Assembly (NCBI GenBank): GCA_003167555.1
Contig: PMSN01000019.1
Coordinates: 1 to 64,000, forward strand
From: Spartobacteria bacterium
Lineage (GTDB): Bacteria; Verrucomicrobiota; Verrucomicrobiia; Chthoniobacterales; UBA10450
Direction: 5' to 3'
DNA: 64,000 bases
Numbering within the stretch: position 1 is the first letter of the stretch; each line of letters begins with the position of its first letter. The notes beneath the pieces are model-generated. The model was not told the origin of the DNA, did not search any database, and saw only the letters and a list, made by a program, of their open reading frames with translations. This document shows positions 1-64,000 of the stretch, in pieces. The position numbers and the translations under genes were made by a program.

Positions 1-305
1 CCGTCTTCAGTGACCCCGCGCCGCCGCGTCGCCAGCCCCGCGTTGTTCACCAGCACGTCGAGCCCGTCGTACTTCGCGAGCATGTCGGAAGCGAGCTTGC
101 CGATCTGCGCCTGCGAGCCGAAGTCGCAGAGCCACGAGTCCGGGGCGGCGGCCATGCCCGCGCGCCGTTTCACCTCGTCGACCGCCGCGTTCATTTTCCT
201 TTGGTCACGCCCGACGAGCACCAGCCAGTTCCCCTGCCGCGCGAGCGCGACGGCCGCTTCGAGCCCGATGCCGCTCGTCGCGCCGGTGATCAAGATCGTC
301 GACAT
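1..305 (-). CDS. Short-chain dehydrogenase/reductase, N-terminal part
   Basis: The minus-strand reading frame starts at 305 and runs off the window edge, leaving about 101 residues. It opens with a beta strand and a TGATSGIG dinucleotide-binding loop at about residues 7-14. An NNAG motif follows near residue 87. Both are hallmarks of the classical SDR Rossmann fold, so the protein binds NAD(P)H. The spacing and a KRRAG-type helix resemble the retinol dehydrogenase or protochlorophyllide-reductase-like branch, but the catalytic YxxxK lies outside the window. The substrate cannot be assigned. The start is clear because the glycine-rich loop follows it at the usual distance. Confidence 0.85.
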   Translation of the reverse strand, partial: MSTILITGATSGIGLEAAVALARQGNWLVLVGRDQRKMNAAVDEVKRRAGMAAAPDSWLCDFGSQAQIGKLASDMLAKYDGLDVLVNNAGLATRRRGVTED

Positions 306-338
306 GTTACAACCGTAGCATGATGGTATGATGAATGT

Positions 339-494
339 ATGACGAAGCGCAGCATCTCCGCCTCCATCGATCCGGACCTGTTATCCGCCGCGGAAGCCGC
401 GGTGAAGCGGCGCGGTTCCTCGAACTTCAGCGCGTGGATGGCCGAACATGTGAATATGCCGACAGGATTGCGGCATATCCAGCGTATTAGCTGA
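339..494 (+). CDS. Ribbon-helix-helix antitoxin-like small protein, apparently truncated
   Basis: A 51-residue product begins MTKRSISASIDPDLLSAAE. It has the short beta strand and first helix of Arc/MetJ-type ribbon-helix-helix proteins, which often act as the DNA-binding antitoxin of toxin-antitoxin pairs. The family pattern (basic N-terminus, ISIDPxLL, then a helix with SAWxxE) holds to about residue 38. After that the sequence becomes an unrelated short tail and stops. The switch coincides with an inverted repeat at 454-478, so the gene may have been cut by an insertion. No toxin gene follows. It lies divergently from the SDR gene with about 33 bp between them. I am fairly sure of the fold, less sure the gene works. 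Confidence 0.55.
   Translation: MTKRSISASIDPDLLSAAEAAVKRRGSSNFSAWMAEHVNMPTGLRHIQRIS
454..478. repeat. Inverted repeat at the end of RHH homology
   Basis: ATATGCCG at 454-461 is followed after a 9-base loop by CGGCATAT at 471-478. It sits where the ribbon-helix-helix gene loses its family sequence, so it may mark a junction. It could also be a chance hairpin. Confidence 0.4.
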
Positions 495-530
495 CAAAAG
501 CCGCAACGCGGGCGGGAGGCACAAAATGAC

Positions 531-547
531 GATTGATACATGTCATG
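531..547 (+). promoter_or_regulatory. AT-rich motif copy 1 (GATTGATACATGTCATG)
   Basis: This is the variant copy of a motif found at 1085-1101 (minus) and 62747-62763 (plus) as GATTGATATATGTCAGA, with related sites near 1291-1306 and 60350-60370. It lies about 180 bp before a small Cys-rich gene. The core TGAYATATGTCA is nearly palindromic, which fits an operator or promoter element, but its role is unknown. Confidence 0.4.
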
Positions 548-558
548 TAAAATGCCGG

Positions 559-587
559 GGTGTTGGGTCTGAATCAGACCCAACACC
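559..587. repeat. Near-perfect 29-bp palindrome
   Basis: A 14-base arm (559-572, GGTGTTGGGTCTGA) is repeated as its exact reverse complement at 574-587 with one base between. No T tract follows, so it is a poor intrinsic terminator. It could be an operator, a cruciform, or part of a mobile repeat. It lies 12 bp after the AT-rich motif at 531-547. Confidence 0.6.
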
Positions 588-727
588 TCTAAATTATATG
601 AGTCAACCGAAACCTCCGGCGTTCTGTGGCGTGTTGCTCTGGGTGGGAGCTGTCGTTTCAATCTGTGCTTCCGCAACGCAACCGTTCGTGCCCATGCTGA
701 CAAAACTGATTAGTAGGTGATCCCACC

Positions 728-1030
728 ATGCCGCTCAACAAAGCTGGGAAACCGCACTGCGTTAATCACGAGAACATCGCGATGATCTCTGATAAAGACA
801 CAATCAATGTGCTTACTACGGCCACGGTGCGAGATGATGATATCTCATTCGACGCGAGCAAAGGTGCGCTGGTAAAGGTGTTTGCGTGTCCGGTCTGCGG
901 ATACATAGAACTTTATTGGGACAAGGAGTTATCTCGAAGAGTTTTGGAAAGGCGAAAGCAAGCGCCGAAGGTCGCCGAGCCAGCGTCCGCTGTAGCTGAT
1001 CCAGCGCATAAAGCCGCCGAAGCAATGTAG
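728..1030 (+). CDS. Small protein with CPxCGY metal-binding motif
   Basis: A 100-residue product of unknown function. Residues near 52-57 read CPVCGYIELY, a typical half zinc ribbon. An upstream HCVNHEN segment (about residues 10-16) may supply the other ligands. The C-terminal 30 residues are basic and then Ala/Pro-rich, so likely disordered. Small proteins with a Cys pair followed by a GYIELY stretch are common conserved hypotheticals. I do not know a function. No signal peptide or membrane segment is visible. Start ATG 728 is the first in frame; an internal ATG at 782 would drop the first putative ligands. Confidence 0.55.
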   Translation: MPLNKAGKPHCVNHENIAMISDKDTINVLTTATVRDDDISFDASKGALVKVFACPVCGYIELYWDKELSRRVLERRKQAPKVAEPASAVADPAHKAAEAM

Positions 1031-1084
1031 GTCGTTCGAATATGGCGCGCCCGCGCGTTCGTTCCGATGGTGGCTTGTTCTTCT

Positions 1085-1101
1085 TCTGACATATATCAAT
1101 C
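1085..1101 (-). promoter_or_regulatory. AT-rich motif copy 2
   Basis: Read on the minus strand, this is GATTGATATATGTCAGA, a 17-base exact match to positions 62747-62763 at the other end of the window. It lies in the gap after the small Cys-motif gene. The function is unknown; its palindromic core suggests protein binding. Confidence 0.45.
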
Positions 1102-1151
1102 GTGATTCTGTGGTATCAGTGGTGAATGCACAGTAGCCTCACCCCATGTAG

Positions 1152-1292
1152 TTGGATCCAAATGCTGCGCTTGCCGAGTCAAAGAAGGCCATGCTGGTAA
1201 AGCTCATGGACTCCCTAACGGCCGGGAAAGCATTGTTATTCCCGCTGGCAGGCGGCAAGAAGGGCGAGGAGCCTGCCGAGAGTCCTGTTTGA
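1152..1292 (+). CDS. Possible 46-residue small ORF
   Basis: An open frame from TTG 1152 (or ATG 1191) to the TGA at 1290-1292. It encodes a short peptide with an N-terminal amphipathic helix (NAALAESKKAMLVKLMD) and a Gly/Lys/Glu-rich end. It lies between two copies of the AT-rich motif and in the same direction as its small-gene neighbours. No family is recognised and no ribosome-binding site is obvious. It may be noncoding. Confidence 0.2.
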   Translation: MDPNAALAESKKAMLVKLMDSLTAGKALLFPLAGGKKGEEPAESPV

Positions 1293-1308
1293 TATGACAT
1301 ATAACAAA
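1288..1308. promoter_or_regulatory. AT-rich motif, related site
   Basis: TTTGATATGACATATAACAAA shares the TATATGTCA core, in reverse orientation, with the other motif copies. It lies about 40 bp upstream of the start of the next small gene, a plausible promoter or operator position. Confidence 0.35.
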
Positions 1309-1334
1309 CAGTCTTTTGGCGAAGCCGATGGGCG

Positions 1335-1586
1335 GTGCAATATTCGAACATGAATCAACAGCAACAGAGCGCTGCCCAGGCGCACATAAACAAATATTGG
1401 GGAACGAAGAATTGTCCTTGCTGCGGGGGCTATAGTTTTACTATGCATCCTGAACTTGCCGTCGCACCAACAGTGCACGAAGGGCGGGAAATCGATCTAA
1501 ATAAAGGCACGCCGTTGATCGTCATGAGATGCAATAGGTGCAGCTATAGTATATTCTTCAACGGGAATACGATTGGGGTATTTTAG
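1335..1586 (+). CDS. Small CxxC zinc-ribbon-like protein
   Basis: An 83-residue product with two Cys pairs: NCPCCGG at about residues 26-32 and MRCNRCSY at about residues 63-70. This layout is a classic zinc ribbon. The C-terminus is short and hydrophobic (SIFFNGNTIGVF). A charged linker joins the two knuckles. The start may be ATG 1350 instead of 1335, which would remove five residues. No function is known; similar small ribbons occur as orphan proteins in accessory DNA. It stands a few bases from the convergent gene at 1598. Confidence 0.6.
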   Translation: MQYSNMNQQQQSAAQAHINKYWGTKNCPCCGGYSFTMHPELAVAPTVHEGREIDLNKGTPLIVMRCNRCSYSIFFNGNTIGVF

Positions 1587-1597
1587 TTTACGACTCT

Positions 1598-1969
1598 CTA
1601 GCGATCTTCAGGTATTTCGACTTGCACTACTAATTTTTGAATCTCACCTTGTCTCCAGATTTCCAGAACCTTGGCTCTGAACTTTTCGCCCTCGTTCACC
1701 ACGTGAAACAACTCGTTCTGTCTGAATTCCCCTGACACCTGCAATATAACTCTCAGCAGATTGAGGGAATCTGGAACAGACTCCACTCTGTCGACAATTC
1801 CGATTTGCGTTTGCCCGCGATGCTCGACTTCCACGGTCGTGTCTGGGCGAATCTCACTCATCCATTCATCAAGACGTTTTATACCCACGCTGTCAATCGC
1901 AAGCTCCGATGGTCGCCAGTGATCGCGTTTCGCACAGAAGAAAAGGGGGCAGTCTGTAAATCTCGTCAT
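1598..1969 (-). CDS. Conserved hypothetical protein, 123 aa
   Basis: A soluble acidic product with no signal or membrane segment and no family I recognise. The central part (VEVEHRGQTQIGIVDRVES, then a strand-rich LLRVILQVSGEF segment) looks like a small beta barrel. ATG 1969 is chosen because GAGGAG precedes it by about 12 bases on the minus strand. The longer open frame to 2182 would overlap the divergent gene. It is divergently arranged with the DUF2314-like gene and converges on the zinc-ribbon gene. Confidence 0.5.
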   Translation of the reverse strand: MTRFTDCPLFFCAKRDHWRPSELAIDSVGIKRLDEWMSEIRPDTTVEVEHRGQTQIGIVDRVESVPDSLNLLRVILQVSGEFRQNELFHVVNEGEKFRAKVLEIWRQGEIQKLVVQVEIPEDR

Positions 1970-2117
1970 TTGCTTCGATTGTCTCCTCAGCTCAATGCCC
2001 GAAAATCGTCGGCCGGAAACCGACGTCTTTTCGAGTTGCCTCTGCGACGCCCGCGCGGCTAAACTCAGTGCCGTGTTTCCTCCGCAATCCCAACGCAGCC
2101 GATTTGTCAGGCAATCC

Positions 2118-2936
2118 GTGAGGCCTTTTTGGAGGCAGCGGGGGTTCCTAGCTGCGATTACGTTGCTGGCTTTTGGAGTCACTGCGCGAACTTCCCGGGC
2201 GGGGGAATTCCAAAGCGCGGTGCAAGAGGCGGTGGACCACTATAAGACGAAAGCCGGACAGCAATACCGCGACAATTTCACGAAGGCGATTGATAGCGCT
2301 GTGGCAGGTGCCATGGGATCGTGCAACATGGGCAGCGCAGTGGAGCGCGCTGACATCGTGTTCATCGTTTCGGCTGATGGCCACGTCGTGCGGGTGCTAT
2401 CTTCGCCAGGTGTCGTTTACGGACAGTGCATTGTTTCGAAGCTGCGGCTGCCCGCGCGGGTGCCGCGTCCTCCGCGGGATTCGTGGCCGGTCGTCATCAC
2501 CGTAGCCTACAATGAAACGCGCCCCGGCCCTCCGGATAAACCTCATCACATGGTAGGTGAGCAGACCATCGCCTACGACGAGGCTCTTGCTCCATATATT
2601 GCCAAAGCTCGCGCGACTTATCCTGCGGCAAAGAAGCGCTTCCTGGAGGGGCTACCGCCGGGATACTCATTTTCAGTCTGGATTCGTCTTCTCCAAAACG
2701 ACAAGAAAAGCGGTCAGCTGCGCCATGAAGATGTCTTTGTCGTCGTCGATTCGATTAAGAACGGCATCGTTCGCGGGCGGATAAACAACAAGATCCTGTT
2801 GCTGACGAACCATAAGGAAGGCGAGCGAATTTCGATCCCCGAATCCGAAGTTAAGAATTGGGTCATTCTGCGGCTGGACGGTGTCGAAGAGGGAAATCCC
2901 GTCGGCAAGTTTCTCGATCATTACAAACCGCGGTAG
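2118..2936 (+). CDS. Exported DUF2314-like protein with TonB-C-like N-terminal part
   Basis: From a GTG at 2118 the product has 272 residues. It begins with a basic stretch and a hydrophobic core (FLAAITLLAFGV) ending at a likely signal cleavage after RA. The middle (about 60-120) has a VSADGHVVRV..SPGV pattern like a TonB C-terminal fold. The last 90 residues match the DUF2314 pattern: a VVVDSI..GIVRGRI strand pair, a short loop with Lys-Glu-Gly, and a terminal V-K-N-W segment. The role is unknown; a periplasmic or secreted location is inferred. An upstream in-frame ATG at 1995 is unlikely because the added residues are antisense to the neighbouring gene. Confidence 0.5.
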   Translation: MRPFWRQRGFLAAITLLAFGVTARTSRAGEFQSAVQEAVDHYKTKAGQQYRDNFTKAIDSAVAGAMGSCNMGSAVERADIVFIVSADGHVVRVLSSPGVVYGQCIVSKLRLPARVPRPPRDSWPVVITVAYNETRPGPPDKPHHMVGEQTIAYDEALAPYIAKARATYPAAKKRFLEGLPPGYSFSVWIRLLQNDKKSGQLRHEDVFVVVDSIKNGIVRGRINNKILLLTNHKEGERISIPESEVKNWVILRLDGVEEGNPVGKFLDHYKPR

Positions 2937-3082
2937 CACTTGGCCTGTCTCAGACCCGATTTTCGGAGTGTCGAAATCAATTTTGGGCAGCTCCGAGAGA
3001 ATTTGTTCTGGCTCGGGATGAAATCTCGGCTGTAGCGGCGCAAGAAGCTTCGCAATCCTCTATCGTCTATTCTCATCTATCC

Positions 3083-3220
3083 TCAACCAACGCTCCGCGG
3101 TGAGTGCCACCCTTCGCTGCCCCGATGGCTCCGCGATACTCGCAGACCAAGACGTTCAATATCTGCGTCATACTCGCGCTCCTTGATCCATAACTTCAAG
3201 TCATCGCCGAAGAGCGTCTT
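3083..3220 (-). pseudogene. Remnant of a methyltransferase C-terminus (copy 1)
   Basis: The minus frame ending at 3083 reads LFGDDLKLWIKEREYDADIE and then RLGLRVSRSHRGSEGW. It closely matches the last 45 or so residues of the intact methyltransferase at 5976-6692 (LFSDDLKLWIKNREFELDIE, then RLKLGVSRSHRGTNGW). The upstream sequence bears no methyltransferase core. This is a detached tail from a duplicated or decayed paralogue. Confidence 0.65.
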
Positions 3221-3235
3221 TCCTGAGTTCGAGTG

Positions 3236-3869
3236 AATGTTGTTGTTTGGCAGCGATGATTCCAATTACGGCTCCCAGGCTAATTTTCACGGCGGAGTCG
3301 ATAACATCAAGCAGAGTGATCATGATTCGCCTTTCCAAAGACAACGATCACGTGGCTTCGTCTTTGTGGTAGCTACAGCTAATCCGAAATCGATTGGGAG
3401 GATCCATCGTAAAACAATCGATCTGCATCATCTTGAAACGCTTATGCTAACGTTTACCATGCATAGGCAAAAGTCTTGAATGCATATGTCGAATTGCGTT
3501 TTTCAGTGCCCGGCGACATCGAGGCCACGCAGAACGACGCCGACGCTATGCAATTGATCAAGGGCGCAATGGAAGGGGGGCGATGGGGGAGTCTGTGAAT
3601 CTCGGCATTCTTTGCCTCAGTCCCCATCCCCCTATTTGGCGGCCGATTCTCGACATCTCCGACTCTTAGGACTTCGACTGGCAACTGTTCATGCCTTCCG
3701 AAATGCGCGGACTGGCAGGATCAGTCGGACTCGCCTTAGTCGTCACCTGGACGGGTTTCGACGTGGCCATAAGTCCAAGTCCCGAAAATCCCCGCATGCA
3801 TTTTCTCCTTCAAAAGCAAAAGTAACAGCCCCGTTACTAACTCGTCGGCATTTTTCTTGACGCAAAACG
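3236..3869. other. Gene-poor stretch with decayed coding fragments
   Basis: No convincing gene is seen. A plus-strand segment near 3478-3598 reads like a real protein fragment (AYVELRFSVPGDIEATQN, then ADAMQLIKGAMEGG) but has no start and stops at once. Other frames give only short low-complexity openings. I read it as eroded DNA upstream of the amidase. Confidence 0.4.
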
Positions 3870-5705
3870 ATGGCCTTTTCACAATCGTGCATGCATACAC
3901 GGTTATTCAATGGCACGGGTTCGCCGCTCGTTAACGCGCGCCGAACATTTCTCGGGGTAGCGATAAGTGGTAGCGCGGCGGTGTTTCTCGGATGCCTCCT
4001 GGCGTTCAAGGCGCAAGGGGACAGTGTCCCGACGGCACATAACGAAGCTACGGTCGCGCAGCTCCAGGCGGAGATGGCGGCGGGCAAACTTACTTCGGAA
4101 GACCTGACCAAAGAATACATCGCCCGCATCCTTGCCCTGGACCAAAACGGTCCGGGGGTCAATGCGGTGATCGAGCTCAACCCGGATGCGCTCGACATGG
4201 CAAGAAACGCGGACAAGCTACGCAAGCAGGGGAAGGTCCTTGGACCTCTGCATGGCATTCCGGTGCTGCTCAAAGACAACATCGATACCGGCGACAAGAT
4301 GCAAACCAGCGCCGGATCGTTCGCGCTCGTCGGCAAGTCCGCGAAGCAGGACTCCACCGTCGCCGCGAACTTGCGCGCAGGCGGCGCGGTCATCCTCGGC
4401 AAGACCAATCTTTCGGAGTGGGCGAACTTTCGCTCCTTTGAATCGATCAGCGGCTGGTCGGGCCGCGGCGGACAAACCAACAATCCTTACGGCATTAATC
4501 GCAATCCCTGCGGCTCGAGCGCTGGTTCCGGAGCCGCCACGTCGGCGAACTTTACCGCGGTGTCGTTAGGCAGTGAGACCGACGGCAGCCTTGTCTGCCC
4601 CGGAAACGCGAATGGCGTCGTGGCCATTAAGCCCACGGTGGGTCTCACTAGTCGCGCCGGTGTCGTGCCCATCTCGCACACGCAGGATACGATCGGTCCT
4701 CACGGACGGACGGTGGCCGATGCGGCAGTGACCCTGGGTGTCATCCAAAGCCGCACGTCCGACGGACGCGATCCCGCCACGAGCGGCGTGCCCCTCGGCT
4801 GGCGGGGAACAGGCAAGACTCGCCCGACGAACATCCCCACCGATTACACTCAGTTCGTGAACGCCCATGGCCTCCAGGGCGCGAGACTCGGTCTGACTCG
4901 TGCAGGGTTAACTGGTTTCACGAACGTTTCCACGCCGCAACCAGTGCTCGACGCTTTCGAGGAAGCCGTGGAAGCGCTCACTGCGGCAGGTGCCGTCGTG
5001 ATCGATCTCGATGCCGCAGGTTTCACCTTCCCGTCCGCTGACGGCGAGTTCCTTGTGCTGGTGTTCGAGTTTCGCAATGACGTGAAGTCGTACTTCGCGA
5101 CGCGCGTGGGAGTGCCGGTGGCGGGCGGGACGCTGCAGACCGCCATCGACTTCAATAATGCTCATGCGGCCGACGAGATGCCGTTCTTCAACCAGGACAT
5201 CTTCGATCTGGCTAACTCGCTTGCGCCAGGCCCGGACGACCCGCAGCCGGCCTTCGGAGGGTTGACCTACAATCAGGCGCTGGCCATTGATCACGACGCG
5301 GGTGTGAATGGAATCGATAAGGCCATTCACGATTTCCACCTTGATGCCGTGGTGACAGCGACGGATAACCCGGCTTGGGCTACGGACCTAATCTACGGCG
5401 ACCACTTCATCTTTGGCACCTCGGGCCTCGCCGCGGCGCCGGGCTATCCGATCGTGCAGGTGCCAGCGGGCATCGTGTTCGGCACGCCGCTAGGTCTCAG
5501 CTTCTTCGGGACCGCGTTCAGCGAGCCTACCTTGATAAAACTGGCGTCCGGCTTTGAAGCGGCGACACAGGTGCGGGCCCACAATTTACCGACGTTCGCG
5601 GAAACGGTCCCCTTTAATAACATCCAGGGCACAACAGTTAAGCGGCCCCGTAAGACTTATCCAAAGGCGAAGGACGGCAAGAATATGCCGCACCACCACA
5701 TGTAG
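3870..5705 (+). CDS. Exported amidase-signature-family hydrolase
   Basis: A 611-residue amidase-signature enzyme that hydrolyses an amide bond of unknown substrate. The Ser-cisSer-Lys triad is visible: Lys135 in LLKDNID, cis-Ser216 in CGSSAGSGAA and nucleophile Ser240 in ETDGS, at the usual 24-residue spacing. Residues 22-48 carry RRTFLG followed by a hydrophobic run, so export by the Tat route is likely. The C-terminal half has the AAPGYPIVQVPAG segment typical of the family. This branch resembles secreted amidases annotated as Glu-tRNA amidotransferase-like, but there are no gatB or gatC partners, so it is not GatA. Start ATG 3870 lacks a clear ribosome-binding site; ATG 3891 is possible. 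Confidence 0.88.
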   Translation: MAFSQSCMHTRLFNGTGSPLVNARRTFLGVAISGSAAVFLGCLLAFKAQGDSVPTAHNEATVAQLQAEMAAGKLTSEDLTKEYIARILALDQNGPGVNAVIELNPDALDMARNADKLRKQGKVLGPLHGIPVLLKDNIDTGDKMQTSAGSFALVGKSAKQDSTVAANLRAGGAVILGKTNLSEWANFRSFESISGWSGRGGQTNNPYGINRNPCGSSAGSGAATSANFTAVSLGSETDGSLVCPGNANGVVAIKPTVGLTSRAGVVPISHTQDTIGPHGRTVADAAVTLGVIQSRTSDGRDPATSGVPLGWRGTGKTRPTNIPTDYTQFVNAHGLQGARLGLTRAGLTGFTNVSTPQPVLDAFEEAVEALTAAGAVVIDLDAAGFTFPSADGEFLVLVFEFRNDVKSYFATRVGVPVAGGTLQTAIDFNNAHAADEMPFFNQDIFDLANSLAPGPDDPQPAFGGLTYNQALAIDHDAGVNGIDKAIHDFHLDAVVTATDNPAWATDLIYGDHFIFGTSGLAAAPGYPIVQVPAGIVFGTPLGLSFFGTAFSEPTLIKLASGFEAATQVRAHNLPTFAETVPFNNIQGTTVKRPRKTYPKAKDGKNMPHHHM

Positions 5706-5786
5706 CTGGGAGGGAGCGGCGCTGGGGCTGCGAGGATGGAAGATAGAGGATAGACACTACGAAGGAAGCTTCGCAGCAAGCTATCC

Positions 5787-5866
5787 TCAATTACCGCTCC
5801 GCGGCGCCGCCCAACCTTCGCTGCCCCGATGGCTCCGCGATACTCGCAGACCGAGACGTTGATTCG
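5787..5866 (-). pseudogene. Remnant of a methyltransferase C-terminus (copy 2)
   Basis: One minus frame reads RLGLRVSRSHRGSEGW and then a stop at 5787, the same tail as copy 1. Bases 5815-5852 are identical to 3111-3148 (38 bases), and similarity extends past the stop codon. It lies just downstream of the intact methyltransferase, which encodes a more diverged version of the tail. Confidence 0.6.
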
Positions 5867-5975
5867 TTCGCTCCCGCTCACTTACCTGCTGCCCGCGCAG
5901 GTCTGACCATCTACCCGCCGGCTTCCCAGCACGGCGTGTTCAATGTGCTACTGCAGCGGAGCACCATCGCTTAGC

Positions 5976-6692
5976 TTAGTTTCGCGGTCGGTGCCAACCG
6001 TTGGTACCGCGATGGCTTCGGGACACGCCCAACTTGAGCCGCTCGATATCGAGCTCGAATTCGCGATTCTTGATCCATAACTTCAAGTCGTCGCTGAAGA
6101 GCGTTGATTCACAGTCGTAACAAGAAGGGATGTCGTCGGCGTATCCCGCGTAGGTCACGACGCGCGTGCCGAGCGGCTTTGTTCCCAACTGAGTTGAAAC
6201 ATGGGCAGTGTATGTTTTGAATAACGCCGGGGAAAGCGGGATCGCGCCGTCGATCTTGTATCCGGAATGCATGTTTTCCTCGAAAGGATTGAAGAGATAG
6301 AACGCGTCGTATTCCGCGAAGGCGACATCCATTACGTTGCCGTGAAGGAATTCGATATCGGAAAGGTGCAGATCCGTCGCCGCCTGCCGGGCCGCTGCGA
6401 CAAGCTCACTTCGCTGCTCGACTCCCGTGAACCGGCCATCGGTCAGAGATGACGCTACCAGGCAGAACTTGCCCGGCCCGCATCCGATATCCAAAACGCG
6501 CAGGCTGGGCGCGGTCACCAGCAGTTTCGCCGCGGCGGCGGCAACTGCCACCGGCGTCCAAAAGATCGACGAGAGTTTACGGATCTGCGCCGGGTAGATC
6601 AGATCGAACTTCTCGTCCTCGATCGAGAAGCCTTCGGGATCTTGAATATCCTCACAGGCTTGAGCTGAACCTGACCGCATGGTGTTCATCAT
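5976..6692 (-). CDS. Class I SAM-dependent methyltransferase
   Basis: A 238-residue product from the ATG at 6692. The SAM-binding motif I is VLDIGCGPGKFC, about residues 68-79. It is followed by an acidic loop (GVEQRSEL) and a YDAFYLFNPFEE motif-IV-like segment. A region of helices precedes motif I. The C-terminal tail (DDLKLWIKNREFELDIERL) is charged and has two remnant copies nearby. The substrate is unknown; the family is often annotated only as methyltransferase domain protein. Another in-frame ATG at 6728 adds 12 residues of low-complexity sequence and seems less likely. Confidence 0.75.
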   Translation of the reverse strand: MMNTMRSGSAQACEDIQDPEGFSIEDEKFDLIYPAQIRKLSSIFWTPVAVAAAAAKLLVTAPSLRVLDIGCGPGKFCLVASSLTDGRFTGVEQRSELVAAARQAATDLHLSDIEFLHGNVMDVAFAEYDAFYLFNPFEENMHSGYKIDGAIPLSPALFKTYTAHVSTQLGTKPLGTRVVTYAGYADDIPSCYDCESTLFSDDLKLWIKNREFELDIERLKLGVSRSHRGTNGWHRPRN

Positions 6693-6855
6693 AGCCGGAG
6701 GAACTCGTCGCGGCGAGCCCGGACGCACGTCCCTCCGTTTCGCATTGCCTGTTGAATCAGCGGTTGCTACAATTTCACATTCCGAAAGCGTCCGGAGCTG
6801 ATCTCATTCTCGTTAGACGTCGCCACCATCTGACCCGCAACCATAAGAACCAACA

Positions 6856-7629
6856 ATGAAGATGACACCAAACCAATTCGTGCGCTTGCTCTTCGTTTTC
6901 CTACTTTCGCTTTCCGCTTGCTGGCCAGCGGATGCTTCCGGTTCTCCGAAAATAGTGGTGATCGATCCCGGACATGGCGGAGCCGCTGATGCTGGTTCCG
7001 ACTCCGCCAAAACTAAAAGCACGAACAACAATGCGACCTCCGCGACGCTTCATATCAAAGAAAAGGACCTTGCATTGACCCTTTCGAAGCTCATCGCCGA
7101 GCGGATTGAGAGCAGCGAGGCCGGGGCGCAGGGAAAAATCAAGGCTGTGCTCACCCGCCATGATGACAGCAACATCGACTTCGCAAGACGAGCGGATGTC
7201 GCAGCCCAGGCGAATGCGAGCTGCTACGTTGCCATTCACTTTAACAGCGACAACAGCCAGCGCGTCAGCGGCCCGCGTGCCGTCATTCAACAACGCTCCA
7301 GGAACCCAAACTACGAAGCGGATGAGAGATTCGGACGAGCTCTCGCAAAGACTATCGAAAGGGTTTCAAAGACTTTCCGGCCCCAGACTCCAGCAGCTTC
7401 CGTTCATGACGATCACGAACTGCACAATGGTTGGGGGAGTTATCTTTTCCATCAACTGAACCTGAACCCAAAGACAAAGCTTATTCCATCGTGCCATCTG
7501 GAAGTGGAATTTCTTGATAACCGAGATCTCGAACATCTCTTTTTTGTGGACCGCAAAGACGAGATATTTTCGGCTTGGGCTTCCGCCATTTCCAACGAAC
7601 TCATTCGCCAGATGCTGACTGGAGAGTGA
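6856..7629 (+). CDS. N-acetylmuramoyl-L-alanine amidase, probable lipoprotein
   Basis: A 257-residue Amidase_3 enzyme that cleaves the bond between MurNAc and the stem peptide in peptidoglycan. Zinc ligands are visible as His40 (DPGHGG), Glu69 (KEKDLAL) and His128 (AIHFNSD). The catalytic Glu is Glu216 in LEVEFLDN. The N-terminus is a signal peptide with a lipobox LSAC at residues 19-22, so the protein is probably anchored to a membrane. There are no SPOR, LysM or AMIN domains. The insert between residues 42 and 66 is Ser/Thr/Asn-rich and probably flexible. It is a stand-alone gene. Confidence 0.88.
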   Translation: MKMTPNQFVRLLFVFLLSLSACWPADASGSPKIVVIDPGHGGAADAGSDSAKTKSTNNNATSATLHIKEKDLALTLSKLIAERIESSEAGAQGKIKAVLTRHDDSNIDFARRADVAAQANASCYVAIHFNSDNSQRVSGPRAVIQQRSRNPNYEADERFGRALAKTIERVSKTFRPQTPAASVHDDHELHNGWGSYLFHQLNLNPKTKLIPSCHLEVEFLDNRDLEHLFFVDRKDEIFSAWASAISNELIRQMLTGE

Positions 7630-7714
7630 CATCAGCCGGACAAGGTCGTTGCGGCGGGCGCGGCGTGGGCTTCCAGCACAATGATTATGCTCGCCCCGAC
7701 CGCCGGATTTCAAT

Positions 7715-8119
7715 ATGCTCGCCAGCATGAAACCGAAAACAATGTCCTCTGTCCCCATGGCCAAATGGTTGCTAATCATCATGGCGGGCCTTTTGTTCGC
7801 AGGGCCGATCTATGCCCAAGAGCGGGTGGTCTATGCGGCCTTCCTCAGCGAGAGAGATCACTACAATAGCAATGGCGATCGGCTTACCTCGGTCGCCGAT
7901 ATTTTGCGGCAAGACCGCGCCAACTACTACAAAGGCGGGGGTGACAGCGGGGACGCGGATGACGGAGGCTTTTTCGCCACGACAGAAGGGCGTGCCAAGT
8001 TTGAATACTACACCATCATTCTGGGAAACGTCAGGGCCGCTGCTCTAATCCAAGGCGCACAAAGAAGTGTCGTTGTGCGCGTGGTAGGGCGACGAATCTA
8101 CGTCGAAGCGGTTGAGTGA
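7715..8119 (+). CDS. Hypothetical exported protein, 134 aa or slightly shorter
   Basis: The product has a hydrophobic signal core (WLLIIMAGLLFAGPIYAQE) with likely cleavage after YAQ. About 100 mature residues follow, with a Gly/Asp-rich loop (GGGDSGDADDGG) near residue 75 and a strand-rich C-terminus (SVVVRVVGRRIYVEAVE). Several in-frame ATGs (7715, 7727, 7742, 7757) could be the start. No family is recognised; a periplasmic location is inferred. Confidence 0.55.
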   Translation: MLASMKPKTMSSVPMAKWLLIIMAGLLFAGPIYAQERVVYAAFLSERDHYNSNGDRLTSVADILRQDRANYYKGGGDSGDADDGGFFATTEGRAKFEYYTIILGNVRAAALIQGAQRSVVVRVVGRRIYVEAVE

Positions 8120-8247
8120 GCGAATTGTAGCAAGGCAAGAATAGAAGACGCCCTGCGATGCGGCTAGGACTGCGCCACACAGCGCAGGGGTTATGTCGAC
8201 GGGTTAAACCGCTCCAGTGCGAACGTCAGGCTGCCGGCTTTGATCTG

Positions 8248-8961
8248 ATGATTTTCGCAAACAGTTACTCGGAGCGTTGGTTTAGCTTCTTTCACGCCGG
8301 CATTGCGGAGAGCCGTACAGTTCAGGAGGTCGACTTCATCTGCGCTTGCGCGCCTTTTCCGGGGTTCCGCAAAGTTCTCGATGTGTGTTGTGGGATGGGG
8401 CGGCATGCCCGGGCGCTTTGTAGCAGCGGTTACTCAGTTACGGGTGTTGAGCGGGATACTGCTGCAATTGGCAGGGCACGCGAGCTAGCCGGGGGGCCGA
8501 ACTATATCCAGGCGGATGTCCGCGACTATCAGCCTGAAGCTTCTGCTTACGATCTTGCCATCATCATGTCACAGAGTTTCGGCTATTTCGACGACGCGAC
8601 GAACCGTGATCTGCTCAGACGGCTGGGAATGGGTGTGCGAGAAGGCGGCCGAGTTATTCTCGATCTGTGGAACCTGGAGTTCTTCGTCACTCATCAAGGA
8701 GAGCGGAAGTTCGACTTACCGGATGGGATCGTTCGCGAAAGGAAATGGGTCGAGGACGGCCGACTCTTTGTGCATCTCGATTACCCGGACGGCGGCAGCG
8801 ATGACTTCGAATGGCAATTGTTCACGTCCGCGCAGATGACCTCGTTGGCCGATTCCGTCGGACTAGCTCTCATGGTCTCCTGCACTGACTTCGACATGAG
8901 GACGGAGCCTTCTCCCGCCAAACCTCGGATCCAATTCGTTCTGGAACGCCGAAGCGCATGA
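8248..8961 (+). CDS. Class I SAM-dependent methyltransferase
   Basis: A 237-residue product from ATG 8248. Motif I reads VLDVCCGMGRHA, followed by GVERD and then a YDLAIIMSQSFGYFDD segment. This arrangement resembles methyltransferase domain 25 proteins that act on small molecules. The C-terminal part has several strands (RLFVHLDYPDGGSDDFEWQL) like the beta-rich insertion of this group. The substrate is unknown. The open frame extends 30 codons upstream, but those residues look unlike the family, so the internal start was preferred. Confidence 0.75.
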   Translation: MIFANSYSERWFSFFHAGIAESRTVQEVDFICACAPFPGFRKVLDVCCGMGRHARALCSSGYSVTGVERDTAAIGRARELAGGPNYIQADVRDYQPEASAYDLAIIMSQSFGYFDDATNRDLLRRLGMGVREGGRVILDLWNLEFFVTHQGERKFDLPDGIVRERKWVEDGRLFVHLDYPDGGSDDFEWQLFTSAQMTSLADSVGLALMVSCTDFDMRTEPSPAKPRIQFVLERRSA

Positions 8962-9013
8962 TGCGTGTCCTACCTTTGCTATCGCGCGACGGAGCGCTCG
9001 ATCCACCAAGGCG

Positions 9014-10186
9014 CTAAATTCCGGCGCGCTCGAGAAGAGAGCACAAGACTTTCTCGGCTTCGAAGAATTCGCGGGCAATTTCGCGGGCGGCGAGAGAATG
9101 GCGGGAGAAGTCGGCGTTAATCATCCGGACGGCTTCGGCGATTTCGCCTAACGACTGGAAGGCGATAAGGCCATGACGCCCGCCAAAGAGTTTGGTGAAG
9201 CCGGTTTCCTGGATGATCACGGGCCGTCCGGCCGCGAGGTAGCAACCGCTCCGGTCGCTGAACCAGCCGGTGTTGAGCCGCACGTATTGATCTTTCGCGA
9301 CGGTAAACTCGCCTTTCGAACGCCGGATGTAATCGCGGTAGAGGAGGTAATCGGCGCTCAGATCATGCGGGGCGCGGAAACGCCAGCCGTTCCGGAGAAA
9401 CTTTTCCCGGGTCCGGTCGTCCTTGATGTCGGTCGCAAGCTCGAATGGTTCTCCGGATTTTTTTGGAGCGGCAACGAACCGGATGAACTCGCGCGATTTG
9501 CTCCAAAGATATTTCTCGCCGCGCCACTCGATATCCTTCAGCCCGCTGGTGGACCAGTTGGCGACGGAAGTGAAAACCGCCGCGGGCAGGGGACGCCGAT
9601 TTGTTTTCCAGAGATCGGTCACGATCGGTTGGCGCGTGGGAAGCCATTTCAATTTATGGGTGGGAACGGGGAAGGAACCGGTGCCGACATTTTCGCCAAA
9701 AGTGAAGAGGGCATGGTGACGGCGGAGATATTTGATCGTCGATCTCACGCGCTGATCGACCTTGATCTGCTCGACCCCGGGATCGCTTTCGATGTAGAGA
9801 ATGCGATCGCTCGCGAGCAGGTCCGCGTTGAATTCCTGGGTGCCGCAAACATTAAGGATGGCGTCGGCTTCCCGGTAGAGTTGGCGGATTTTTTTCAGCG
9901 GCAGGCCGGCGGTCGGGTTGCCCGGCAGGTAGCGCGCGCAAAAGCTCCAGCGGTTTCTGAAACCGAATTCGGCGGCGAGATGCTCGAGGATGCGCGCGGC
10001 GTAGTCGAACTCATTGTTCACCTCGAACGTGTCGGGGTTGTAGGGAAGGCGGGCGGAGTCTTCGATGTAAAAGACGTCGTGGCCGAGTCTTTGCAGGCCG
10101 ACGATGTAATGAATGTGCTGCCAGATAACTCCCGCGATAGGGCAGGAACCCATGAAGCCCATGACGATGAGACGGCGTCGCTTCAT
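9014..10186 (-). CDS. Glycosyltransferase-like protein
   Basis: A 390-residue cytoplasmic product. It begins with a strand and glycine-rich turn (IVMGFMGSCPIAGVIWQ) as in GT-B folds. The C-terminal domain holds YVRLNTGWFSDRSGCYLAAG followed by RPVIIQETG, like the donor-sugar binding part of family 1/4 glycosyltransferases. The rest (FYIEDS, DAILNVCGTQEF) also fits that family. It is downstream of an exporter and acyltransferase on the same strand, so a role in cell-surface glycan assembly is inferred. The start at 10186 (MKRRRLIV) is used because upstream codons belong to a repeat element. Confidence 0.65.
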   Translation of the reverse strand: MKRRRLIVMGFMGSCPIAGVIWQHIHYIVGLQRLGHDVFYIEDSARLPYNPDTFEVNNEFDYAARILEHLAAEFGFRNRWSFCARYLPGNPTAGLPLKKIRQLYREADAILNVCGTQEFNADLLASDRILYIESDPGVEQIKVDQRVRSTIKYLRRHHALFTFGENVGTGSFPVPTHKLKWLPTRQPIVTDLWKTNRRPLPAAVFTSVANWSTSGLKDIEWRGEKYLWSKSREFIRFVAAPKKSGEPFELATDIKDDRTREKFLRNGWRFRAPHDLSADYLLYRDYIRRSKGEFTVAKDQYVRLNTGWFSDRSGCYLAAGRPVIIQETGFTKLFGGRHGLIAFQSLGEIAEAVRMINADFSRHSLAAREIAREFFEAEKVLCSLLERAGI

Positions 10187-10195
10187 GAAAAATAA

Positions 10196-10297
10196 GAAAA
10201 CGCCGAACGCCCAACGCCGAACATCCAATATCGAACTCGGAAAGCACTTTTCTGAATTCGGCGTTGGGCGTTGGGCAATGGGCGTTCGGCGTTTTCT
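10196..10297. repeat. Inverted repeat of the CGCCGAACGCCCAACGCCGAA family
   Basis: Arms AACGCCGAACGCCCAACGCC at 10199-10218 and the reverse complement GGCGTTGGGCGTTGGG... ending at about 10296 flank a 40-base spacer. The left arm also reads through into the upstream codons of the glycosyltransferase frame. Elements of this wording are spread through related genomes as far as I recall. It lies between the glycosyltransferase start and the acyltransferase remnant. Confidence 0.6.
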
Positions 10298-10301
10298 GTA
10301 A

Positions 10302-10410
10302 TCATTCGAATCGTTTCATGACGGTCGCAGGATTACCGGCCACAACTACATTCGCGGGAACGCTCTTTGTCACCACGGCGCCGGCGGCGAGGAGGTGGAG
10401 TTGTTGTCGT
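10302..10410 (-). pseudogene. Degenerate tandem copy of the acyltransferase 3' end
   Basis: The minus strand encodes [20 protein letters not shown] followed by ATVMKRFE and a stop at 10302. This parallels [20 protein letters not shown] at the end of the intact acyltransferase. The copy begins right after that gene's stop. The join carries a 2-base insertion relative to the intact sequence, so it is out of frame at its start. It looks like an unequal-recombination relic or the tail of a second hexapeptide acyltransferase. Confidence 0.6.
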
Positions 10411-11009
10411 CATTGTTTTGGAACGTCCAACGTTTTGATTACCACCGCGGGGTTGCCAGCCACGACTACATTGGGCGGCACGCTTTTCGTGACCACGGCG
10501 CCGGCGGCGACGACGGAGTTCTCGCCGATCGTTACGCCTTTCAGAATGATTGCGTTCATTCCGATCCAGACATTATCGCGGATGATCACAGGCACGGTCC
10601 GCAGTTTCGGACGGGGCGGGCGATCCTTGAAGAACGGGGCGAGGGCATGCGCATCGATGATGCGTTGCGCGGGCGCGAGCGGATGAAAATCGGAGTCGGC
10701 GATGCCGACGTTCCAGGAAATCAAACAATGCGAGCCGATCTCGATGCGCTCTTCGGCCATGACGAGTGCGCCATTGAGCAAAGTAAAATCGCCGATCGAG
10801 CATGTTCCGTTGGCGCCGACCGAGAACGAGCAACCGGCGTAGCAGGAAACGTGATTGCCCATGACCACGGCGCGCGGCGCTTTGCTGCGCAGATGCCGAA
10901 AGATCTGGGCGCTCTCGCAATAAAATCCCTCGCCGAAAACGACGTTGGGCGGAATCGGCTGGGTCCACCAATCGCCTTCGACGTGCCGCTCGCTGTTTAC
11001 GTTACTCAT
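10410..11009 (-). CDS. Left-handed beta-helix acyltransferase
   Basis: A 199-residue product with repeated hexapeptide turns ([58 protein letters not shown]), typical of trimeric acetyltransferases of the WbbJ/maltose-O-acetyltransferase type. It probably transfers an acetyl group to a surface sugar. The likely catalytic His is His92 or His108 in the central loops. The start overlaps the upstream exporter's stop by 4 bases (11006-11009), so translation is likely coupled. The glycosyltransferase lies downstream. Confidence 0.75.
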
Positions 11010-12754
11010 CGAGAAGGATAATTGCCCGCTGCGTAGAGCGTGGCGTAAACGCCGTTTTTTGCCAGCAACTCCGCGCCCGTTCCTTGCTCGACGATCCGCC
11101 CATCCTCGAGCACGACGATCCGGTCGACGCCGTGAATGGTCGCGAGCCGGTGCGTGACGATGAGAGTCGTGCGGCCTTGCATGAGGTCTTTGATGGTTTC
11201 CATGATCGCAGCTTCCGTCGTGGGATCGAGCGCCGAGGTGGGCTCGTCGAGCAGGAGGATCGGAGCGTTTTTCAGAAAGGCGCGCGCGATGCCGATGCGT
11301 TGGCGCTGGCCGACGCTCAGATGCCCGCCGCGTTCGCCGACCGTGCTGTCGTAGCCGGCAGGAAGATGACTGATGAAATCATCGGCTTGGGCGCGACGAG
11401 CTGCTTCGCGGATTTCAGCGTCGGTCGCATCGGGTCGGCCATAGGCGATGTTCTCGCGGATCGTGGTCGAAAAGAGAAGCGTGTCCTGAAGCACGATTGC
11501 AATTTGGGAGCGGAGCGATTTTTTTGTTACCGCCCGCACGTCGCGCCCGTCCAATGCGACGCTGCCTGCATCGGGATCATAGAAGCGCGGAACCAGACTC
11601 AAGAGCGTGCTCTTGCCCGCGCCGGTCCCGCCGACCAAGGCGACGATTTGATTCGGCGCGATCGCAAGGTCGATATCGTGCAGCACCGGCTGCCCGGTTG
11701 CGTAGCCGAAGCTGACGTTTTCAAAACCAATCGCCCCTGCAGTCTCGGTTATCTCCTCCGCGTTCGCGGCGTCGATCACATCAACTTCCCGATCGAGGAC
11801 CTCGAAGCAGCGCCGCGCGCCGGCGGTCGCGCCTTCCATCGCCCAGGCGGTGTAGGTAAGCGATTCGAGCGGCTGGTAAAGCATGAGCAGGTAAGCGCTG
11901 AAGACGAGCAGCGAACCGAGCGTGAGAGTTCCCGCGAGAACGTGCAGCGTTCCGACGTAATACATTGCGGCGGTCCCGATGACCATGAGCGTGCTGATGA
12001 CGAGCGCGCTGTTCACGTTCGTGAGGGTGAGGCGCAAATTCGCGTGCAGACTTTGCTGCGCCTGCAAATGGAACTGGCGCACTTCCCATTCCTCGCGGCC
12101 GAACGCATGCACCATGCGCACCGAGCTCAAACCTTCCTGCGCTTGCGCGAGCAGGGCGCTTTCCTGTTCCTGGATTGAGGTCGAGTCGCGGCGAATGCGA
12201 TGCGCGAAGAAATAAATTGCGGCCACAATTGCGGGCACGACCGCGAGCGAGAGCAGCGTCAGTTGCCAATCGATCCGGACCATGACGCAAAACGTCCCGA
12301 TCAGCGTGACGATCGAACCGAAAATATTGGTGAAACCCTTGTTGTAGATCGTCTGGATTGATTGCGAATCGTAGGCGACGCGGAAACTCGAATCGCTCGA
12401 GCGGCGCGCGTCGTGGTATTTGAGGGAGAGCGATTGGAGGTAGGCGTAAAGATCGGTTCGCAATTTCAGGAGCGCCTGCAACCCGACTCGGACGAAAATG
12501 TAATTGCTGGCAAGGTTGGTCAGACCCCACAGAAGCTGGAGGCCCACCAGCGCCAGACAAAGCCACGGGATCAGATCGGGCGAATTCCCGAAATGGGCGT
12601 GCGGATTTCGCGGGAGAATATCGTCGACGATGATCTTGAACGGCCAGGGCTTGAGCAGATTGAGAGCGATACCGCAAAGCGAGAGGAGGAGACCGATCAA
12701 TGTTTGCCCGAGAAACGGGCGGTAGTAATGAAGCGCGCGACGATAAATCGACAT
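11006..12754 (-). CDS. ABC exporter, MsbA-like (fused membrane and ATPase domains)
   Basis: A 582-residue half-transporter. The N-terminal 310 residues form six membrane helices. The ATPase follows with Walker [10 protein letters not shown], the signature [15 protein letters not shown], Walker B ILLLDEP and the H-loop THRLATIH. The domain order is that of lipid-flippase and multidrug exporters. The substrate is unknown. As it is followed directly by an acyltransferase and then a glycosyltransferase, export of a lipid-linked glycan or modified lipid is plausible. The start is the first ATG at 12754. Confidence 0.88.
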
Positions 12755-12757
12755 GGG

Positions 12758-12861
12758 AATTTAGGGTTGGCAGATTGCCGATTTCAGATTGAACTAACGC
12801 GCGATCGAAGCTCAGGCTAATTCCCGAAATCGAAACTTCAAAATCCCAAATCTGAAATCTT
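12758..12861. repeat. Inverted repeat between exporter and DedA genes
   Basis: GATTTCAGATTG at 12780-12791 pairs with CAAATCTGAAATC at 12847-12859, with one bulge. This fills the gap between the divergent exporter and DedA genes and reaches to within a few bases of the DedA start. It resembles repeats of the kind often seen as spurious peptide-coding frames in related genomes. It could affect promoter placement. Confidence 0.5.
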
Positions 12862-12864
12862 GTC

Positions 12865-13524
12865 ATGCATCATCTCGTTGAAGTTTGGTTCCACTGGGTG
12901 CTGACCGGCGGTTACGCCGCAGTTTTTTGGCTCATGGCGCTGGAGAGCACCATCATTCCCATCCCGAGTGAGGTGGTGATTCCGCCCGCCGCGATTGTGG
13001 CGGCGACGCAGCAAGGCGCGGGCATGTCGCTCGTGGGCGTGGTCATTGCGGGAACGCTCGGGTCATGGTTCGGCTCGGCCATTATGTATTGGGTGGCGCG
13101 CTGGCTGGGTCGTCCGGCGATCCTCCGATGGGGGAAGTATTTTTTCGTGCCGCCGGAGAAGCTGGCCCGCGCGGAAGTTTTTCTGCGCCGCTACGAAGCT
13201 GGCGGAATTTTCTTTGCGCGCTTGCTCCCGGTCATTCGCCATCTCATTTCCATTCCGGCGGGAATCGTCCGGATGAGTTTTTTGAAATTCAGTGTTCTCA
13301 CGCTGATCGGCGCGGGAGCTTGGTGTAGCGTGCTCGCGTGGCTCGGCGGGCGGGTCGGCGCACGGCTGACTCCCGCGCAATTGCAGGATGCAGACGCGAT
13401 CATCAAGGCGACGAAATCCCAATCCTTCCCGATCGTCGGGGCGGTGCTGCTGGTTTGTGTCCTCTATTTCGTCGCCATGAAGCTGACCGCGCCGAAGTCG
13501 GAGCGGATTGATTCGCGGCTTTGA
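12865..13524 (+). CDS. DedA-family membrane protein
   Basis: A 219-residue integral membrane protein. It has the DedA marks: an acidic residue in the first helix region (LESTIIPIPSEVV), the Gly-rich helix GTLGSWFGSAIMYW, and the ARLLPVIRHLISIPAGIVRM motif with conserved arginines. Members of the family are undecaprenyl-phosphate or other lipid flippases. It is divergent from the MsbA-like exporter, whose genes also bear on envelope lipids. The terminal helix is near residues 185-205. Confidence 0.85.
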   Translation: MHHLVEVWFHWVLTGGYAAVFWLMALESTIIPIPSEVVIPPAAIVAATQQGAGMSLVGVVIAGTLGSWFGSAIMYWVARWLGRPAILRWGKYFFVPPEKLARAEVFLRRYEAGGIFFARLLPVIRHLISIPAGIVRMSFLKFSVLTLIGAGAWCSVLAWLGGRVGARLTPAQLQDADAIIKATKSQSFPIVGAVLLVCVLYFVAMKLTAPKSERIDSRL

Positions 13525-13688
13525 TCGCACAGTCGGGTAAATCGCGAAGTGTCTAAAAACCGGACACTCTTGTAACGGTTTTCTCATCGCTCGGCGCGGA
13601 ATCCTCGCGATTGAACGAAAAGCTCCCTGAGGAATCAAACAGACGGGGTCCGTGGCACCCATTCTGCTCAAAAAAGCGCACAACCTTT

Positions 13689-13871
13689 ATGAAACAGACC
13701 AAACAAATCCTCACGTCGCGTCAAAAACTTTCGTTGGGCGATCTCATCCTTGCGGTGAGTTCCTGCACCAAAAACACCAAGGAAACCGTCGCGGCCGTCG
13801 CGGATCTCTTGGGCAGCGGCCAGGTGCGCGTGGAAAACAACGGCGAGTTCACCCGCGCCCGCGTTTGCTAG
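13689..13871 (+). CDS. Small conserved protein, 60 aa
   Basis: A basic 60-residue protein, MKQTKQILTSRQKLSLGDLI to RARVC. The body looks like a helix-turn-helix (LGDLILAVSSCTKNTKETVA, AVADLLGSGQVRVE), with a final strand, so it may be a small winged-helix-like DNA-binding protein. I know no name for it. ATG 13689 is chosen over in-frame upstream starts because those add unrelated residues. A strong terminator follows it at 13894-13942. Confidence 0.55.
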   Translation: MKQTKQILTSRQKLSLGDLILAVSSCTKNTKETVAAVADLLGSGQVRVENNGEFTRARVC

Positions 13872-13893
13872 GTCGCGCGTTTCCAAGCTTTCG

Positions 13894-13942
13894 AAAAGCG
13901 TCGCTTCAGCGGTCCGATTCCGCCGGAGCGACGCTTTTTTTT
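13894..13942 (+). terminator. Rho-independent terminator
   Basis: AAAAGCGTCGCT at 13894-13905 pairs with AGCGACGCTTTT at 13927-13938, and the stem merges into an uninterrupted T run. It lies just after the 60-residue gene and before purB. Confidence 0.85.
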
Positions 13943-13989
13943 GCGTACAAAACGCTTTCCGTTTTGATTCCCGCTTTTATCTTCACCGA

Positions 13990-15285
<1,296 letters not shown>

Positions 15286-15302
15286 CACCGCGCGGCTTGG
15301 CG

Positions 15303-17438
15303 TCAGGCCGCCGCTGAGTTCAAAATGAATTCGACAATGCGCGCGGAGGAATCGAGCCGCACGCCCACTGTTTCGAACTCCGTGCCGCCAGTGGCGCGCC
15401 CTTGCGGATCGAGTGTGATGCGCACGCGGCTGCCTTCAGGTTGCAGGACGAGTTGAGCCACCTCGAAGCGATCGGTCAGCTCGACTGCGGCGACTTTAAA
15501 ATGCGCGACGAGTTGCATCGTCATCGGCGCCGAGCTGCCGGCGACGAATTGAATGCACGCCTTTTCATTCACGAGCGCCACGTTATTGATTTCAAAACCG
15601 TTGTGGGGGTGGACGGAGTCCGCCGCGCGGCGCGTGGGGACGACACGCATCGTGCGGAGTTGGCCGCGGGCATCGAGCTCTGCCGGGCCGAGTTCGAAGC
15701 CGGGTCCCCAGAAATTACCAGCGTTCCCAGGCAGCGGCTGGGTCAACGACAAAGTCCGGGCGGTTGGTTTAGCTCGGATGGTGCCGATCTGAAATCGCGG
15801 GGTGAATTGCACAGAGATCACCTCCATGCCCAGGCCGAGAATGACAGTGCTGCCATTCGAGGCGGGAACTTTCGCGGCCGACGGCTGCGGCCTCGCCGAC
15901 TGGGCGAAAAGCGCCGGCACGGCGTGCGTCGGTTGGATTGGCGGCGGCGGCATGATGGGCCGTTCCGCGACCTGGACCGCACCTGGCGGAGGCGAAATCT
16001 CTTGAGGCTTCGCTGTCGCCGGCGGAACTGGAGGCGGTGCCACGGCTGCCGGTTTCGTCGTGACCTCTTTGATTTCGGCTTCGCGCGGGACAGTTTTCTT
16101 TATTGGTTTTTTGCCATTTCCATTCCGGGGGCGCTTCGCCTCGGGGGCAGCGACGGCCGGCTCTTCAACCGCAGTTTGCGCTGGCGCGGTTTCTTTCGTG
16201 GGGGGAAGCGGTCCTTTCGCCAGCGTTTCCTGCACAAGCGCGACGAGTGCGTCGGACATGAACGGCTTCGCGATCGTCGCGACCACATTTCGAAATCGCT
16301 CCGCCGTCGTCATCATCTCGGGCACATGGCCCGACATCATCACGACGGGAATCCGCGCCGTCGCTTCATTCTGAAGCAGTCGCTCGCAGACTTGGTCGCC
16401 GCGCAGATCGGGCAGGCTGTAATCGAGCAGGACCAGATCGGGAATCATCACCTCGGCGCGGCGTGCGCCTTCGCCGCCCGTAAAAGTTGTGACGATCTGG
16501 AGACTGGGGTCGGCGTTCGCCAGCGCGTCTTCGACGAAGATCAGCAACATCTCGGTATCGTCGATGACGACAATTTTCTTCCCGGTTTTCGAAACCTCTT
16601 TCGCGGGTTTCGGTTCGGTCGCTGCCGTCGGCGGCGGTTGTGCTCGCCTCTTCCTTTCTTCCTCGCTCGGTTTTGTTTTCCGAAGCGCGTCGAGAAAAAC
16701 ATTTTGCCAGGATCCTTTGATCGTGTGCGGCGCGTCGGTCGATCGTTGTGTTTCCTTTCCGCGCGCATCATTCCAACGGAGCGCTTCCTGCAACGCACCT
16801 GTTCCGCTCAGGCCCGGCGTGAGCGCATGACAAATTTGGCCATCCACGAAATGGATCTCGCCCGTCCGCTCGTCCGCCGACTCGAGGTGCAGAACGACCG
16901 TCGCGCCGGTCACGCACTCGATCGGCACCAAATCGCGCGGATTCAAATCGCGCAGTGTCCCGCGTGAATCGCCCGAGCTTCCTTCGGTCCAAGGACCCAG
17001 AAGCGCCTGGACCGCTGCTCCGAATTCTGCCAGCTCGAACGGTTTCTCGATGAACTGAATCGCATTCGGCCCGTAACGCTCGGAAGCAAATTCCCTTGGA
17101 AGGCCGGAAGCGATCGCCAGGACTCGCGCGTCCGGATGGTCCGCAGACATCCGACTTAGGAAATCGATCGCGCCCGGCTGCGGCGGATCGAGATCAACGA
17201 TAAAGAGCAGCGGCTGCGTTTCCGCCGCGGCCGCGGCCGCTTCGGCCAGCGATGCGACCATGCGCGTGCGATGTCGCGGCGCGAATTTCTTCAGAGCAGA
17301 GGTAATGGCCGCGGCGAGCGCGTCGTATTCCTCGATGAGAAGAACGCTAGGCGCTGTCCTGGCAGGAGATTCGAGCGAGGCAGGCACGGCGATAGCGACT
17401 GGAAGACGCGAGTATGGAAGGTGCGTTCGCCATGTCAA
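15303..17438 (-). CDS. Two-receiver response regulator with PATAN (DUF4388) domain
   Basis: A 711-residue protein. A first REC-like domain spans about 30-150 with FIVDLDPP. A DUF4388/PATAN-type segment follows at about 160-235 (GTLRDLNPRDLV, HLESADERTGEIHFVDG). A second, better REC domain is at about 290-410 (VVIDD, LVLLDY, the phosphoacceptor Asp in LLDYSLPDLRG, and MMSGH with the Lys in IAKPF). A Pro/Ala-rich linker of about 130 residues follows. A C-terminal domain of about 170 residues has no family I recognise. The protein has no obvious DNA-binding region. It lies downstream of the MacAB-like genes. Confidence 0.75.
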   Translation of the reverse strand: MTWRTHLPYSRLPVAIAVPASLESPARTAPSVLLIEEYDALAAAITSALKKFAPRHRTRMVASLAEAAAAAAETQPLLFIVDLDPPQPGAIDFLSRMSADHPDARVLAIASGLPREFASERYGPNAIQFIEKPFELAEFGAAVQALLGPWTEGSSGDSRGTLRDLNPRDLVPIECVTGATVVLHLESADERTGEIHFVDGQICHALTPGLSGTGALQEALRWNDARGKETQRSTDAPHTIKGSWQNVFLDALRKTKPSEEERKRRAQPPPTAATEPKPAKEVSKTGKKIVVIDDTEMLLIFVEDALANADPSLQIVTTFTGGEGARRAEVMIPDLVLLDYSLPDLRGDQVCERLLQNEATARIPVVMMSGHVPEMMTTAERFRNVVATIAKPFMSDALVALVQETLAKGPLPPTKETAPAQTAVEEPAVAAPEAKRPRNGNGKKPIKKTVPREAEIKEVTTKPAAVAPPPVPPATAKPQEISPPPGAVQVAERPIMPPPPIQPTHAVPALFAQSARPQPSAAKVPASNGSTVILGLGMEVISVQFTPRFQIGTIRAKPTARTLSLTQPLPGNAGNFWGPGFELGPAELDARGQLRTMRVVPTRRAADSVHPHNGFEINNVALVNEKACIQFVAGSSAPMTMQLVAHFKVAAVELTDRFEVAQLVLQPEGSRVRITLDPQGRATGGTEFETVGVRLDSSARIVEFILNSAAA

Positions 17439-17492
17439 AGCAAAGCCGTTGCAAGTTACGTGCCTCCCGCGTCGCCGCCGAACGGTTTGACG

Positions 17493-18728
17493 CTACTCGA
17501 AACGCAGGGCGTCGATCGGATCGAGCGCCGCGGCGCGCCAGGCGGGGTAAAACCCGAAGCCGATTCCGATCCCCGAGCAAACAACCAGCCCCGCGATGGC
17601 CCAGCCGAAGGGGAAAATGAGATCGGCTTGCAGCCACGCCGCGAGCAGGTCTCCGCCAATCACACCGAAAATGATCCCGAGAATTCCACCAGCTTCCGAG
17701 ATGAAAACGGCCTCGGTCAGAAATTGCCGCAAGATATCGCGACTCCGCGCGCCGATTGATTTGCGAATGCCGATTTCTTTGGTCCGCTCCGTCACGCTCA
17801 CGAGCATGATGTTCATGATCCCGATGCCGGCCGCGACCAGCGCGATCAGGCTAATGACGAAGGCGCCGATCCGCACGACGTCGGCGATCGCAGTGAACGC
17901 GCTCTTGAGCGAATCGTTCGAGTAAAGTTCGAAATCGTTGTCCTGTTCCGCCCGCAGCCCCCGGGCGATTCGCATCGCGCCCATGCCCCTGTCGAGGGTG
18001 GTGTTATAAGTTTCCTGCGAAAAAGACTGCGTGGCGATGTTCACCGTGCGGTTCGACTCGCCGAAGTTCTCGAAGAAGCGCGTGATAGGCACGACACAGA
18101 TGTCGTCCTGGCTCTGGCCGAACGCCGTTCCTTTTTCCTCCAGCCCGCCAATGACGCTAAAGGTGTGCCCATTCAGCTTAATGATCTTTCCGATCGGCGA
18201 TTCGTGCGGGAACAAACGTCTCTCGATCGCTTTCCCGATAACAACGACGCTGCGCGACATCGCGACGTCTTCATCATTGATGTTGCGCCCGTAAGCCAGC
18301 GTGTAGGAATTCGCGGTGAGAAAACTGCGGTTCGATCCGGCGACGGTGAGACTGGGCGTGGTCTTGAGGCCGTTGTAAACCGCCTGCCCTTTGAAATCGA
18401 AACTCTTGAGGCAAATCTCCCGCGCGTAGCCATCCATCAATTGGTAATACCGCAAGGCCTGGCGGTAGGTGATGTTGCGGCGGTTCTCGTATTTCTTCTG
18501 CGCCCGCCCGCCGGCGCTGACGTTGGCCGGATACTTGGCGAATTGGAAAATGTTCGACCCAAGAAAGCTGATGCCGCTTTCGATTGAACTCTGGAGCGCG
18601 CCGATCGCCGTCATGACCGAGATGACGGAGAAAACGCCGATGGTAATGCCGGTCATCGTCAGCGCTGAACGAAGCTTGTTCGCACCGAGCGACGTAAGCG
18701 CCATGGCGATGATCTCCCTAAATCGCAT
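17493..18728 (-). CDS. ABC transporter permease, MacB-type (second copy)
   Basis: A 411-residue permease with an N-terminal TM helix, a large periplasmic domain and three C-terminal helices (FtsX/MacB family). The end motifs (KEIGIRKSIGARSRDILRQF) are typical. It is 11 bases from a paralogous permease and belongs with the ATPase and HlyD-type adaptor upstream. Together they would form a MacAB-like tripartite efflux or lipoprotein-release machine. The two permeases may form a heterodimer. Confidence 0.85.
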   Translation of the reverse strand: MRFREIIAMALTSLGANKLRSALTMTGITIGVFSVISVMTAIGALQSSIESGISFLGSNIFQFAKYPANVSAGGRAQKKYENRRNITYRQALRYYQLMDGYAREICLKSFDFKGQAVYNGLKTTPSLTVAGSNRSFLTANSYTLAYGRNINDEDVAMSRSVVVIGKAIERRLFPHESPIGKIIKLNGHTFSVIGGLEEKGTAFGQSQDDICVVPITRFFENFGESNRTVNIATQSFSQETYNTTLDRGMGAMRIARGLRAEQDNDFELYSNDSLKSAFTAIADVVRIGAFVISLIALVAAGIGIMNIMLVSVTERTKEIGIRKSIGARSRDILRQFLTEAVFISEAGGILGIIFGVIGGDLLAAWLQADLIFPFGWAIAGLVVCSGIGIGFGFYPAWRAAALDPIDALRFE

Positions 18729-18739
18729 GATCGGTGTTC

Positions 18740-19990
18740 CTACTCATACCGAAGAGCCGTAACCGGATCGAGCCGGGAGGCGGACCACGCCGGGGCGAAG
18801 CCGGAGACGAGACCCGTCATGACGGAGACGATCATGCTCGTCACGACCAGCGCGAACGAAAACTGGATGGGGAAAAAAGGAAAGGCGGCTCTCGTCCCGA
18901 TACACATCAGATACGCGAGGGTCAGGCCGATGATTCCGCCCACCAGACAAAGCGCGGTCGATTCGATGAGGAACTGGAGAAGAATCGTCCGCCGCCGCGC
19001 GCCCAAGGCTTTGCGCGTGCCGATTTCTTTCGTCCGCTCCTTCACGCTCACGAACGTGATGTTCATTATCCCGATGGCGCCGACGAAGAGCGACAAACCG
19101 GTAATGAACAAGCCCGCGATCGCGATCGAATTCTTGATCGGATCGAGCGTGCTCTTGAAAGCTTGCTGCTCATTGAGCGCGAAATCATTGTCCTTCTCCG
19201 GCGGCAACTCGCGAATGCGGCGCATGTAACCGATCAGCTCGTCTTTGGACTCCGCCATTTTGGTTTTGTCCTTCACTTTCACGCGCAGCTCGGATTCGCT
19301 TTTCGCGTTGAAGTACCTCTTAAACGCCGGCAACGGAATCGCGCACATCGAGTCCCAGCTGAACAATCCCAGAAAAGTTCCCTGGCGCGTATTCACGCCG
19401 ATCACTTTGAACGGGTGGCCGTTGATCAGCACCGATTTGTCGATCGGATTGTCGGAAGGAAAAAGAGCGTCCGCTACGTCGTAGCCGATCACGACCACTT
19501 CCGCGCCGCCGCGTGATTCGATCTCATTGAAGAAGCGGCCTTTCGCGCAATCGACGGTCGAGATCGCCGTGAAATCCGACGTCGTGCCGAGAATGTAGAC
19601 GTTGTTTACCTCGTTGTCGGCGAACTTGATCGTGCGGAACCAACTGGCCGCGGGCACCGCCAGGAGCAAATTGGAATTCGCGCTCGCCGCGATCATCCGG
19701 TTGAGCGGATCGGCATATTCCGTTTTGATTTTTTTCCGGCTCCGGAAATTCCACCAATCATCGCGCCTGATCCACGGCTGTTGATCGACGTAGAGCACGT
19801 CGTCGCCGAGGACCGCCATGCTGTTGTCGAACCCGGTTTGAATCCCGCCAATGGCCGTGCCCATGAGCGTGACCGCGACGATGCCGATGATGACCCCGAG
19901 AGCGGTGAGCATCGAGCGCGTCTTGTTCGCACGCATCTGGGCCGCGGCGATCTTCCAGCTTTCGGTCAACTCGTAGATGAAACGCCTCAT
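18740..19990 (-). CDS. ABC transporter permease, MacB-type (first copy)
   Basis: A 416-residue permease of the same family, with the C-terminal motif KEIGTRKALGARRRTILLQF and a periplasmic domain between helices 1 and 2. It is the upstream of two tandem paralogues separated by 11 bases. The ATPase gene ends 15 bases upstream. Its substrate is unknown. Split MacB systems with a separate ATPase are common outside enterobacteria. Confidence 0.85.
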   Translation of the reverse strand: MRRFIYELTESWKIAAAQMRANKTRSMLTALGVIIGIVAVTLMGTAIGGIQTGFDNSMAVLGDDVLYVDQQPWIRRDDWWNFRSRKKIKTEYADPLNRMIAASANSNLLLAVPAASWFRTIKFADNEVNNVYILGTTSDFTAISTVDCAKGRFFNEIESRGGAEVVVIGYDVADALFPSDNPIDKSVLINGHPFKVIGVNTRQGTFLGLFSWDSMCAIPLPAFKRYFNAKSESELRVKVKDKTKMAESKDELIGYMRRIRELPPEKDNDFALNEQQAFKSTLDPIKNSIAIAGLFITGLSLFVGAIGIMNITFVSVKERTKEIGTRKALGARRRTILLQFLIESTALCLVGGIIGLTLAYLMCIGTRAAFPFFPIQFSFALVVTSMIVSVMTGLVSGFAPAWSASRLDPVTALRYE

Positions 19991-20005
19991 TTGAAAGGAA
20001 TGCCG

Positions 20006-20752
20006 CTAGCTGAACGCCAGTGTCTGGATCTCCGTCGGCTCGGAGTTCGCATCGCTCTCGATCAAGCCGTCCCGCAAATGGACCGTGCGCCGGGCGTGAC
20101 GCGCGATGTCCGCTTCGTGAGTGACGAGAATGATCGTGTTTCCGGCCTGATACAAATTCTCCAGCAACGCCATGATTTCCTCGCCGGTTTTTGAGTCGAG
20201 GTTACCGGTCGGCTCGTCCGCCAGAATGATGGAAGGATTATTGACGAGCGCACGGGCGATGGCCACGCGCTGGCGTTGCCCGCCCGACAACTCGTTAGGT
20301 TTGTGATGCAGCCGGTCGCCCAGACCGACATCCCGCAACGTCTGCGCCGCCCGCTCTTCCCGCGTCTCCGGATCGATCCCGGCATAGATCAACGGTAGCT
20401 CGACATTGCGCAGGCTGGTCGAGCGCGGGAGAAGATTGAAGGTCTGAAAAACAAAGCCGATCTCGCGGTTGCGGATCGCGGCCAGCTCGTCGTCATCCAT
20501 CGAAGAGACATCCTTGCCGTTGAACTCGTAGCGCCCGGAGCTGGGCGTATCGAGGCAGCCGAGCATGTTCATGAGGGTCGATTTCCCGCTGCCGCTCGGG
20601 CCCATGATGGCGAGGTATTCGTTGCGATGAATCTGGAGTGTCACGCCGCGCAAGGCATGGACGGTTTCCTCGCCCATGACGTAGTGCTTCGTAATATTCT
20701 CGATGTCGATCACGATCGGACCGCGCGGGCGCATCGTCTCGGTGTTCAACAT
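20006..20752 (-). CDS. ABC transporter ATP-binding protein, LolD/MacB-type
   Basis: A 248-residue ATPase. Walker A is GPSGSGKST, the signature is [15 protein letters not shown], Walker B is IILADEP and the switch is VTHEADIA. The N-terminal start [12 protein letters not shown] has an internal ATG that could also serve. It energises the two downstream permeases. The adaptor gene precedes it by 43 bases. Confidence 0.9.
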
Positions 20753-20795
20753 ATTCGTCGGGTAACTCAGGCAACTGCAGCGCGCGGGTGCGAGA

Positions 20796-22145
20796 CTATT
20801 TCGTCGTTTCCTTGTCGATTACGACCTTGGCCCCGTCCTTCAGTTTGCGGCTGATGGCGCTGTAACTGCCGGAAATGACTTCGTCGCCGGCGTTGATGCC
20901 GCTTTTGATTTCCATGGAGGTGTCATCCGCGATCCCCGTGGTCACCTTCACCATCTGCGCTTTGTCTCCTTTTTTGATAAAGACGACTTTCGACAATTTC
21001 TCGCGATCGATCTTCGCGGCGGTTTTCTCCTGACGTTCGTTCGTGACCTCGGCGTTGTTGTCGCTCTGGTCGCGCGCGGCGATTTTTTGTTTGCGCTTCT
21101 CGATTTCTTCCGGACTGAGGTTGCTGTCACCGGTGCGAATCGTCACGCTTTGCATCGGCACCGCCACGGCATCCTTGACCATGTTCGTCTCGATATCGGC
21201 CGTGCTGCTCAAGCCTGGACGTAAGGCTACATCGTGGTCCTCGATGCGAATTTTTACTTCGAAATTCGTGACCTCTTCCTGAGTCCCGGCGGCGCTGGTT
21301 GTACCGGTGTTCGCGATCTGCTGCACGGTGCCTTTAAACTTGCGCTCGGTGTAGGCGTCGATCGTGATCGTCGCCTTCTGCCCAGTCTTCACGTTCACGA
21401 CGTCGTTTTCGTTCACGTCGATGCGTGCCTCCATATGACTCAAGTCGGCGACGCGCATGACTTCCGTTCCGGCAAACTGATTCGTCGCGACGACGCGCTC
21501 GCCCAACTTGCTGTTGAGCACGGTGATCGTGCCGTCGATCGGCGAGTAAATCGTGGTCTTCGAAAGTTGATCGCGGGCTTGGCTGGATCCTGCTTCCGCC
21601 CGCTCGATTTCGTGCTGCGTACTTTCCAAGGTCGATCTCGCTACATCCCGCGCCGTCTGGGCCACGCTAAACTCCGATTCCGAAATCATTTTCTTCGAAA
21701 ACAGATCCTGCGCGCGTTTCAGATCGAGCTCGGTTTTCGAGAGCGTCGCCTTCTGCTGCAAGTTCACCGCCTTCGCGGTACTGATCGCAGCCTCCTGCTG
21801 TTCGAGCTGGGCTTTGTACGAATCGGGCTTTATCTTCAACAGCAGGTCGCCCTTTTTCACCACCATCCCGTCCACGACCGGCAGCTCGATGATTTCCCCG
21901 GCGACTTCAGGCGAAATCTTCACTTCCACCTCCGGCTGCACTTTGCCCGTCGCGGAAACAGTTTGCAGAATGGTTTTCCGCACGGCTTTTTCAGTCGTGA
22001 CGGGAATCGGTTTCTCCCGCTTCCCGAGGATGGCGGAAACAATTATCCAGAGCACGATCAGCCCGATGGAGCCCAGGATGATATAACGTTTGCGGCGCGA
22101 ACGACGCTTCTTGATCGGAGATGGACTAGTGGCGACTTGATGCAT
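20796..22145 (-). CDS. MacA/HlyD-type periplasmic adaptor
   Basis: A 449-residue membrane-fusion protein. It has an N-terminal membrane anchor ([20 protein letters not shown]), a lipoyl-like pair of halves ([20 protein letters not shown], then the reverse at [15 protein letters not shown]), an alpha-hairpin of about 100 residues and beta-barrel domains. The N-terminus is basic and cytoplasmic. Such proteins link an inner-membrane ABC transporter to an outer-membrane channel; no TolC gene is in the window. It heads a four-gene operon on the minus strand. Confidence 0.88.
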
Positions 22146-22288
22146 TTTTTGAGGGGGGGGAAGAGTTGTTGAGGCGAGAGGAATAATGGCTTTTTAGACC
22201 TTTGGAAAGCTTTTGTGGTTCACGGGAAGGCCGCAACGGGCGGAAACGACAGGAATGAGGAGGGCGACCATGGCGGGCAAAAGATTAT

Positions 22289-23413
22289 CTACATTCGATA
22301 AGATGCAATGGCCGTGCCTACGGATTCAAAATATGGGTCGGCGGGGTGCGATTCTGAAGAAAAACGGCTCCGAATCCTCTCAATGGCCCACAGCGCGTGC
22401 TCGGCGATCAGCGGCTCCGGATCGTCGGCCGCTCTCTGAAGCGCCGGCAGATCGGTGCGGTCCCCGACATTTCCGAGGGCGACGCAAACGTTGCGCAAAA
22501 ATCCACGGCGCTTGATTCGTTTGATGGGGGAGCGGCGGAAGAGCGCGTGGAATTGTGCATCGTCGAGGGCAAGATAGTCGCGCAAGGGCATTCGCGTTGC
22601 CGGCGTGGAGGCGAAACTGGCCTCACGCGAAACTGAGGCGAAGCGGTTCCACGGACACGCGTCAAGGCAATCGTCGCAACCATAAATCCGGTCGCCCATG
22701 AGCGGTCGCAGCTCGACCGGGATCGCGCCTTTGAGTTCGATCGTCAGGTAAGAGATGCAACGGCGGGCATCGAGCTTGTGCGGTGCGGTGATCGCGCCCG
22801 TGGGACACGCAGCGATGCATCGCACGCAGATACCGCAGCGCGAAGGTTGCTCCGCATCCGCCGGCAACTCCAGCGTCGTCAGAATTTCGCCGAGGAAAAA
22901 CCAGGTGCCGAGCTGCGGATCGATCAGCATCGTACTTTTCCCGTGCCACCCGATGCCCGCCGCGGCGGCGTAATCGCGCTCGAGGACCGGGCCCGTGTCC
23001 ACGTAGCATTTTTGCGTGCCGCCGTGCGTTGTCAGAAACTCGCTCAACTGCTCCAGTTTCCGCAGCATGACTTCGTGGTAGTCCTCGCCCCAGGCGTAAC
23101 GGGCGATCCTTCCGGTTGTCTTACCTCGCGACTCGGCGGCCGGCTCCCCTTGAAAGTAATTTAGCGCGACCACAATGACGGAGCGCGCGCCCGGCAAAAC
23201 CTTTTCCGGATCGGACCGCTTCTCTTCGCCTCGCCCCATCCATTCCATTTCGCCTGCCGCGCCCTCCCGCAACCACATCCGAAATTCCGCCCCGTGCCGC
23301 GGTGGAGTTGCCGCCGTCACTTTGCACGAATCGAATCCCAGCGCGCGGGCGCGAGCGACGATTTCGTCCCTGAGATCGGGCTCCACGCTTTCGGGCGGCA
23401 CGGCCGGGTTCAC
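22289..23413 (-). CDS. queG: Epoxyqueuosine reductase
   Basis: A 374-residue enzyme that reduces epoxyqueuosine to queuosine in tRNA wobble position 34, using cobalamin and two [4Fe-4S] clusters. The clusters' ligands are clear: CGICVRCIAACP, then CDDCLDACPW. The N-terminal cobalamin-binding domain and a C-terminal helical repeat region (DLPALQRAADDPEPLIAEHA) complete the family architecture. It overlaps aroK by 4 bases (23410-23413), so the two are co-transcribed. Confidence 0.93.
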   Translation of the reverse strand: MNPAVPPESVEPDLRDEIVARARALGFDSCKVTAATPPRHGAEFRMWLREGAAGEMEWMGRGEEKRSDPEKVLPGARSVIVVALNYFQGEPAAESRGKTTGRIARYAWGEDYHEVMLRKLEQLSEFLTTHGGTQKCYVDTGPVLERDYAAAAGIGWHGKSTMLIDPQLGTWFFLGEILTTLELPADAEQPSRCGICVRCIAACPTGAITAPHKLDARRCISYLTIELKGAIPVELRPLMGDRIYGCDDCLDACPWNRFASVSREASFASTPATRMPLRDYLALDDAQFHALFRRSPIKRIKRRGFLRNVCVALGNVGDRTDLPALQRAADDPEPLIAEHALWAIERIRSRFSSESHPADPYFESVGTAIASYRM

Positions 23414-23931
23414 AAGCTCTCCATACTCCGAAGGACAGCTTCCGCCACCTCCTCGTGGGTCAGGCGCGAAGTGTCCACCTTGAAGTCCGCGGCCTCGCGA
23501 TAGATCGGCTCACGCTCCCGCAATAATTTTGCTAATGTGCCGCGCGGGTCTTCGGTTTGCAGGAGCGGCCGGGTCGTCCGCCGCGAGACGCGCTGGAAAA
23601 GCGTTTCTTCATCCGCTTCGAGATGCACGAGCGTTCCCAGGCGCCGCAATAATTCCACGTTCTCAGGACGCAACACGATCCCTCCACCCGTCACGATGAT
23701 GCTCGGAGCAACGCCCGATAATTCCCGCAGCGCCTCGGTCTCCGCATCGCGAAATTTTTCTTCGCCAAATGCGCTGAAGATTTCCGCGATGTCCCTGCCG
23801 AATCGCTTCGAGACGCTTTCATCCGTGTCGAAGCGAGGCCATCCCGTCTTCCGCGCTAGAGCGCGCCCGGTCGAAGACTTACCGCTGCCCATGAATCCGA
23901 TGAGCACAATCGCTCGGCCGCGTCCGGTCAT
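23410..23931 (-). CDS. aroK: Shikimate kinase
   Basis: A 173-residue P-loop kinase that phosphorylates shikimate in aromatic amino acid synthesis. The Walker A is GFMGSGKSSTG at about residues 13-23. The shikimate-binding Asp is in FDTDES, and the GGG motif (VTGGGIVLR) and the R in the RTTRPLL lid are present. The start codon choice is supported by the motif position. It is co-transcribed with queG. Confidence 0.93.
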   Translation of the reverse strand: MTGRGRAIVLIGFMGSGKSSTGRALARKTGWPRFDTDESVSKRFGRDIAEIFSAFGEEKFRDAETEALRELSGVAPSIIVTGGGIVLRPENVELLRRLGTLVHLEADEETLFQRVSRRTTRPLLQTEDPRGTLAKLLREREPIYREAADFKVDTSRLTHEEVAEAVLRSMESL

Positions 23932-24016
23932 CTCTTAGTATGAAGTCGCGGCGCCTCGTTGCAAAAAGAGCTTTGCAAGCCGAGCGGTTCTGGGGAAGTG
24001 ATGATGAAACGCCAAC

Positions 24017-24517
24017 ATGCCTGAGCAAAAATCTTCCACCGCGCTCGTGGCCATCGTCATGGGCAGCGCTTCCGATTGGGAAACGATGCGCCATTCCGTC
24101 GAGCTGCTCGACGAGCTGGGTGTGCCGAACGAACACCGGATCGTTTCCGCGCATCGCACCCCGGAGATGATGGCGGACTTCGCGCGGACCGCGGCGCAAC
24201 GCGGGCTGCGCGTGATCATCGCTGGCGCGGGAGGCGCCGCGCATTTGCCAGGCATGATCGCCGCGCACACCTGGCTCCCGGTTCTCGGCGTTCCGGTGCA
24301 ATCGCACGCCCTGCACGGAATGGATTCACTCCTTTCGATCGCGCAAATGCCCGCGGGCGTTCCCGTCGGCACGCTCGCCATCGGGACAGCGGGTGCGACC
24401 AACGCCGCGCTTCTCGCCGCGAGCATCCTCGGATTGAGCGACGAAAAGGTGCGCAAGAAAGTCGAAGCGTTTCGAAAACGGCAGACGGACGCGGTGCTGA
24501 CGCAACGCGTGCCATGA
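24017..24517 (+). CDS. purE: N5-carboxyaminoimidazole ribonucleotide mutase
   Basis: A 166-residue enzyme that converts N5-CAIR to CAIR in purine synthesis. The family signature [11 protein letters not shown] and the AHRTPEMM motif with the catalytic His are visible, as are the Gly-rich [11 protein letters not shown] strand and [16 protein letters not shown]. It is the class I bacterial form, which fits the adjacent purK. The stop overlaps the purK start by 4 bases. Confidence 0.95.
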
Positions 24518-25659
24518 CCCAGCGTTACCTGCCGGGCGCAACCATCGGCGTGATGGGCAGCGGCCAGCTTGGCCGCATGTTCGCGATGGCGGCGCGGCGA
24601 ATGGGATACCGCGTTCACATTTTCAGTCCGGAGCGGGACAGTCCGGCCGGTCAACTGGCCGATCGCGAAGTCGTGGCGCCCTACCGCGATGAGAAGGCCG
24701 TCCGAGCATTCGCGCGGAACGTCGATTTGCTCACTTTTGAATTCGAAAACATTCCGCTCGAGACGATCGAGTGGTCGGCCAGCGAATGCGACGTGCGTCC
24801 GGCCGGCTCGGTTCTGCATTTGGCCCAACATCGGTTGCGCGAAAAAGATTTTCTTTCCGGCGCTGGAATTCCCGTCGCGCCTTATCGCGCAGTGCGAAGC
24901 GCTGCGGATCTTTCCGAAGCGGTGAAACAACTCGGGCTCCCCTCGATTCTAAAGAGCGCGGCGTTCGGCTACGACGGGAAAGGGCAAGAACTAATTGTCT
25001 CCCGCAACGATCTTGGAAAAATCTGGAAGGCGCGTTCAGGCGACGAACTGATCCTGGAGCGCGCGATTGCTTTCGAGAAGGAAGTTTCGGTGATTGTCGC
25101 GCGCGGCCCGGACGGAGCGGTCGCCACATTTCCCGTCTGCGAGAACCTTCATCGTAATCACATTCTCGACCTCACGGTTGTGCCGGCAAGGATGGATGAT
25201 TCCATCGCTGATGCGGCCGCCGCGCTCGGGGAAATGATCGCAAGAAGGATGGAGCTGGTCGGATTGCTCGCTGTGGAAATGTTTTTGACAGCCGATGGCG
25301 GGTTGCTCGTGAATGAACTCGCGCCGCGTCCGCACAACTCCGGGCACTGGACGATCGAAGGCTGCAACACGAGCCAGTTCGAACAACACGTCCGCGCGGT
25401 GTGCGGTTTGCCGCTCGGCTCCAGCGAGATTATTCAACCCGCTGCCATGGCAAATTTGCTCGGAGATCTCTGGCAAGCCGGCGAGCCGGATTGGGCCGCG
25501 GCGCTCGAAATCAAAGGCGTGCATCTGCATCTTTACGGGAAACAGGAGCCGAGGCCGGGCCGTAAAATGGGCCACCTGACCGCACTGGCCCCGAGCGCTG
25601 AAGCGGCCATGGCAGCTGTAACAGAAGCAAGAGCGGCTCTCACGCGACCGATCTCGTGA
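24514..25659 (+). CDS. purK: N5-carboxyaminoimidazole ribonucleotide synthase
   Basis: A 381-residue ATP-grasp enzyme that makes N5-CAIR from AIR, bicarbonate and ATP. It opens with [13 protein letters not shown] and holds ATP-grasp marks ([47 protein letters not shown]). The start ATG 24514 overlaps purE's stop (ATGA) and is preferred over the much longer open frame upstream. The stop overlaps the tsaC-like start by 4 bases, making a three-gene run. Confidence 0.93.
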
Positions 25660-26594
25660 AAACAGAAATTCTTCGCGCGGGAAGTAGCGAAGCGATTGCA
25701 CGAGCGGTGAAGTTGTTGCGCGAAGGCGCAGCCGTCGCGCTCCCGACCGAAACGGTCTACGGGCTCGCTGCGGACGCGTTGAAAGAAGAGGCGGTCTTGA
25801 AAATCTTTGCCGCAAAAGATCGGCCGCGTTTCGATCCGCTTATCGTTCACCTTCCCGATTCCGATTGGATCGGGCGCGTGGCCGTCGTCGAAGATTCCGC
25901 GCGCGAAATTCTCGATCGGTTGCGGGCGCGCTTCTGGCCCGGCCCGCTCACTTTCGTCCTGCCACGGCGAACGCTCGTTCCCGATCTGGTCACATCAGGC
26001 CTCGATACCGTGGCGATCAGAATCAGTTCGCATCCTGTTTTCGGCGAAGTCATTCGCGGATTCGGCGGTCCGCTCGCCGCGCCGAGCGCGAATCGATTCG
26101 GACGGATCAGTCCCACTGCCGCCGACCATGTCCGCGAAGAACTTGATGGTCTCATTCCGCTCATCCTGGATGCCGGAACGACGACGCACGGACTCGAATC
26201 GACCATCGTGGCTCTTCGAAACGGACGGATCGAAGTTTTGCGACGCGGTCCGATCACGAAGGAGCAGCTCGCGGAATTCGGCGAAGTCTTCGTCGTCCCG
26301 AGCGGACCGCGTCCCGAGGCGCCGGGTCAACTTCCATCGCACTATGCACCGCGGACGCCACTCGTGTTGGTCGACGATCTCACGTCATTCGTTCCGCCTG
26401 TCGGACAAAAGTGCGGATTCATTCAAATGCGGACACTCAGCGAACGCGGAGATTTGGCAGAAGCGGCCGCCAATCTTTTCCGTTGCCTCCGCGAGTTGGA
26501 TCACGCGGGTCTCGATCTGATCGTCGCCGAAAAACTACCGGACGAAGGCCTTGGGGCCGCGATCAACGACCGGCTTCGCCGCGCCGCAAAGTAG
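25656..26594 (+). CDS. L-threonylcarbamoyladenylate synthase, long form
   Basis: A 312-residue Sua5/YrdC/YwlC protein that makes threonylcarbamoyl-AMP for tRNA t6A modification. The YrdC domain (about 1-205) carries ALPTETVYGLAADA and the GPLAAPSANRFGRISPTAAD substrate pocket. A Sua5-type C-terminal domain fills the rest. It starts at GTG 25656, overlapping purK by 4 bases. It is named tsaC in many genomes; the C-terminal domain makes the Sua5 name equally apt. Confidence 0.9.
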   Translation: MKTEILRAGSSEAIARAVKLLREGAAVALPTETVYGLAADALKEEAVLKIFAAKDRPRFDPLIVHLPDSDWIGRVAVVEDSAREILDRLRARFWPGPLTFVLPRRTLVPDLVTSGLDTVAIRISSHPVFGEVIRGFGGPLAAPSANRFGRISPTAADHVREELDGLIPLILDAGTTTHGLESTIVALRNGRIEVLRRGPITKEQLAEFGEVFVVPSGPRPEAPGQLPSHYAPRTPLVLVDDLTSFVPPVGQKCGFIQMRTLSERGDLAEAAANLFRCLRELDHAGLDLIVAEKLPDEGLGAAINDRLRRAAK

Positions 26595-26600
26595 CTCGCG

Positions 26601-28951
<2,351 letters not shown>

Positions 28952-28989
28952 TGTGATCGGCGAATCATGTGGACGCACCACTGCGCGAT

Positions 28990-29145
28990 GTCATCCCGAG
29001 TCGCGCAGACGACGAGGGACCTCGCATCTGCAATGCCGGTTTGCTTGTGCCGGGCAGCGTCGAAAACATGTGCGATAGGCACTTCGCGAAAGCGGGCGAG
29101 TGAGCCTGTGAGAGGTCCCTCGCTGTCTGCGCAGCTCGGGATGAC
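28990..29145. repeat. GTCATCCCGAG bipartite repeat element
   Basis: GTCATCCCGAG at 28990-29000 and its reverse complement CTCGGGATGAC at 29135-29145 bound an imperfect inverted repeat with AGGGACCTC and GAGAGGTCCCT inner arms. Related elements lie at 36210-36342 and 57189-57278. It separates kdsB from gmhB. Elements of this family are common in the intergenic DNA of many bacteria. Confidence 0.7.
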
Positions 29146-29159
29146 AGCCGTTTTGTTCA

Positions 29160-29708
29160 TCATCGCTCTTTCAAAATAATCTCGGCTGCGTGTGCGAGAT
29201 CGCGGGCGATCCAATCGGCGCCGCAGTTTGGTTCCCCTGCGCCATAGCCAGTTCGGACGAGAATCGTGCGGGCGCCAGCATTTCGTCCACACTCGATGTC
29301 GCTCGCTTTGTCGCCGATGAACCAGGAGCGCGTGAGATCGAGGCGGTGATCGCGTTGCGCTTCGAGCACCATTCCGGGCGCGGGCTTGCGCTGCACGGAA
29401 TTCTTTCCGGGCACATCTGGACAATAATAGGAAGCGTCGATGAGTCCGGCGCCGAGCTGCCGCAGAAATTCCTGCTCGACCGCGCGGTAATCGTTCTCCG
29501 TGAAGTAACCGCGTCCGATGCCGCTCTGGTTCGTGATGATGATCAACTTGTAGCCGCGTTCCTTCAGCCGCCGCAACGCCGCCGCTGCTTCCTGGAAAAC
29601 TTCGACCTTCCCGGGATCGCCGCAGTAATCGACGTCGCGCATGAGCGTTCCATCGCGATCCAGAAAAATGGCGGGCCAGGTCTCGTTAGGCGGCCCCGTC
29701 ATTTTCAA
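29160..29708 (-). CDS. gmhB: D-glycero-beta-D-manno-heptose-1,7-bisphosphate 7-phosphatase
   Basis: A 182-residue HAD phosphatase for LPS heptose synthesis. The nucleophile motif is FLDRDGTLMRD, motif II is IITNQSG and the GDKASDIECGRNAG motif is present. In Escherichia coli the zinc is held by one Cys, one His and two Cys in a loop before RKPxPG; here only the first Cys (YYCPDVPG) remains before QRKPAPG. That suggests a zinc-less variant. It overlaps the kinase gene by 23 bases. Confidence 0.88.
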   Translation of the reverse strand: MKMTGPPNETWPAIFLDRDGTLMRDVDYCGDPGKVEVFQEAAAALRRLKERGYKLIIITNQSGIGRGYFTENDYRAVEQEFLRQLGAGLIDASYYCPDVPGKNSVQRKPAPGMVLEAQRDHRLDLTRSWFIGDKASDIECGRNAGARTILVRTGYGAGEPNCGADWIARDLAHAAEIILKER

Positions 29709-30696
29709 AACTGGCCGCTAGTTCCTCGTGCGTGACAGTCGCCGTCCCGACCTTGCCCACGACGACCGCGCTGCCGTGATTCGCAATCTCCGCCGCTTCG
29801 GCCGGCGTCGCTTCGCAACAAAGCGCCAGAGTAAAGAGCGCGATGGCCGTGTCACCCGCGCCCGAGACGTCGAAGACCTGCCGCGCTTTCGTGGAAATGT
29901 AATGAGGCGGAGTTTCTTTCTGAAAAAGCATCATGCCTTGCTCGCCCAGCGTGATGAGCAGGAGCTTCGTGTCCCATTTTTTCAAAAGCGTTTCGCCGAC
30001 TTCCAAAAGCGCGTGATCGTTTTTCGCCGGATCGATCGGATCGCTTAGCGGCAGACCCGCCGCCAGGAACGCCTCGTTCCGATTCGGTGTGATCGCCGTT
30101 ACATTCTTCCATTCGATCGGATGTCGCGGGTTCGGATCGCCAGAAATAATTTTACCCGCGGCGATCGCGTCCTCTGAGATTTGTCGGACGAGATCCGCAT
30201 TGAGAAGCCCTTTCCCATAATCCTCCAGGATGATCGCGTCGGTCTGGGCCAGACGTTGCCGGACATTTTCGGCGATGCGCGACACCTGGGCCGGGGAAGG
30301 GGAACGGACTTGCTCGCGGTCGACCCGGACGATCTGTTGATTACGCGCGATGATGCGGGTCTTAACGATGGTGCGGAAGTCCGGGTCCTCGATTGTGTCC
30401 GCCGTGTCGATCTTTTCCGCCGCCAAGAGATCGAGCAATTGCCGGCCGCCCCGATCCGCCCCGATCAATCCGATGACGGCAACATGGTCGACAAACTCGC
30501 GGAGATTACGCGCGACGTTCGCAGCGCCGCCGGGATAAAAGCTCTCGCTCGATACTTCGACGACCGGCACCGGCGCCTCCGGCGAAATGCGGCCGACCTT
30601 GCCCCAGACGAATTCATCCAGCATGAGATCGCCGATGACGAGAAGGCGTTTCGACTTGGCCCGCTCCATAATTTCGTTTAGACGACGCGGATTCAT
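29686..30696 (-). CDS. D-glycero-beta-D-manno-heptose-7-phosphate kinase
   Basis: A 336-residue PfkB-family kinase, equivalent to the N-terminal half of HldE (RfaE1). It starts at MNPRRLNEI (30696) and shows VIGDLMLDEFVWGKVGRISP and GGAANVARNL. The PfkB signature DVSGAGDTAIALF lies near residue 280. No cytidylyltransferase domain is attached, so the adenylyl/cytidyl step must be encoded elsewhere. It overlaps gmhB. Confidence 0.9.
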   Translation of the reverse strand: MNPRRLNEIMERAKSKRLLVIGDLMLDEFVWGKVGRISPEAPVPVVEVSSESFYPGGAANVARNLREFVDHVAVIGLIGADRGGRQLLDLLAAEKIDTADTIEDPDFRTIVKTRIIARNQQIVRVDREQVRSPSPAQVSRIAENVRQRLAQTDAIILEDYGKGLLNADLVRQISEDAIAAGKIISGDPNPRHPIEWKNVTAITPNRNEAFLAAGLPLSDPIDPAKNDHALLEVGETLLKKWDTKLLLITLGEQGMMLFQKETPPHYISTKARQVFDVSGAGDTAIALFTLALCCEATPAEAAEIANHGSAVVVGKVGTATVTHEELAASFENDGAA

Positions 30697-30869
30697 GTAT
30701 GATGCAAAGGTCGCCAATCAAAAAGAAATCCGCAACGATGCCGCCAGCTTGAGAGGTTGGTGCGATTCAGAGTCAAAATCTTAAGTGGCTAAATTTGTGC
30801 GACACAGACTTCTGCCTAGAGTCTCATTAATCCTGAATACGGAGGCGAAATCAACAGTCGAAGCTCCCG

Positions 30870-31670
30870 ATGATCCTATTCGCTAAAATTTCCAAACTAA
30901 GTGTCGCGCTCGTCGCCGGTCTGTCGCTCTGGGCGCAGGCGGCGGAAGCGCCCAAGCACGTCGACATCAAACAGCTCTCGAAAAAAGTGGACGACGTGGT
31001 CGTGCCGCTGCCCAACGAAGTTTTCGGCGCGCTCAACAAACTCGGCGGCGTGAATTGGCGGGAATACGTCCGCAACGATAAAGGAAGCAACTTCACCGAG
31101 CGTCCCCGGATCGCATTGCTCCTCGGCGCGGTCATCGCTGATGGCTTCATCGCGGTCCAGGCGGAGGATGCGCCGACGGTGAAAGAAATCGGCGCGCGGG
31201 TGTTGGCGCTGGCGAAAGGCATCGGTGTGGGCGGTTCGATCACGCCTCATGCAAAGGCGATTACGGACGCCGCCGATAAACGCAACTGGGTCGCCGTGCG
31301 GTCGGAACTCGATCGCACCCAGAACAGCGTCCAGCAGGCAATGAACGAAGTGCACGACGAGAAGCTCTCGCAACTGGTCAGTCTCGGCGGCTGGCTCCGC
31401 GGCACGGAAGTTTTGACCGCGGTGGTGAACAAACGCTACTCGGAGGAAGGCGCGGAGCTTTTGCATCAGCCCGACCTGCTGGTTTATTTCGAGAATAAGC
31501 TGCAATCGATGCCCGAATATAACCTGCGGCTGCTTCTGGATATCCATGCGGCGTTGCTTGAAGTAAAACCGCTCATCGACACTGGCGACGCGCAAATTTC
31601 GCCCGCCGCCGTGAAGAAGATCAATGAGATCACGACCCGGCTGGGCGACGCCATCACCAAGAAATCCTAG
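30870..31670 (+). CDS. Hypothetical exported helical protein
   Basis: A 266-residue product with a signal peptide (ISKLSVALVAGLSLWAQAAEA) and a predominantly helical mature part. A lysine-rich KQLSKKVDDVVVPLPNEVFG segment follows the signal. No catalytic motif or family is recognised. It is 7 bases from the next exported protein, so the two are probably one operon. Confidence 0.6.
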   Translation: MILFAKISKLSVALVAGLSLWAQAAEAPKHVDIKQLSKKVDDVVVPLPNEVFGALNKLGGVNWREYVRNDKGSNFTERPRIALLLGAVIADGFIAVQAEDAPTVKEIGARVLALAKGIGVGGSITPHAKAITDAADKRNWVAVRSELDRTQNSVQQAMNEVHDEKLSQLVSLGGWLRGTEVLTAVVNKRYSEEGAELLHQPDLLVYFENKLQSMPEYNLRLLLDIHAALLEVKPLIDTGDAQISPAAVKKINEITTRLGDAITKKS

Positions 31671-31677
31671 CGCTGCG

Positions 31678-32127
31678 ATGACCCCTTCTTTCCAAATTTT
31701 CCGTCGCGTGAGCCTTGCGCTCGTCTGCGTCGTTGCTCTCGCTCCGGTCACGCGCGCCTCGGTCGACGACGCGCAGTCTTTCGCGCTCCAGGCGGCTGAG
31801 CCGTACGTCAAAGACGGATTCCAGGTGCGCGAAGATTATTGGGGCGGCGATCTCGGTGTGGCGGAGAAAAAGGCGGTGCGCCAGCAACTCTTCAAGGGAA
31901 ACGAATATTGGTTCTGGCTCGGGACCGAAGTCGAAGCGGCGAAAGTGTCCGTCCACGTTTACGACGCAGACGGCAAGCTCGTCGAACAGCCGGATGGCTG
32001 GCAGAAGGGTCACTTCGCCGGGGCGCATATCATCCCCAAGAACACGGGCAGCTATTTCGTTATCGTCGAGATAGAGCAGTCGCCGGAAGAACGGACCCAT
32101 TGGGCGCTTGTTTACGGATTCCGCTAA
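31678..32127 (+). CDS. Hypothetical exported protein, 149 aa
   Basis: A 149-residue product beginning MTPSFQIFRRVSLALVCVVA, a signal peptide with cleavage near TRAS. The mature part is beta-rich, with a tandem strand pattern (KVSVHVYDADGKLVEQPDGW, FVIVEIEQSPEER). The WFWLGTEVEAAKVSVHVYD region looks like a C2-like or immunoglobulin-like sandwich. The function is unknown. ATG 31678 is chosen over an earlier in-frame start inside the previous gene. Confidence 0.6.
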   Translation: MTPSFQIFRRVSLALVCVVALAPVTRASVDDAQSFALQAAEPYVKDGFQVREDYWGGDLGVAEKKAVRQQLFKGNEYWFWLGTEVEAAKVSVHVYDADGKLVEQPDGWQKGHFAGAHIIPKNTGSYFVIVEIEQSPEERTHWALVYGFR

Positions 32128-32217
32128 GCCATTCGCCTCCGGCCTGCGCGTACGCAGGCGTGGTTTGACACTTTCCGCCCAGAAAGTATCATCAGCGCCC
32201 CGTGATTTTGCGCCGAA

Positions 32218-33204
32218 ATGACTGAAACGCGCACGTTGCAGTTCGAGAGCCCGCGCGCGGTCCAGTCACTTTACGCGAACGATCTCAAACTCTTGAAAAC
32301 GCTCGAAGATTCTCTCGGCGTGAAAGTCACCACGCGCGAAGGCTGGGTGAAGCTCGAGGGCGAACCGGGGCAACTCGATCGCGCGCAGCGGGTCTTCGAG
32401 CAACTCGAGCAGGCGCGCCAGAAAGGCGTCGACATTCAAAAGCATGAATTTAATTACGCGCTCAACTCTGTAGCCGAATCGCGCGCCGATAATCTCAACG
32501 ATCTCGTGGACGTGAAGATCGTGACCTCGTCGCGCAAGCCCCCGATCGTGGCCCGCACGCTGGGGCAGCGCAATTACGTCGAGTCGATCCAGAAACACGA
32601 CATCGTCTTCGGAGTCGGTCCCGCCGGGACGGGAAAGACTTATCTCGCCGTGGCGATGGCGGTGGCTGCTTTGAAGAAGGAACAAGTGAGCCGAATCATC
32701 CTGACGCGACCGGCGGTCGAAGCCGGCGAGGCTCTCGGGTTTTTGCCGGGCGATCTCCAGGAAAAGATCACGCCGTATCTCCGGCCGCTCTACGATTCAC
32801 TGCGCGACATGCTTGATCCCGAAGAAATCGAGCGCTCGGTGGCGCGGCAGACAATCGAAGTGGCGCCGCTCGCTTACATGCGTGGACGCACCCTGAGCAA
32901 TGCCTTTGTCATTCTCGATGAAGCGCAGAACACGACGACGGAACAGATGTTCATGCTGCTCACGCGCATCGGACCGAAATCGAAATGCGTCGTGACCGGC
33001 GACGTCACGCAAATCGATCTGCCCTCGAACAAGCGCTCCGGACTAGTCGAAGCGCTGCAGGCATTGAAGGCGGTGCCGGGAATTGGCTTCGTTTATTTCA
33101 ACGAACGCGACGTGGTCCGGCATGAATTGGTGCGTGCGGTCATCAACGCCTACCAGCAGCATCGTTCGCCCGCGAACCTCTCGGGAAACTCGGCGCGCAA
33201 GTAA
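32218..33204 (+). CDS. PhoH-like ATPase
   Basis: A 328-residue protein with a KH-like N-terminal region (about 1-75) and a P-loop ATPase. Walker A is GPAGTGKT at residues 134-141, and Walker B is VILDEAQN. The family is linked to RNA metabolism and stress. It is followed 4 bases later by the HD-domain membrane protein, a pairing seen in many bacteria as phoH-yqfF(-ybeY). Here ybeY is not next. Confidence 0.92.
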   Translation: MTETRTLQFESPRAVQSLYANDLKLLKTLEDSLGVKVTTREGWVKLEGEPGQLDRAQRVFEQLEQARQKGVDIQKHEFNYALNSVAESRADNLNDLVDVKIVTSSRKPPIVARTLGQRNYVESIQKHDIVFGVGPAGTGKTYLAVAMAVAALKKEQVSRIILTRPAVEAGEALGFLPGDLQEKITPYLRPLYDSLRDMLDPEEIERSVARQTIEVAPLAYMRGRTLSNAFVILDEAQNTTTEQMFMLLTRIGPKSKCVVTGDVTQIDLPSNKRSGLVEALQALKAVPGIGFVYFNERDVVRHELVRAVINAYQQHRSPANLSGNSARK

Positions 33205-33207
33205 CTC

Positions 33208-34848
33208 ATGTTCGACTTCATCAAACGCAGCCGGCTCGTGAAACGTGGTCTTGCTTCCGGCAAAACACGCCGGCGAATCAACAAGAACGAATTGCTCCAC
33301 ACCCTGGAATTCGCCTTCTGGGTCAAATGGGTCATCTTCGCGGCGTTCATCGCCGGTCTGGCCGTTCTCATCTTCAGCGGGCAGCAGCCCGAGCCGACCA
33401 AGAATTTCGTCATCGCTTTGCTCTTCTTCGCCACGGCGGTGACGCAGCTCTGGATCAACCAGCCGACGACGTTTGTGCGCAGCTCCCGCATTCTCCTCGT
33501 CTTCGGCGTGATCTTCGTGCAACTCGCCGCGACGAGACTTCTCCTCGTCCTTTGCAACAGCGGCACCTTCGCTCTTCTCCGGCCGGAAACCATTGGGCTG
33601 ATCGCACCCTACGCCTTTGCGCCGCTGCTCCTGAGCGTGCTGCTCGGGCGCAATCACGGACTTTACGCCTCGGTCTTCGTCAGTCTTTGGAGTAGCATTC
33701 TTTTTGGGAAAGTGGACGCGCCGTTGCTGGTCTGCGGTTTGATCAGCGGGTTCACGGCGGTTTATCTCACGCTCCAGGTACGCAAACGCAGCCGCTTGAT
33801 CCGCGCCGGCTTCGGAGTCGGCATCGCGATCTGGGCGTTGTCCCTCACCTTCGGCGTCATCGGACCGATCGATCTTTTTTCACCGATCGCGATTGATTGG
33901 AAAATGATCGGCATCCAAAGCGCGCTCGCGATTGGCAACGGCATCGTCACGGCCACGATCGTGGGCGGGATCATTCCGATGTTCGAACATCTCTTCCAGG
34001 TCACGACCGATATTTCCTGGCTCGAAGCGTCCGATCTCAATCACCCCCTGCTGCGCCGGATGACGATCGAAGCGCCGGGCACTTACCACCACAGCCTGGT
34101 CGTGGCCAATCTCGCCGAGGCCGCCGCCGAAGCGATCGGCGCGAACGCGACGCTTTGCCGCGTTTGCTCCTATTTCCACGATGTCGGGAAACTGGTGAAG
34201 CCGGATTACTACACGGAGAACATGAACTTCGAACGCAACCCGCACGACGATCTGGCGCCCACGATGAGCGCGCTCATCATCATCGCGCACGTGAAAGAAG
34301 GCGTGGACCTCGCGCTTAAACACAGATTGAATCGGCGGATCATCGACATCATCCAGGAGCATCACGGCACTTCTCTGGTCTACTATTTTTACAAGCGCGC
34401 GCTCCAACAGCAGGAAGATGCGCGCACTGGCGGCAAGATCATGAACCTGCGCGAAGACGACGTCCCGGAAGTGCGCGAAGAAACCTTCCGCTACAACGGC
34501 CCGAAACCGCAGACGAAAGAAAGCGCCATCATCAGCCTGGCCGACATGGTCGAAAGCGCCTCGCGCAGTTTGGAAAAACCGACGCCGCAAAAGATCGAGC
34601 AGCTCGTGAATGAATTGATCAGCCAGCGGATCGCGGACGGCCAGTTGGTCGAATGCGATCTCACGCTGGCGGAATTGAATCTGATCGCGGAACGTTTCCG
34701 TTTCACTTTGATGACGATGCTGCACACGCGCATCGCGTATCCGAAACAGGACTCGAAGATCACCTCGATCCGCGACGACGGCGCGCAACCCGACGTGATG
34801 GCCGAGACGCGAAAACCCGAGACCGCGCCGCCCGTCTCCGCGGCCTGA
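33208..34848 (+). CDS. 7TM-HD domain phosphohydrolase, PgpH/YqfF-like
   Basis: A 546-residue membrane protein. It has about seven hydrophobic helices from residue 50 to 255 and a C-terminal HD domain. Key residues are TYHHSLVVANLAEAAAEAIG, FHDVGKL, and the IIAHVKEGVDLA, IIQEHHG segments. PgpH of firmicutes hydrolyses cyclic di-AMP and has a large extracellular N-terminal domain; this protein is shorter and lacks most of it. Activity is inferred from the family. It lies in an operon with phoH. A nearby repeat fragment (34853-34877) follows. Confidence 0.85.
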   Translation: MFDFIKRSRLVKRGLASGKTRRRINKNELLHTLEFAFWVKWVIFAAFIAGLAVLIFSGQQPEPTKNFVIALLFFATAVTQLWINQPTTFVRSSRILLVFGVIFVQLAATRLLLVLCNSGTFALLRPETIGLIAPYAFAPLLLSVLLGRNHGLYASVFVSLWSSILFGKVDAPLLVCGLISGFTAVYLTLQVRKRSRLIRAGFGVGIAIWALSLTFGVIGPIDLFSPIAIDWKMIGIQSALAIGNGIVTATIVGGIIPMFEHLFQVTTDISWLEASDLNHPLLRRMTIEAPGTYHHSLVVANLAEAAAEAIGANATLCRVCSYFHDVGKLVKPDYYTENMNFERNPHDDLAPTMSALIIIAHVKEGVDLALKHRLNRRIIDIIQEHHGTSLVYYFYKRALQQQEDARTGGKIMNLREDDVPEVREETFRYNGPKPQTKESAIISLADMVESASRSLEKPTPQKIEQLVNELISQRIADGQLVECDLTLAELNLIAERFRFTLMTMLHTRIAYPKQDSKITSIRDDGAQPDVMAETRKPETAPPVSAA

Positions 34849-34852
34849 ACTG

Positions 34853-34877
34853 GTAGGGCGAGACTCTGTCGAGCCAA
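34853..34877. repeat. Short GGTAGGGCGAGACTCTGTCGAGCC repeat fragment
   Basis: A short palindrome-like sequence (GGCGAGACTCTGTCGAGCC) lies between the HD-domain gene and the phosphorylase gene. The wording belongs to a family of repeats beginning GTAGGG seen also, in a different form, at 45231-45320. A single copy gives little to rest on. Confidence 0.35.
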
Positions 34878-34882
34878 GGATT

Positions 34883-35653
34883 ATGGCGAACGACCCCGCG
34901 CTCGAACGATTGCGAAATCACCGAGCGGAGCTCGCGATTGTTCTCGGCTCGGGCTTGAACGCGCTTTTGTCGGAGTCGGGTTCTGAAGAAGACATTCCGT
35001 ACTCAGAATTCGCCGAACTGCCAAAGACTTCCGTGCCCGGACACGCCGGCCGGTATGTCCTCGGAAACATCAACGACAGGCGCGTGATTTTCGCGCAAGG
35101 CCGCGTCCATCTTTACGAAGGCCATTCCGCGCGGGACGTGACCGCGGGGGTGCGCCTCCTGGCCTCGGTTGGAATCAAGCGCCTCATCCTGACCAACGCC
35201 GCCGGCCTCGCGAACGAGAGATTTTCTCCAGGCTCATGGATGATGCTTTCCGATCATATCAATCTTACCGGCACTACGCCGCTACTTGGCAGCGCGCAGT
35301 TCGTCGATCTGACGGAAGCCTATTCGAAAAAATGGCGCGACGATTTTCGTCGGGCCGCCGTCTCGGAAAATCTGGTCCTGCACGAGGGCGTCTACGCCGG
35401 ATTGCTTGGCCCCCAATATGAGACGCCGGCCGAAGTGCGGATGCTGCGCTCGTTAGGCGCGGACGCCATCGGCATGTCCACCGTCCTCGAAGCGATCCAG
35501 GCGCGCGCGTTGGGACTCGAAGTGGCCGGCTTCTCCTGCCTGACGAATTGGGCCGCCGGCCTCGGCTCAGGAAATCTGAGTCACGAAGAAGTGCTCGAAA
35601 CCGGCAAAGCGGCCGCGAAAACTTTTTCTCGGTTACTCGATGCCGCGTTGTAA
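34883..35653 (+). CDS. Purine nucleoside phosphorylase
   Basis: A 256-residue trimeric-type phosphorylase that cleaves purine ribonucleosides to base and ribose-1-phosphate. Visible motifs are IVLGSGLN, VPGHAGRYVLG, GRVHLYEGH, TNAAGLA, GPQYETPAEVRML with the purine-contacting Glu, and GMSTVLEAI. The Asn of SCLTNWAAG is the family base-recognition residue. It follows the HD-domain gene by 34 bases. Confidence 0.92.
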   Translation: MANDPALERLRNHRAELAIVLGSGLNALLSESGSEEDIPYSEFAELPKTSVPGHAGRYVLGNINDRRVIFAQGRVHLYEGHSARDVTAGVRLLASVGIKRLILTNAAGLANERFSPGSWMMLSDHINLTGTTPLLGSAQFVDLTEAYSKKWRDDFRRAAVSENLVLHEGVYAGLLGPQYETPAEVRMLRSLGADAIGMSTVLEAIQARALGLEVAGFSCLTNWAAGLGSGNLSHEEVLETGKAAAKTFSRLLDAAL

Positions 35654-35668
35654 CCACGAAAGATAATC

Positions 35669-36193
35669 TTACGGGCGAATCTCGATGGGCGTTCCATCGG
35701 GGACGGCGCGGAAGATTTCTTCGATCTCGAAATCGGTCACGGCGATGCAGCCGGCGGTCCAATCGGCCCGGCGATGAAACGCGCCGATCCAGCCGCGGCC
35801 GTTTCGAATTCCATGAATCATGATGTCGCTCCCGGGTGGCACTCCTTGGGCGGCCGCGCGATCGATGTCTCGCTGCTCGGGATACGAAACGTGCAGGGCC
35901 AGATGATAATCGCTGTCCTCTTTGTGGAAATCGATCCGGTAAAGTCCTTCCGGGGTACGTTGATCGCCTTCCTGTTCTTTCGGGCCGACGGGCGCGCCGC
36001 CCAAGGCGACGCGGTACGTTTTGAGAATAGTGTCGCGGCGGAGAAGCGCGAGCCGGCGCGCCGCTTTATCCACGCGGATGCGATCGGCCACGGCGTTCGG
36101 GGGGAGGGGATGCAGGTTGCAATGCGCGCCGATCATCGCGGCGATGGCGAGAAGGCACAGCAGAACGACGATGGAGAGAAGCACCTTAAACAT
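35669..36193 (-). CDS. L,D-transpeptidase (YkuD fold)
   Basis: A 174-residue protein with an N-terminal membrane anchor or signal (MFKVLLSIVVLLCLLAIAAM). The catalytic motif is IMIHGIRNGR...WTAGCIAV: His127 and Cys149. The usual S-x-G-C is T-A-G-C here, a mild change. It cross-links peptidoglycan peptides or attaches proteins. A convergent repeat element lies upstream (36210-36342). Confidence 0.88.
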   Translation of the reverse strand: MFKVLLSIVVLLCLLAIAAMIGAHCNLHPLPPNAVADRIRVDKAARRLALLRRDTILKTYRVALGGAPVGPKEQEGDQRTPEGLYRIDFHKEDSDYHLALHVSYPEQRDIDRAAAQGVPPGSDIMIHGIRNGRGWIGAFHRRADWTAGCIAVTDFEIEEIFRAVPDGTPIEIRP

Positions 36194-36209
36194 TTCACGT
36201 TGTCCGACG

Positions 36210-36342
36210 TCTCATTCCGAGCGAAGCGAAAAATCGGTCGTCAATTTGGACCGCGCCATCTGACGGACGAAGCGTCAATCCGATTCGCGACTTTGTCCTG
36301 CGCTTGTGAGGTCCTTCGTCGTCTTCGCGACTCAGGATGACA
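36210..36342. repeat. CTCATTCCGAG-type bipartite repeat element
   Basis: TCATTCCGAGCGAAGCG near 36212 and TCAGGATGACAG near 36332 bound the element. It is related to the elements at 28990 and 57189 but more degraded. It lies between the L,D-transpeptidase and nuoC genes. Confidence 0.55.
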
Positions 36343-36354
36343 GCGTCCACGCTG

Positions 36355-36930
36355 TTAAAGAGCAGGCCGGCGCGCGCGGGGCTCGCGATCTTTCGTTGTC
36401 GCGGTGCTGGGACTTGTGACGAAGGGGCCGCCTTCGAGTGGCGCCGCGGAAGTGAAAGCGACATCGGGCATTTCGCTCGGCAAACCTTCCAGCGGGAATT
36501 CTTTTCGGAGCGGGAAGTACGGGTAGCCGTCCCACATGAGGATGCGGCGCAGATCGGGGTGGCCGGTGAATTTGATTCCCATCATGTCGTAAATCTCGCG
36601 CTCGTGCCAGTTCGCCGTCGGCCAGATATCGGAAACCGTCGCGACCTCGCCTTCATCTTCCGAGACGCGGAGCTTTAACCGCAAATGGATCGCGAGAGTC
36701 ATCGAGTAAAGCTCGTAAACGATCGCGAAGCGCGGCTCGTCGCCGAAGTTATCGACGCTGGTGATATCGAGCAGGTAATCCAACGAGAGCTCGTCCTTGC
36801 AGAACTTCGCCACCTCACGCAGATCGCCTGGCGAAATCGTAAAGGTCGTTTCGCCGCGAAACTCCGTTTTCTCCTGGATCTTGGGACCCAGGAGTTTTCC
36901 GAGCGATGCGAGAAGTTCCTGGCCGGTCAT
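36355..36930 (-). CDS. nuoC: NADH-quinone oxidoreductase subunit C
   Basis: A 191-residue peripheral subunit of respiratory complex I. It starts MTGQELLASLG and carries the 30-kDa subunit signature (WPTANWHEREIYDMMGIKF, GHPDLRRILM). The upstream codons of the open frame belong to a tandem repeat at 36938-36967. It is 47 bases downstream of nuoB. Confidence 0.92.
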   Translation of the reverse strand: MTGQELLASLGKLLGPKIQEKTEFRGETTFTISPGDLREVAKFCKDELSLDYLLDITSVDNFGDEPRFAIVYELYSMTLAIHLRLKLRVSEDEGEVATVSDIWPTANWHEREIYDMMGIKFTGHPDLRRILMWDGYPYFPLRKEFPLEGLPSEMPDVAFTSAAPLEGGPFVTSPSTATTKDREPRARRPAL

Positions 36931-36937
36931 GGGGAGA

Positions 36938-36967
36938 AAGGATGAGGGATGAAGGATGAAGGATGAA
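36938..36967. repeat. Short tandem repeat, AGGATGA units
   Basis: Four or so copies of a 7-base unit (AGGATGA, GGGATGA, AGGATGA, AGGATGA) lie between nuoB and nuoC. Such runs account for spurious peptide frames often seen in related genomes. Confidence 0.55.
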
Positions 36968-36976
36968 ACCAAATGC

Positions 36977-37513
36977 TCATGCCATTACTTCGTCGAGTTG
37001 CGCGATCAGCTCGCGCTTTTGTTCGCGGAAAGAAGGCTCTCCCGAGATTTTTTCCTGGAGCTTCATCAAGCCTTCGAGGAGCGCCTCCGGGCGGGGAGGG
37101 CATCCGGAAACGTACACGTCCACCGGCAGCAATTGATCGATTCCCTGGAGCACGGCGTAGGAGCGATACATTCCGCCGGTCGACGCGCAGGCGCCCATGG
37201 CGATGACCCATTTCGGTTCCGGCATTTGCTCGTAAATTCGTTTCACGGCCAGCGCCATTTTGTAGGTGACCGTGCCGGCCACGATCATCACGTCGCATTG
37301 GCGCGGGGAAAAGCGCATCACTTCCGCGCCGAAGCGCGAGATGTCGAAACGCGAGGCGGCGGTGGCCATTAGCTCGATGGCGCAGCAGGCGAGACCCATC
37401 GGCATCGGCCAGAGGGAATTCTTGCGCGTCCAATTCATCGCCGCGTCGAGGCGCGTGAAAATGACGTTGCCTTCGATCTTAGAATCGTATGCGGCGGGCC
37501 GTATTTCGCGCAT
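36977..37513 (-). CDS. nuoB: NADH-quinone oxidoreductase subunit B
   Basis: A 178-residue subunit that holds iron-sulfur cluster N2 of complex I. Ligands are Cys43-Cys44 (GLACCAIE), Cys109 (MGACAS) and Cys138 (SGCPPRP). The start and size fit the family. It is not preceded by nuoA, and nuoD does not follow nuoC here, so the pair stands apart from any other complex I genes in view. Confidence 0.94.
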
Positions 37514-37562
37514 GGCGAGACACTAGAGTCGCGCTCGGTCGCCGCAAGAAGAAATCAATTTC

Positions 37563-37636
37563 CTGTAGCGGCGGTCTCTGACCGCCGATCGCTGGCGATG
37601 CGAAAAAAACAGACGGCGGTCAGACCGCCGCTACAG
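37563..37636. repeat. Inverted repeat, CTGTAGCGGCGGTCT family
   Basis: CTGTAGCGGCGGTCT at 37563-37577 pairs with AGACCGCCGCTACAG at 37622-37636. Each half also contains a smaller GGCGGTC/GACCGCC palindrome. It fills the gap between the hybrid kinase and nuoB. A related element is inside the dehydrogenase gene at 54650-54711. Confidence 0.8.
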
Positions 37637-37646
37637 AAGACTGTAA

Positions 37647-40600
37647 TCAACCTGCGGCCTGGAGAGGGTAATCGGGGAGGTCGGGGACGTCGCGGACGAG
37701 ATTGATGTGACTCGAAGCGATGACTTCGTGCACGATCTTGCCCAGCTCGGCGGCTTCGTACGGCTTCGCGATCACGCCGCGGAATCCGTAATCCTGATAG
37801 CGGCTCATCGTGGCATCCATCGCGTACCCGCTCGAGACGATGGCATTCACGGTTGGATCGATCTCGATTAATTTCTTCAGCGCTTCCTTGCCGCCCATTC
37901 CGCCGGGCAGGGTGAGATCGAGGATGACCGCGTCGAAACGTTCGCCGGCTTCGAGTTTTTCCCGATAGATGTTAACGCCTTCGAGCGCGCTCTCGGCCTG
38001 GGTTACGTCGTAGCCGAGACGTTCGAGCGTGAACTCGACAAGCGCGCGAATCGCTTCTTCGTCGTCGACGATGAGGACGCGCCCGGTGCCGGAGACGACC
38101 TGATTGAGCTGACGTGGCGGCTCGGCCGGCAACGGCTGATGCCTGAGCGCGGGGAGATAAAGTGTAAAGGTGGACCCGAAGTGGACCTCCGAAACAACGG
38201 TGATGAGGCCGTTGTGGTTCTTGATGATGGAATAGGTGGTGGCGAGCCCGAGACCGTTGCCCTTCGCTTTGGTGGTGAAGTACGGATCGAAGATGCGCTT
38301 AAGACAATGCTCCGGAATGCCGACGCCTTCGTCGCGGATTGCGATGCGAATGTAATCGCCGGGAAGGAGATCGGGAATCAACATCGTATCCGAGTCGTAG
38401 ATGAAATTGTCGCAGCTCACGCGCAAGGTGCCCCCATTGGGCATGGCTTGATCGGCGTTCACGACCAAGTTCGCGATAACCTGGCTGATCTGTCCCGGAT
38501 CGATTTCGGCGGGCCATAAATCGGCGCCGAACAAAAACTCGCTGCGGCTGTGCGTGCCGCGTAACGAGAAGCTGACTGTGTCCTGAATAAGTTTCCCGAT
38601 CGACGCAGTCTTCTTAATCGGCGCGCCGCCGCGTGCGAAAGTGAGGAGCTGCTGGGCCAGATCGCGGGCCCGCATCGAGGCGTTCTTCGCGTCGTTCAAG
38701 CGCGTGCCCATCTCGTCATCCGGCGGCAGGAGCAGAGACGCGAGTGAGATATTTCCGATGATGGCGGTGAGGAGGTTGTTGAAATCGTGCGCAATTCCGC
38801 CGGCGAGCAAGCCGAGTTGTTCCAGGGTCTCGGCTTTGCGTCGCTCGGCTTCATTGCGCTGACGTTCGGTGATGTCGCGGAAAACCAGGACCACGCCCGC
38901 CACTTCGTTCTTGGCGTCGCGGATAGGGGAGGCCACTTGCTCGATGACGTGCTCGGTGCCGTCGCGCGAGCGCAGGGTGGCGTTCTCGGGGGTGCTCAAG
39001 AGGATCGACTGCGCTTCGTTGCGATAACCGCTTTTCTGGGCCCGGGCTTGCGCGGCCAGGTCGATCTCGATGTTGAAAACAGATTTGAGCGGCTGCCCGA
39101 TCGCTTCCTTCGATGTCCAGCCGGTCAGGTTTTCGCCGGCGTTATTGATCATGATGATCTTGCCCTGCACGTCAGTCGTGATAACGCCGTCTTCGATCGA
39201 GCGCAGGGTGACGGCGAGGCTTTCCTTGTCCGCCGCGATCTCCAACTCGAAGCGTTTTCGTTCTGTCACGTCACGGACCATCGCGACATAAAGCGTCTGC
39301 TTGTCGACGGTCATCTGGCTCAAGGAAATTTCGATCGGGAACGTGGCGTGCCGGCGGGTGCGGCCGACCGCCATGGTGGTGCTGCCGGTTTGCCGGGCCA
39401 GATCCTCCCAGGCGCAGACTGCCGGCTCGACCGCTGCGCCGTAAGATTTCGGGACGAGCTTGGTGAACTTGTGGCCGACCATTTCGTTGTCGATGCAGCC
39501 GAACATTTTCTCCGCCGAGGGATTCATCGAACGGATGACGCCGTACTTGTCCACCGTGATCATGCCGTCGAGAATGTTCTCGATGATGGAGCGGATCCTG
39601 GTTTCGACGCCTTCGAGTTTGGCCAGCTGCCGGCGGACAAGCACGAAGCTATAACTGTTGGAAGCGACGAGAAGCCCGACGGCGAAAACGCAGAGAATCG
39701 CGAGGGCGGAAGTCTTGATGATGCGCTCGCGGGTCGCGGCGCTCGAACGCAGCTCGTAGACGCTGACTTCATTCCTCTCGAAATTCTTCAGCAGATCGCG
39801 AATCTCGGTCATCAACGCTTCGTTGTTGCTGCTCGAAGCGAGAGCTGAGAAATCTTTGCCCGTTCGTTTCGCTTCCATCTCGGGCGTGGCGGCGGCAGCG
39901 ACCCAGCGTTCGACGCCCTTGCGAACATTCGCGAGCGAATCGGATTGCTCGGGCGAATTCGCCACGAGAATGGAAAGATAACCGTGATAAGTGTAGAAGT
40001 CCGCGGTCGCGCGCCGGTAGGCTTCTGCGAAAGTGTTGTCGCCCGTCAGAAGGTAACCTCGCTTCTCCTTCTGCATCTCGATGACGGAGCGCTCCATCTT
40101 CGTGAGGAAATCGAGGATTTGGGTCGATTGCATTGCCCATTCCTGGTCGCGCATGCGCTGGGTGAGGACAATTTGCTCCTCGTTTTGGAGGGATTGAAGA
40201 ATCTCGCGCGCTTGATTCAAGAGCTCGTTCCCAAGTGAAGGCGTGGAGTTGTTGCCGGAATCGGTCAGAACAGTCACGCCTTTGGTTGTCCGGTTGTTCA
40301 TTTGCGGCAAGGCAACGGTCTCGAGCCACTTCTGCACGATCTCCTGTATTTTCATTACCCTTTTCCGCTGGCGCGGACTGTCCAGAATCAATTGCGTCAG
40401 GTCTTCGACCCGGTGTTTGATCAGGTCGCGCCGCCGCTCGAACGGTTCCAGATAATCGGACTGTCCGGTCAGCAAATAACCACGATGTCCGGACTCAAGG
40501 GCGGCGACGTCGTTCTCGATGATGGCGCTCAAGCGCATGACTTCGATGGTGTGCGCCCGCAACGTCTCCTGTTGGTGATTGCGCAGCGTAACGATAAGGA

Positions 40601-40757
40601 AAAGCCCGGCGAGAAACGTGATGACAACAATGCCGACAGCGGTTCCCGACAGGAGTTTGAAATGAAAATGCTTTGGGCTGAAAAGCCACGCGGTGCTTTC
40701 TCGCAAAAAGCCTCGACGCACGTCTGGTGTTGGGTGGGGCGCGTCGATTTGCGTCAT
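37647..40757 (-). CDS. Hybrid sensor histidine kinase with two CHASE3 domains
   Basis: A 1036-residue kinase. After an N-terminal TM helix (FKLLSGTAVGIVVITFLAGL) come two tandem CHASE3-like helical bundles, recognisable by the paired ESGHRGYLLTG and QKEKRGYLLTG motifs. A second TM helix follows near residue 350. Next are two PAS domains, a HisKA domain with GGIAHDFNNLLTAIIGN, an HATPase domain with N, G1 and G2 boxes (IRDEGVGIPEH, KGNGLGLATT), and a receiver domain (RVLIVDDEEA, VILDLTLPG, IAKPY). It probably senses something in the periplasm; no partner regulator is adjacent. Confidence 0.92.
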   Translation of the reverse strand: MTQIDAPHPTPDVRRGFLRESTAWLFSPKHFHFKLLSGTAVGIVVITFLAGLFLIVTLRNHQQETLRAHTIEVMRLSAIIENDVAALESGHRGYLLTGQSDYLEPFERRRDLIKHRVEDLTQLILDSPRQRKRVMKIQEIVQKWLETVALPQMNNRTTKGVTVLTDSGNNSTPSLGNELLNQAREILQSLQNEEQIVLTQRMRDQEWAMQSTQILDFLTKMERSVIEMQKEKRGYLLTGDNTFAEAYRRATADFYTYHGYLSILVANSPEQSDSLANVRKGVERWVAAAATPEMEAKRTGKDFSALASSSNNEALMTEIRDLLKNFERNEVSVYELRSSAATRERIIKTSALAILCVFAVGLLVASNSYSFVLVRRQLAKLEGVETRIRSIIENILDGMITVDKYGVIRSMNPSAEKMFGCIDNEMVGHKFTKLVPKSYGAAVEPAVCAWEDLARQTGSTTMAVGRTRRHATFPIEISLSQMTVDKQTLYVAMVRDVTERKRFELEIAADKESLAVTLRSIEDGVITTDVQGKIIMINNAGENLTGWTSKEAIGQPLKSVFNIEIDLAAQARAQKSGYRNEAQSILLSTPENATLRSRDGTEHVIEQVASPIRDAKNEVAGVVLVFRDITERQRNEAERRKAETLEQLGLLAGGIAHDFNNLLTAIIGNISLASLLLPPDDEMGTRLNDAKNASMRARDLAQQLLTFARGGAPIKKTASIGKLIQDTVSFSLRGTHSRSEFLFGADLWPAEIDPGQISQVIANLVVNADQAMPNGGTLRVSCDNFIYDSDTMLIPDLLPGDYIRIAIRDEGVGIPEHCLKRIFDPYFTTKAKGNGLGLATTYSIIKNHNGLITVVSEVHFGSTFTLYLPALRHQPLPAEPPRQLNQVVSGTGRVLIVDDEEAIRALVEFTLERLGYDVTQAESALEGVNIYREKLEAGERFDAVILDLTLPGGMGGKEALKKLIEIDPTVNAIVSSGYAMDATMSRYQDYGFRGVIAKPYEAAELGKIVHEVIASSHINLVRDVPDLPDYPLQAAG

Positions 40758-40838
40758 TATAATTACCAGAAAGCAGATACCCTGCCACAGCCTTCTGCGG
40801 CTCGAATCCAGTTTTCGCCGCGCCTTAGAAAAGCAAGG

Positions 40839-41588
40839 CTAGTACCGCACCCGTACGAGAATTAATCCGTGCGCCGGCGCCGCGACCCGGGCACTCGAAA
40901 TCGCGCCTCGCGGCGACTTCAACCGGGCTTTAATTTGATTGGGCGAACTCTTTCCCGCAGCGATCTGCGTGAGCGCGCCCACCATCATCCGCACCATCTT
41001 GTAAAGAAAGCCGTCGCCATCGACTTCGAGCGCGATGCAAGCGCCCGCGCGTCGCACGCGCACCGCCCGGATAATTCGCATAGTGCTGGTTTCCGGCGTG
41101 CCGCGGTTCGCGGCGAACGACGCGAAATCGTGTTCGCCACAGAACTGCTGCGCGGAGGACGTTAGCAACTCGAGGTCGAGCGGAGTGATGATATGCCACG
41201 CGCGATTGTTTTCGAATGGCGAAAGCACTTCCGCGTTCCAGATCCGGTAGCGATAGGTTTTCCCTTTGGCCGAGAACCGTGCATGAAACGTATCGGCAAC
41301 AAAGCGGCATCGCATGATCCGAATGGCCGACGGCAAGACGCCGTTCAATGCCGAGACCCAGCGAGCCGGCGAGTAGCGTCGCGCGGGTAGGTCCACATGC
41401 GCGCATTGCGCGATCGCGTGCACGCCGGCGTCCGTCCGTCCGGCGCCATGCACGCGCATCTCTTTCGAGCAAATCTGCTCGAAGGCTCGTTCGAGGTGAT
41501 CCTGAATTGCGTTGCCGCCTGCCTGGCTTTGCCAACCGGCAAACGTCGTGCCGTCGTAAGCCACGATGAACTTCAGCCGGGACGGCAT
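40839..41588 (-). CDS. truA: tRNA pseudouridine(38-40) synthase
   Basis: A 249-residue synthase that modifies positions 38-40 of tRNAs. The catalytic Asp53 is in GRTDAGVHA. The family start LKFIVAYDGTTFAGWQ is intact. It abuts ruvX by one base. Confidence 0.94.
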   Translation of the reverse strand: MPSRLKFIVAYDGTTFAGWQSQAGGNAIQDHLERAFEQICSKEMRVHGAGRTDAGVHAIAQCAHVDLPARRYSPARWVSALNGVLPSAIRIMRCRFVADTFHARFSAKGKTYRYRIWNAEVLSPFENNRAWHIITPLDLELLTSSAQQFCGEHDFASFAANRGTPETSTMRIIRAVRVRRAGACIALEVDGDGFLYKMVRMMVGALTQIAAGKSSPNQIKARLKSPRGAISSARVAAPAHGLILVRVRY

Positions 41589-42062
41589 TTATTCGTCAGG
41601 CTGAATCTCCGCTTCGGGATTGCGGTCGCGTGCTGTTTGCAATCCGTCGAGATAGCCTTGCAGAATCATTTGTGCCGCCACTTGGTCAACGAAACCCCGC
41701 GAATCCCGCGTCTTCTGTCCGCCTTCGCGCAAGGCGCGATTCGCGGCCATGGTCGTGAGACGCTCATCCCAGGTGATCACTTCGCACGGAAGGAGCGCGC
41801 GCAGTTTTTCTGCGAAGGCCAGCGCCTCTCCGGCGGCCTCGCCCACGCTGCCATTCATGTGACGGGGCAATCCGACGACGACGCGCTCGATGTTTTTTTC
41901 CCGCACGAGTTCCGCAATCCGCTTGGGCGCTTCGCCACGCGAGGCCGGTATCGTTTCGACCGGATGGGCGAGCATGCCCAGCTCATCGGAGACCGCGACG
42001 CCGATCCGGGCCCGGCCGAAATCCACGCCAAGGATGCGCCTTCTGATTGGGAGCGTGCTCAC
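41589..42062 (-). CDS. RuvX/YqgF, Holliday-junction resolvase-like protein
   Basis: A 157-residue RNase-H-fold protein. The first Asp is in LGVDFGRARIGVAVS, and other marks are VVGLPRHMNGS, ITWDERLTT and DQVAAQMILQGYLD. The start is taken as GTG 42062, which overlaps the stop of the guanylyltransferase by 4 bases (GTGA). The longer ATG start at 42125 adds a tail antisense to nothing useful. The family is implicated in 16S rRNA processing. Confidence 0.85.
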   Translation of the reverse strand: MSTLPIRRRILGVDFGRARIGVAVSDELGMLAHPVETIPASRGEAPKRIAELVREKNIERVVVGLPRHMNGSVGEAAGEALAFAEKLRALLPCEVITWDERLTTMAANRALREGGQKTRDSRGFVDQVAAQMILQGYLDGLQTARDRNPEAEIQPDE

Positions 42063-43132
42063 TGCAATGACTTGGGAAGTTTGCCGACGAGGTTCTTGAT
42101 TTTCTCGGCCTGATGACGATGGCAAATCAAAACGGCGTCCGGTGTCCGCACCACGATCAAGTTGTGCACGCCGAGCAGCGCGATGTTTGGGCCATCCGAG
42201 TTGAAGACAATATTATTCGTTGAATCCAGTGCGGTGATCTCGCAGTTGGCGGCATTGCCTTCCGGGTCGCTCTTAAAATATTTCGCGACCGCGCGCCAGC
42301 TGCCGACATCATCCCAATCGAAGCTCGCTTCCACCACCAGCACGCGATCGGCCTTTTCCATGATCGCGTAATCGAATGAAATCACCGGCAGCTTCGTGAA
42401 CCGCTCGCGCACAGTTTTCTCGAAGTTACCCGGGGCGCGCAACTGGGAGATGAAGCTGGCCAGCTCGGGCGTATGCCGGTTGAATTCGCTCAGGACCGAG
42501 GGCACCGACCAGACGAACATTCCGGCGTTCCAACGAAAGTTTCCGCTCCGCAAGAATGCCTCCGCCAGATCCGCGTTTGGTTTTTCGCGAAACCTAACGA
42601 CCCAATGAACTCCGTTTTCCGGTTTGCTTTTCCGGAGCGGCACCGGCTCGCCCTGCTCGATGTAGCCAAAACCCGGGCAAGCCCAGGTTGGTTTGATCCC
42701 GATCGTCACCAGCGCGCCAGTCTCTTCCGCCGCCGCGGCGGCAGCGGTCAGAGTTTTCTGAAAAGCAGCCGTGTCATCGATAACGTGGTCCGCCGGCAGC
42801 ACGATCATCGTCGCGGAATGATCGCGGACGGCGACCCAGCCTACGCCGAGCGCCACGGCCGCCGCAGTGTCGCGCTTCGCCGGTTCAGCGAGAATGTTTT
42901 CTTTCGGCAAATCGGGCAACAGCTCCCGCACCGCAGCTTCCTGGTCGACGTTTGTCAAAATCAGCAGGCGTTCGCGCGCGACCAATCCCTCGAGGCGCGC
43001 GACCGTCTGCTCGAGCAGCGTTTGTTTCGCGACCAAACGTAAGAGTTGTTTGGGCCGCGCCCGCCGGCTGAGCGGCCAGAAACGCTCGCCGCTTCCGCCG
43101 GCAAGGACGAGCGCGTAGATCGGATTGGACAT
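42059..43132 (-). CDS. Mannose-1-phosphate guanylyltransferase
   Basis: A 357-residue GDP-mannose pyrophosphorylase supplying GDP-mannose for surface polysaccharides. The active-site start is LAGGSGERFWPLSRRARPKQLL, with the conserved lysine. It also has FVWSVPSVLSEF, FDYAIMEKA, and the DDVGSW motif. It lacks the second (isomerase) domain found in bifunctional ManC. It overlaps ruvX. Confidence 0.9.
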   Translation of the reverse strand: MSNPIYALVLAGGSGERFWPLSRRARPKQLLRLVAKQTLLEQTVARLEGLVARERLLILTNVDQEAAVRELLPDLPKENILAEPAKRDTAAAVALGVGWVAVRDHSATMIVLPADHVIDDTAAFQKTLTAAAAAAEETGALVTIGIKPTWACPGFGYIEQGEPVPLRKSKPENGVHWVVRFREKPNADLAEAFLRSGNFRWNAGMFVWSVPSVLSEFNRHTPELASFISQLRAPGNFEKTVRERFTKLPVISFDYAIMEKADRVLVVEASFDWDDVGSWRAVAKYFKSDPEGNAANCEITALDSTNNIVFNSDGPNIALLGVHNLIVVRTPDAVLICHRHQAEKIKNLVGKLPKSLQ

Positions 43133-43228
43133 GGTAAGATGCGTGCGAAACAGCGGCCGCTACCCGATCACGCGGGTGGCAAGATTTTCCCGTTTCCTTT
43201 TCTAAAACGAGAAGTATAAGGGTATGCG

Positions 43229-43534
43229 ATGTCTCTCTCGATATCCATTCCAAAAACAGCGGAGCAAATTCCCCTCGATGGTTTGCTTACGCTGGCGCGC
43301 ACCGCGGTCGGGCTCGGTATCGGGATGCTGGTCGCGGATAAAATCCGCCGGCCGATCCGGCAGGCCACGGCCATCGCGCTTGTTTCCGTAGGCGCACTCG
43401 CGGCCGTTCCACTCGTCGTGAAGGCCGCGATGGAACGAATCAATCGCCCGGAATCGGAGCGCGGCAGTCGCAATCGATTGCGCTCCATTCGCGGAGACTC
43501 CGGCTACTCGTCCGACAACGACGACGCGTATTAA
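43229..43534 (+). CDS. Small membrane-associated hypothetical protein
   Basis: A 101-residue product with two hydrophobic stretches (GLLTLARTAVGLGIGMLVA, IALVSVGALAAVPLVV) and a hydrophilic C-terminus rich in Arg, Ser and Asp. It is probably a small inner-membrane protein. No family is recognised. It lies 17 bases before the carboxylase gene and may be co-transcribed. Confidence 0.5.
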   Translation: MSLSISIPKTAEQIPLDGLLTLARTAVGLGIGMLVADKIRRPIRQATAIALVSVGALAAVPLVVKAAMERINRPESERGSRNRLRSIRGDSGYSSDNDDAY

Positions 43535-43551
43535 TCTGCTGAAGCTGAAGC

Positions 43552-45231
43552 GTGGCGCGCTTGATTCCGCCTCGCCCGCAGCGTAAGCCTTTCGCGTTCA
43601 TGTCACGATCGTCTGCTCCAATGCCTGAAGGTTTGCGCGAACGCTGCGCCGCCATCTCGAGGGAAGAGAGCGGCTTGCGCGAAGGCGGCGGAAAGGCCGG
43701 CCAGGATCGCCAGCACAAAATGGGGCGGCTCTTCGCGCGCGAACGGATCAGCCGCTTGCTCGATCCGAACGCTCCATTTTTCGAAATCGGGCTTTGGGCC
43801 GCTTACAAAATGTACGAGCAGTGGGGGAAAATTCCGGCGGCGGGCGCGGTCGCCGGCATCGGAGACATCGCCGGTGTTCCCTGCATGATCATCGCCAACG
43901 ACGCCACCGTGAAAGCCGGCGCGTTCTTTCCCGCCACCGCGAAGAAGCTCATCCGCGCCCAACGCATCGCCTTCGAATCCGCGCTGCCGCTTGTTTATCT
44001 GGTCGATTCAGCCGGCGTTTTTCTCCCGATGCAGGACGAAATTTTCCCCGATGAAGATGATTTCGGCCGCATCTTTCGCAATAACTCCGTCATCTCCGCT
44101 GCGGGCCTGCCGCAGTTTGCCGCGATCATGGGAAACTGCGTGGCTGGGGGCGCGTATCTGCCCGTGCTCTGCGACAAGATTTTGATGACGGAAGGAAGCG
44201 GCCTTTATCTGGCCGGCCCGTCGCTCGTCCAGGCCGCCATCGGACAGGTCGTCGACGCCGAGGAGCTTGGCGGCGCGAAAATGCATGCGGAGGTCAGCGG
44301 CACTGTCGATTTTTACGAGAAGGACGATCCCTCCTGTCTGAAGCGGTTGCGTTCGCTCGTCGCATTGCTGCCCGAAGCGGAAGAGGCCAAGAAGCGCGCG
44401 CAACCTGGAAAGACGCAAGCGCCGGCGCACAAACCCGAGGCGGTTTACGATCTGATGAGCCTCGACGGCAACAAGCCCTATGACGCGCGCGATCTTCTGG
44501 CCTCGATCATCGATGCCGATTCGCTCGATGAATACAAAGCAGATTATGGCAAGACGCTCGTGACCACTTACGCGCGCATCGCGGGGCGGCCCGTGGGGAT
44601 CGTCGCGAGCCAGCGTCTCCAGGTCCGCACGAAAAAAGAAGGCATTCAGATGGGCGGCGTCATCTACGCGGACAGCGCCGACAAAGCCGCGCGTTTCATC
44701 ATGGATTGCAATCAGACCGGCCTGCCGATTATTTTTTTCCAGGACGTGACCGGATTCATGGTCGGCCGCGACGCGGAACAGAGCGGAATCATCCGCAGCG
44801 GCGCGAAGCTCGTGAACGCGGTGAGCAATTCGACCGTGCCGAAAATCACGATCGTGGTGGGCGGATCTTTTGGCGCGGGCAACTATGCGCTCTGCGGCAA
44901 AGCCTACGACCCGCGTTTCATTCTCGCGTGGCCGAACTCTCGTTATGCTGTCATGGGCGCCGCCCAGGCGTCCGACACCGTCTTCAGCATTCTCGCCCGC
45001 AGCCGTGATCGCGGCGACAAGAAGTCATCGCCGGAAGAACTGGAGGAGCTGCGTGCCTCCGTGAAAAAATCTTACGAAGAACAGACCGACATTCGCTACG
45101 GCGCCGCGCGCGGCTGGGTGGACGCCATCATTCAACCGCACGAAACGCGCGACGTTCTCGTGCGCCTTCTGAAATACGTTTCGCGTCCCATGCCGAAAGC
45201 CCGGTTTCATACCGGCGTGGTGCAGACGTAG
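43552..45231 (+). CDS. Acyl-CoA carboxylase beta subunit (MccB-like)
   Basis: A 559-residue carboxyltransferase, most like methylcrotonyl-CoA carboxylase beta. The acyl-CoA pocket motifs are GNCVAGGAYLPVLCDK and GGSFGAGNYALCGKAYDPRF. The N-terminal half carries the first crotonase-like domain and the second half the other. Neighbouring HMG-CoA lyase and enoyl-CoA hydratase genes point to leucine or isovalerate breakdown; a biotin-carrying alpha subunit is not in the window. The start may be ATG 43600, 43621 or nearby; the residues before MPEGLRERC look unconserved. Confidence 0.85.
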   Translation: MARLIPPRPQRKPFAFMSRSSAPMPEGLRERCAAISREESGLREGGGKAGQDRQHKMGRLFARERISRLLDPNAPFFEIGLWAAYKMYEQWGKIPAAGAVAGIGDIAGVPCMIIANDATVKAGAFFPATAKKLIRAQRIAFESALPLVYLVDSAGVFLPMQDEIFPDEDDFGRIFRNNSVISAAGLPQFAAIMGNCVAGGAYLPVLCDKILMTEGSGLYLAGPSLVQAAIGQVVDAEELGGAKMHAEVSGTVDFYEKDDPSCLKRLRSLVALLPEAEEAKKRAQPGKTQAPAHKPEAVYDLMSLDGNKPYDARDLLASIIDADSLDEYKADYGKTLVTTYARIAGRPVGIVASQRLQVRTKKEGIQMGGVIYADSADKAARFIMDCNQTGLPIIFFQDVTGFMVGRDAEQSGIIRSGAKLVNAVSNSTVPKITIVVGGSFGAGNYALCGKAYDPRFILAWPNSRYAVMGAAQASDTVFSILARSRDRGDKKSSPEELEELRASVKKSYEEQTDIRYGAARGWVDAIIQPHETRDVLVRLLKYVSRPMPKARFHTGVVQT

Positions 45232-45320
45232 TGGTAGGGACACAGCGCGCTGCGCTGTCCGCGAGGCTAGTTAGGGCGCTGGATATCCGCGCGGACGCCG
45301 CAGCGCGGCGTCCCTACCAC
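45231..45320. repeat. Inverted repeat, GTGGTAGGGA family
   Basis: GTGGTAGGGA at 45231-45240 pairs with TCCCTACCAC at 45311-45320. The inner parts ACAGCGCGCTGCGCTGT and GACGCCGCAGCGCGGCGTC are themselves palindromic. The left arm overlaps the last base of the carboxylase stop codon. It lies between convergent genes and may end transcription. Confidence 0.75.
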
Positions 45321-45330
45321 GCAGCAGAAG

Positions 45331-46197
45331 CTAACGCTCGACTGAGAATTCGCCGCTGATCGCCGCGTTCATCGCCATCACGGGAGGAAGCGAATCCCGG
45401 ATCGGCCATGCAACTCCACGCTGTTCCAGCGCGCGCACTACTTCCTCCGTCGGAATATTTCCGACGAGGTCGTCTTGGGCGAACGGGCATCCGCCAAGTC
45501 CGCCGATCGCGGAATCGAAGCGCCGGCAGCCGGCATCGAACGCGGCCAACACCTTGGCGGCCGCTCCGGCGCGCGTGCTGTGCATGTGAATGCCCACTTC
45601 GCAGTCCACGCACTCGCGCAAGACCGCCGACGCCACGCGGTGAATCAGTTCCGGCTCGGACGCTCCCACCGTGTCGGCTAGCGAAATGGCGCCGATGCCG
45701 AGGCTCGCGATCGTCGTTGCCGCTTCCACGACTTTCTCTTCGCTCCAGGGATCGCCATAAGGATTCCCGAATGCCATGGAAACGTACGCGACCATTTCCA
45801 CCCCGGCTTCACGCGCCATCTCCTTGATCCGTTTGAGCACCGCCTCGTTCTCTTCCAGCGATTGATTCTGGTTCCGGCGCAGGAACGTCTCCGAAATCGA
45901 ACAAGGGTAGCCGAGCGTGCTCACCTTTCCGGTCGCGATCGCGCGGGCCGCGCCCTTCTCGTTAACAACGATGCCGATAATTTCCACGGCATCGAGCGGA
46001 CCAAGTTGCGCAAGCACCTCTTCGCTGTCGGCCATCTGCGGCACCGCTTTGGGCGACACGAAGCTCACCGCGTCGATGTGCCGGAAACCAGCCGCGACCA
46101 GACCGCGCAAGTATTCCACTTTCCGCCCGGTCGGAATCTGCCGTGGCAAACCCTGCCAGGCGTCGCGCGGACATTCGATGAGCTTGACGGATTCCAT
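45331..46197 (-). CDS. Hydroxymethylglutaryl-CoA lyase
   Basis: A 288-residue TIM-barrel lyase that cleaves HMG-CoA to acetoacetate and acetyl-CoA, the last step of leucine breakdown. It has the catalytic Cys in GGLGGCPFA, the metal His pair in GIHMHSTRAG, and the first-strand CPRDAWQ, a variant of the usual PRDGLQ. ATG 46197 (MESVKLIE) is the likely start; a further ATG 12 codons upstream would overlap the neighbour's start. It is divergent from the enoyl-CoA hydratase with about 34 bases between. Confidence 0.88.
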   Translation of the reverse strand: MESVKLIECPRDAWQGLPRQIPTGRKVEYLRGLVAAGFRHIDAVSFVSPKAVPQMADSEEVLAQLGPLDAVEIIGIVVNEKGAARAIATGKVSTLGYPCSISETFLRRNQNQSLEENEAVLKRIKEMAREAGVEMVAYVSMAFGNPYGDPWSEEKVVEAATTIASLGIGAISLADTVGASEPELIHRVASAVLRECVDCEVGIHMHSTRAGAAAKVLAAFDAGCRRFDSAIGGLGGCPFAQDDLVGNIPTEEVVRALEQRGVAWPIRDSLPPVMAMNAAISGEFSVER

Positions 46198-46231
46198 CGT
46201 GACGGACGTTACTGACAGAATAAGGTAAGTC

Positions 46232-46996
46232 ATGCCAGTCGTTCTGATCGAAAAACAATCGCCGCGGATCACCGTCATCACGCTCAATCGCCCCGAGCGC
46301 CGGAACGCGCTCACGATCGAATTGATGACCGAGCTGACCGGCGCGATCGAAGACGCCGCCGCCGATCCGAAGCAGCGCATCCTGATTCTGCGCGGCGCCG
46401 GCAAGGCATTTTGCACCGGCTTGGATTTGGAGGCAGCCGCCGACAGCTCGAAGGCGCACGCGACGGCGGAGACGGTCGCGCGCCTGTTGCTCGCTCTGGC
46501 CGAAACGAGGCTGGTGACGATCGCGACCGTTCACGGCGCCGCTGTCGCCGGTGGCGCCGGCATCATGTCCGCCTGCGATTTTGTCATTGCGGCTGAGCGC
46601 ACAAAGATCGGTTACCCCGAAGTGAGACGCGGCCTCGTCGCCGGACTTGTGATGACTTTCCTGCGCCGCCAGCTCCGCGAACGCGATCTCCGCGAATTGC
46701 TCCTGGCCTCCGAACTGATCAACGCCGACCGCGCTCGCGAAATCGGCCTGGTCAATCGCGTGGTCCCGTCCGGCGAACTCGAAAGCGAAGCCCAAAAAAT
46801 CGCTGCCTCTGTTCTCCAAGGCGCTCCGGGCGCGGTCACGAATTCCAAGCGCCTCATGGAAGAACTCTGGTCAACGTCGGTAAAGGAAGACATCGAACTC
46901 GCGCTCCGCCATCACTTGGAAGCCCGCGAATCCGACGAAGCGAAAGAAGGCATCGCCGCCTTCAACGAGAAACGCCCGCCGAATTGGGTCGGGTAG
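46232..46996 (+). CDS. Enoyl-CoA hydratase/isomerase family protein
   Basis: A 254-residue crotonase-fold protein. The oxyanion motifs are FCTGLDL and HGAAVAGGAG, and the acidic residue is in YPEVRRGLV. In this setting it may be methylglutaconyl-CoA hydratase, the step between the carboxylase and the lyase, but the family is broad. It overlaps nothing and is followed by dinB on the other strand. Confidence 0.85.
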   Translation: MPVVLIEKQSPRITVITLNRPERRNALTIELMTELTGAIEDAAADPKQRILILRGAGKAFCTGLDLEAAADSSKAHATAETVARLLLALAETRLVTIATVHGAAVAGGAGIMSACDFVIAAERTKIGYPEVRRGLVAGLVMTFLRRQLRERDLRELLLASELINADRAREIGLVNRVVPSGELESEAQKIAASVLQGAPGAVTNSKRLMEELWSTSVKEDIELALRHHLEARESDEAKEGIAAFNEKRPPNWVG

Positions 46997-47009
46997 GATC
47001 GAGATCGAC

Positions 47010-48086
47010 TTAAAGCAGCGGCAGCTGCGTTTCATCCTGCGCGGTGTTCGCGAAGCGGACGCCGAGGCCGATTAAACGAACGCTTTTCCCTGTGCGCGCA
47101 AACGCTTCCGCGAGGAGCGAGCGAAACTGATCGAGTGATGGCGCGAGGCCGGCACGCTCGACGGTTGTGCGCGTGAAGTCGTGGAATTTGAGTTTCACGA
47201 AAATCTTTGTGATGATCCGAGTCGATTCCTTCTGGGCCAGGTCCGCCATTAGTTCCTCGAACAATTCCGGCAGTTTTTCTTCGCACTCGGACAGTGTTTC
47301 CAAATCCGTGGAAAAGGTTTCCTCGTTGCTGAGCGATTTGCGTTCGCGGTCCGGCTCGACGGGCCGCTCATCGATTCCGCGGCAAAGGTCGTAGAGCTCG
47401 ATCCCAAACTTGCCGAAGTTCTCCAGCAGATCGGCGCGCGACAAACGTCGCATGTCGCCACATGTCGCGATCCCGAGACGCTCCAGCTTCTGCCCGGTCA
47501 CTTCGCCGATGCCCCACAGTTTCCGCACCGGCAATTTCTCCATGAATTCCGGCACCTCCTCCGGTTTCACTTCGACCTGCCCGTTCGGTTTCTTCAAGTC
47601 GCTCGCGATCTTGGCGACTAACTTGTTCGGACCGATTCCCGCGGACGCCGTCAGCTTTGTCTTGCGCAGAATCAATCCGCGAATCACCTGCGCGAGCGGA
47701 CCCGGCGCGCCGGGATGCGCGGTGACATCGAGGTAAGCTTCGTCGAGCGAGAGCGGTTCTACCAGGGGCGTAAAGCGGTAGAGGATCTCGCGAATGACGG
47801 CGGATTCTTTCCGGTAAACATCGAAGCGGGTGGGGAGGATAATCAGATGCGGGCAGCGTTGCAGGGCCATGAACGTCGGCATGGCCGAGCGCACGCCGAA
47901 CTTGCGCGCCTCGTAATTGCACGTGGTCAACACGCCGCGGCGATCGCGCGCGCCGCCGACGCCCACCGGTTTGCCTTTCAACGAAGGCTGATCGCGGACT
48001 TCGATCGCCGCGTAGAAGCAATCCATGTCGAGATGGATGATCGCGCGCGGCTCTTTGTCGGATTGCACAAAGAGAATGTCATTCAA
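47010..48086 (-). CDS. dinB: DNA polymerase IV
   Basis: A 358-residue Y-family polymerase for translesion synthesis. The catalytic acidic residues are Asp20 (HLDMDCFYAA) and Asp115-Glu116 (SLDEAYLDV). The palm, thumb and little-finger lengths fit the family. There is a plain hairpin repeat just upstream (48125-48149). Confidence 0.94.
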   Translation of the reverse strand: MNDILFVQSDKEPRAIIHLDMDCFYAAIEVRDQPSLKGKPVGVGGARDRRGVLTTCNYEARKFGVRSAMPTFMALQRCPHLIILPTRFDVYRKESAVIREILYRFTPLVEPLSLDEAYLDVTAHPGAPGPLAQVIRGLILRKTKLTASAGIGPNKLVAKIASDLKKPNGQVEVKPEEVPEFMEKLPVRKLWGIGEVTGQKLERLGIATCGDMRRLSRADLLENFGKFGIELYDLCRGIDERPVEPDRERKSLSNEETFSTDLETLSECEEKLPELFEELMADLAQKESTRIITKIFVKLKFHDFTRTTVERAGLAPSLDQFRSLLAEAFARTGKSVRLIGLGVRFANTAQDETQLPLL

Positions 48087-48124
48087 AGAGCAACCGTTTC
48101 AAAACCGCCGACCGCAAAAGAAAA

Positions 48125-48149
48125 GAGGGCGATTTGGAAATCGCCCCTC
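48125..48149. repeat. Hairpin, GAGGGCGATTT / AAATCGCCC
   Basis: GAGGGCGATTT and AAATCGCCCCTC flank a 2-3 base loop. It lies in the divergent gap between dinB and the UPF0173 hydrolase and resembles a small repeat family. It has no T tract that would make it a terminator. Confidence 0.55.
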
Positions 48150-48184
48150 CTTGAAAAAACTCTGCGGCACCCTGATCTATCCTG

Positions 48185-48865
48185 ATGAAGTTTACCTACT
48201 ACGGTCACGCTTGTTTCTCGGTGGAAGCGGGCGGCAAGACGCTGCTCTTCGATCCTTTCATCACGCCAAATCCGCTGGCCAAAGAAATCGACGCCGGGAA
48301 AATCGCGGCGGATTTCATTCTCGTTTCGCACGGCCACGGCGATCATTTGGCGGATGTGGTCGCTGTGGCCCAGCGCACGGGCGCGACCGTCATTGCTCCC
48401 TACGAGGTCGGCACCTGGTTTGAGGCGAAGGGTGTGAAGAACGTGCAAGCGATGAATCACGGTGGCGCCGCGAAGATGGATTTCGGACGCGTCAAGCTGA
48501 CAAGCGCCATTCACAGCAGCTCGATGCCGGACGGTTCTTACGGCGGCAATCCGTGCGGCTTCGTCGTCGAATCGAGCGACGGCAATTTCTATTACTCGGG
48601 CGACACCGCGCTCACGTCCGACATGAAGCTGGTGGGCGAACTAACGAAACTACGCTTCGCGGTTTTTCCGATCGGCGATTTTTTCACGATGGGAATCGAA
48701 GACGCGGTGCGGGCGGCGGATTTCGTGGGCGTCTCAAAGTTTGTCGGCGTGCACTACGATACTTTTCCTCCGATTAAGCTCGATCACAAAGCCGCCCTGG
48801 AGGCGGCGCGGGCCGCCGGCAAAGAACTGCTCCTGCCGGCAATCGGCGAAACGATCGTCGTTTAG
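48185..48865 (+). CDS. UPF0173 metal-dependent hydrolase
   Basis: A 226-residue metallo-beta-lactamase-fold protein. The metal motif HGHGDHLAD is at about residues 54-62, with further ligands in AIHSSSMPDG, YYSGDTAL and VGVHYDTFPP. The substrate is unknown. It is a free-standing gene whose 3' end faces the shared terminator at 49004-49028. Confidence 0.9.
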   Translation: MKFTYYGHACFSVEAGGKTLLFDPFITPNPLAKEIDAGKIAADFILVSHGHGDHLADVVAVAQRTGATVIAPYEVGTWFEAKGVKNVQAMNHGGAAKMDFGRVKLTSAIHSSSMPDGSYGGNPCGFVVESSDGNFYYSGDTALTSDMKLVGELTKLRFAVFPIGDFFTMGIEDAVRAADFVGVSKFVGVHYDTFPPIKLDHKAALEAARAAGKELLLPAIGETIVV

Positions 48866-49000
48866 CTTGACCACCGTGTGACCGATGGAGGCGACTCGTT
48901 CTTGCGCGCATTTCAAGATGATCCGCCGCCGGGCGATAGCTCGGAGGCGCAGGTCCTTTCGCTCGCGGAACACTGATCCGGTCCCGCGTGGTAAAACGAA

Positions 49001-49037
49001 AACGGCGGCGATCTCGTCGATCGCCGCCGCGCTTTTC
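49001..49037. terminator. Bidirectional terminator hairpin
   Basis: GGCGGCGATC (49004-49013) pairs with GATCGCCGCC (49019-49028) around a 5-base loop. On one strand it is followed by GCGCTTTT, on the other by a T-rich GTTTTCGTTTT. It lies between convergent genes and probably ends both. Confidence 0.8.
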
Positions 49038-49048
49038 CGTCAACCCAA

Positions 49049-49435
49049 TTATTGCTTTCCCGCGTCGCGCATTTCTTCCCGCGCTTTGCGCATGTCTTCG
49101 CGGGCTTTCTGAAACGCATCGAATTTCTGTTGCTGGTCCGGCGTCAGGACCGCGCGAATTTGCGTGCGGGCGTTCTCTCTGATCGCCTTGATCTTCTGCC
49201 TCGCGTCCTGCCGGATCGCCACGACCTGCGGCTTGGCTTGATCGAGGATCGGTTGAATCTTCGCCTGCTGGTCAGGCGTGAGATTGAAAGTTTTTGTTAA
49301 GTGTTCAAGCATGTTGCCCTTGCCGTGGCCGCGCCAGCGCGGGCCTTTCGACTTGGGATCTTGAGCTTGAGCCATTGAAATTGTGGTCAGCGCGACCGCG
49401 CAGACAGTGGCGAGTGTAATAAGTTTTCGTTTCAT
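49049..49435 (-). CDS. Spy/CpxP-like periplasmic protein
   Basis: A 128-residue helical periplasmic protein with a signal peptide (ITLATVCAVALTTISMAQAQ). It has two LTPDQQ motifs (about residues 52-57 and 98-103) and long charged helices, like Spy and CpxP, which act as ATP-independent chaperones. Its partner is unknown. It is followed by the terminator at 49001. Confidence 0.8.
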   Translation of the reverse strand: MKRKLITLATVCAVALTTISMAQAQDPKSKGPRWRGHGKGNMLEHLTKTFNLTPDQQAKIQPILDQAKPQVVAIRQDARQKIKAIRENARTQIRAVLTPDQQQKFDAFQKAREDMRKAREEMRDAGKQ

Positions 49436-49615
49436 ATTCTGTTCGTTGCTTTTTTATCTCAGCGCTAGATCGCGCATTCTTGTGAGGAATAACCCACCAA
49501 GTCTTCCGAAGTTGCGAACTTCTCTTCGGGAAATCGAGTCAGTGGAAGGTGAGGCACAAGAGCTGGCCGCGCTTTCGAGTTGACCAAAGCGGGTGGAGCC
49601 GGACAAGACTCACTC

Positions 49616-51436
49616 ATGTTTAGACGCGTCTTGAAGTGGCTCCTCCGAATCGTCGCCCTGCTCCTGATCGTGCTGGCGATCTTCCTCGTCAATCTCGTTT
49701 GGTTCCGGCCATGGAGCCTGAATCTCTTTTACGAAAAAATCTTCGTGCAGCTCCTTTTCGACGAGCCGGAGCTGCTTTCGTCGCTCGGCCTGGTAGAGCG
49801 GTTTGGCATTACCGCGCACAACGGAAAACTGGGCGACGTGTCCCCCGCGCATCAACAGCATTTTTTCGATCGAGCCAAACAAAACCTCGCGGACCTGCAC
49901 GCCTACTCGCTCGATCGGCAGACGCCATCGCAGCGGCTTTCCACTCACATCCTCGATTGGTTCCTCTCCCGCCAGATCGAAGGAGAAAAATATCAATGGC
50001 ACAACTATCCGGTGAATCAGCTCTTCGGGGTGCAGAATGAATTCCCTTCCTTCATGGCCAACACGCATCGGCTTCTGGCGAAACGCGATTGCGATTACTA
50101 CCTCCAGCGGCTCGGCGCGGTGGGAACGAAGTTCGATCAGTTGCTGGCCAGCCTGCGCGTGCGCGAGGAAAAAGGAATTCTGCCGCCGCGTTTCGTCGTC
50201 GAGAAAGTGCTGAAGGAAATGAACGGCTTCGTGGCGCAGCCGGCCGCGGAAAACATTTTGTCGAGTTCGTTCAAGACCCGGGCCCTCCTTATCAAGGAGC
50301 TGACCGACGCGCAGCGGGCCGATTATCAAAAGCAAGTTGAGACGGCCGTGACTGCGAGTGTTTATCCGGCCTATCAAAAGCTGATCGATTATTTCACTGG
50401 CCTTCTGCCGAAGACGACGACCGACGACGGCGTCTGGAAGCTCCCCGACGGCGACGCCTTTTACGCCTATGCTCTGCGCGAAAACACCACGACCACGCTC
50501 AAGCCGCAGGAAGTGCACGATCTTGGAGTGCGCGAGGTGGCGCGAATCGAAGCGGAGATGCGCGCCATTCTGGACGCGAATGGATTCAAGGATCGACCGA
50601 TCGGCGAAGCGATGGATGCGCTGGGGAAGGACCCGAAGTTTCATTTTTCAAACGACGACAAGGGACGCGCCGATGCGCTCGCCGAATACACGCGCCTGAT
50701 CACCCAGGCGACGGAGCGTTCCCGCGAATTGTTCGTGACGGTGCCGCGGGCGAAGATCGAAGTGCGCCGCGTGCCGGAGTTCAAAGAGGCGACGTCCGCT
50801 GGCGCCTATTACCAGGGAGGTGCGCTGGATGGAACGCGCCCGGGTGTTTTCTACGCAAATCTCCGCGACATGAACGAAGTCGCGAAATGGGCAATGCCGA
50901 CGCTCGCTTATCATGAAGGCGTGCCGGGCCATCACTGGCAAATTTCCACGGCGCAGGAATTGAAAGGGCTGCCGCAATTTCGGAAACTGATTCCTTTCAC
51001 CGCCTATCAGGAAGGCTGGGCCCTCTACACGGAATGGCTGGCGAAGCAGGCGGGCTGGTACGAGGGCGATCCATTCGGCGATCTCGGGCGTTTGCAGGGC
51101 GAGCTTTTCCGCGCGGTGCGTCTGGTGGTGGATACCGGGATTCACGCGAAGCGATGGCCGCGCGAACAAGCGATCAGTTACATGCGCGAGAAAACGGGGA
51201 TGGGCGAGAAGGAAGTGACCGCAGAGATCGAGCGCTACATCGTGATTCCCGGACAAGCGTGCGCTTACAAGGTGGGAATGTTGAAGATCCAGGAATTACG
51301 AATGCGCGCGCAAACGGAGCTGGGACCGAAGTTCGACCAGCGGCAATTCCACGATGCCGTGCTCAAGAATGGCGCGCTGCCGCTCGAGATTCTCGAGGAG
51401 GAAGTGAACGCCTACATTCAGCGCACCAGGCAGTAG
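49616..51436 (+). CDS. DUF885 metallopeptidase-like protein
   Basis: A 606-residue protein with an N-terminal membrane helix (WLLRIVALLLIVLAIFLVNLVW). The C-terminal half has the DUF885 zinc-peptidase motif YHEGVPGHHWQ and a second Glu further along (YQEGWALYTEW). The family is related to M32-like carboxypeptidases. The active site faces the periplasm. ATG 49616 (MFRRVLKW) is used because it sits just before the membrane helix. Confidence 0.88.
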   Translation: MFRRVLKWLLRIVALLLIVLAIFLVNLVWFRPWSLNLFYEKIFVQLLFDEPELLSSLGLVERFGITAHNGKLGDVSPAHQQHFFDRAKQNLADLHAYSLDRQTPSQRLSTHILDWFLSRQIEGEKYQWHNYPVNQLFGVQNEFPSFMANTHRLLAKRDCDYYLQRLGAVGTKFDQLLASLRVREEKGILPPRFVVEKVLKEMNGFVAQPAAENILSSSFKTRALLIKELTDAQRADYQKQVETAVTASVYPAYQKLIDYFTGLLPKTTTDDGVWKLPDGDAFYAYALRENTTTTLKPQEVHDLGVREVARIEAEMRAILDANGFKDRPIGEAMDALGKDPKFHFSNDDKGRADALAEYTRLITQATERSRELFVTVPRAKIEVRRVPEFKEATSAGAYYQGGALDGTRPGVFYANLRDMNEVAKWAMPTLAYHEGVPGHHWQISTAQELKGLPQFRKLIPFTAYQEGWALYTEWLAKQAGWYEGDPFGDLGRLQGELFRAVRLVVDTGIHAKRWPREQAISYMREKTGMGEKEVTAEIERYIVIPGQACAYKVGMLKIQELRMRAQTELGPKFDQRQFHDAVLKNGALPLEILEEEVNAYIQRTRQ

Positions 51437-51457
51437 CCGCCGGAATCGCCCCGCTTC

Positions 51458-53275
51458 TCAAAACAGGTTCTGGAAAACGAGCCTAACGAATGCATTACCT
51501 TGCCGGCCAAAAGTGGGTCCGGAAACGGTGCGCATGTAGCCAGCTTCCAGCTTCGCCGTCACGACCGTCAACTGCACGCCGCCGCCCGCCGCCAGCCAGG
51601 TTTCGCTTGAGGCACCCTGGCCGGATAAGCCGGCGGCGTCTACCATCAAGAGCGGTTTGATTGAGTAGAGATTGGCTTGATCGATGACGAAGTGGGCTGC
51701 TGGCGTTACTTCCTGGAGAATTCGCCTCGCTTGCGTTTCTGCCTCCGCGGCGCTCAACCCTTGTTCCTGCAGAACGGCCGCGAGCATGCTCGGGCCAGTC
51801 ACGTCAATCTGGGTTCTGAGCAGTTGCTTGATGGAAATGGGATTGCCGTTCACATCGGGGATATCGGTGAGTTCATTCGGAATCAAAGGCATCGACCATG
51901 TCGGAATCGGCAAAGTAACATTAAGGTTCACGTGCCAGAATGTGTCGCCTCCAGTCGTTAGGCCACCTGCGCCGCGCAGCCGGGCTTCGTTTTCACCGAA
52001 ACTTCTGATGATCGGCCCCGAAGGCATTTTCATCAGCGCAGTCGAGTTCGAGTTGTCATAGAGAAATTGACCAGGCGCATTGCCGCCAAAGAACTGGGAG
52101 TAGCCCGGCGTGTTGCCCGAAGCTCTGCCACCACCGGCGACGATTTCTATTCCGATCGTCTGGTTCGGAGCCAGCGCGATTTCCTTTTCATAGCCGAGCC
52201 GGCCGACGAAGCGCTGGTAGGATTCGCCCGATCCGGTTTGCCACCCACTTTCTTCCCAAAAGGCCGTTCGCAAGAATCCGTTGATGGAAGGCGGAATGGT
52301 ATCGAGTAGGACGCGGGCGGTTTGTTCGTTAGCCGTCGTATTCGTCTCGAGTGAAGTGGTGCCGTCCAGGAAGGCGTCGCTGGTCCGGCGATAACCGGCG
52401 TCGAGGGAAAGATGGGTGTTGGGCGCCAGCTTCAACTTAAGTCCCACGGTAGCCACGCCCGCGTTACGAGTATGCTCGCTATCTCCCAGTGGTTCTTTCA
52501 CGCCATCGAAGTCAGCCGAGAACATCACCTGTTCCAAGGAAGCGTCAGTGCGCTGGTGGCTGTAACGCAGGCTCGCGTCTCCGCGATAGAATGATTTCTC
52601 GAGCGATTTCGTTCCTTCCGCGCGCAACTCGAACTGCTGCTGTGCCGTGGCGGAATTTACGGCGTCGGACAAGTGTAAGAGATCGCCACCGAAACTGGCG
52701 GAGATCGACGATCCAAAAGCCCGATCGTACGAAAGGCCAACCGTAGGATTGAGAGCCAGGAGGGGCTTCGGGACGTTTGAGTAAAAGGTGGGGCGCGGGG
52801 TCCGAGGAATCGGCAGAACATTGTTGCCTACCTGGACGAGGGAAATGTGAAGGTAGTAGGGCCGGAAAATGACGCCCACAGTCCCATCGTTTGCCGAAGT
52901 GTCGTACTTTACATCGATGTAGAGCACGCCGACTTCGCCTTTCGAATGAAATCCCAGGCTGGCATTGGAACCGGAAGTGATGGCATCCCTCAGCGCCCCC
53001 ATGGCCGCGGAGAGTTTCTCGTTCGTCAGTGTGTCTCCCGCCGCGAGCGGCAATGGAACGTGGTCGGCCCATCGCCCTTCCACCTTCACGTAGCGCACCC
53101 GGAGATCGCGAACTCCATGCGCCTTCGCGCTGGTCAGGGCCACGCCAGTGTCCTGGGGCGTTTTGTCCGTGTCCGAACCGAAGCTCAAGCTTACCGGCGC
53201 GGCATCCTGCGCGAAGCCGAGCGCTGGGAAGATGAGACCAAGACCAAGGACGCACTTGACGCCAAGCTTCTGCAT
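51458..53275 (-). CDS. Large outer-membrane beta-barrel protein with POTRA-like N-terminus
   Basis: A 605-residue product from ATG 53275. It has a signal peptide (GVKCVLGLGLIFPALGFAQ), a region from about 55 to 150 with a POTRA-like or secretin-like strand-helix pattern (LRVRYVKVEGRWA, LTNEKLSAAMGALRDAI), then many alternating strands rich in aromatic and polar residues. It ends in Phe (FVRLVFQNLF), as BAM-assembled barrels do. This fits a two-partner-secretion or Omp85-like translocator; the partner is unknown. The next gene upstream is a hypothetical. Confidence 0.7.
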   Translation of the reverse strand: MQKLGVKCVLGLGLIFPALGFAQDAAPVSLSFGSDTDKTPQDTGVALTSAKAHGVRDLRVRYVKVEGRWADHVPLPLAAGDTLTNEKLSAAMGALRDAITSGSNASLGFHSKGEVGVLYIDVKYDTSANDGTVGVIFRPYYLHISLVQVGNNVLPIPRTPRPTFYSNVPKPLLALNPTVGLSYDRAFGSSISASFGGDLLHLSDAVNSATAQQQFELRAEGTKSLEKSFYRGDASLRYSHQRTDASLEQVMFSADFDGVKEPLGDSEHTRNAGVATVGLKLKLAPNTHLSLDAGYRRTSDAFLDGTTSLETNTTANEQTARVLLDTIPPSINGFLRTAFWEESGWQTGSGESYQRFVGRLGYEKEIALAPNQTIGIEIVAGGGRASGNTPGYSQFFGGNAPGQFLYDNSNSTALMKMPSGPIIRSFGENEARLRGAGGLTTGGDTFWHVNLNVTLPIPTWSMPLIPNELTDIPDVNGNPISIKQLLRTQIDVTGPSMLAAVLQEQGLSAAEAETQARRILQEVTPAAHFVIDQANLYSIKPLLMVDAAGLSGQGASSETWLAAGGGVQLTVVTAKLEAGYMRTVSGPTFGRQGNAFVRLVFQNLF

Positions 53276-53361
53276 TAACGCAAACCAAGTCTGGGATCTC
53301 ACAAGTGGAGGATGACCACAGCCTGCATCCAGCCTGTTCCGACTAACGCCGGAAGCGCCAG

Positions 53362-53853
53362 TTAGACAGCGACGTTAACTACCTGGGACATCGCATCGTG
53401 GATAGCTTGCTTCTGCGCGGCGGTGGGATTCTGATTCCCGACCACAGCCTTCGTCGCAGGATAAACGTTCTTGATCAGGATGTCGGCTTGCGCTGGTTTA
53501 ACTCCGGTCGCGGCCATGGTCTGGACAGCCTGCTGCTCCACGGGCGTGCCGGAAGTGAACGAGACATGCACTAAGGCAACATCCGGGCTGCCCGCGACCA
53601 CCTTGAAGAGGTCGAAGACGATTTTCCAGATGGCATCGGCGGTCGGCGTGCAATCGCGTTCCACGCTGACATGGAACTTGAAGCCGGCCTCTGGGCTAAA
53701 GACCATTACGTCGAGAAGGAATGGTTTGCAGATCTTGGGGCCGATCGGAACTACTTTGGTGGAGGAGGTAGGCATATGTTTGGGGTTGGTTGGGGTTGTT
53801 CCTAAGTTCCCGTTGATGGAAACAGAGGTGGTTTCGTTATTGGGGGCGTGCAC
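53362..53853 (-). CDS. Hypothetical protein, 163 aa
   Basis: A soluble protein from GTG 53853, with an alternative start at MPTSSTKVV, ATG 53775. The middle has an FKFHVSVERD, then IWKIVFDLFKVVAGSPDVAL, followed by a GTPVEQQAVQTM segment and a Gln-rich end. No signal peptide or known domain is seen. It is 59 bases from the barrel gene's end on the same strand and may be a substrate or partner for it. This is speculative. Confidence 0.45.
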   Translation of the reverse strand: MHAPNNETTSVSINGNLGTTPTNPKHMPTSSTKVVPIGPKICKPFLLDVMVFSPEAGFKFHVSVERDCTPTADAIWKIVFDLFKVVAGSPDVALVHVSFTSGTPVEQQAVQTMAATGVKPAQADILIKNVYPATKAVVGNQNPTAAQKQAIHDAMSQVVNVAV

Positions 53854-53971
53854 CTGAAATAGGAGGAATCCCCGTTTGGATCAAGAACAAAGTTGCGTTC
53901 GGCCAGAAAAAAAAGAGAGCTATCGCCCAAGCCCCGTTGGCTACTGGACGAAGAGAGTCCGTGAGGCGAAT

Positions 53972-56900
53972 TCAACGCTTCAACGCTTCAGCACCCACCG
54001 CGAACTTCTCAATCTGCTCTTTCACATCGTGGACAAAATTCGCGGCGCCGGCGCCGTTCACGACGCGATGATCGAACGTTAACGACAAGGTAATGAATTC
54101 GGCCGTTTGATTCTTTTTCCCGTCGCCCACGGTTTCATAATGCGCCGACCCGACAAACAAAGTCCCGACTGATGGCGGCACTACGATCGGCGCCGCCGCC
54201 CGCACGCCGAATGCGCCAAGGCTGCTGATCACTACGGGTGCGTTCATTGCGTCCACCCGGCCCGCGCGCGTTTCCTCCACAGTCTGGTTGTAACGCTGCA
54301 CGAAATCCGGCCAGTCGCGCTTGTTTGCATGCGTGACCACGGCCGTCGCCAGGCGATCGTCCTCGAGCGCCACGGCAATCCCGAGATCGAAGTCATCGTT
54401 CTCGATGATGCGATCGTCTTCCAAAATGATCCGGCGGAACGGCGCGTGTTTTTCCATTGCGCGCACGACCGCCCATGCGACCATCACAGAAGGCGACGCG
54501 GCGGTCTTTCCATCCTTTTTCTTCGCCGCCTCGCGCGCTTTGCGGATCGTGTCCCAGAGCGCGTCGATCTGCAAATTCGCGGGGACGACGCGGCCGAGCC
54601 GGCGCACAATCGTCGGCGAAAGAGCGGGCTCGATGCTTGCGCTTTTCTTCTGTAGTGGCAGCCGTGTCGGCTGCTCGGAAGAAGGAGCAGGCGACACGCC
54701 TGCCGCTACAGGTTCAGCGGCGCCGTTTGGTTGTTCCGCGGCCGTTTCAAATTGCTCCGCGAACGAATCGCCTTCGGCCAGGATCGTCCCGAGTTCCTGT
54801 CCGATTTCGACGGTAGCGCCGACTTCCGTTTTCCATTCGCCCATCGTGCCGGCAAACGAAGACTCGATCGGATAGACGGCCTTGTCCGTTTCGAGTTCGC
54901 ACAGCGGATCGTCCAGCTCGATCCGGTCGCCCGGCTTCTTCAAAAGCCCCACGACCTTGGCGTTGCGAATCCCTTCGCCCATGATCGGGACGGTGATCTT
55001 TTGCATACGTTGTTTTGTCGTCCCCGTATTTGTTTGTGCAACTTTCGCTTTTGGCGCGGCCGCTTCCGCGCGCTGCTGCATCGGCGCGATCGCCACACGT
55101 TCAGCCTTCGTCGACATGGAGCGGCGCACCGCCGCGATGATGCGCGCCACGTCCGGCAACGCCGCGTATTCATAGATCGGATTGTAACCGATCATCACGT
55201 TTCCTTTGCTCACCAGAATCGGCGGGCTCGTCATCTCGCTCCAGATTTCCTGCTGCCCGGTGATGTGCGTGATGATCATCTGGCCGACGCTGCAATTCTC
55301 GGTGTCTTCCTGCACGACGATCAATCGTCCTGTGCGCCGCACCGATTCCTCAATCGCCTCGCGATCCCACGGCGCGATCGAACGCAAGTCGATCAACTCG
55401 ACGCTTGCCTCGCCGCCAAGCTGCTCGAGCGCTTCCAATGATTTCTCGATCGTATTTCCCCACGCCACCAAAGTAATGTCCGACCCGGTGCTGCGGGTGC
55501 GCGCTTTGCCGAGGGGGATTGCGCGGATCGGCTCCGTGTATTCGTGTTCGGCCCAGAGCAAATGTTTCGGAATCAGGACGAACGTCGGATCGTCGCAGTG
55601 CATCGCGGTCCAAAGAAGTCCGGCCGCGTCTTCCGGCGTGCTCGGGATCACGATGTTGATGCCGGGATAATGCGCGAGCGCCGACTCGTTCGCCTGGCTG
55701 TGCCACAAACTTCCGCCGGGAAGGTAAGCGCCATAGGGCGCGTAGATCACCGCCGGACATTTCCACGTGCCGAAGGAACGCCAGCGCAAGGTCGAGAGAT
55801 TCGTGACGAGCTGGTTCCAGCCGGGATTGATGAAGTCGATGAATTGCAGCTCGAAGACCGGCCGCTTTCCGTACGACGCGAGCCCGCACGCGACGCCGAG
55901 GATCGTCGATTCCGCGAGCGGTGAATTGTAAACCTGCTTGGGAAATTCCGTCGAAAGCCGCTGGGTCAGGCGGAAGACGCCGCCTTTCGGATCTTCAATG
56001 TCTTCGCCGAAAATGATTCGGCCCGAATCTTTCTCGAGGCCTGCGCGCAACGCCTTGTTGATCGTGTCGCCGATCCGGTATTTGCCCGGCGGAATAATCT
56101 CGTCGGTCAGCTCCGGCGCTTCCCCTCTGACTTCCAGCTCCAGCTCGTCCGCGGACGGATCTTTCTCGCGTTCCGCTTCGGCGAATTCCTGCCGGATGCG
56201 CTCCTTGATTCCCTGGTCGAGCTTCGCGTATTCCTCCTCGGTGATCGCGCCTTCGGCAATCAATTGCTCCTTCCAACATTTGAGCGGATCGCATTTCTCC
56301 AGGTTCTGAAGTTCTTCGGCGCTGCGATAAAGTTTCTGGTCGTCGGTGCTGGTGTGGCTGGAGAGCCGTTCCATCTTTACCCAAAGAAATGCCGGGCCGT
56401 TTCCGGCGCGCAGTCCGGCGATCGCTTTCGTCGCGACATCGTAAACGGTCTGGACATTCGTGCCGTCCACTTCGAGCCAGTCGTTAGGCTGAAGAACACC
56501 GAGCGCGAGGGGATTGATCTCGCGCGTCGGACTGCTGATGCCGTAAGCGTTGTCCTCGACCACGAACATCACCGGCAGCTGTCTCTCCTTCGCGAAACAA
56601 ACCGCCTCGAAAAAATCGCCCTGGCGCGTCGCCGCGTCGCCGATCGTCGCCACGACGAAATTCGGTTTGCTGTCGAGCTTGATGCCCCACGCGATTCCGC
56701 ACGCCGGTAGAAGTTGCGCGCCGGTCGGCGTCGGCACACTCCAAATGTGGCGCTCGGCGTAACTATAATGTGACGGCATTTGCCGGCCGCCGCTTTGTCC
56801 CTTGCGTTTCGCCATGTAATCGAGCGCCAGTTCCCGCGACGCCACGCCGCGTCCCAGCACCAGCGCCCGGTCGCGGTAGTACGGACAAATGTAATCGTCC

Positions 56901-57067
56901 GGCTCCAACTGCACCGAGATCGCCGCGAGCGCCTCGTGTCCCATTCCGGAAACGTGGAAATGTCCTTTGCCCTGGCGATTCAGATTTTGCTCACGCAGAT
57001 CGCCGTGCCGGCTCTCCAAAATCGTGGTCAGCAATTGCAGCTTTCCCTTTTTGCTCAGCGCGGACAT
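53972..57067 (-). CDS. Single-chain 2-oxoacid dehydrogenase E1alpha-E1beta-E2
   Basis: A 1031-residue fusion. The E1-alpha part (1 to about 315) has the TPP motif GDAATRQGDFFEA at 143-155 and EDN at 171-173. E1-beta spans about 330-655. A lipoyl domain follows, with ETDKA at 726-730 and Lys729 as the lipoylation site. The E2 acyltransferase core is about 815-1020. The canonical HxxxDG motif reads HRVVNG, with His1000 and Asn1004 in place of Asp. No E3-binding domain is visible between the lipoyl and core parts. It may be the pyruvate or branched-chain complex. A palindromic repeat lies in frame at 54650-54711. Confidence 0.85.
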   Translation of the reverse strand: MSALSKKGKLQLLTTILESRHGDLREQNLNRQGKGHFHVSGMGHEALAAISVQLEPDDYICPYYRDRALVLGRGVASRELALDYMAKRKGQSGGRQMPSHYSYAERHIWSVPTPTGAQLLPACGIAWGIKLDSKPNFVVATIGDAATRQGDFFEAVCFAKERQLPVMFVVEDNAYGISSPTREINPLALGVLQPNDWLEVDGTNVQTVYDVATKAIAGLRAGNGPAFLWVKMERLSSHTSTDDQKLYRSAEELQNLEKCDPLKCWKEQLIAEGAITEEEYAKLDQGIKERIRQEFAEAEREKDPSADELELEVRGEAPELTDEIIPPGKYRIGDTINKALRAGLEKDSGRIIFGEDIEDPKGGVFRLTQRLSTEFPKQVYNSPLAESTILGVACGLASYGKRPVFELQFIDFINPGWNQLVTNLSTLRWRSFGTWKCPAVIYAPYGAYLPGGSLWHSQANESALAHYPGINIVIPSTPEDAAGLLWTAMHCDDPTFVLIPKHLLWAEHEYTEPIRAIPLGKARTRSTGSDITLVAWGNTIEKSLEALEQLGGEASVELIDLRSIAPWDREAIEESVRRTGRLIVVQEDTENCSVGQMIITHITGQQEIWSEMTSPPILVSKGNVMIGYNPIYEYAALPDVARIIAAVRRSMSTKAERVAIAPMQQRAEAAAPKAKVAQTNTGTTKQRMQKITVPIMGEGIRNAKVVGLLKKPGDRIELDDPLCELETDKAVYPIESSFAGTMGEWKTEVGATVEIGQELGTILAEGDSFAEQFETAAEQPNGAAEPVAAGVSPAPSSEQPTRLPLQKKSASIEPALSPTIVRRLGRVVPANLQIDALWDTIRKAREAAKKKDGKTAASPSVMVAWAVVRAMEKHAPFRRIILEDDRIIENDDFDLGIAVALEDDRLATAVVTHANKRDWPDFVQRYNQTVEETRAGRVDAMNAPVVISSLGAFGVRAAAPIVVPPSVGTLFVGSAHYETVGDGKKNQTAEFITLSLTFDHRVVNGAGAANFVHDVKEQIEKFAVGAEALKR
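54650..54711. repeat. Palindromic repeat inside the dehydrogenase gene
   Basis: CTGTAGTGGCAGCCGTGTCG at 54650-54669 and its near complement CGACACGCCTGCCGCTACAG at 54692-54711 encode the residues 786-807 linker (PVAAGVSPAPSSEQPTRLPL). It is related to the elements at 37563 and elsewhere. Insertion in a flexible Ala-rich linker would be tolerated and keeps the frame. Confidence 0.75.
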
Positions 57068-57188
57068 TTCGGAAACGTTGATGGTTGATCGTTGACGGTG
57101 GAGCGTGCGGAACGCATCGTCGCGCCGCGCGCAGACTCTCAACTCTCAATCCGCGCGCATCAACCTCCTTTCGGAGGCGAACAGGTTC

Positions 57189-57278
57189 GTCATCCCGAGC
57201 GTAGCGAAGCGAAGTCGAGGGACCCCGAGGAGCGTCGCCCGACATCCCACGGGGTTCCTCGACTGCGCTCGGAATGAC
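57189..57278. repeat. GTCATCCCGAGCG bipartite repeat element
   Basis: GTCATCCCGAGCGTAGCGAA at 57189-57208 and the mirrored GACTGCGCTCGGAATGAC ending at 57278 bound an imperfect inverted repeat. It lies in the divergent gap between the dehydrogenase and threonine synthase genes and overlaps the upstream codons of the latter's frame. Confidence 0.7.
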
Positions 57279-57315
57279 CTCGGCGACACGCCTACGCCTT
57301 GTAAAAGCCTTTTGC

Positions 57316-58452
57316 ATGCGAGACTTGTTCGATCGCATGAACGAACCAGCTGAAGTCAATGTCGCTCCAGACCGGGGCAGGGGAGTCATCGCGCGTTACC
57401 GAACCTTCCTTCCCGTCTCGGAGTCGACGCCAATCGTGTCGTTAGGCGAAGGCGGCACGCCGCTGATTTTCTCACCGCGCCTCAGCGCCATCGTCGGACG
57501 CGGTTGCGAAGTTTACTTGAAATACGAAGGACTCAATCCCACCGGCTCGTTCAAGGACCGCGGCATGACTGTGGCCGTCTCGAAAGCCATTGAGCGCGGA
57601 GCCGCCGCATTGATCTGCGCTTCCACCGGAAATACCTCCGCATCCGCGGCGGCGTATGCGGCGCGCGCGGGAATCCGTTGCGTGGTCGTCTTGCCCGCGG
57701 GGAAGATCGCCAGCGGCAAATTGGTTCAGGCTTTCGCTTACGGCGCCAAAGTCGTCGCCATCGATGGCAACTTCGATGACGCGCTCCGGATCGTGCGCGA
57801 ACTTGGGCAGCGCGACGATTTCGCGATCGTGAACTCGATCAATCCGGATCGAATCGCCGGACAAAAAACAGCCGCTTTCGAAATCGTTGACGAACTCGGC
57901 GACGCGCCCGAACTCCATCTCCTTCCGCTCGGCAACGCCGGAAACATTACCGCATACTGGGCCGGTTATCGCGAGTACCGCGACGCGGGAAAATCGCGAA
58001 CGCTCCCCGCCATGCTCGGTTTCCAGGCGGCCGGGGCAGCGCCGATCTTCCACGGCCGCGTCGTCGAACAACCGGAAACGATCGCCTCCGCGATTCGGAT
58101 CGGGAATCCCGCCAGTTGGGAAGCCGCGAAGGAGGCCGTCCGTGATTCGCACGGCGTCGTCGACATCGTCACCGACACCGAGATTCTCGAAGCGCAATAT
58201 TGGCTGGCCACGCACGAAGGAGTTTTCGTCGAGCCCGCGAGCGCCGCGCCCATCGCCGGCCTTTTCAAATGCTGCGAGCCGGCGCGCGCACCCGCGTATC
58301 CATTCACGAAAATTCCGGAAGCGAGCAGAATTGTTTGCACCGTGACCGGCCACGGCTTGAAGGATCCCGACGTGATGGCGGACCGCCTAACGACCCTGAA
58401 CGCCGTCGCGCCGAACGAGCAGGAGGTGTTGCGTGCCATCGAGGAGAGTTGA
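57316..58452 (+). CDS. thrC: Threonine synthase
   Basis: A 378-residue PLP enzyme that makes threonine from O-phosphohomoserine. The PLP lysine is in [11 protein letters not shown], and the phosphate loop is [13 protein letters not shown]. The start is taken at ATG 57316; ATG 57337 also fits, and ATG 57274 is within the repeat. It precedes aspartate kinase by 70 bases and both act in the aspartate family. Confidence 0.93.
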
Positions 58453-58522
58453 CAGCGGCGGAACATAAGCGAAAACCATCCCGTTCCGTGATCCTTCGCT
58501 CTTACTCCGGCCCGGCTTCGCC

Positions 58523-59773
58523 ATGCGACTGATCGTCCAAAAGTACGGCGGCACTTCGGTGGGAACGCCGGAGCGCATCCGCAACGTCGCGCGCCGATTG
58601 CTCGAAACCCAACAGAGCGGCTGCAAAGTGGTCGGAGTCATCTCCGCCATGGCTGGCGTGACGGATAATCTGATCAAGCTCGCGCGCGAGACTTCGCCCC
58701 AACCGACGGAGCGGGAGATGGACGCATTGCTCGCCACCGGCGAATTGGCCGCGATCGCGCTGATTGCCATGGCGATCAACGCCCTTGGTGGAAAAGCGAT
58801 CTCATTGACCGGCGCTGAAGCCGGCATCCTGACCGATCGCGCCCACACCAGAGCGAGGATTGCGAACATCGCGCCGAAACAGATTCACCAATTGCTTGCC
58901 GACGATTACATCGTCGTCGTCGCCGGCTTTCAGGGTCAAAATCCCGATGGCGACACGACCACGCTCGGCCGTGGCGGCACTGATCTGACCGCGATCGCGC
59001 TCGCCGGCGCCTTGAATGCCGACGCCTGCCAGATTTTCACCGACGTCGATGGCGTCTTCACCTGCGATCCGCGTGTCGTGTCCGAGGCGCAAAAGCTCGA
59101 TGAAGTTGCCTACGACGAACTTCTCGAGATGGCCGGCGCCGGCTCAAAGGTGATGCAATCGCGCGCCGTCGAGTTCGCCAAGAAATTCGGGGTGGAATTC
59201 GAAGTGCGCTCGAGCTTCCATCAGAACGCCGGGACGATCGCGAGGGAGGAAACCGCGAACATGGAAGACGTGGTCATTCGCGGCATCAGCGTCGATCGCA
59301 ACCAGGCCAAGCTCACGGTCGATGACGTGCGCGATGAAGCCGGGATCGCTGGACAGATTTTTTCCGCGATCGCGAGCGGCAACATCGTAGTCGACATGAT
59401 TGTGCAAAGCGTTTCCAAGCATGGAACGACCGACATCTCCTTCACCATCCACGAAAACGACTTGGACGCGGCGACGAAGTTACTCGAACCGGTGGTCAAG
59501 GAAGTTCAGGCCGCGGGCTTGATCACCAAAAGCGGCGTCGCCAAGCTGAGTGTCGTTGGGATCGGGATGCGGTCGCACTCGGGCGTCGCCGCGCGGTTGT
59601 TCGATTGTCTTGGAAGGGGCGGAATCAACATCCATTTGATCTCGACTTCTGAGATCAAAATCGCCGTCGTGATTGATGGCCAGGACGCGGACCGCGCCGC
59701 CCAGCTCACCCACGAAGAGTTCGGCCTGGCCAAGTTCATCCCATCCCAAACGCCGCAGTCCGCCGACGAATAG
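58523..59773 (+). CDS. lysC: Aspartate kinase
   Basis: A 416-residue aspartokinase for lysine, threonine and methionine synthesis. The start MRLIVQKYGGTSVG has the KYGGTS motif. The GRGGTDLTAIALA segment and the FTDVDGVFTCDPR motif follow. The C-terminal regulatory part has two ACT domains, so feedback inhibition is expected. It stands downstream of threonine synthase on the same strand, probably in one operon. Confidence 0.95.
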   Translation: MRLIVQKYGGTSVGTPERIRNVARRLLETQQSGCKVVGVISAMAGVTDNLIKLARETSPQPTEREMDALLATGELAAIALIAMAINALGGKAISLTGAEAGILTDRAHTRARIANIAPKQIHQLLADDYIVVVAGFQGQNPDGDTTTLGRGGTDLTAIALAGALNADACQIFTDVDGVFTCDPRVVSEAQKLDEVAYDELLEMAGAGSKVMQSRAVEFAKKFGVEFEVRSSFHQNAGTIAREETANMEDVVIRGISVDRNQAKLTVDDVRDEAGIAGQIFSAIASGNIVVDMIVQSVSKHGTTDISFTIHENDLDAATKLLEPVVKEVQAAGLITKSGVAKLSVVGIGMRSHSGVAARLFDCLGRGGINIHLISTSEIKIAVVIDGQDADRAAQLTHEEFGLAKFIPSQTPQSADE

Positions 59774-60349
59774 CATTCTGGCATCAGTTTCGTCTCCAGA
59801 ATGCCGCAATTCCTCAGCAAACCACCGCTACTTACCGAGCGTAACAAATAGCATAACTATCTTGATTCTAAACTAACTAGCGCTCAGGTGTCGGCGGATG
59901 CCGCTAGTATCCGGGGACAATTCCGTTCGCCCCAAAGTAGCATAGGCTTCCAGCCTGTGAATTCTCAGGCGAAAGATAGGATCTCGGCGGCTGGAGGGGA
60001 ACCGAAGAAGTGGAATCCCGCACGGTCACGCCGATCCCACTCGATTGGCATCTGCCTAGGGAAACTATTTTAGTTACTCCATGAGACTTTCGAATCTAGG
60101 CCGGGCCAATAAGCACGGTGTCACGTCTCGATGCCAGAAGCGCTGCGCAGAAAAAACGGTGGGATTTCTTCGATGGTTGCGATTGCATCGGGCTGGATCC
60201 GCGTAGCTACATCCTTCGAAGCGGCAAAGAGTGGAGCCGTTGCAATGGTTCAGCATTGCAGTGGGGTAATTCCTGCCAAGCCCGCCGGCCACGACGGAGG
60301 GGGAATCGCAACATTCCGTTCCTTTCGCACAGCATCCCTCACAACATCA

Positions 60350-60370
60350 GACAATATATGTCATATAAAG
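60350..60370. promoter_or_regulatory. AT-rich motif, related site
   Basis: GACAATATATGTCATATAAA shares the core ATATATGTCA with the other motif copies. It lies 35 bases from the palindrome at 60405 and about 220 bases before a small gene. A protein-binding site is plausible. Confidence 0.35.
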
Positions 60371-60404
60371 TCGGATAGTGGACGTTACAGGGAGGCGGAC
60401 CGCT

Positions 60405-60420
60405 GTCGTGTTAACACGAC
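60405..60420. promoter_or_regulatory. Perfect 16-bp palindrome
   Basis: GTCGTGTTAACACGAC is self-complementary across its full length, as expected of a dimer-binding operator. It lies about 170 bases before the small gene at 60588. No regulator gene is adjacent. Confidence 0.45.
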
Positions 60421-60587
60421 AAGGATATGTTCGTTTGAACGTCTTCCACTTTCCTGTTGCATGTCCAAGCCACTTATTCCAAGATGGTTTCAGGCGGAGG
60501 TTGAATTCCTCTGGCCCGCCATCCACGCAACCCGGTTCTGCGGACGGCGCTCATGCCCGGCTAACCTTCACCTTGAGGAAAGCCCGC

Positions 60588-60983
60588 ATGAATACCGCCA
60601 GAAGCCGCGCCCGCAGACAGCAGAACCTCCAAGCGATCGAGCAGCCGCCGATCGCGCCAAAAGTCAGACCAGCCAAAGAACCGCCAGAGTCGATTTCGCC
60701 TCACAAACTGCCAAATCCTTGGCTAGCGGATTCTGAGTGGTTATTAGAAGAACTCGCAAAAACCAGAGAGCAGATTCTCCGCATCCCATTCCGGCTAGAC
60801 AACGCCAGTGATATAAAATCGGCAACCGGCCGAATCTTCGAGCTCGAAAAAACGATGCGGCATCTTTTGCACCTTCACCGCGAAGGCCAGCGAGAATTCG
60901 CGAAGCAGTTCGCAGCGTCTCAGCAACCCGAACATGCGCATGCGCGTAAGGCCAAGTCGAAGATCGTTCGGATGCGAGCCTAG
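60588..60983 (+). CDS. Small basic hypothetical protein
   Basis: A 131-residue product from ATG 60588, with TTGAGGAAAG as a clear ribosome-binding site. It begins with a strongly basic stretch (MNTARSRARRQQNLQ), then a Pro-rich segment, and ends in a long helix (FELEKTMRHLLHLHREGQRE) and a Lys/Arg tail. It may bind nucleic acid, but no family is recognised. It is isolated. Confidence 0.5.
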   Translation: MNTARSRARRQQNLQAIEQPPIAPKVRPAKEPPESISPHKLPNPWLADSEWLLEELAKTREQILRIPFRLDNASDIKSATGRIFELEKTMRHLLHLHREGQREFAKQFAASQQPEHAHARKAKSKIVRMRA

Positions 60984-61852
60984 CTGCGTTATTTCTGGAC
61001 ACACGTGTCCCTCAAGCGACCCCCCGGCCTTCGGCCGGGTGGACCCCTCTTGAGTGACGGCGGTGCGCTGGTCTGCGGCGCCTTGGTTCAGATTGTCGGG
61101 TCCGATGTCTACTCTACCGATACGCGGCAACTCGAAGGTCAAGTTGCGGTTGGGCTGGATGCGCGTGCGTTGGCATGGAAACACATGCAACAACGGCTTC
61201 TATACGGCCAGGCCTGCTTCTTACGTTCGGAGTTTTCAACATCGTTTAACAACCTTGGCACAGTTTGGGATTTGTCGCCGGACTTGCGAGAGAACGGTAT
61301 ATGTCCCCTCTTGCTGTTCCCCAACCATATTTCCGGCCTGCGATTGCTTGCGCTTCAAGTGAAGGGGAACGCCACCAGCTGGAAGCTCTACACACTGCGC
61401 CGTTAATCGCAGCTTTCGTAACTAACCCAGCCAGTGGCGGCCCGTGGTCTGATGGGGAACAGCAGCCCCCCGACTCTGTTACCCCAACAAAACCTTTCCA
61501 TTTCACGCCCCGCGCTCACGACCCGCAGAAAAAACCTATGCTCGTTTCCGAGCACTCCCAATTCTGTTACCATGTTACCATGTTACCTTTTGCTTGTCAA
61601 GTCCCTGAGACTTTTTTATTTGGGCACACTTCACCCCGCAACCTTGCACGGTTTCTACGAAGTCTCAGGGGGAGCGAGGGCCGACCCTGCAAGGGGGGAA
61701 GAGATGGGGGCGGGCATTGCCCCGCCCCCAAACCCCCCGGTCTAGGGGGGAACTGTTAAAGGCATTCTAGCAAGACGCGTCTACACAAAACTGAGCATCG
61801 CGAGGAAATCGCACTCGACAGGGGGGTCACCGTTAGACCAGCATCTCCACGA
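60984..61852. other. Gene-poor stretch with structured GC-rich DNA
   Basis: No convincing gene; the open frames on either strand look random. Features seen: a hairpin CCCCCCGGCCTTCGGCCGGG near 61020, a triple repeat of ATGTTACC near 61568-61591, an inverted pair CCCTGAGACTT and AAGTCTCAGGG (about 61603-61674), and a GGGGGCGGGC...GCCCCGCCCCC hairpin near 61706-61729. Confidence 0.4.
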
Positions 61853-62491
61853 ATGAGTAGTAACCAAACCCTCTTCAGCTCGAGGACGCTTGAAATGGAC
61901 CGTTGCCCACATTGTCGCATTGCGAATCCGCTTCTGTCTGGAGTTCACGGTTTCGACACAACAAACAGCACACGAAATCTGCATCGAAAATGGCGGGTAT
62001 ACGTTTGCTCGGCATGCGGCGGAGGTGTGCTGGGAGCTGGTGTGTGGAATGGCAGCGCAAACCACGACCCACAGATAACATATGTTTTCCCCGCACCGGC
62101 TGCACGGCTGGCAGGACTTCCTGTAAAGCCGGATGCATTCTTAAACCAGGCCGTTGAAAGTATTCACGCCCCTTCGGGTGCTATCATGCTGTGTGCCTCC
62201 AGCGTCGATGCGATGCTCAAAGACAAAGGTTACAAGGCAGGTGGCCTTTACGAACGTATTGAAAAGGCAGCGACGGCTAATCTCATCACAAAGGAAATGT
62301 CCTTGTGGGCACACGACATTAGGCTCGACGCAAACGATGAAAGGCACGCTGACGATAGTGCTCCACTGCCGAACGAGTCCGATGCTCAAAAGTGCATTGA
62401 GTTCACAAAAGCTTTGGCAATGTTTCTCTACGTTCTTCCGGCCATGGTAGAAGGTGGCCGCACAAGTGCGGGGAGCGGCAGGACTCAATAG
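61853..62491 (+). CDS. DUF4145-like protein with N-terminal zinc ribbon
   Basis: A 212-residue product. An N-terminal Cys pair (DRCPHCRIAN, about residues 16-25) with a second (YVCSACGGG) forms a zinc ribbon. The C-terminal part (AVESIHAPSGAIMLCASSVD, AMLKDKGYKAGGLYERIEKA) matches the DUF4145 helical domain, found in restriction-associated and other orphan proteins. The function is unknown. ATG 61853 or 61895 may be the start. Its stop overlaps the next gene on the opposite strand. Confidence 0.65.
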   Translation: MSSNQTLFSSRTLEMDRCPHCRIANPLLSGVHGFDTTNSTRNLHRKWRVYVCSACGGGVLGAGVWNGSANHDPQITYVFPAPAARLAGLPVKPDAFLNQAVESIHAPSGAIMLCASSVDAMLKDKGYKAGGLYERIEKAATANLITKEMSLWAHDIRLDANDERHADDSAPLPNESDAQKCIEFTKALAMFLYVLPAMVEGGRTSAGSGRTQ

Positions 62492-62700
62492 ATTGCTGTG
62501 ATCCTATACACTTCGCCATCTTGAACCACTTCTAGGTCCTTGCCGACGTGCGCTGCTATCTCCACCCCAGCGAACCATGCGCCTCGACCAAAGGTCACTC
62601 CTGGCCCCCCCATTGTAATGCCGCCGATAGCCACCGGCACCTTCGGCGAAACTGATCCATCTAGGTTGACGCTGAATATCTGTGAAAAGGGAACTCTCAT
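62485..62700 (-). CDS. Small hypothetical protein, 71 aa
   Basis: A 71-residue product, MRVPFSQIFSVNLDGSVSPK to EVYRITAIY. It is beta-rich, with a glycine-rich turn (GGITMGGPGVTFGRG) and no Cys. No family is recognised. ATG 62700 is preferred over the open frame's earlier start. It overlaps the 3' end of the convergent DUF4145-like gene by 7 bases. The AT-rich motif lies about 50 bases upstream. Confidence 0.5.
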   Translation of the reverse strand: MRVPFSQIFSVNLDGSVSPKVPVAIGGITMGGPGVTFGRGAWFAGVEIAAHVGKDLEVVQDGEVYRITAIY

Positions 62701-62746
62701 AACGACTGTCAAATTAAGAGGCGTTGCCGACCAATGCAACAATCAT

Positions 62747-62763
62747 GATTGATATATGTCAGA
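62747..62763 (+). promoter_or_regulatory. AT-rich motif copy 3 (GATTGATATATGTCAGA)
   Basis: An exact 17-base match to the minus strand at 1085-1101, and 14 of 17 to 531-547. It lies between two minus-strand accessory genes. The occurrence at both ends of a 64-kb window, each time among small orphan genes, is unlikely by chance. Confidence 0.45.
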
Positions 62764-62859
62764 TGAAATGAATAAGTGTTGCCTCTGATTCGGTATGGAA
62801 ATTTAGGAGGGCTTCCTGAATGAAGTCGCCTATCCAGACCACCCCACGCAGAGGAATGG

Positions 62860-63453
62860 CTACGTTTGTCGGGGCTCTTTGGGCGGCGGCGGAAACCAAA
62901 AGTCCTCTCGGCTAAGGACCGGGACGACTTCTTTTGCGAAATCGCGACGGCCAAGCCCAGCGAGATACTTCTGTCCCCCCAAGCGTTCAAGAAGCGTTGG
63001 GAGATCAGGCTTAAACAGATCGGGATTCTCAGCGATATAGCGCGTCGTAAAAAGTCGCATCCAAGGGGTTAAGTCAGTAAAAAGGTTCCAACAACAACAC
63101 GCGGCCTCATACATCACGTCCTCGGTCAATCCGGGCGGATATTCGACGGCATTATGCGCAGAATATCTTCTGTCTGCGTGTTTCCCTATCGCAGTCACAA
63201 GGCCAGCTCGCCGCCGCTCCTTGTCCGGCAGTTTCAGTATGCGCAACATCAATTCAGACGGCTTGCCTACTTTCCTGCCTTGGTCGTGCACAAGTTGCAG
63301 AGATGCCCAGGCCAAGGTGTGAATCGAGATCGGGTCGCCTTCGGTGAACCAAAGTGAAATGGCGGTATCCAACTGCGTTACCGCGGCGGATGCGTGCGAA
63401 ACAAGTATAAGGCCCGGTTTCGGCTGGTCAGGTTCGGGTTCTGGGGTGCTCAC
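62860..63453 (-). CDS. Hypothetical protein, 197 aa
   Basis: A soluble helical protein. The segment ITLAWASLQLVHDQ region and the AISLWFTEGDPISIHTLAWA stretch resemble a conserved hypothetical group known from scattered proteobacteria and others. It has a long middle helix and a Pro-rich tail (FWFPPPPKEP). No catalytic motif is visible. It could be part of a defence or regulatory unit, but nothing proves this. Confidence 0.5.
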   Translation of the reverse strand: MSTPEPEPDQPKPGLILVSHASAAVTQLDTAISLWFTEGDPISIHTLAWASLQLVHDQGRKVGKPSELMLRILKLPDKERRRAGLVTAIGKHADRRYSAHNAVEYPPGLTEDVMYEAACCCWNLFTDLTPWMRLFTTRYIAENPDLFKPDLPTLLERLGGQKYLAGLGRRDFAKEVVPVLSREDFWFPPPPKEPRQT

Positions 63454-63627
63454 AAGATTACAGTCGGAAGTCTTCCCCTCTTCCTGGTGATCTCATTCTC
63501 GGTGGCGGCGTGCATGCTGACAATAGTGTTGCAATACATCCGGCGTCATGACTCCGTCTACAAAATAACGCTGATATATCTCATAGCCAAGTGAGCAGAA
63601 GAAATGCTAAAAGCGAAGTAATAGCGA

Positions 63628-64000
63628 ATGAAAACCTTCTTTGCCGTCCTAGGGGCCATTCTCACGGCAGGCGTAATCTTTTGGGTTGGCTATGGCATGG
63701 TTGCTCATTTCAGTGAGTGGAAAAACGAAAAGGAGGCCATGATTCGCACGGTCCAAAGGAACTCAGCGGCTTATGAGTCCGCATATTCCACTGTGATGAA
63801 AGGACTATCTGCTGAGTCCACATTGGCCGAGATGAAAGCAAAGGTCAAATCTGATGAGTCCGCATTGGCCGAGATGAAAGCAGCGAGTGCCGACAACCGC
63901 GAAGCTTATGGACTTCTGAAATTTGTCTTAGAGAACAAGCCATTCTTTTCTCTTAATTCTGACGAAGAAAAATGGCTGGCGAAAGCGCTATCCGAACTTG
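63628..64000 (+). CDS. Partial membrane-anchored hypothetical protein
   Basis: The frame opens at ATG 63628 with an N-terminal membrane helix (FFAVLGAILTAGVIFWVGYG) and runs off the window after 124 residues. Helical charged sequence follows. An internal direct repeat encodes STLAEMKAKVKSDE and SALAEMKAASADN (near 63808-63880). No family is recognised; a coiled-coil-like membrane protein is likely. Confidence 0.5.
   Translation, partial: MKTFFAVLGAILTAGVIFWVGYGMVAHFSEWKNEKEAMIRTVQRNSAAYESAYSTVMKGLSAESTLAEMKAKVKSDESALAEMKAASADNREAYGLLKFVLENKPFFSLNSDEEKWLAKALSEL

Follow-up and report, generated by a model that had tools for sequence, protein, structure and literature searches.

The window, by which we mean the whole 64,000-nucleotide stretch of Spartobacteria DNA that was analysed, carries on its minus strand a gene (53972..57067, stop included) that is translated without internal stops from an ATG at 57067 to a stop at 53972, giving a protein of 1031 amino acids. 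Pfam placed five domains along this chain, in the order E1_dh, Transket_pyr, Transketolase_C, Biotin_lipoyl and 2-oxoacid_dh; all lie on the minus strand. The E1alpha (ThDP-binding) domain occupies residues 22–305 (56153..57004; PF00676, 6.5e-53), followed by the pyrimidine-binding domain of E1beta (residues 334–504, 55556..56068; PF02779, 9.4e-26) and its transketolase C-terminal domain (residues 520–618, 55214..55510; PF02780, 7.3e-23). These three domains, with their ThDP motif and a conserved GDAATRQGDFFEA region, are those of an E1 of the alpha/beta type. Beyond a first linker (residues 657–686, 55010..55099) comes a single lipoyl domain (residues 690–762, 54782..55000; PF00364, 1.8e-15), whose target lysine, K729 in ETDKA (54881–54883), is invariant among relatives. 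A second linker (residues 766–808, 54644..54772) stands at the usual place of a peripheral-subunit-binding domain (PSBD) and leads into a CAT-like E2 catalytic domain with a shortened N-terminal arm (residues 812–1022, 54002..54634; PF00198 at residues 832–1022, 9.1e-33). The lipoyl domain with its lysine and the CAT-like domain with a DHxxx(D/N)G motif are those of an E2 acyltransferase. The initial annotation had described the gene as an unusual one-chain E1alpha–E1beta–E2 fusion, a description borne out by the uninterrupted frame, the Pfam domains and full-length relatives; the lipoyl domain was a part that it had not mentioned.

An artefactual fusion, caused by a frame or assembly error, was rejected because the single chain is full-length in dozens of other genomes. 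Within its own family, 35 of 37 sampled genomes carry it, either intact or broken by contig ends, against only 1 of 21 sampled from other families of the same order. Sampling across Verrucomicrobiota yielded E2-fusions in 28 of 387 genomes, nearly all of them full-length, down to about 48% identity, and the 80 best-matching loci among GTDB genomes all belonged to this phylum (Chthoniobacterales, Spartobacteria, Udaeobacter, Opitutaceae/Opitutae). The carriers are verrucomicrobial bacteria of soil and freshwater. Conservation is very high in the E1 and lipoyl parts and strong in the E2 domain, with K729, D999, H1000 and N1004 unchanged across the fusion relatives compared. This spread and conservation in the sampled genomes indicate that the fusion is real and old within the phylum.

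Divergent from the fusion gene lies a gene for a PLP-dependent enzyme that reads as threonine synthase (57274..58452, plus strand; PF00291), followed by one of the aspartate kinase type (AA_kinase and ACT; 58523..59773, plus strand; PF00696/PF22468). The former neighbour (cluster c1) recurs in 46 of about 80 loci and is kept in Chthoniobacterales loci; the latter (cluster c2) recurs in 38. With genes for threonine synthase and aspartate kinase as its neighbours in the window's own family, the fusion has a context there that offers no clue to the substrate. Many Opitutaceae have a hydratase/3-hydroxyacyl-CoA dehydrogenase gene just upstream of the fusion, and in one further genome (G039) the fusion stands between genes for an enoyl-CoA hydratase and an acyl-CoA carboxyltransferase, all on the same strand and a few bases apart in an operon-like array. 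These neighbourhoods fit CoA-linked acyl catabolism. Further genes lie nearby. In the window, a 614-residue protein (51458–53302, minus strand) without any Pfam match begins like a signal peptide and resembles an outer-membrane beta-barrel, and in G039, near the fusion (L041:1–1801), a carnitine-dehydrogenase-like gene adjoins a frame that by eye resembles a beta-keto acid cleavage enzyme.

The active-site motif of the E2 domain is DHRVVNG (residues 999–1005, 54053..54073), so the reading of HRVVNG in place of HxxxDG had been correct as an observation. By alignment, D999 corresponds to Asp374 of E. coli E2o, H1000 to His375, and N1004 to Asp379, or to Asn614 of Azotobacter vinelandii. The E2p of A. 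vinelandii is a classic E2 structure; its PDB sequence, aligned to the window protein, reads DHRVINGAAAARF (motif HRVINGA), and the titles of PDB entries 1dpb/1dpc/1dpd refer to the role of Ser558, His610 and Asn614. The position of Ser558 is S948 in the window protein (54224..54226) and is Ser or Thr among the fusions. Activity of E. coli E2o suffers most when the DH pair, Asp374 and His375, is changed (2.1% activity as Ala), and the Asp379Ala variant keeps 9.5% (PMC5986005). The proposal that Asn replaces the catalytic-helper Asp is therefore right in that the HxxxDG Asp has changed, but the Asp of larger effect, Asp374, is kept as D999. An alignment of this region across related fusions, which had been suggested as a check, gave DH[R/K]xxNG in every fusion compared, with the Asn, D999 and H1000 all invariant. 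The model of the C-terminal half matched solved E2 cores at Z 24–25, with an rmsd of about 2–3 Å over about 200 residues.

As Asn occurs naturally in A. vinelandii E2p and the DH pair is invariant, the site is ordinary rather than broken, and the suspicion that Asn marks a damaged or special E2 falls away. The active-site residues are intact and look normal, and the E2 is predicted to be catalytically complete. An E2 inactivated by its Asn, with acyl transfer done by another E2, could appeal to the mere 9.5% activity left in E. coli E2o Asp379Ala; we regard it as highly improbable and have rejected it, given the A. vinelandii sequence and PDB titles, the retention of D999 and H1000 throughout, and the conservation of the whole domain. 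As judged from the alignments, N1004 is instead a mark of lineage, common to the fusions and to the lipoyl–E2–ACP loading modules of Streptomyces considered below.

PF02817 (E3_binding) was matched neither in the window protein nor in any of 57 C-terminal halves of relatives, with Pfam at E≤10. A custom HMM was built from eight genuine PSBDs, with seven held-out E2s and shuffled sequences as controls. The held-out genuine E2s scored 13–54 bits. Among 79 fusion rows, in which a few sequences are present in duplicate, the top score was 2.1 bits, less than the 7.8 bits of the highest-scoring shuffle. Both linkers are predicted to be disordered (pLDDT about 30–40; about 30 in linker 1 and 29–40 in linker 2), neither contains a helix pair in the predicted structures, linker 2 varies between genomes, and the linker alignments revealed no conserved docking segment. 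A hidden PSBD is rejected on these grounds, and the chain differs from a canonical E2 in having none between its lipoyl and catalytic domains by Pfam, HMM or models. The missing PSBD reported by the initial annotation, which had advised a search for a binding helix pair, is thus upheld, and its question of how E3 joins is a genuine one.

The genome encodes one full-length E3, as do most genomes of the same family, and a dedicated second E3 near the fusion gene was ruled out, there being none in the genome. In a genome scan, a PSBD scored above cut-off in each of three further E2s, which belong to a PDH operon (contig C26), an OGDH operon that includes E3 (C10) and a third E1alpha/E1beta/E2 set (C12). 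The E2 of this third set (C12:334500–337100; L039) reads DHRSLDG, has a weak PSBD and lies far from the NCBIfam PDH cut-offs. One glycine-cleavage H protein is also encoded.

The C terminus of canonical E2s is a hydrophobic segment (E. coli SucB, ...LEDPTRLLLDV; AceF, ...RRLVM; the PDH E2 of the same genome, ...ENPALLLI). In the fusions this segment is missing and the chain stops shortly past a Phe that is nearly invariant (...IEKF, ...IERFDLV); in the window protein the tail is residues 1023–1031 (53975..54001). Aligned with five canonical E2s, the window protein and seven other fusions lack the C-terminal knob (e.g. ...TRLLLDV) that makes the trimer–trimer contact in a cubic or dodecahedral core. 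In actinobacterial E2 this knob contact is lost and a conserved Phe fills the pocket, so that trimers remain, and OdhA, in which E2 and E1 are fused, forms a homohexamer that combines dimers of E1 with trimers of E2 (PMC10415282). By analogy, we infer that the near-invariant Phe of the fusions fills the same role. Active sites of E1 require two chains and those of E2 require three; as the knob is absent too, the fusion probably assembles in the manner of OdhA, for example as a hexamer built from dimeric E1 and trimeric E2, and not as a 24- or 60-mer core.

In a tree of E1alpha plus E1beta, which has few outgroups and long branches, the E2-fusions formed one clade (100/99). Of the relatives tested, those nearest to them were fused E1alphabeta proteins encoded in plasmid clusters of Streptomyces (99/97), and the next clade comprised fusions of other Verrucomicrobiota in which ketoacyl-ACP synthase III (KASIII) replaces E2 behind the same fused E1alphabeta–lipoyl half. 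The three groups shared a branch (100/100) that excluded the split sets of E1alpha and E1beta. Similarly, the E2 tree grouped the Streptomyces E2s with the fusions (100/99) and separated them from the tested canonical E2s. The Streptomyces clusters (L209:7971–18481, L211:4914–11944, L212:3971–9971) have a fused E1alphabeta gene and then PKS/NRPS genes, the protein encoded after E1alphabeta beginning as lipoyl–E2–ACP–ketosynthase with an E2 that reads DHTVLNG or DHTVFNG. They encode SARP regulators, and some also carry pabB and chorismate-mutase genes; they appear to be of the streptogramin type. Their loading modules are like the fusion in their DHxxxNG motif and in having no PSBD by profile; they differ in that E1 is a separate protein and E2 is followed by ACP and ketosynthase, the acceptor presumably being the ACP. 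A PSBD-like stretch noticed by eye in these modules (PPRTRAHARRLGIDESLL...ADLQRY) was unsupported by Pfam and the custom HMM. The KASIII fusions (L162–L183, from other families of Verrucomicrobiota; e.g. L164:897–4403, minus strand) are in most cases 1107–1210 residues long. Seven scanned by Pfam carry PF08545 and PF08541 at the place of E2, and most of the others have the Cys, His and Asn motifs and the lipoyl lysine. This suggests that they condense acyl-lipoyl directly with malonyl-ACP, bypassing acyl-CoA.

The reading that we prefer, at a probability of roughly 60%, is that the protein is a catalytically complete one-chain 2-oxoacid dehydrogenase core with untethered E3, assembled as an OdhA-like oligomer. 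The E1alpha–E1beta half would decarboxylate a 2-oxo acid and reductively acylate K729 of the same chain, and flexible linkers would let the lipoyl domain swing across to E2, which would transfer the acyl group to CoA by means of H1000 with D999/N1004. Since E1 is covalently fused, no PSBD is needed to hold it. Dihydrolipoyl-K729 would then be reoxidized by the cell's E3 as a diffusing partner that no PSBD holds. The H protein of the glycine-cleavage system is served by E3 without a PSBD and gives a precedent for an untethered E3. The substrate is probably a branched-chain 2-oxo acid. The gene context in G039 and Opitutaceae, of an acyl-CoA and branched-chain amino-acid kind, is one line in its favour. 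The best PDB match of E1 is the Thermus 2-oxo acid dehydrogenase (1um9), although E1beta scores equally with 1ik6, called pyruvate dehydrogenase. Streptogramin A starter units are isobutyryl, and a bkdAB cluster is a plausible source for virginiamycin M (PMC6963833, PMC9636800); the isobutyryl starter in the apparently related virginiamycin/pristinamycin clusters favours a branched-chain substrate.

Free diffusion would be the simplest account of E3, and its main rival is that E3 is borrowed in a mixed supercomplex with a PSBD-bearing E2 of the PDH, OGDH or third complex, much as AceF serves the OdhA of actinobacteria. Since the genome has a single full-length E3 alongside three E2s that bear a PSBD, and since the OdhA reaction in C. 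glutamicum requires AceF (PMC10415282), this has some appeal, but the fusion, unlike OdhA, has its own lipoyl domain and so needs no other E2 for acyl transfer, and its linkers show no conserved docking segment; we consider borrowing unlikely. Still less probable is direct docking of E3 to a surface elsewhere on the fusion, whether of E1, of the lipoyl domain or of the trimer of E2 domains. The very conserved E1 and lipoyl parts leave room for an unrecognized site, yet catalysis accounts for the conservation of E1, and the chain offers neither an extra domain nor a conserved helix pair, its linker 2 being variable and disordered.

A different departure concerns the acceptor: the acyl group might go from E2 to an acyl-carrier protein, either in place of CoA or in addition to it, and so feed lipid synthesis. 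Such a role would suit the closest E2 relatives, the lipoyl–E2–ACP–KS loading modules of Streptomyces with the same DHxxxNG, as well as the sister fusions that terminate in KASIII and the shortened N-terminal arm of E2. However, no carrier-protein gene was seen adjoining the fusion, and the neighbours in Opitutaceae and G039 are CoA-linked enzymes, and we rank transfer to ACP lowest of these three departures. Transfer to CoA with a diffusing E3 is retained as the preferred reading. More tentatively, and at somewhat less than even odds, the fused E1alpha–E1beta–lipoyl unit could be a chassis with a lineage of its own, to which interchangeable acceptors are joined: a PSBD-less E2 (CoA, perhaps ACP), KASIII (malonyl-ACP, no acyl-CoA) or, in Streptomyces, a polyketide ACP, with E3 serving all of them untethered.

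Textbook 2-oxoacid dehydrogenase complexes are huge assemblies in which the PSBD acts as holder. In this conserved family all catalytic steps are fused, the PSBD and the cubic-core contact are gone and ordinary complexes are present in the same cell, which makes the purpose of the PSBD and of the giant core directly testable. The KASIII fusions suggest a CoA-free route by which 2-oxo acids, and hence amino-acid carbon, could enter fatty acids; if true, this would be a new link from 2-oxoacid dehydrogenase complexes to lipid synthesis. Our search of the open-access literature (subscription journals were outside its scope) found neither E1alpha–E1beta–E2 nor E1–lipoyl–KASIII fusions. OdhA/KGD (PMC10415282) likewise joins the catalytic domains of E1 and E2 in a single chain and has its E2 outside a cubic core, the latter shown for OdhA and predicted for the fusion. 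It differs in that E2 precedes a homodimeric E1o, the lipoyl domain comes from AceF and the substrate is 2-oxoglutarate, whereas the Pfam order of the fusion has E1alpha–E1beta, of the alpha2beta2 type, ahead of its own lipoyl domain and E2, and thus sets it apart from OdhA/KGD. The complexes with an alpha2beta2 E1 (Thermus 1um9, G. stearothermophilus, human BCKDH) have the same catalytic domains, but on separate E1alpha, E1beta and E2 chains, and their E2 bears a PSBD and builds a 24- or 60-mer. The E2p catalytic domain of A. vinelandii and E. coli (1eaa, 7b9k) shares the fold and, in A. vinelandii, the Asn in HxxxDG, but belongs to chains with a PSBD and a cubic core with a C-terminal knob. 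Another untethered layout was seen on a plasmid of Paraburkholderia sprentiae (L216:2378–5506), which encodes separate E1alpha and E1beta, a free lipoyl protein of 76 residues and a 275-residue E2 (DHRVING) apparently with neither lipoyl domain nor PSBD.
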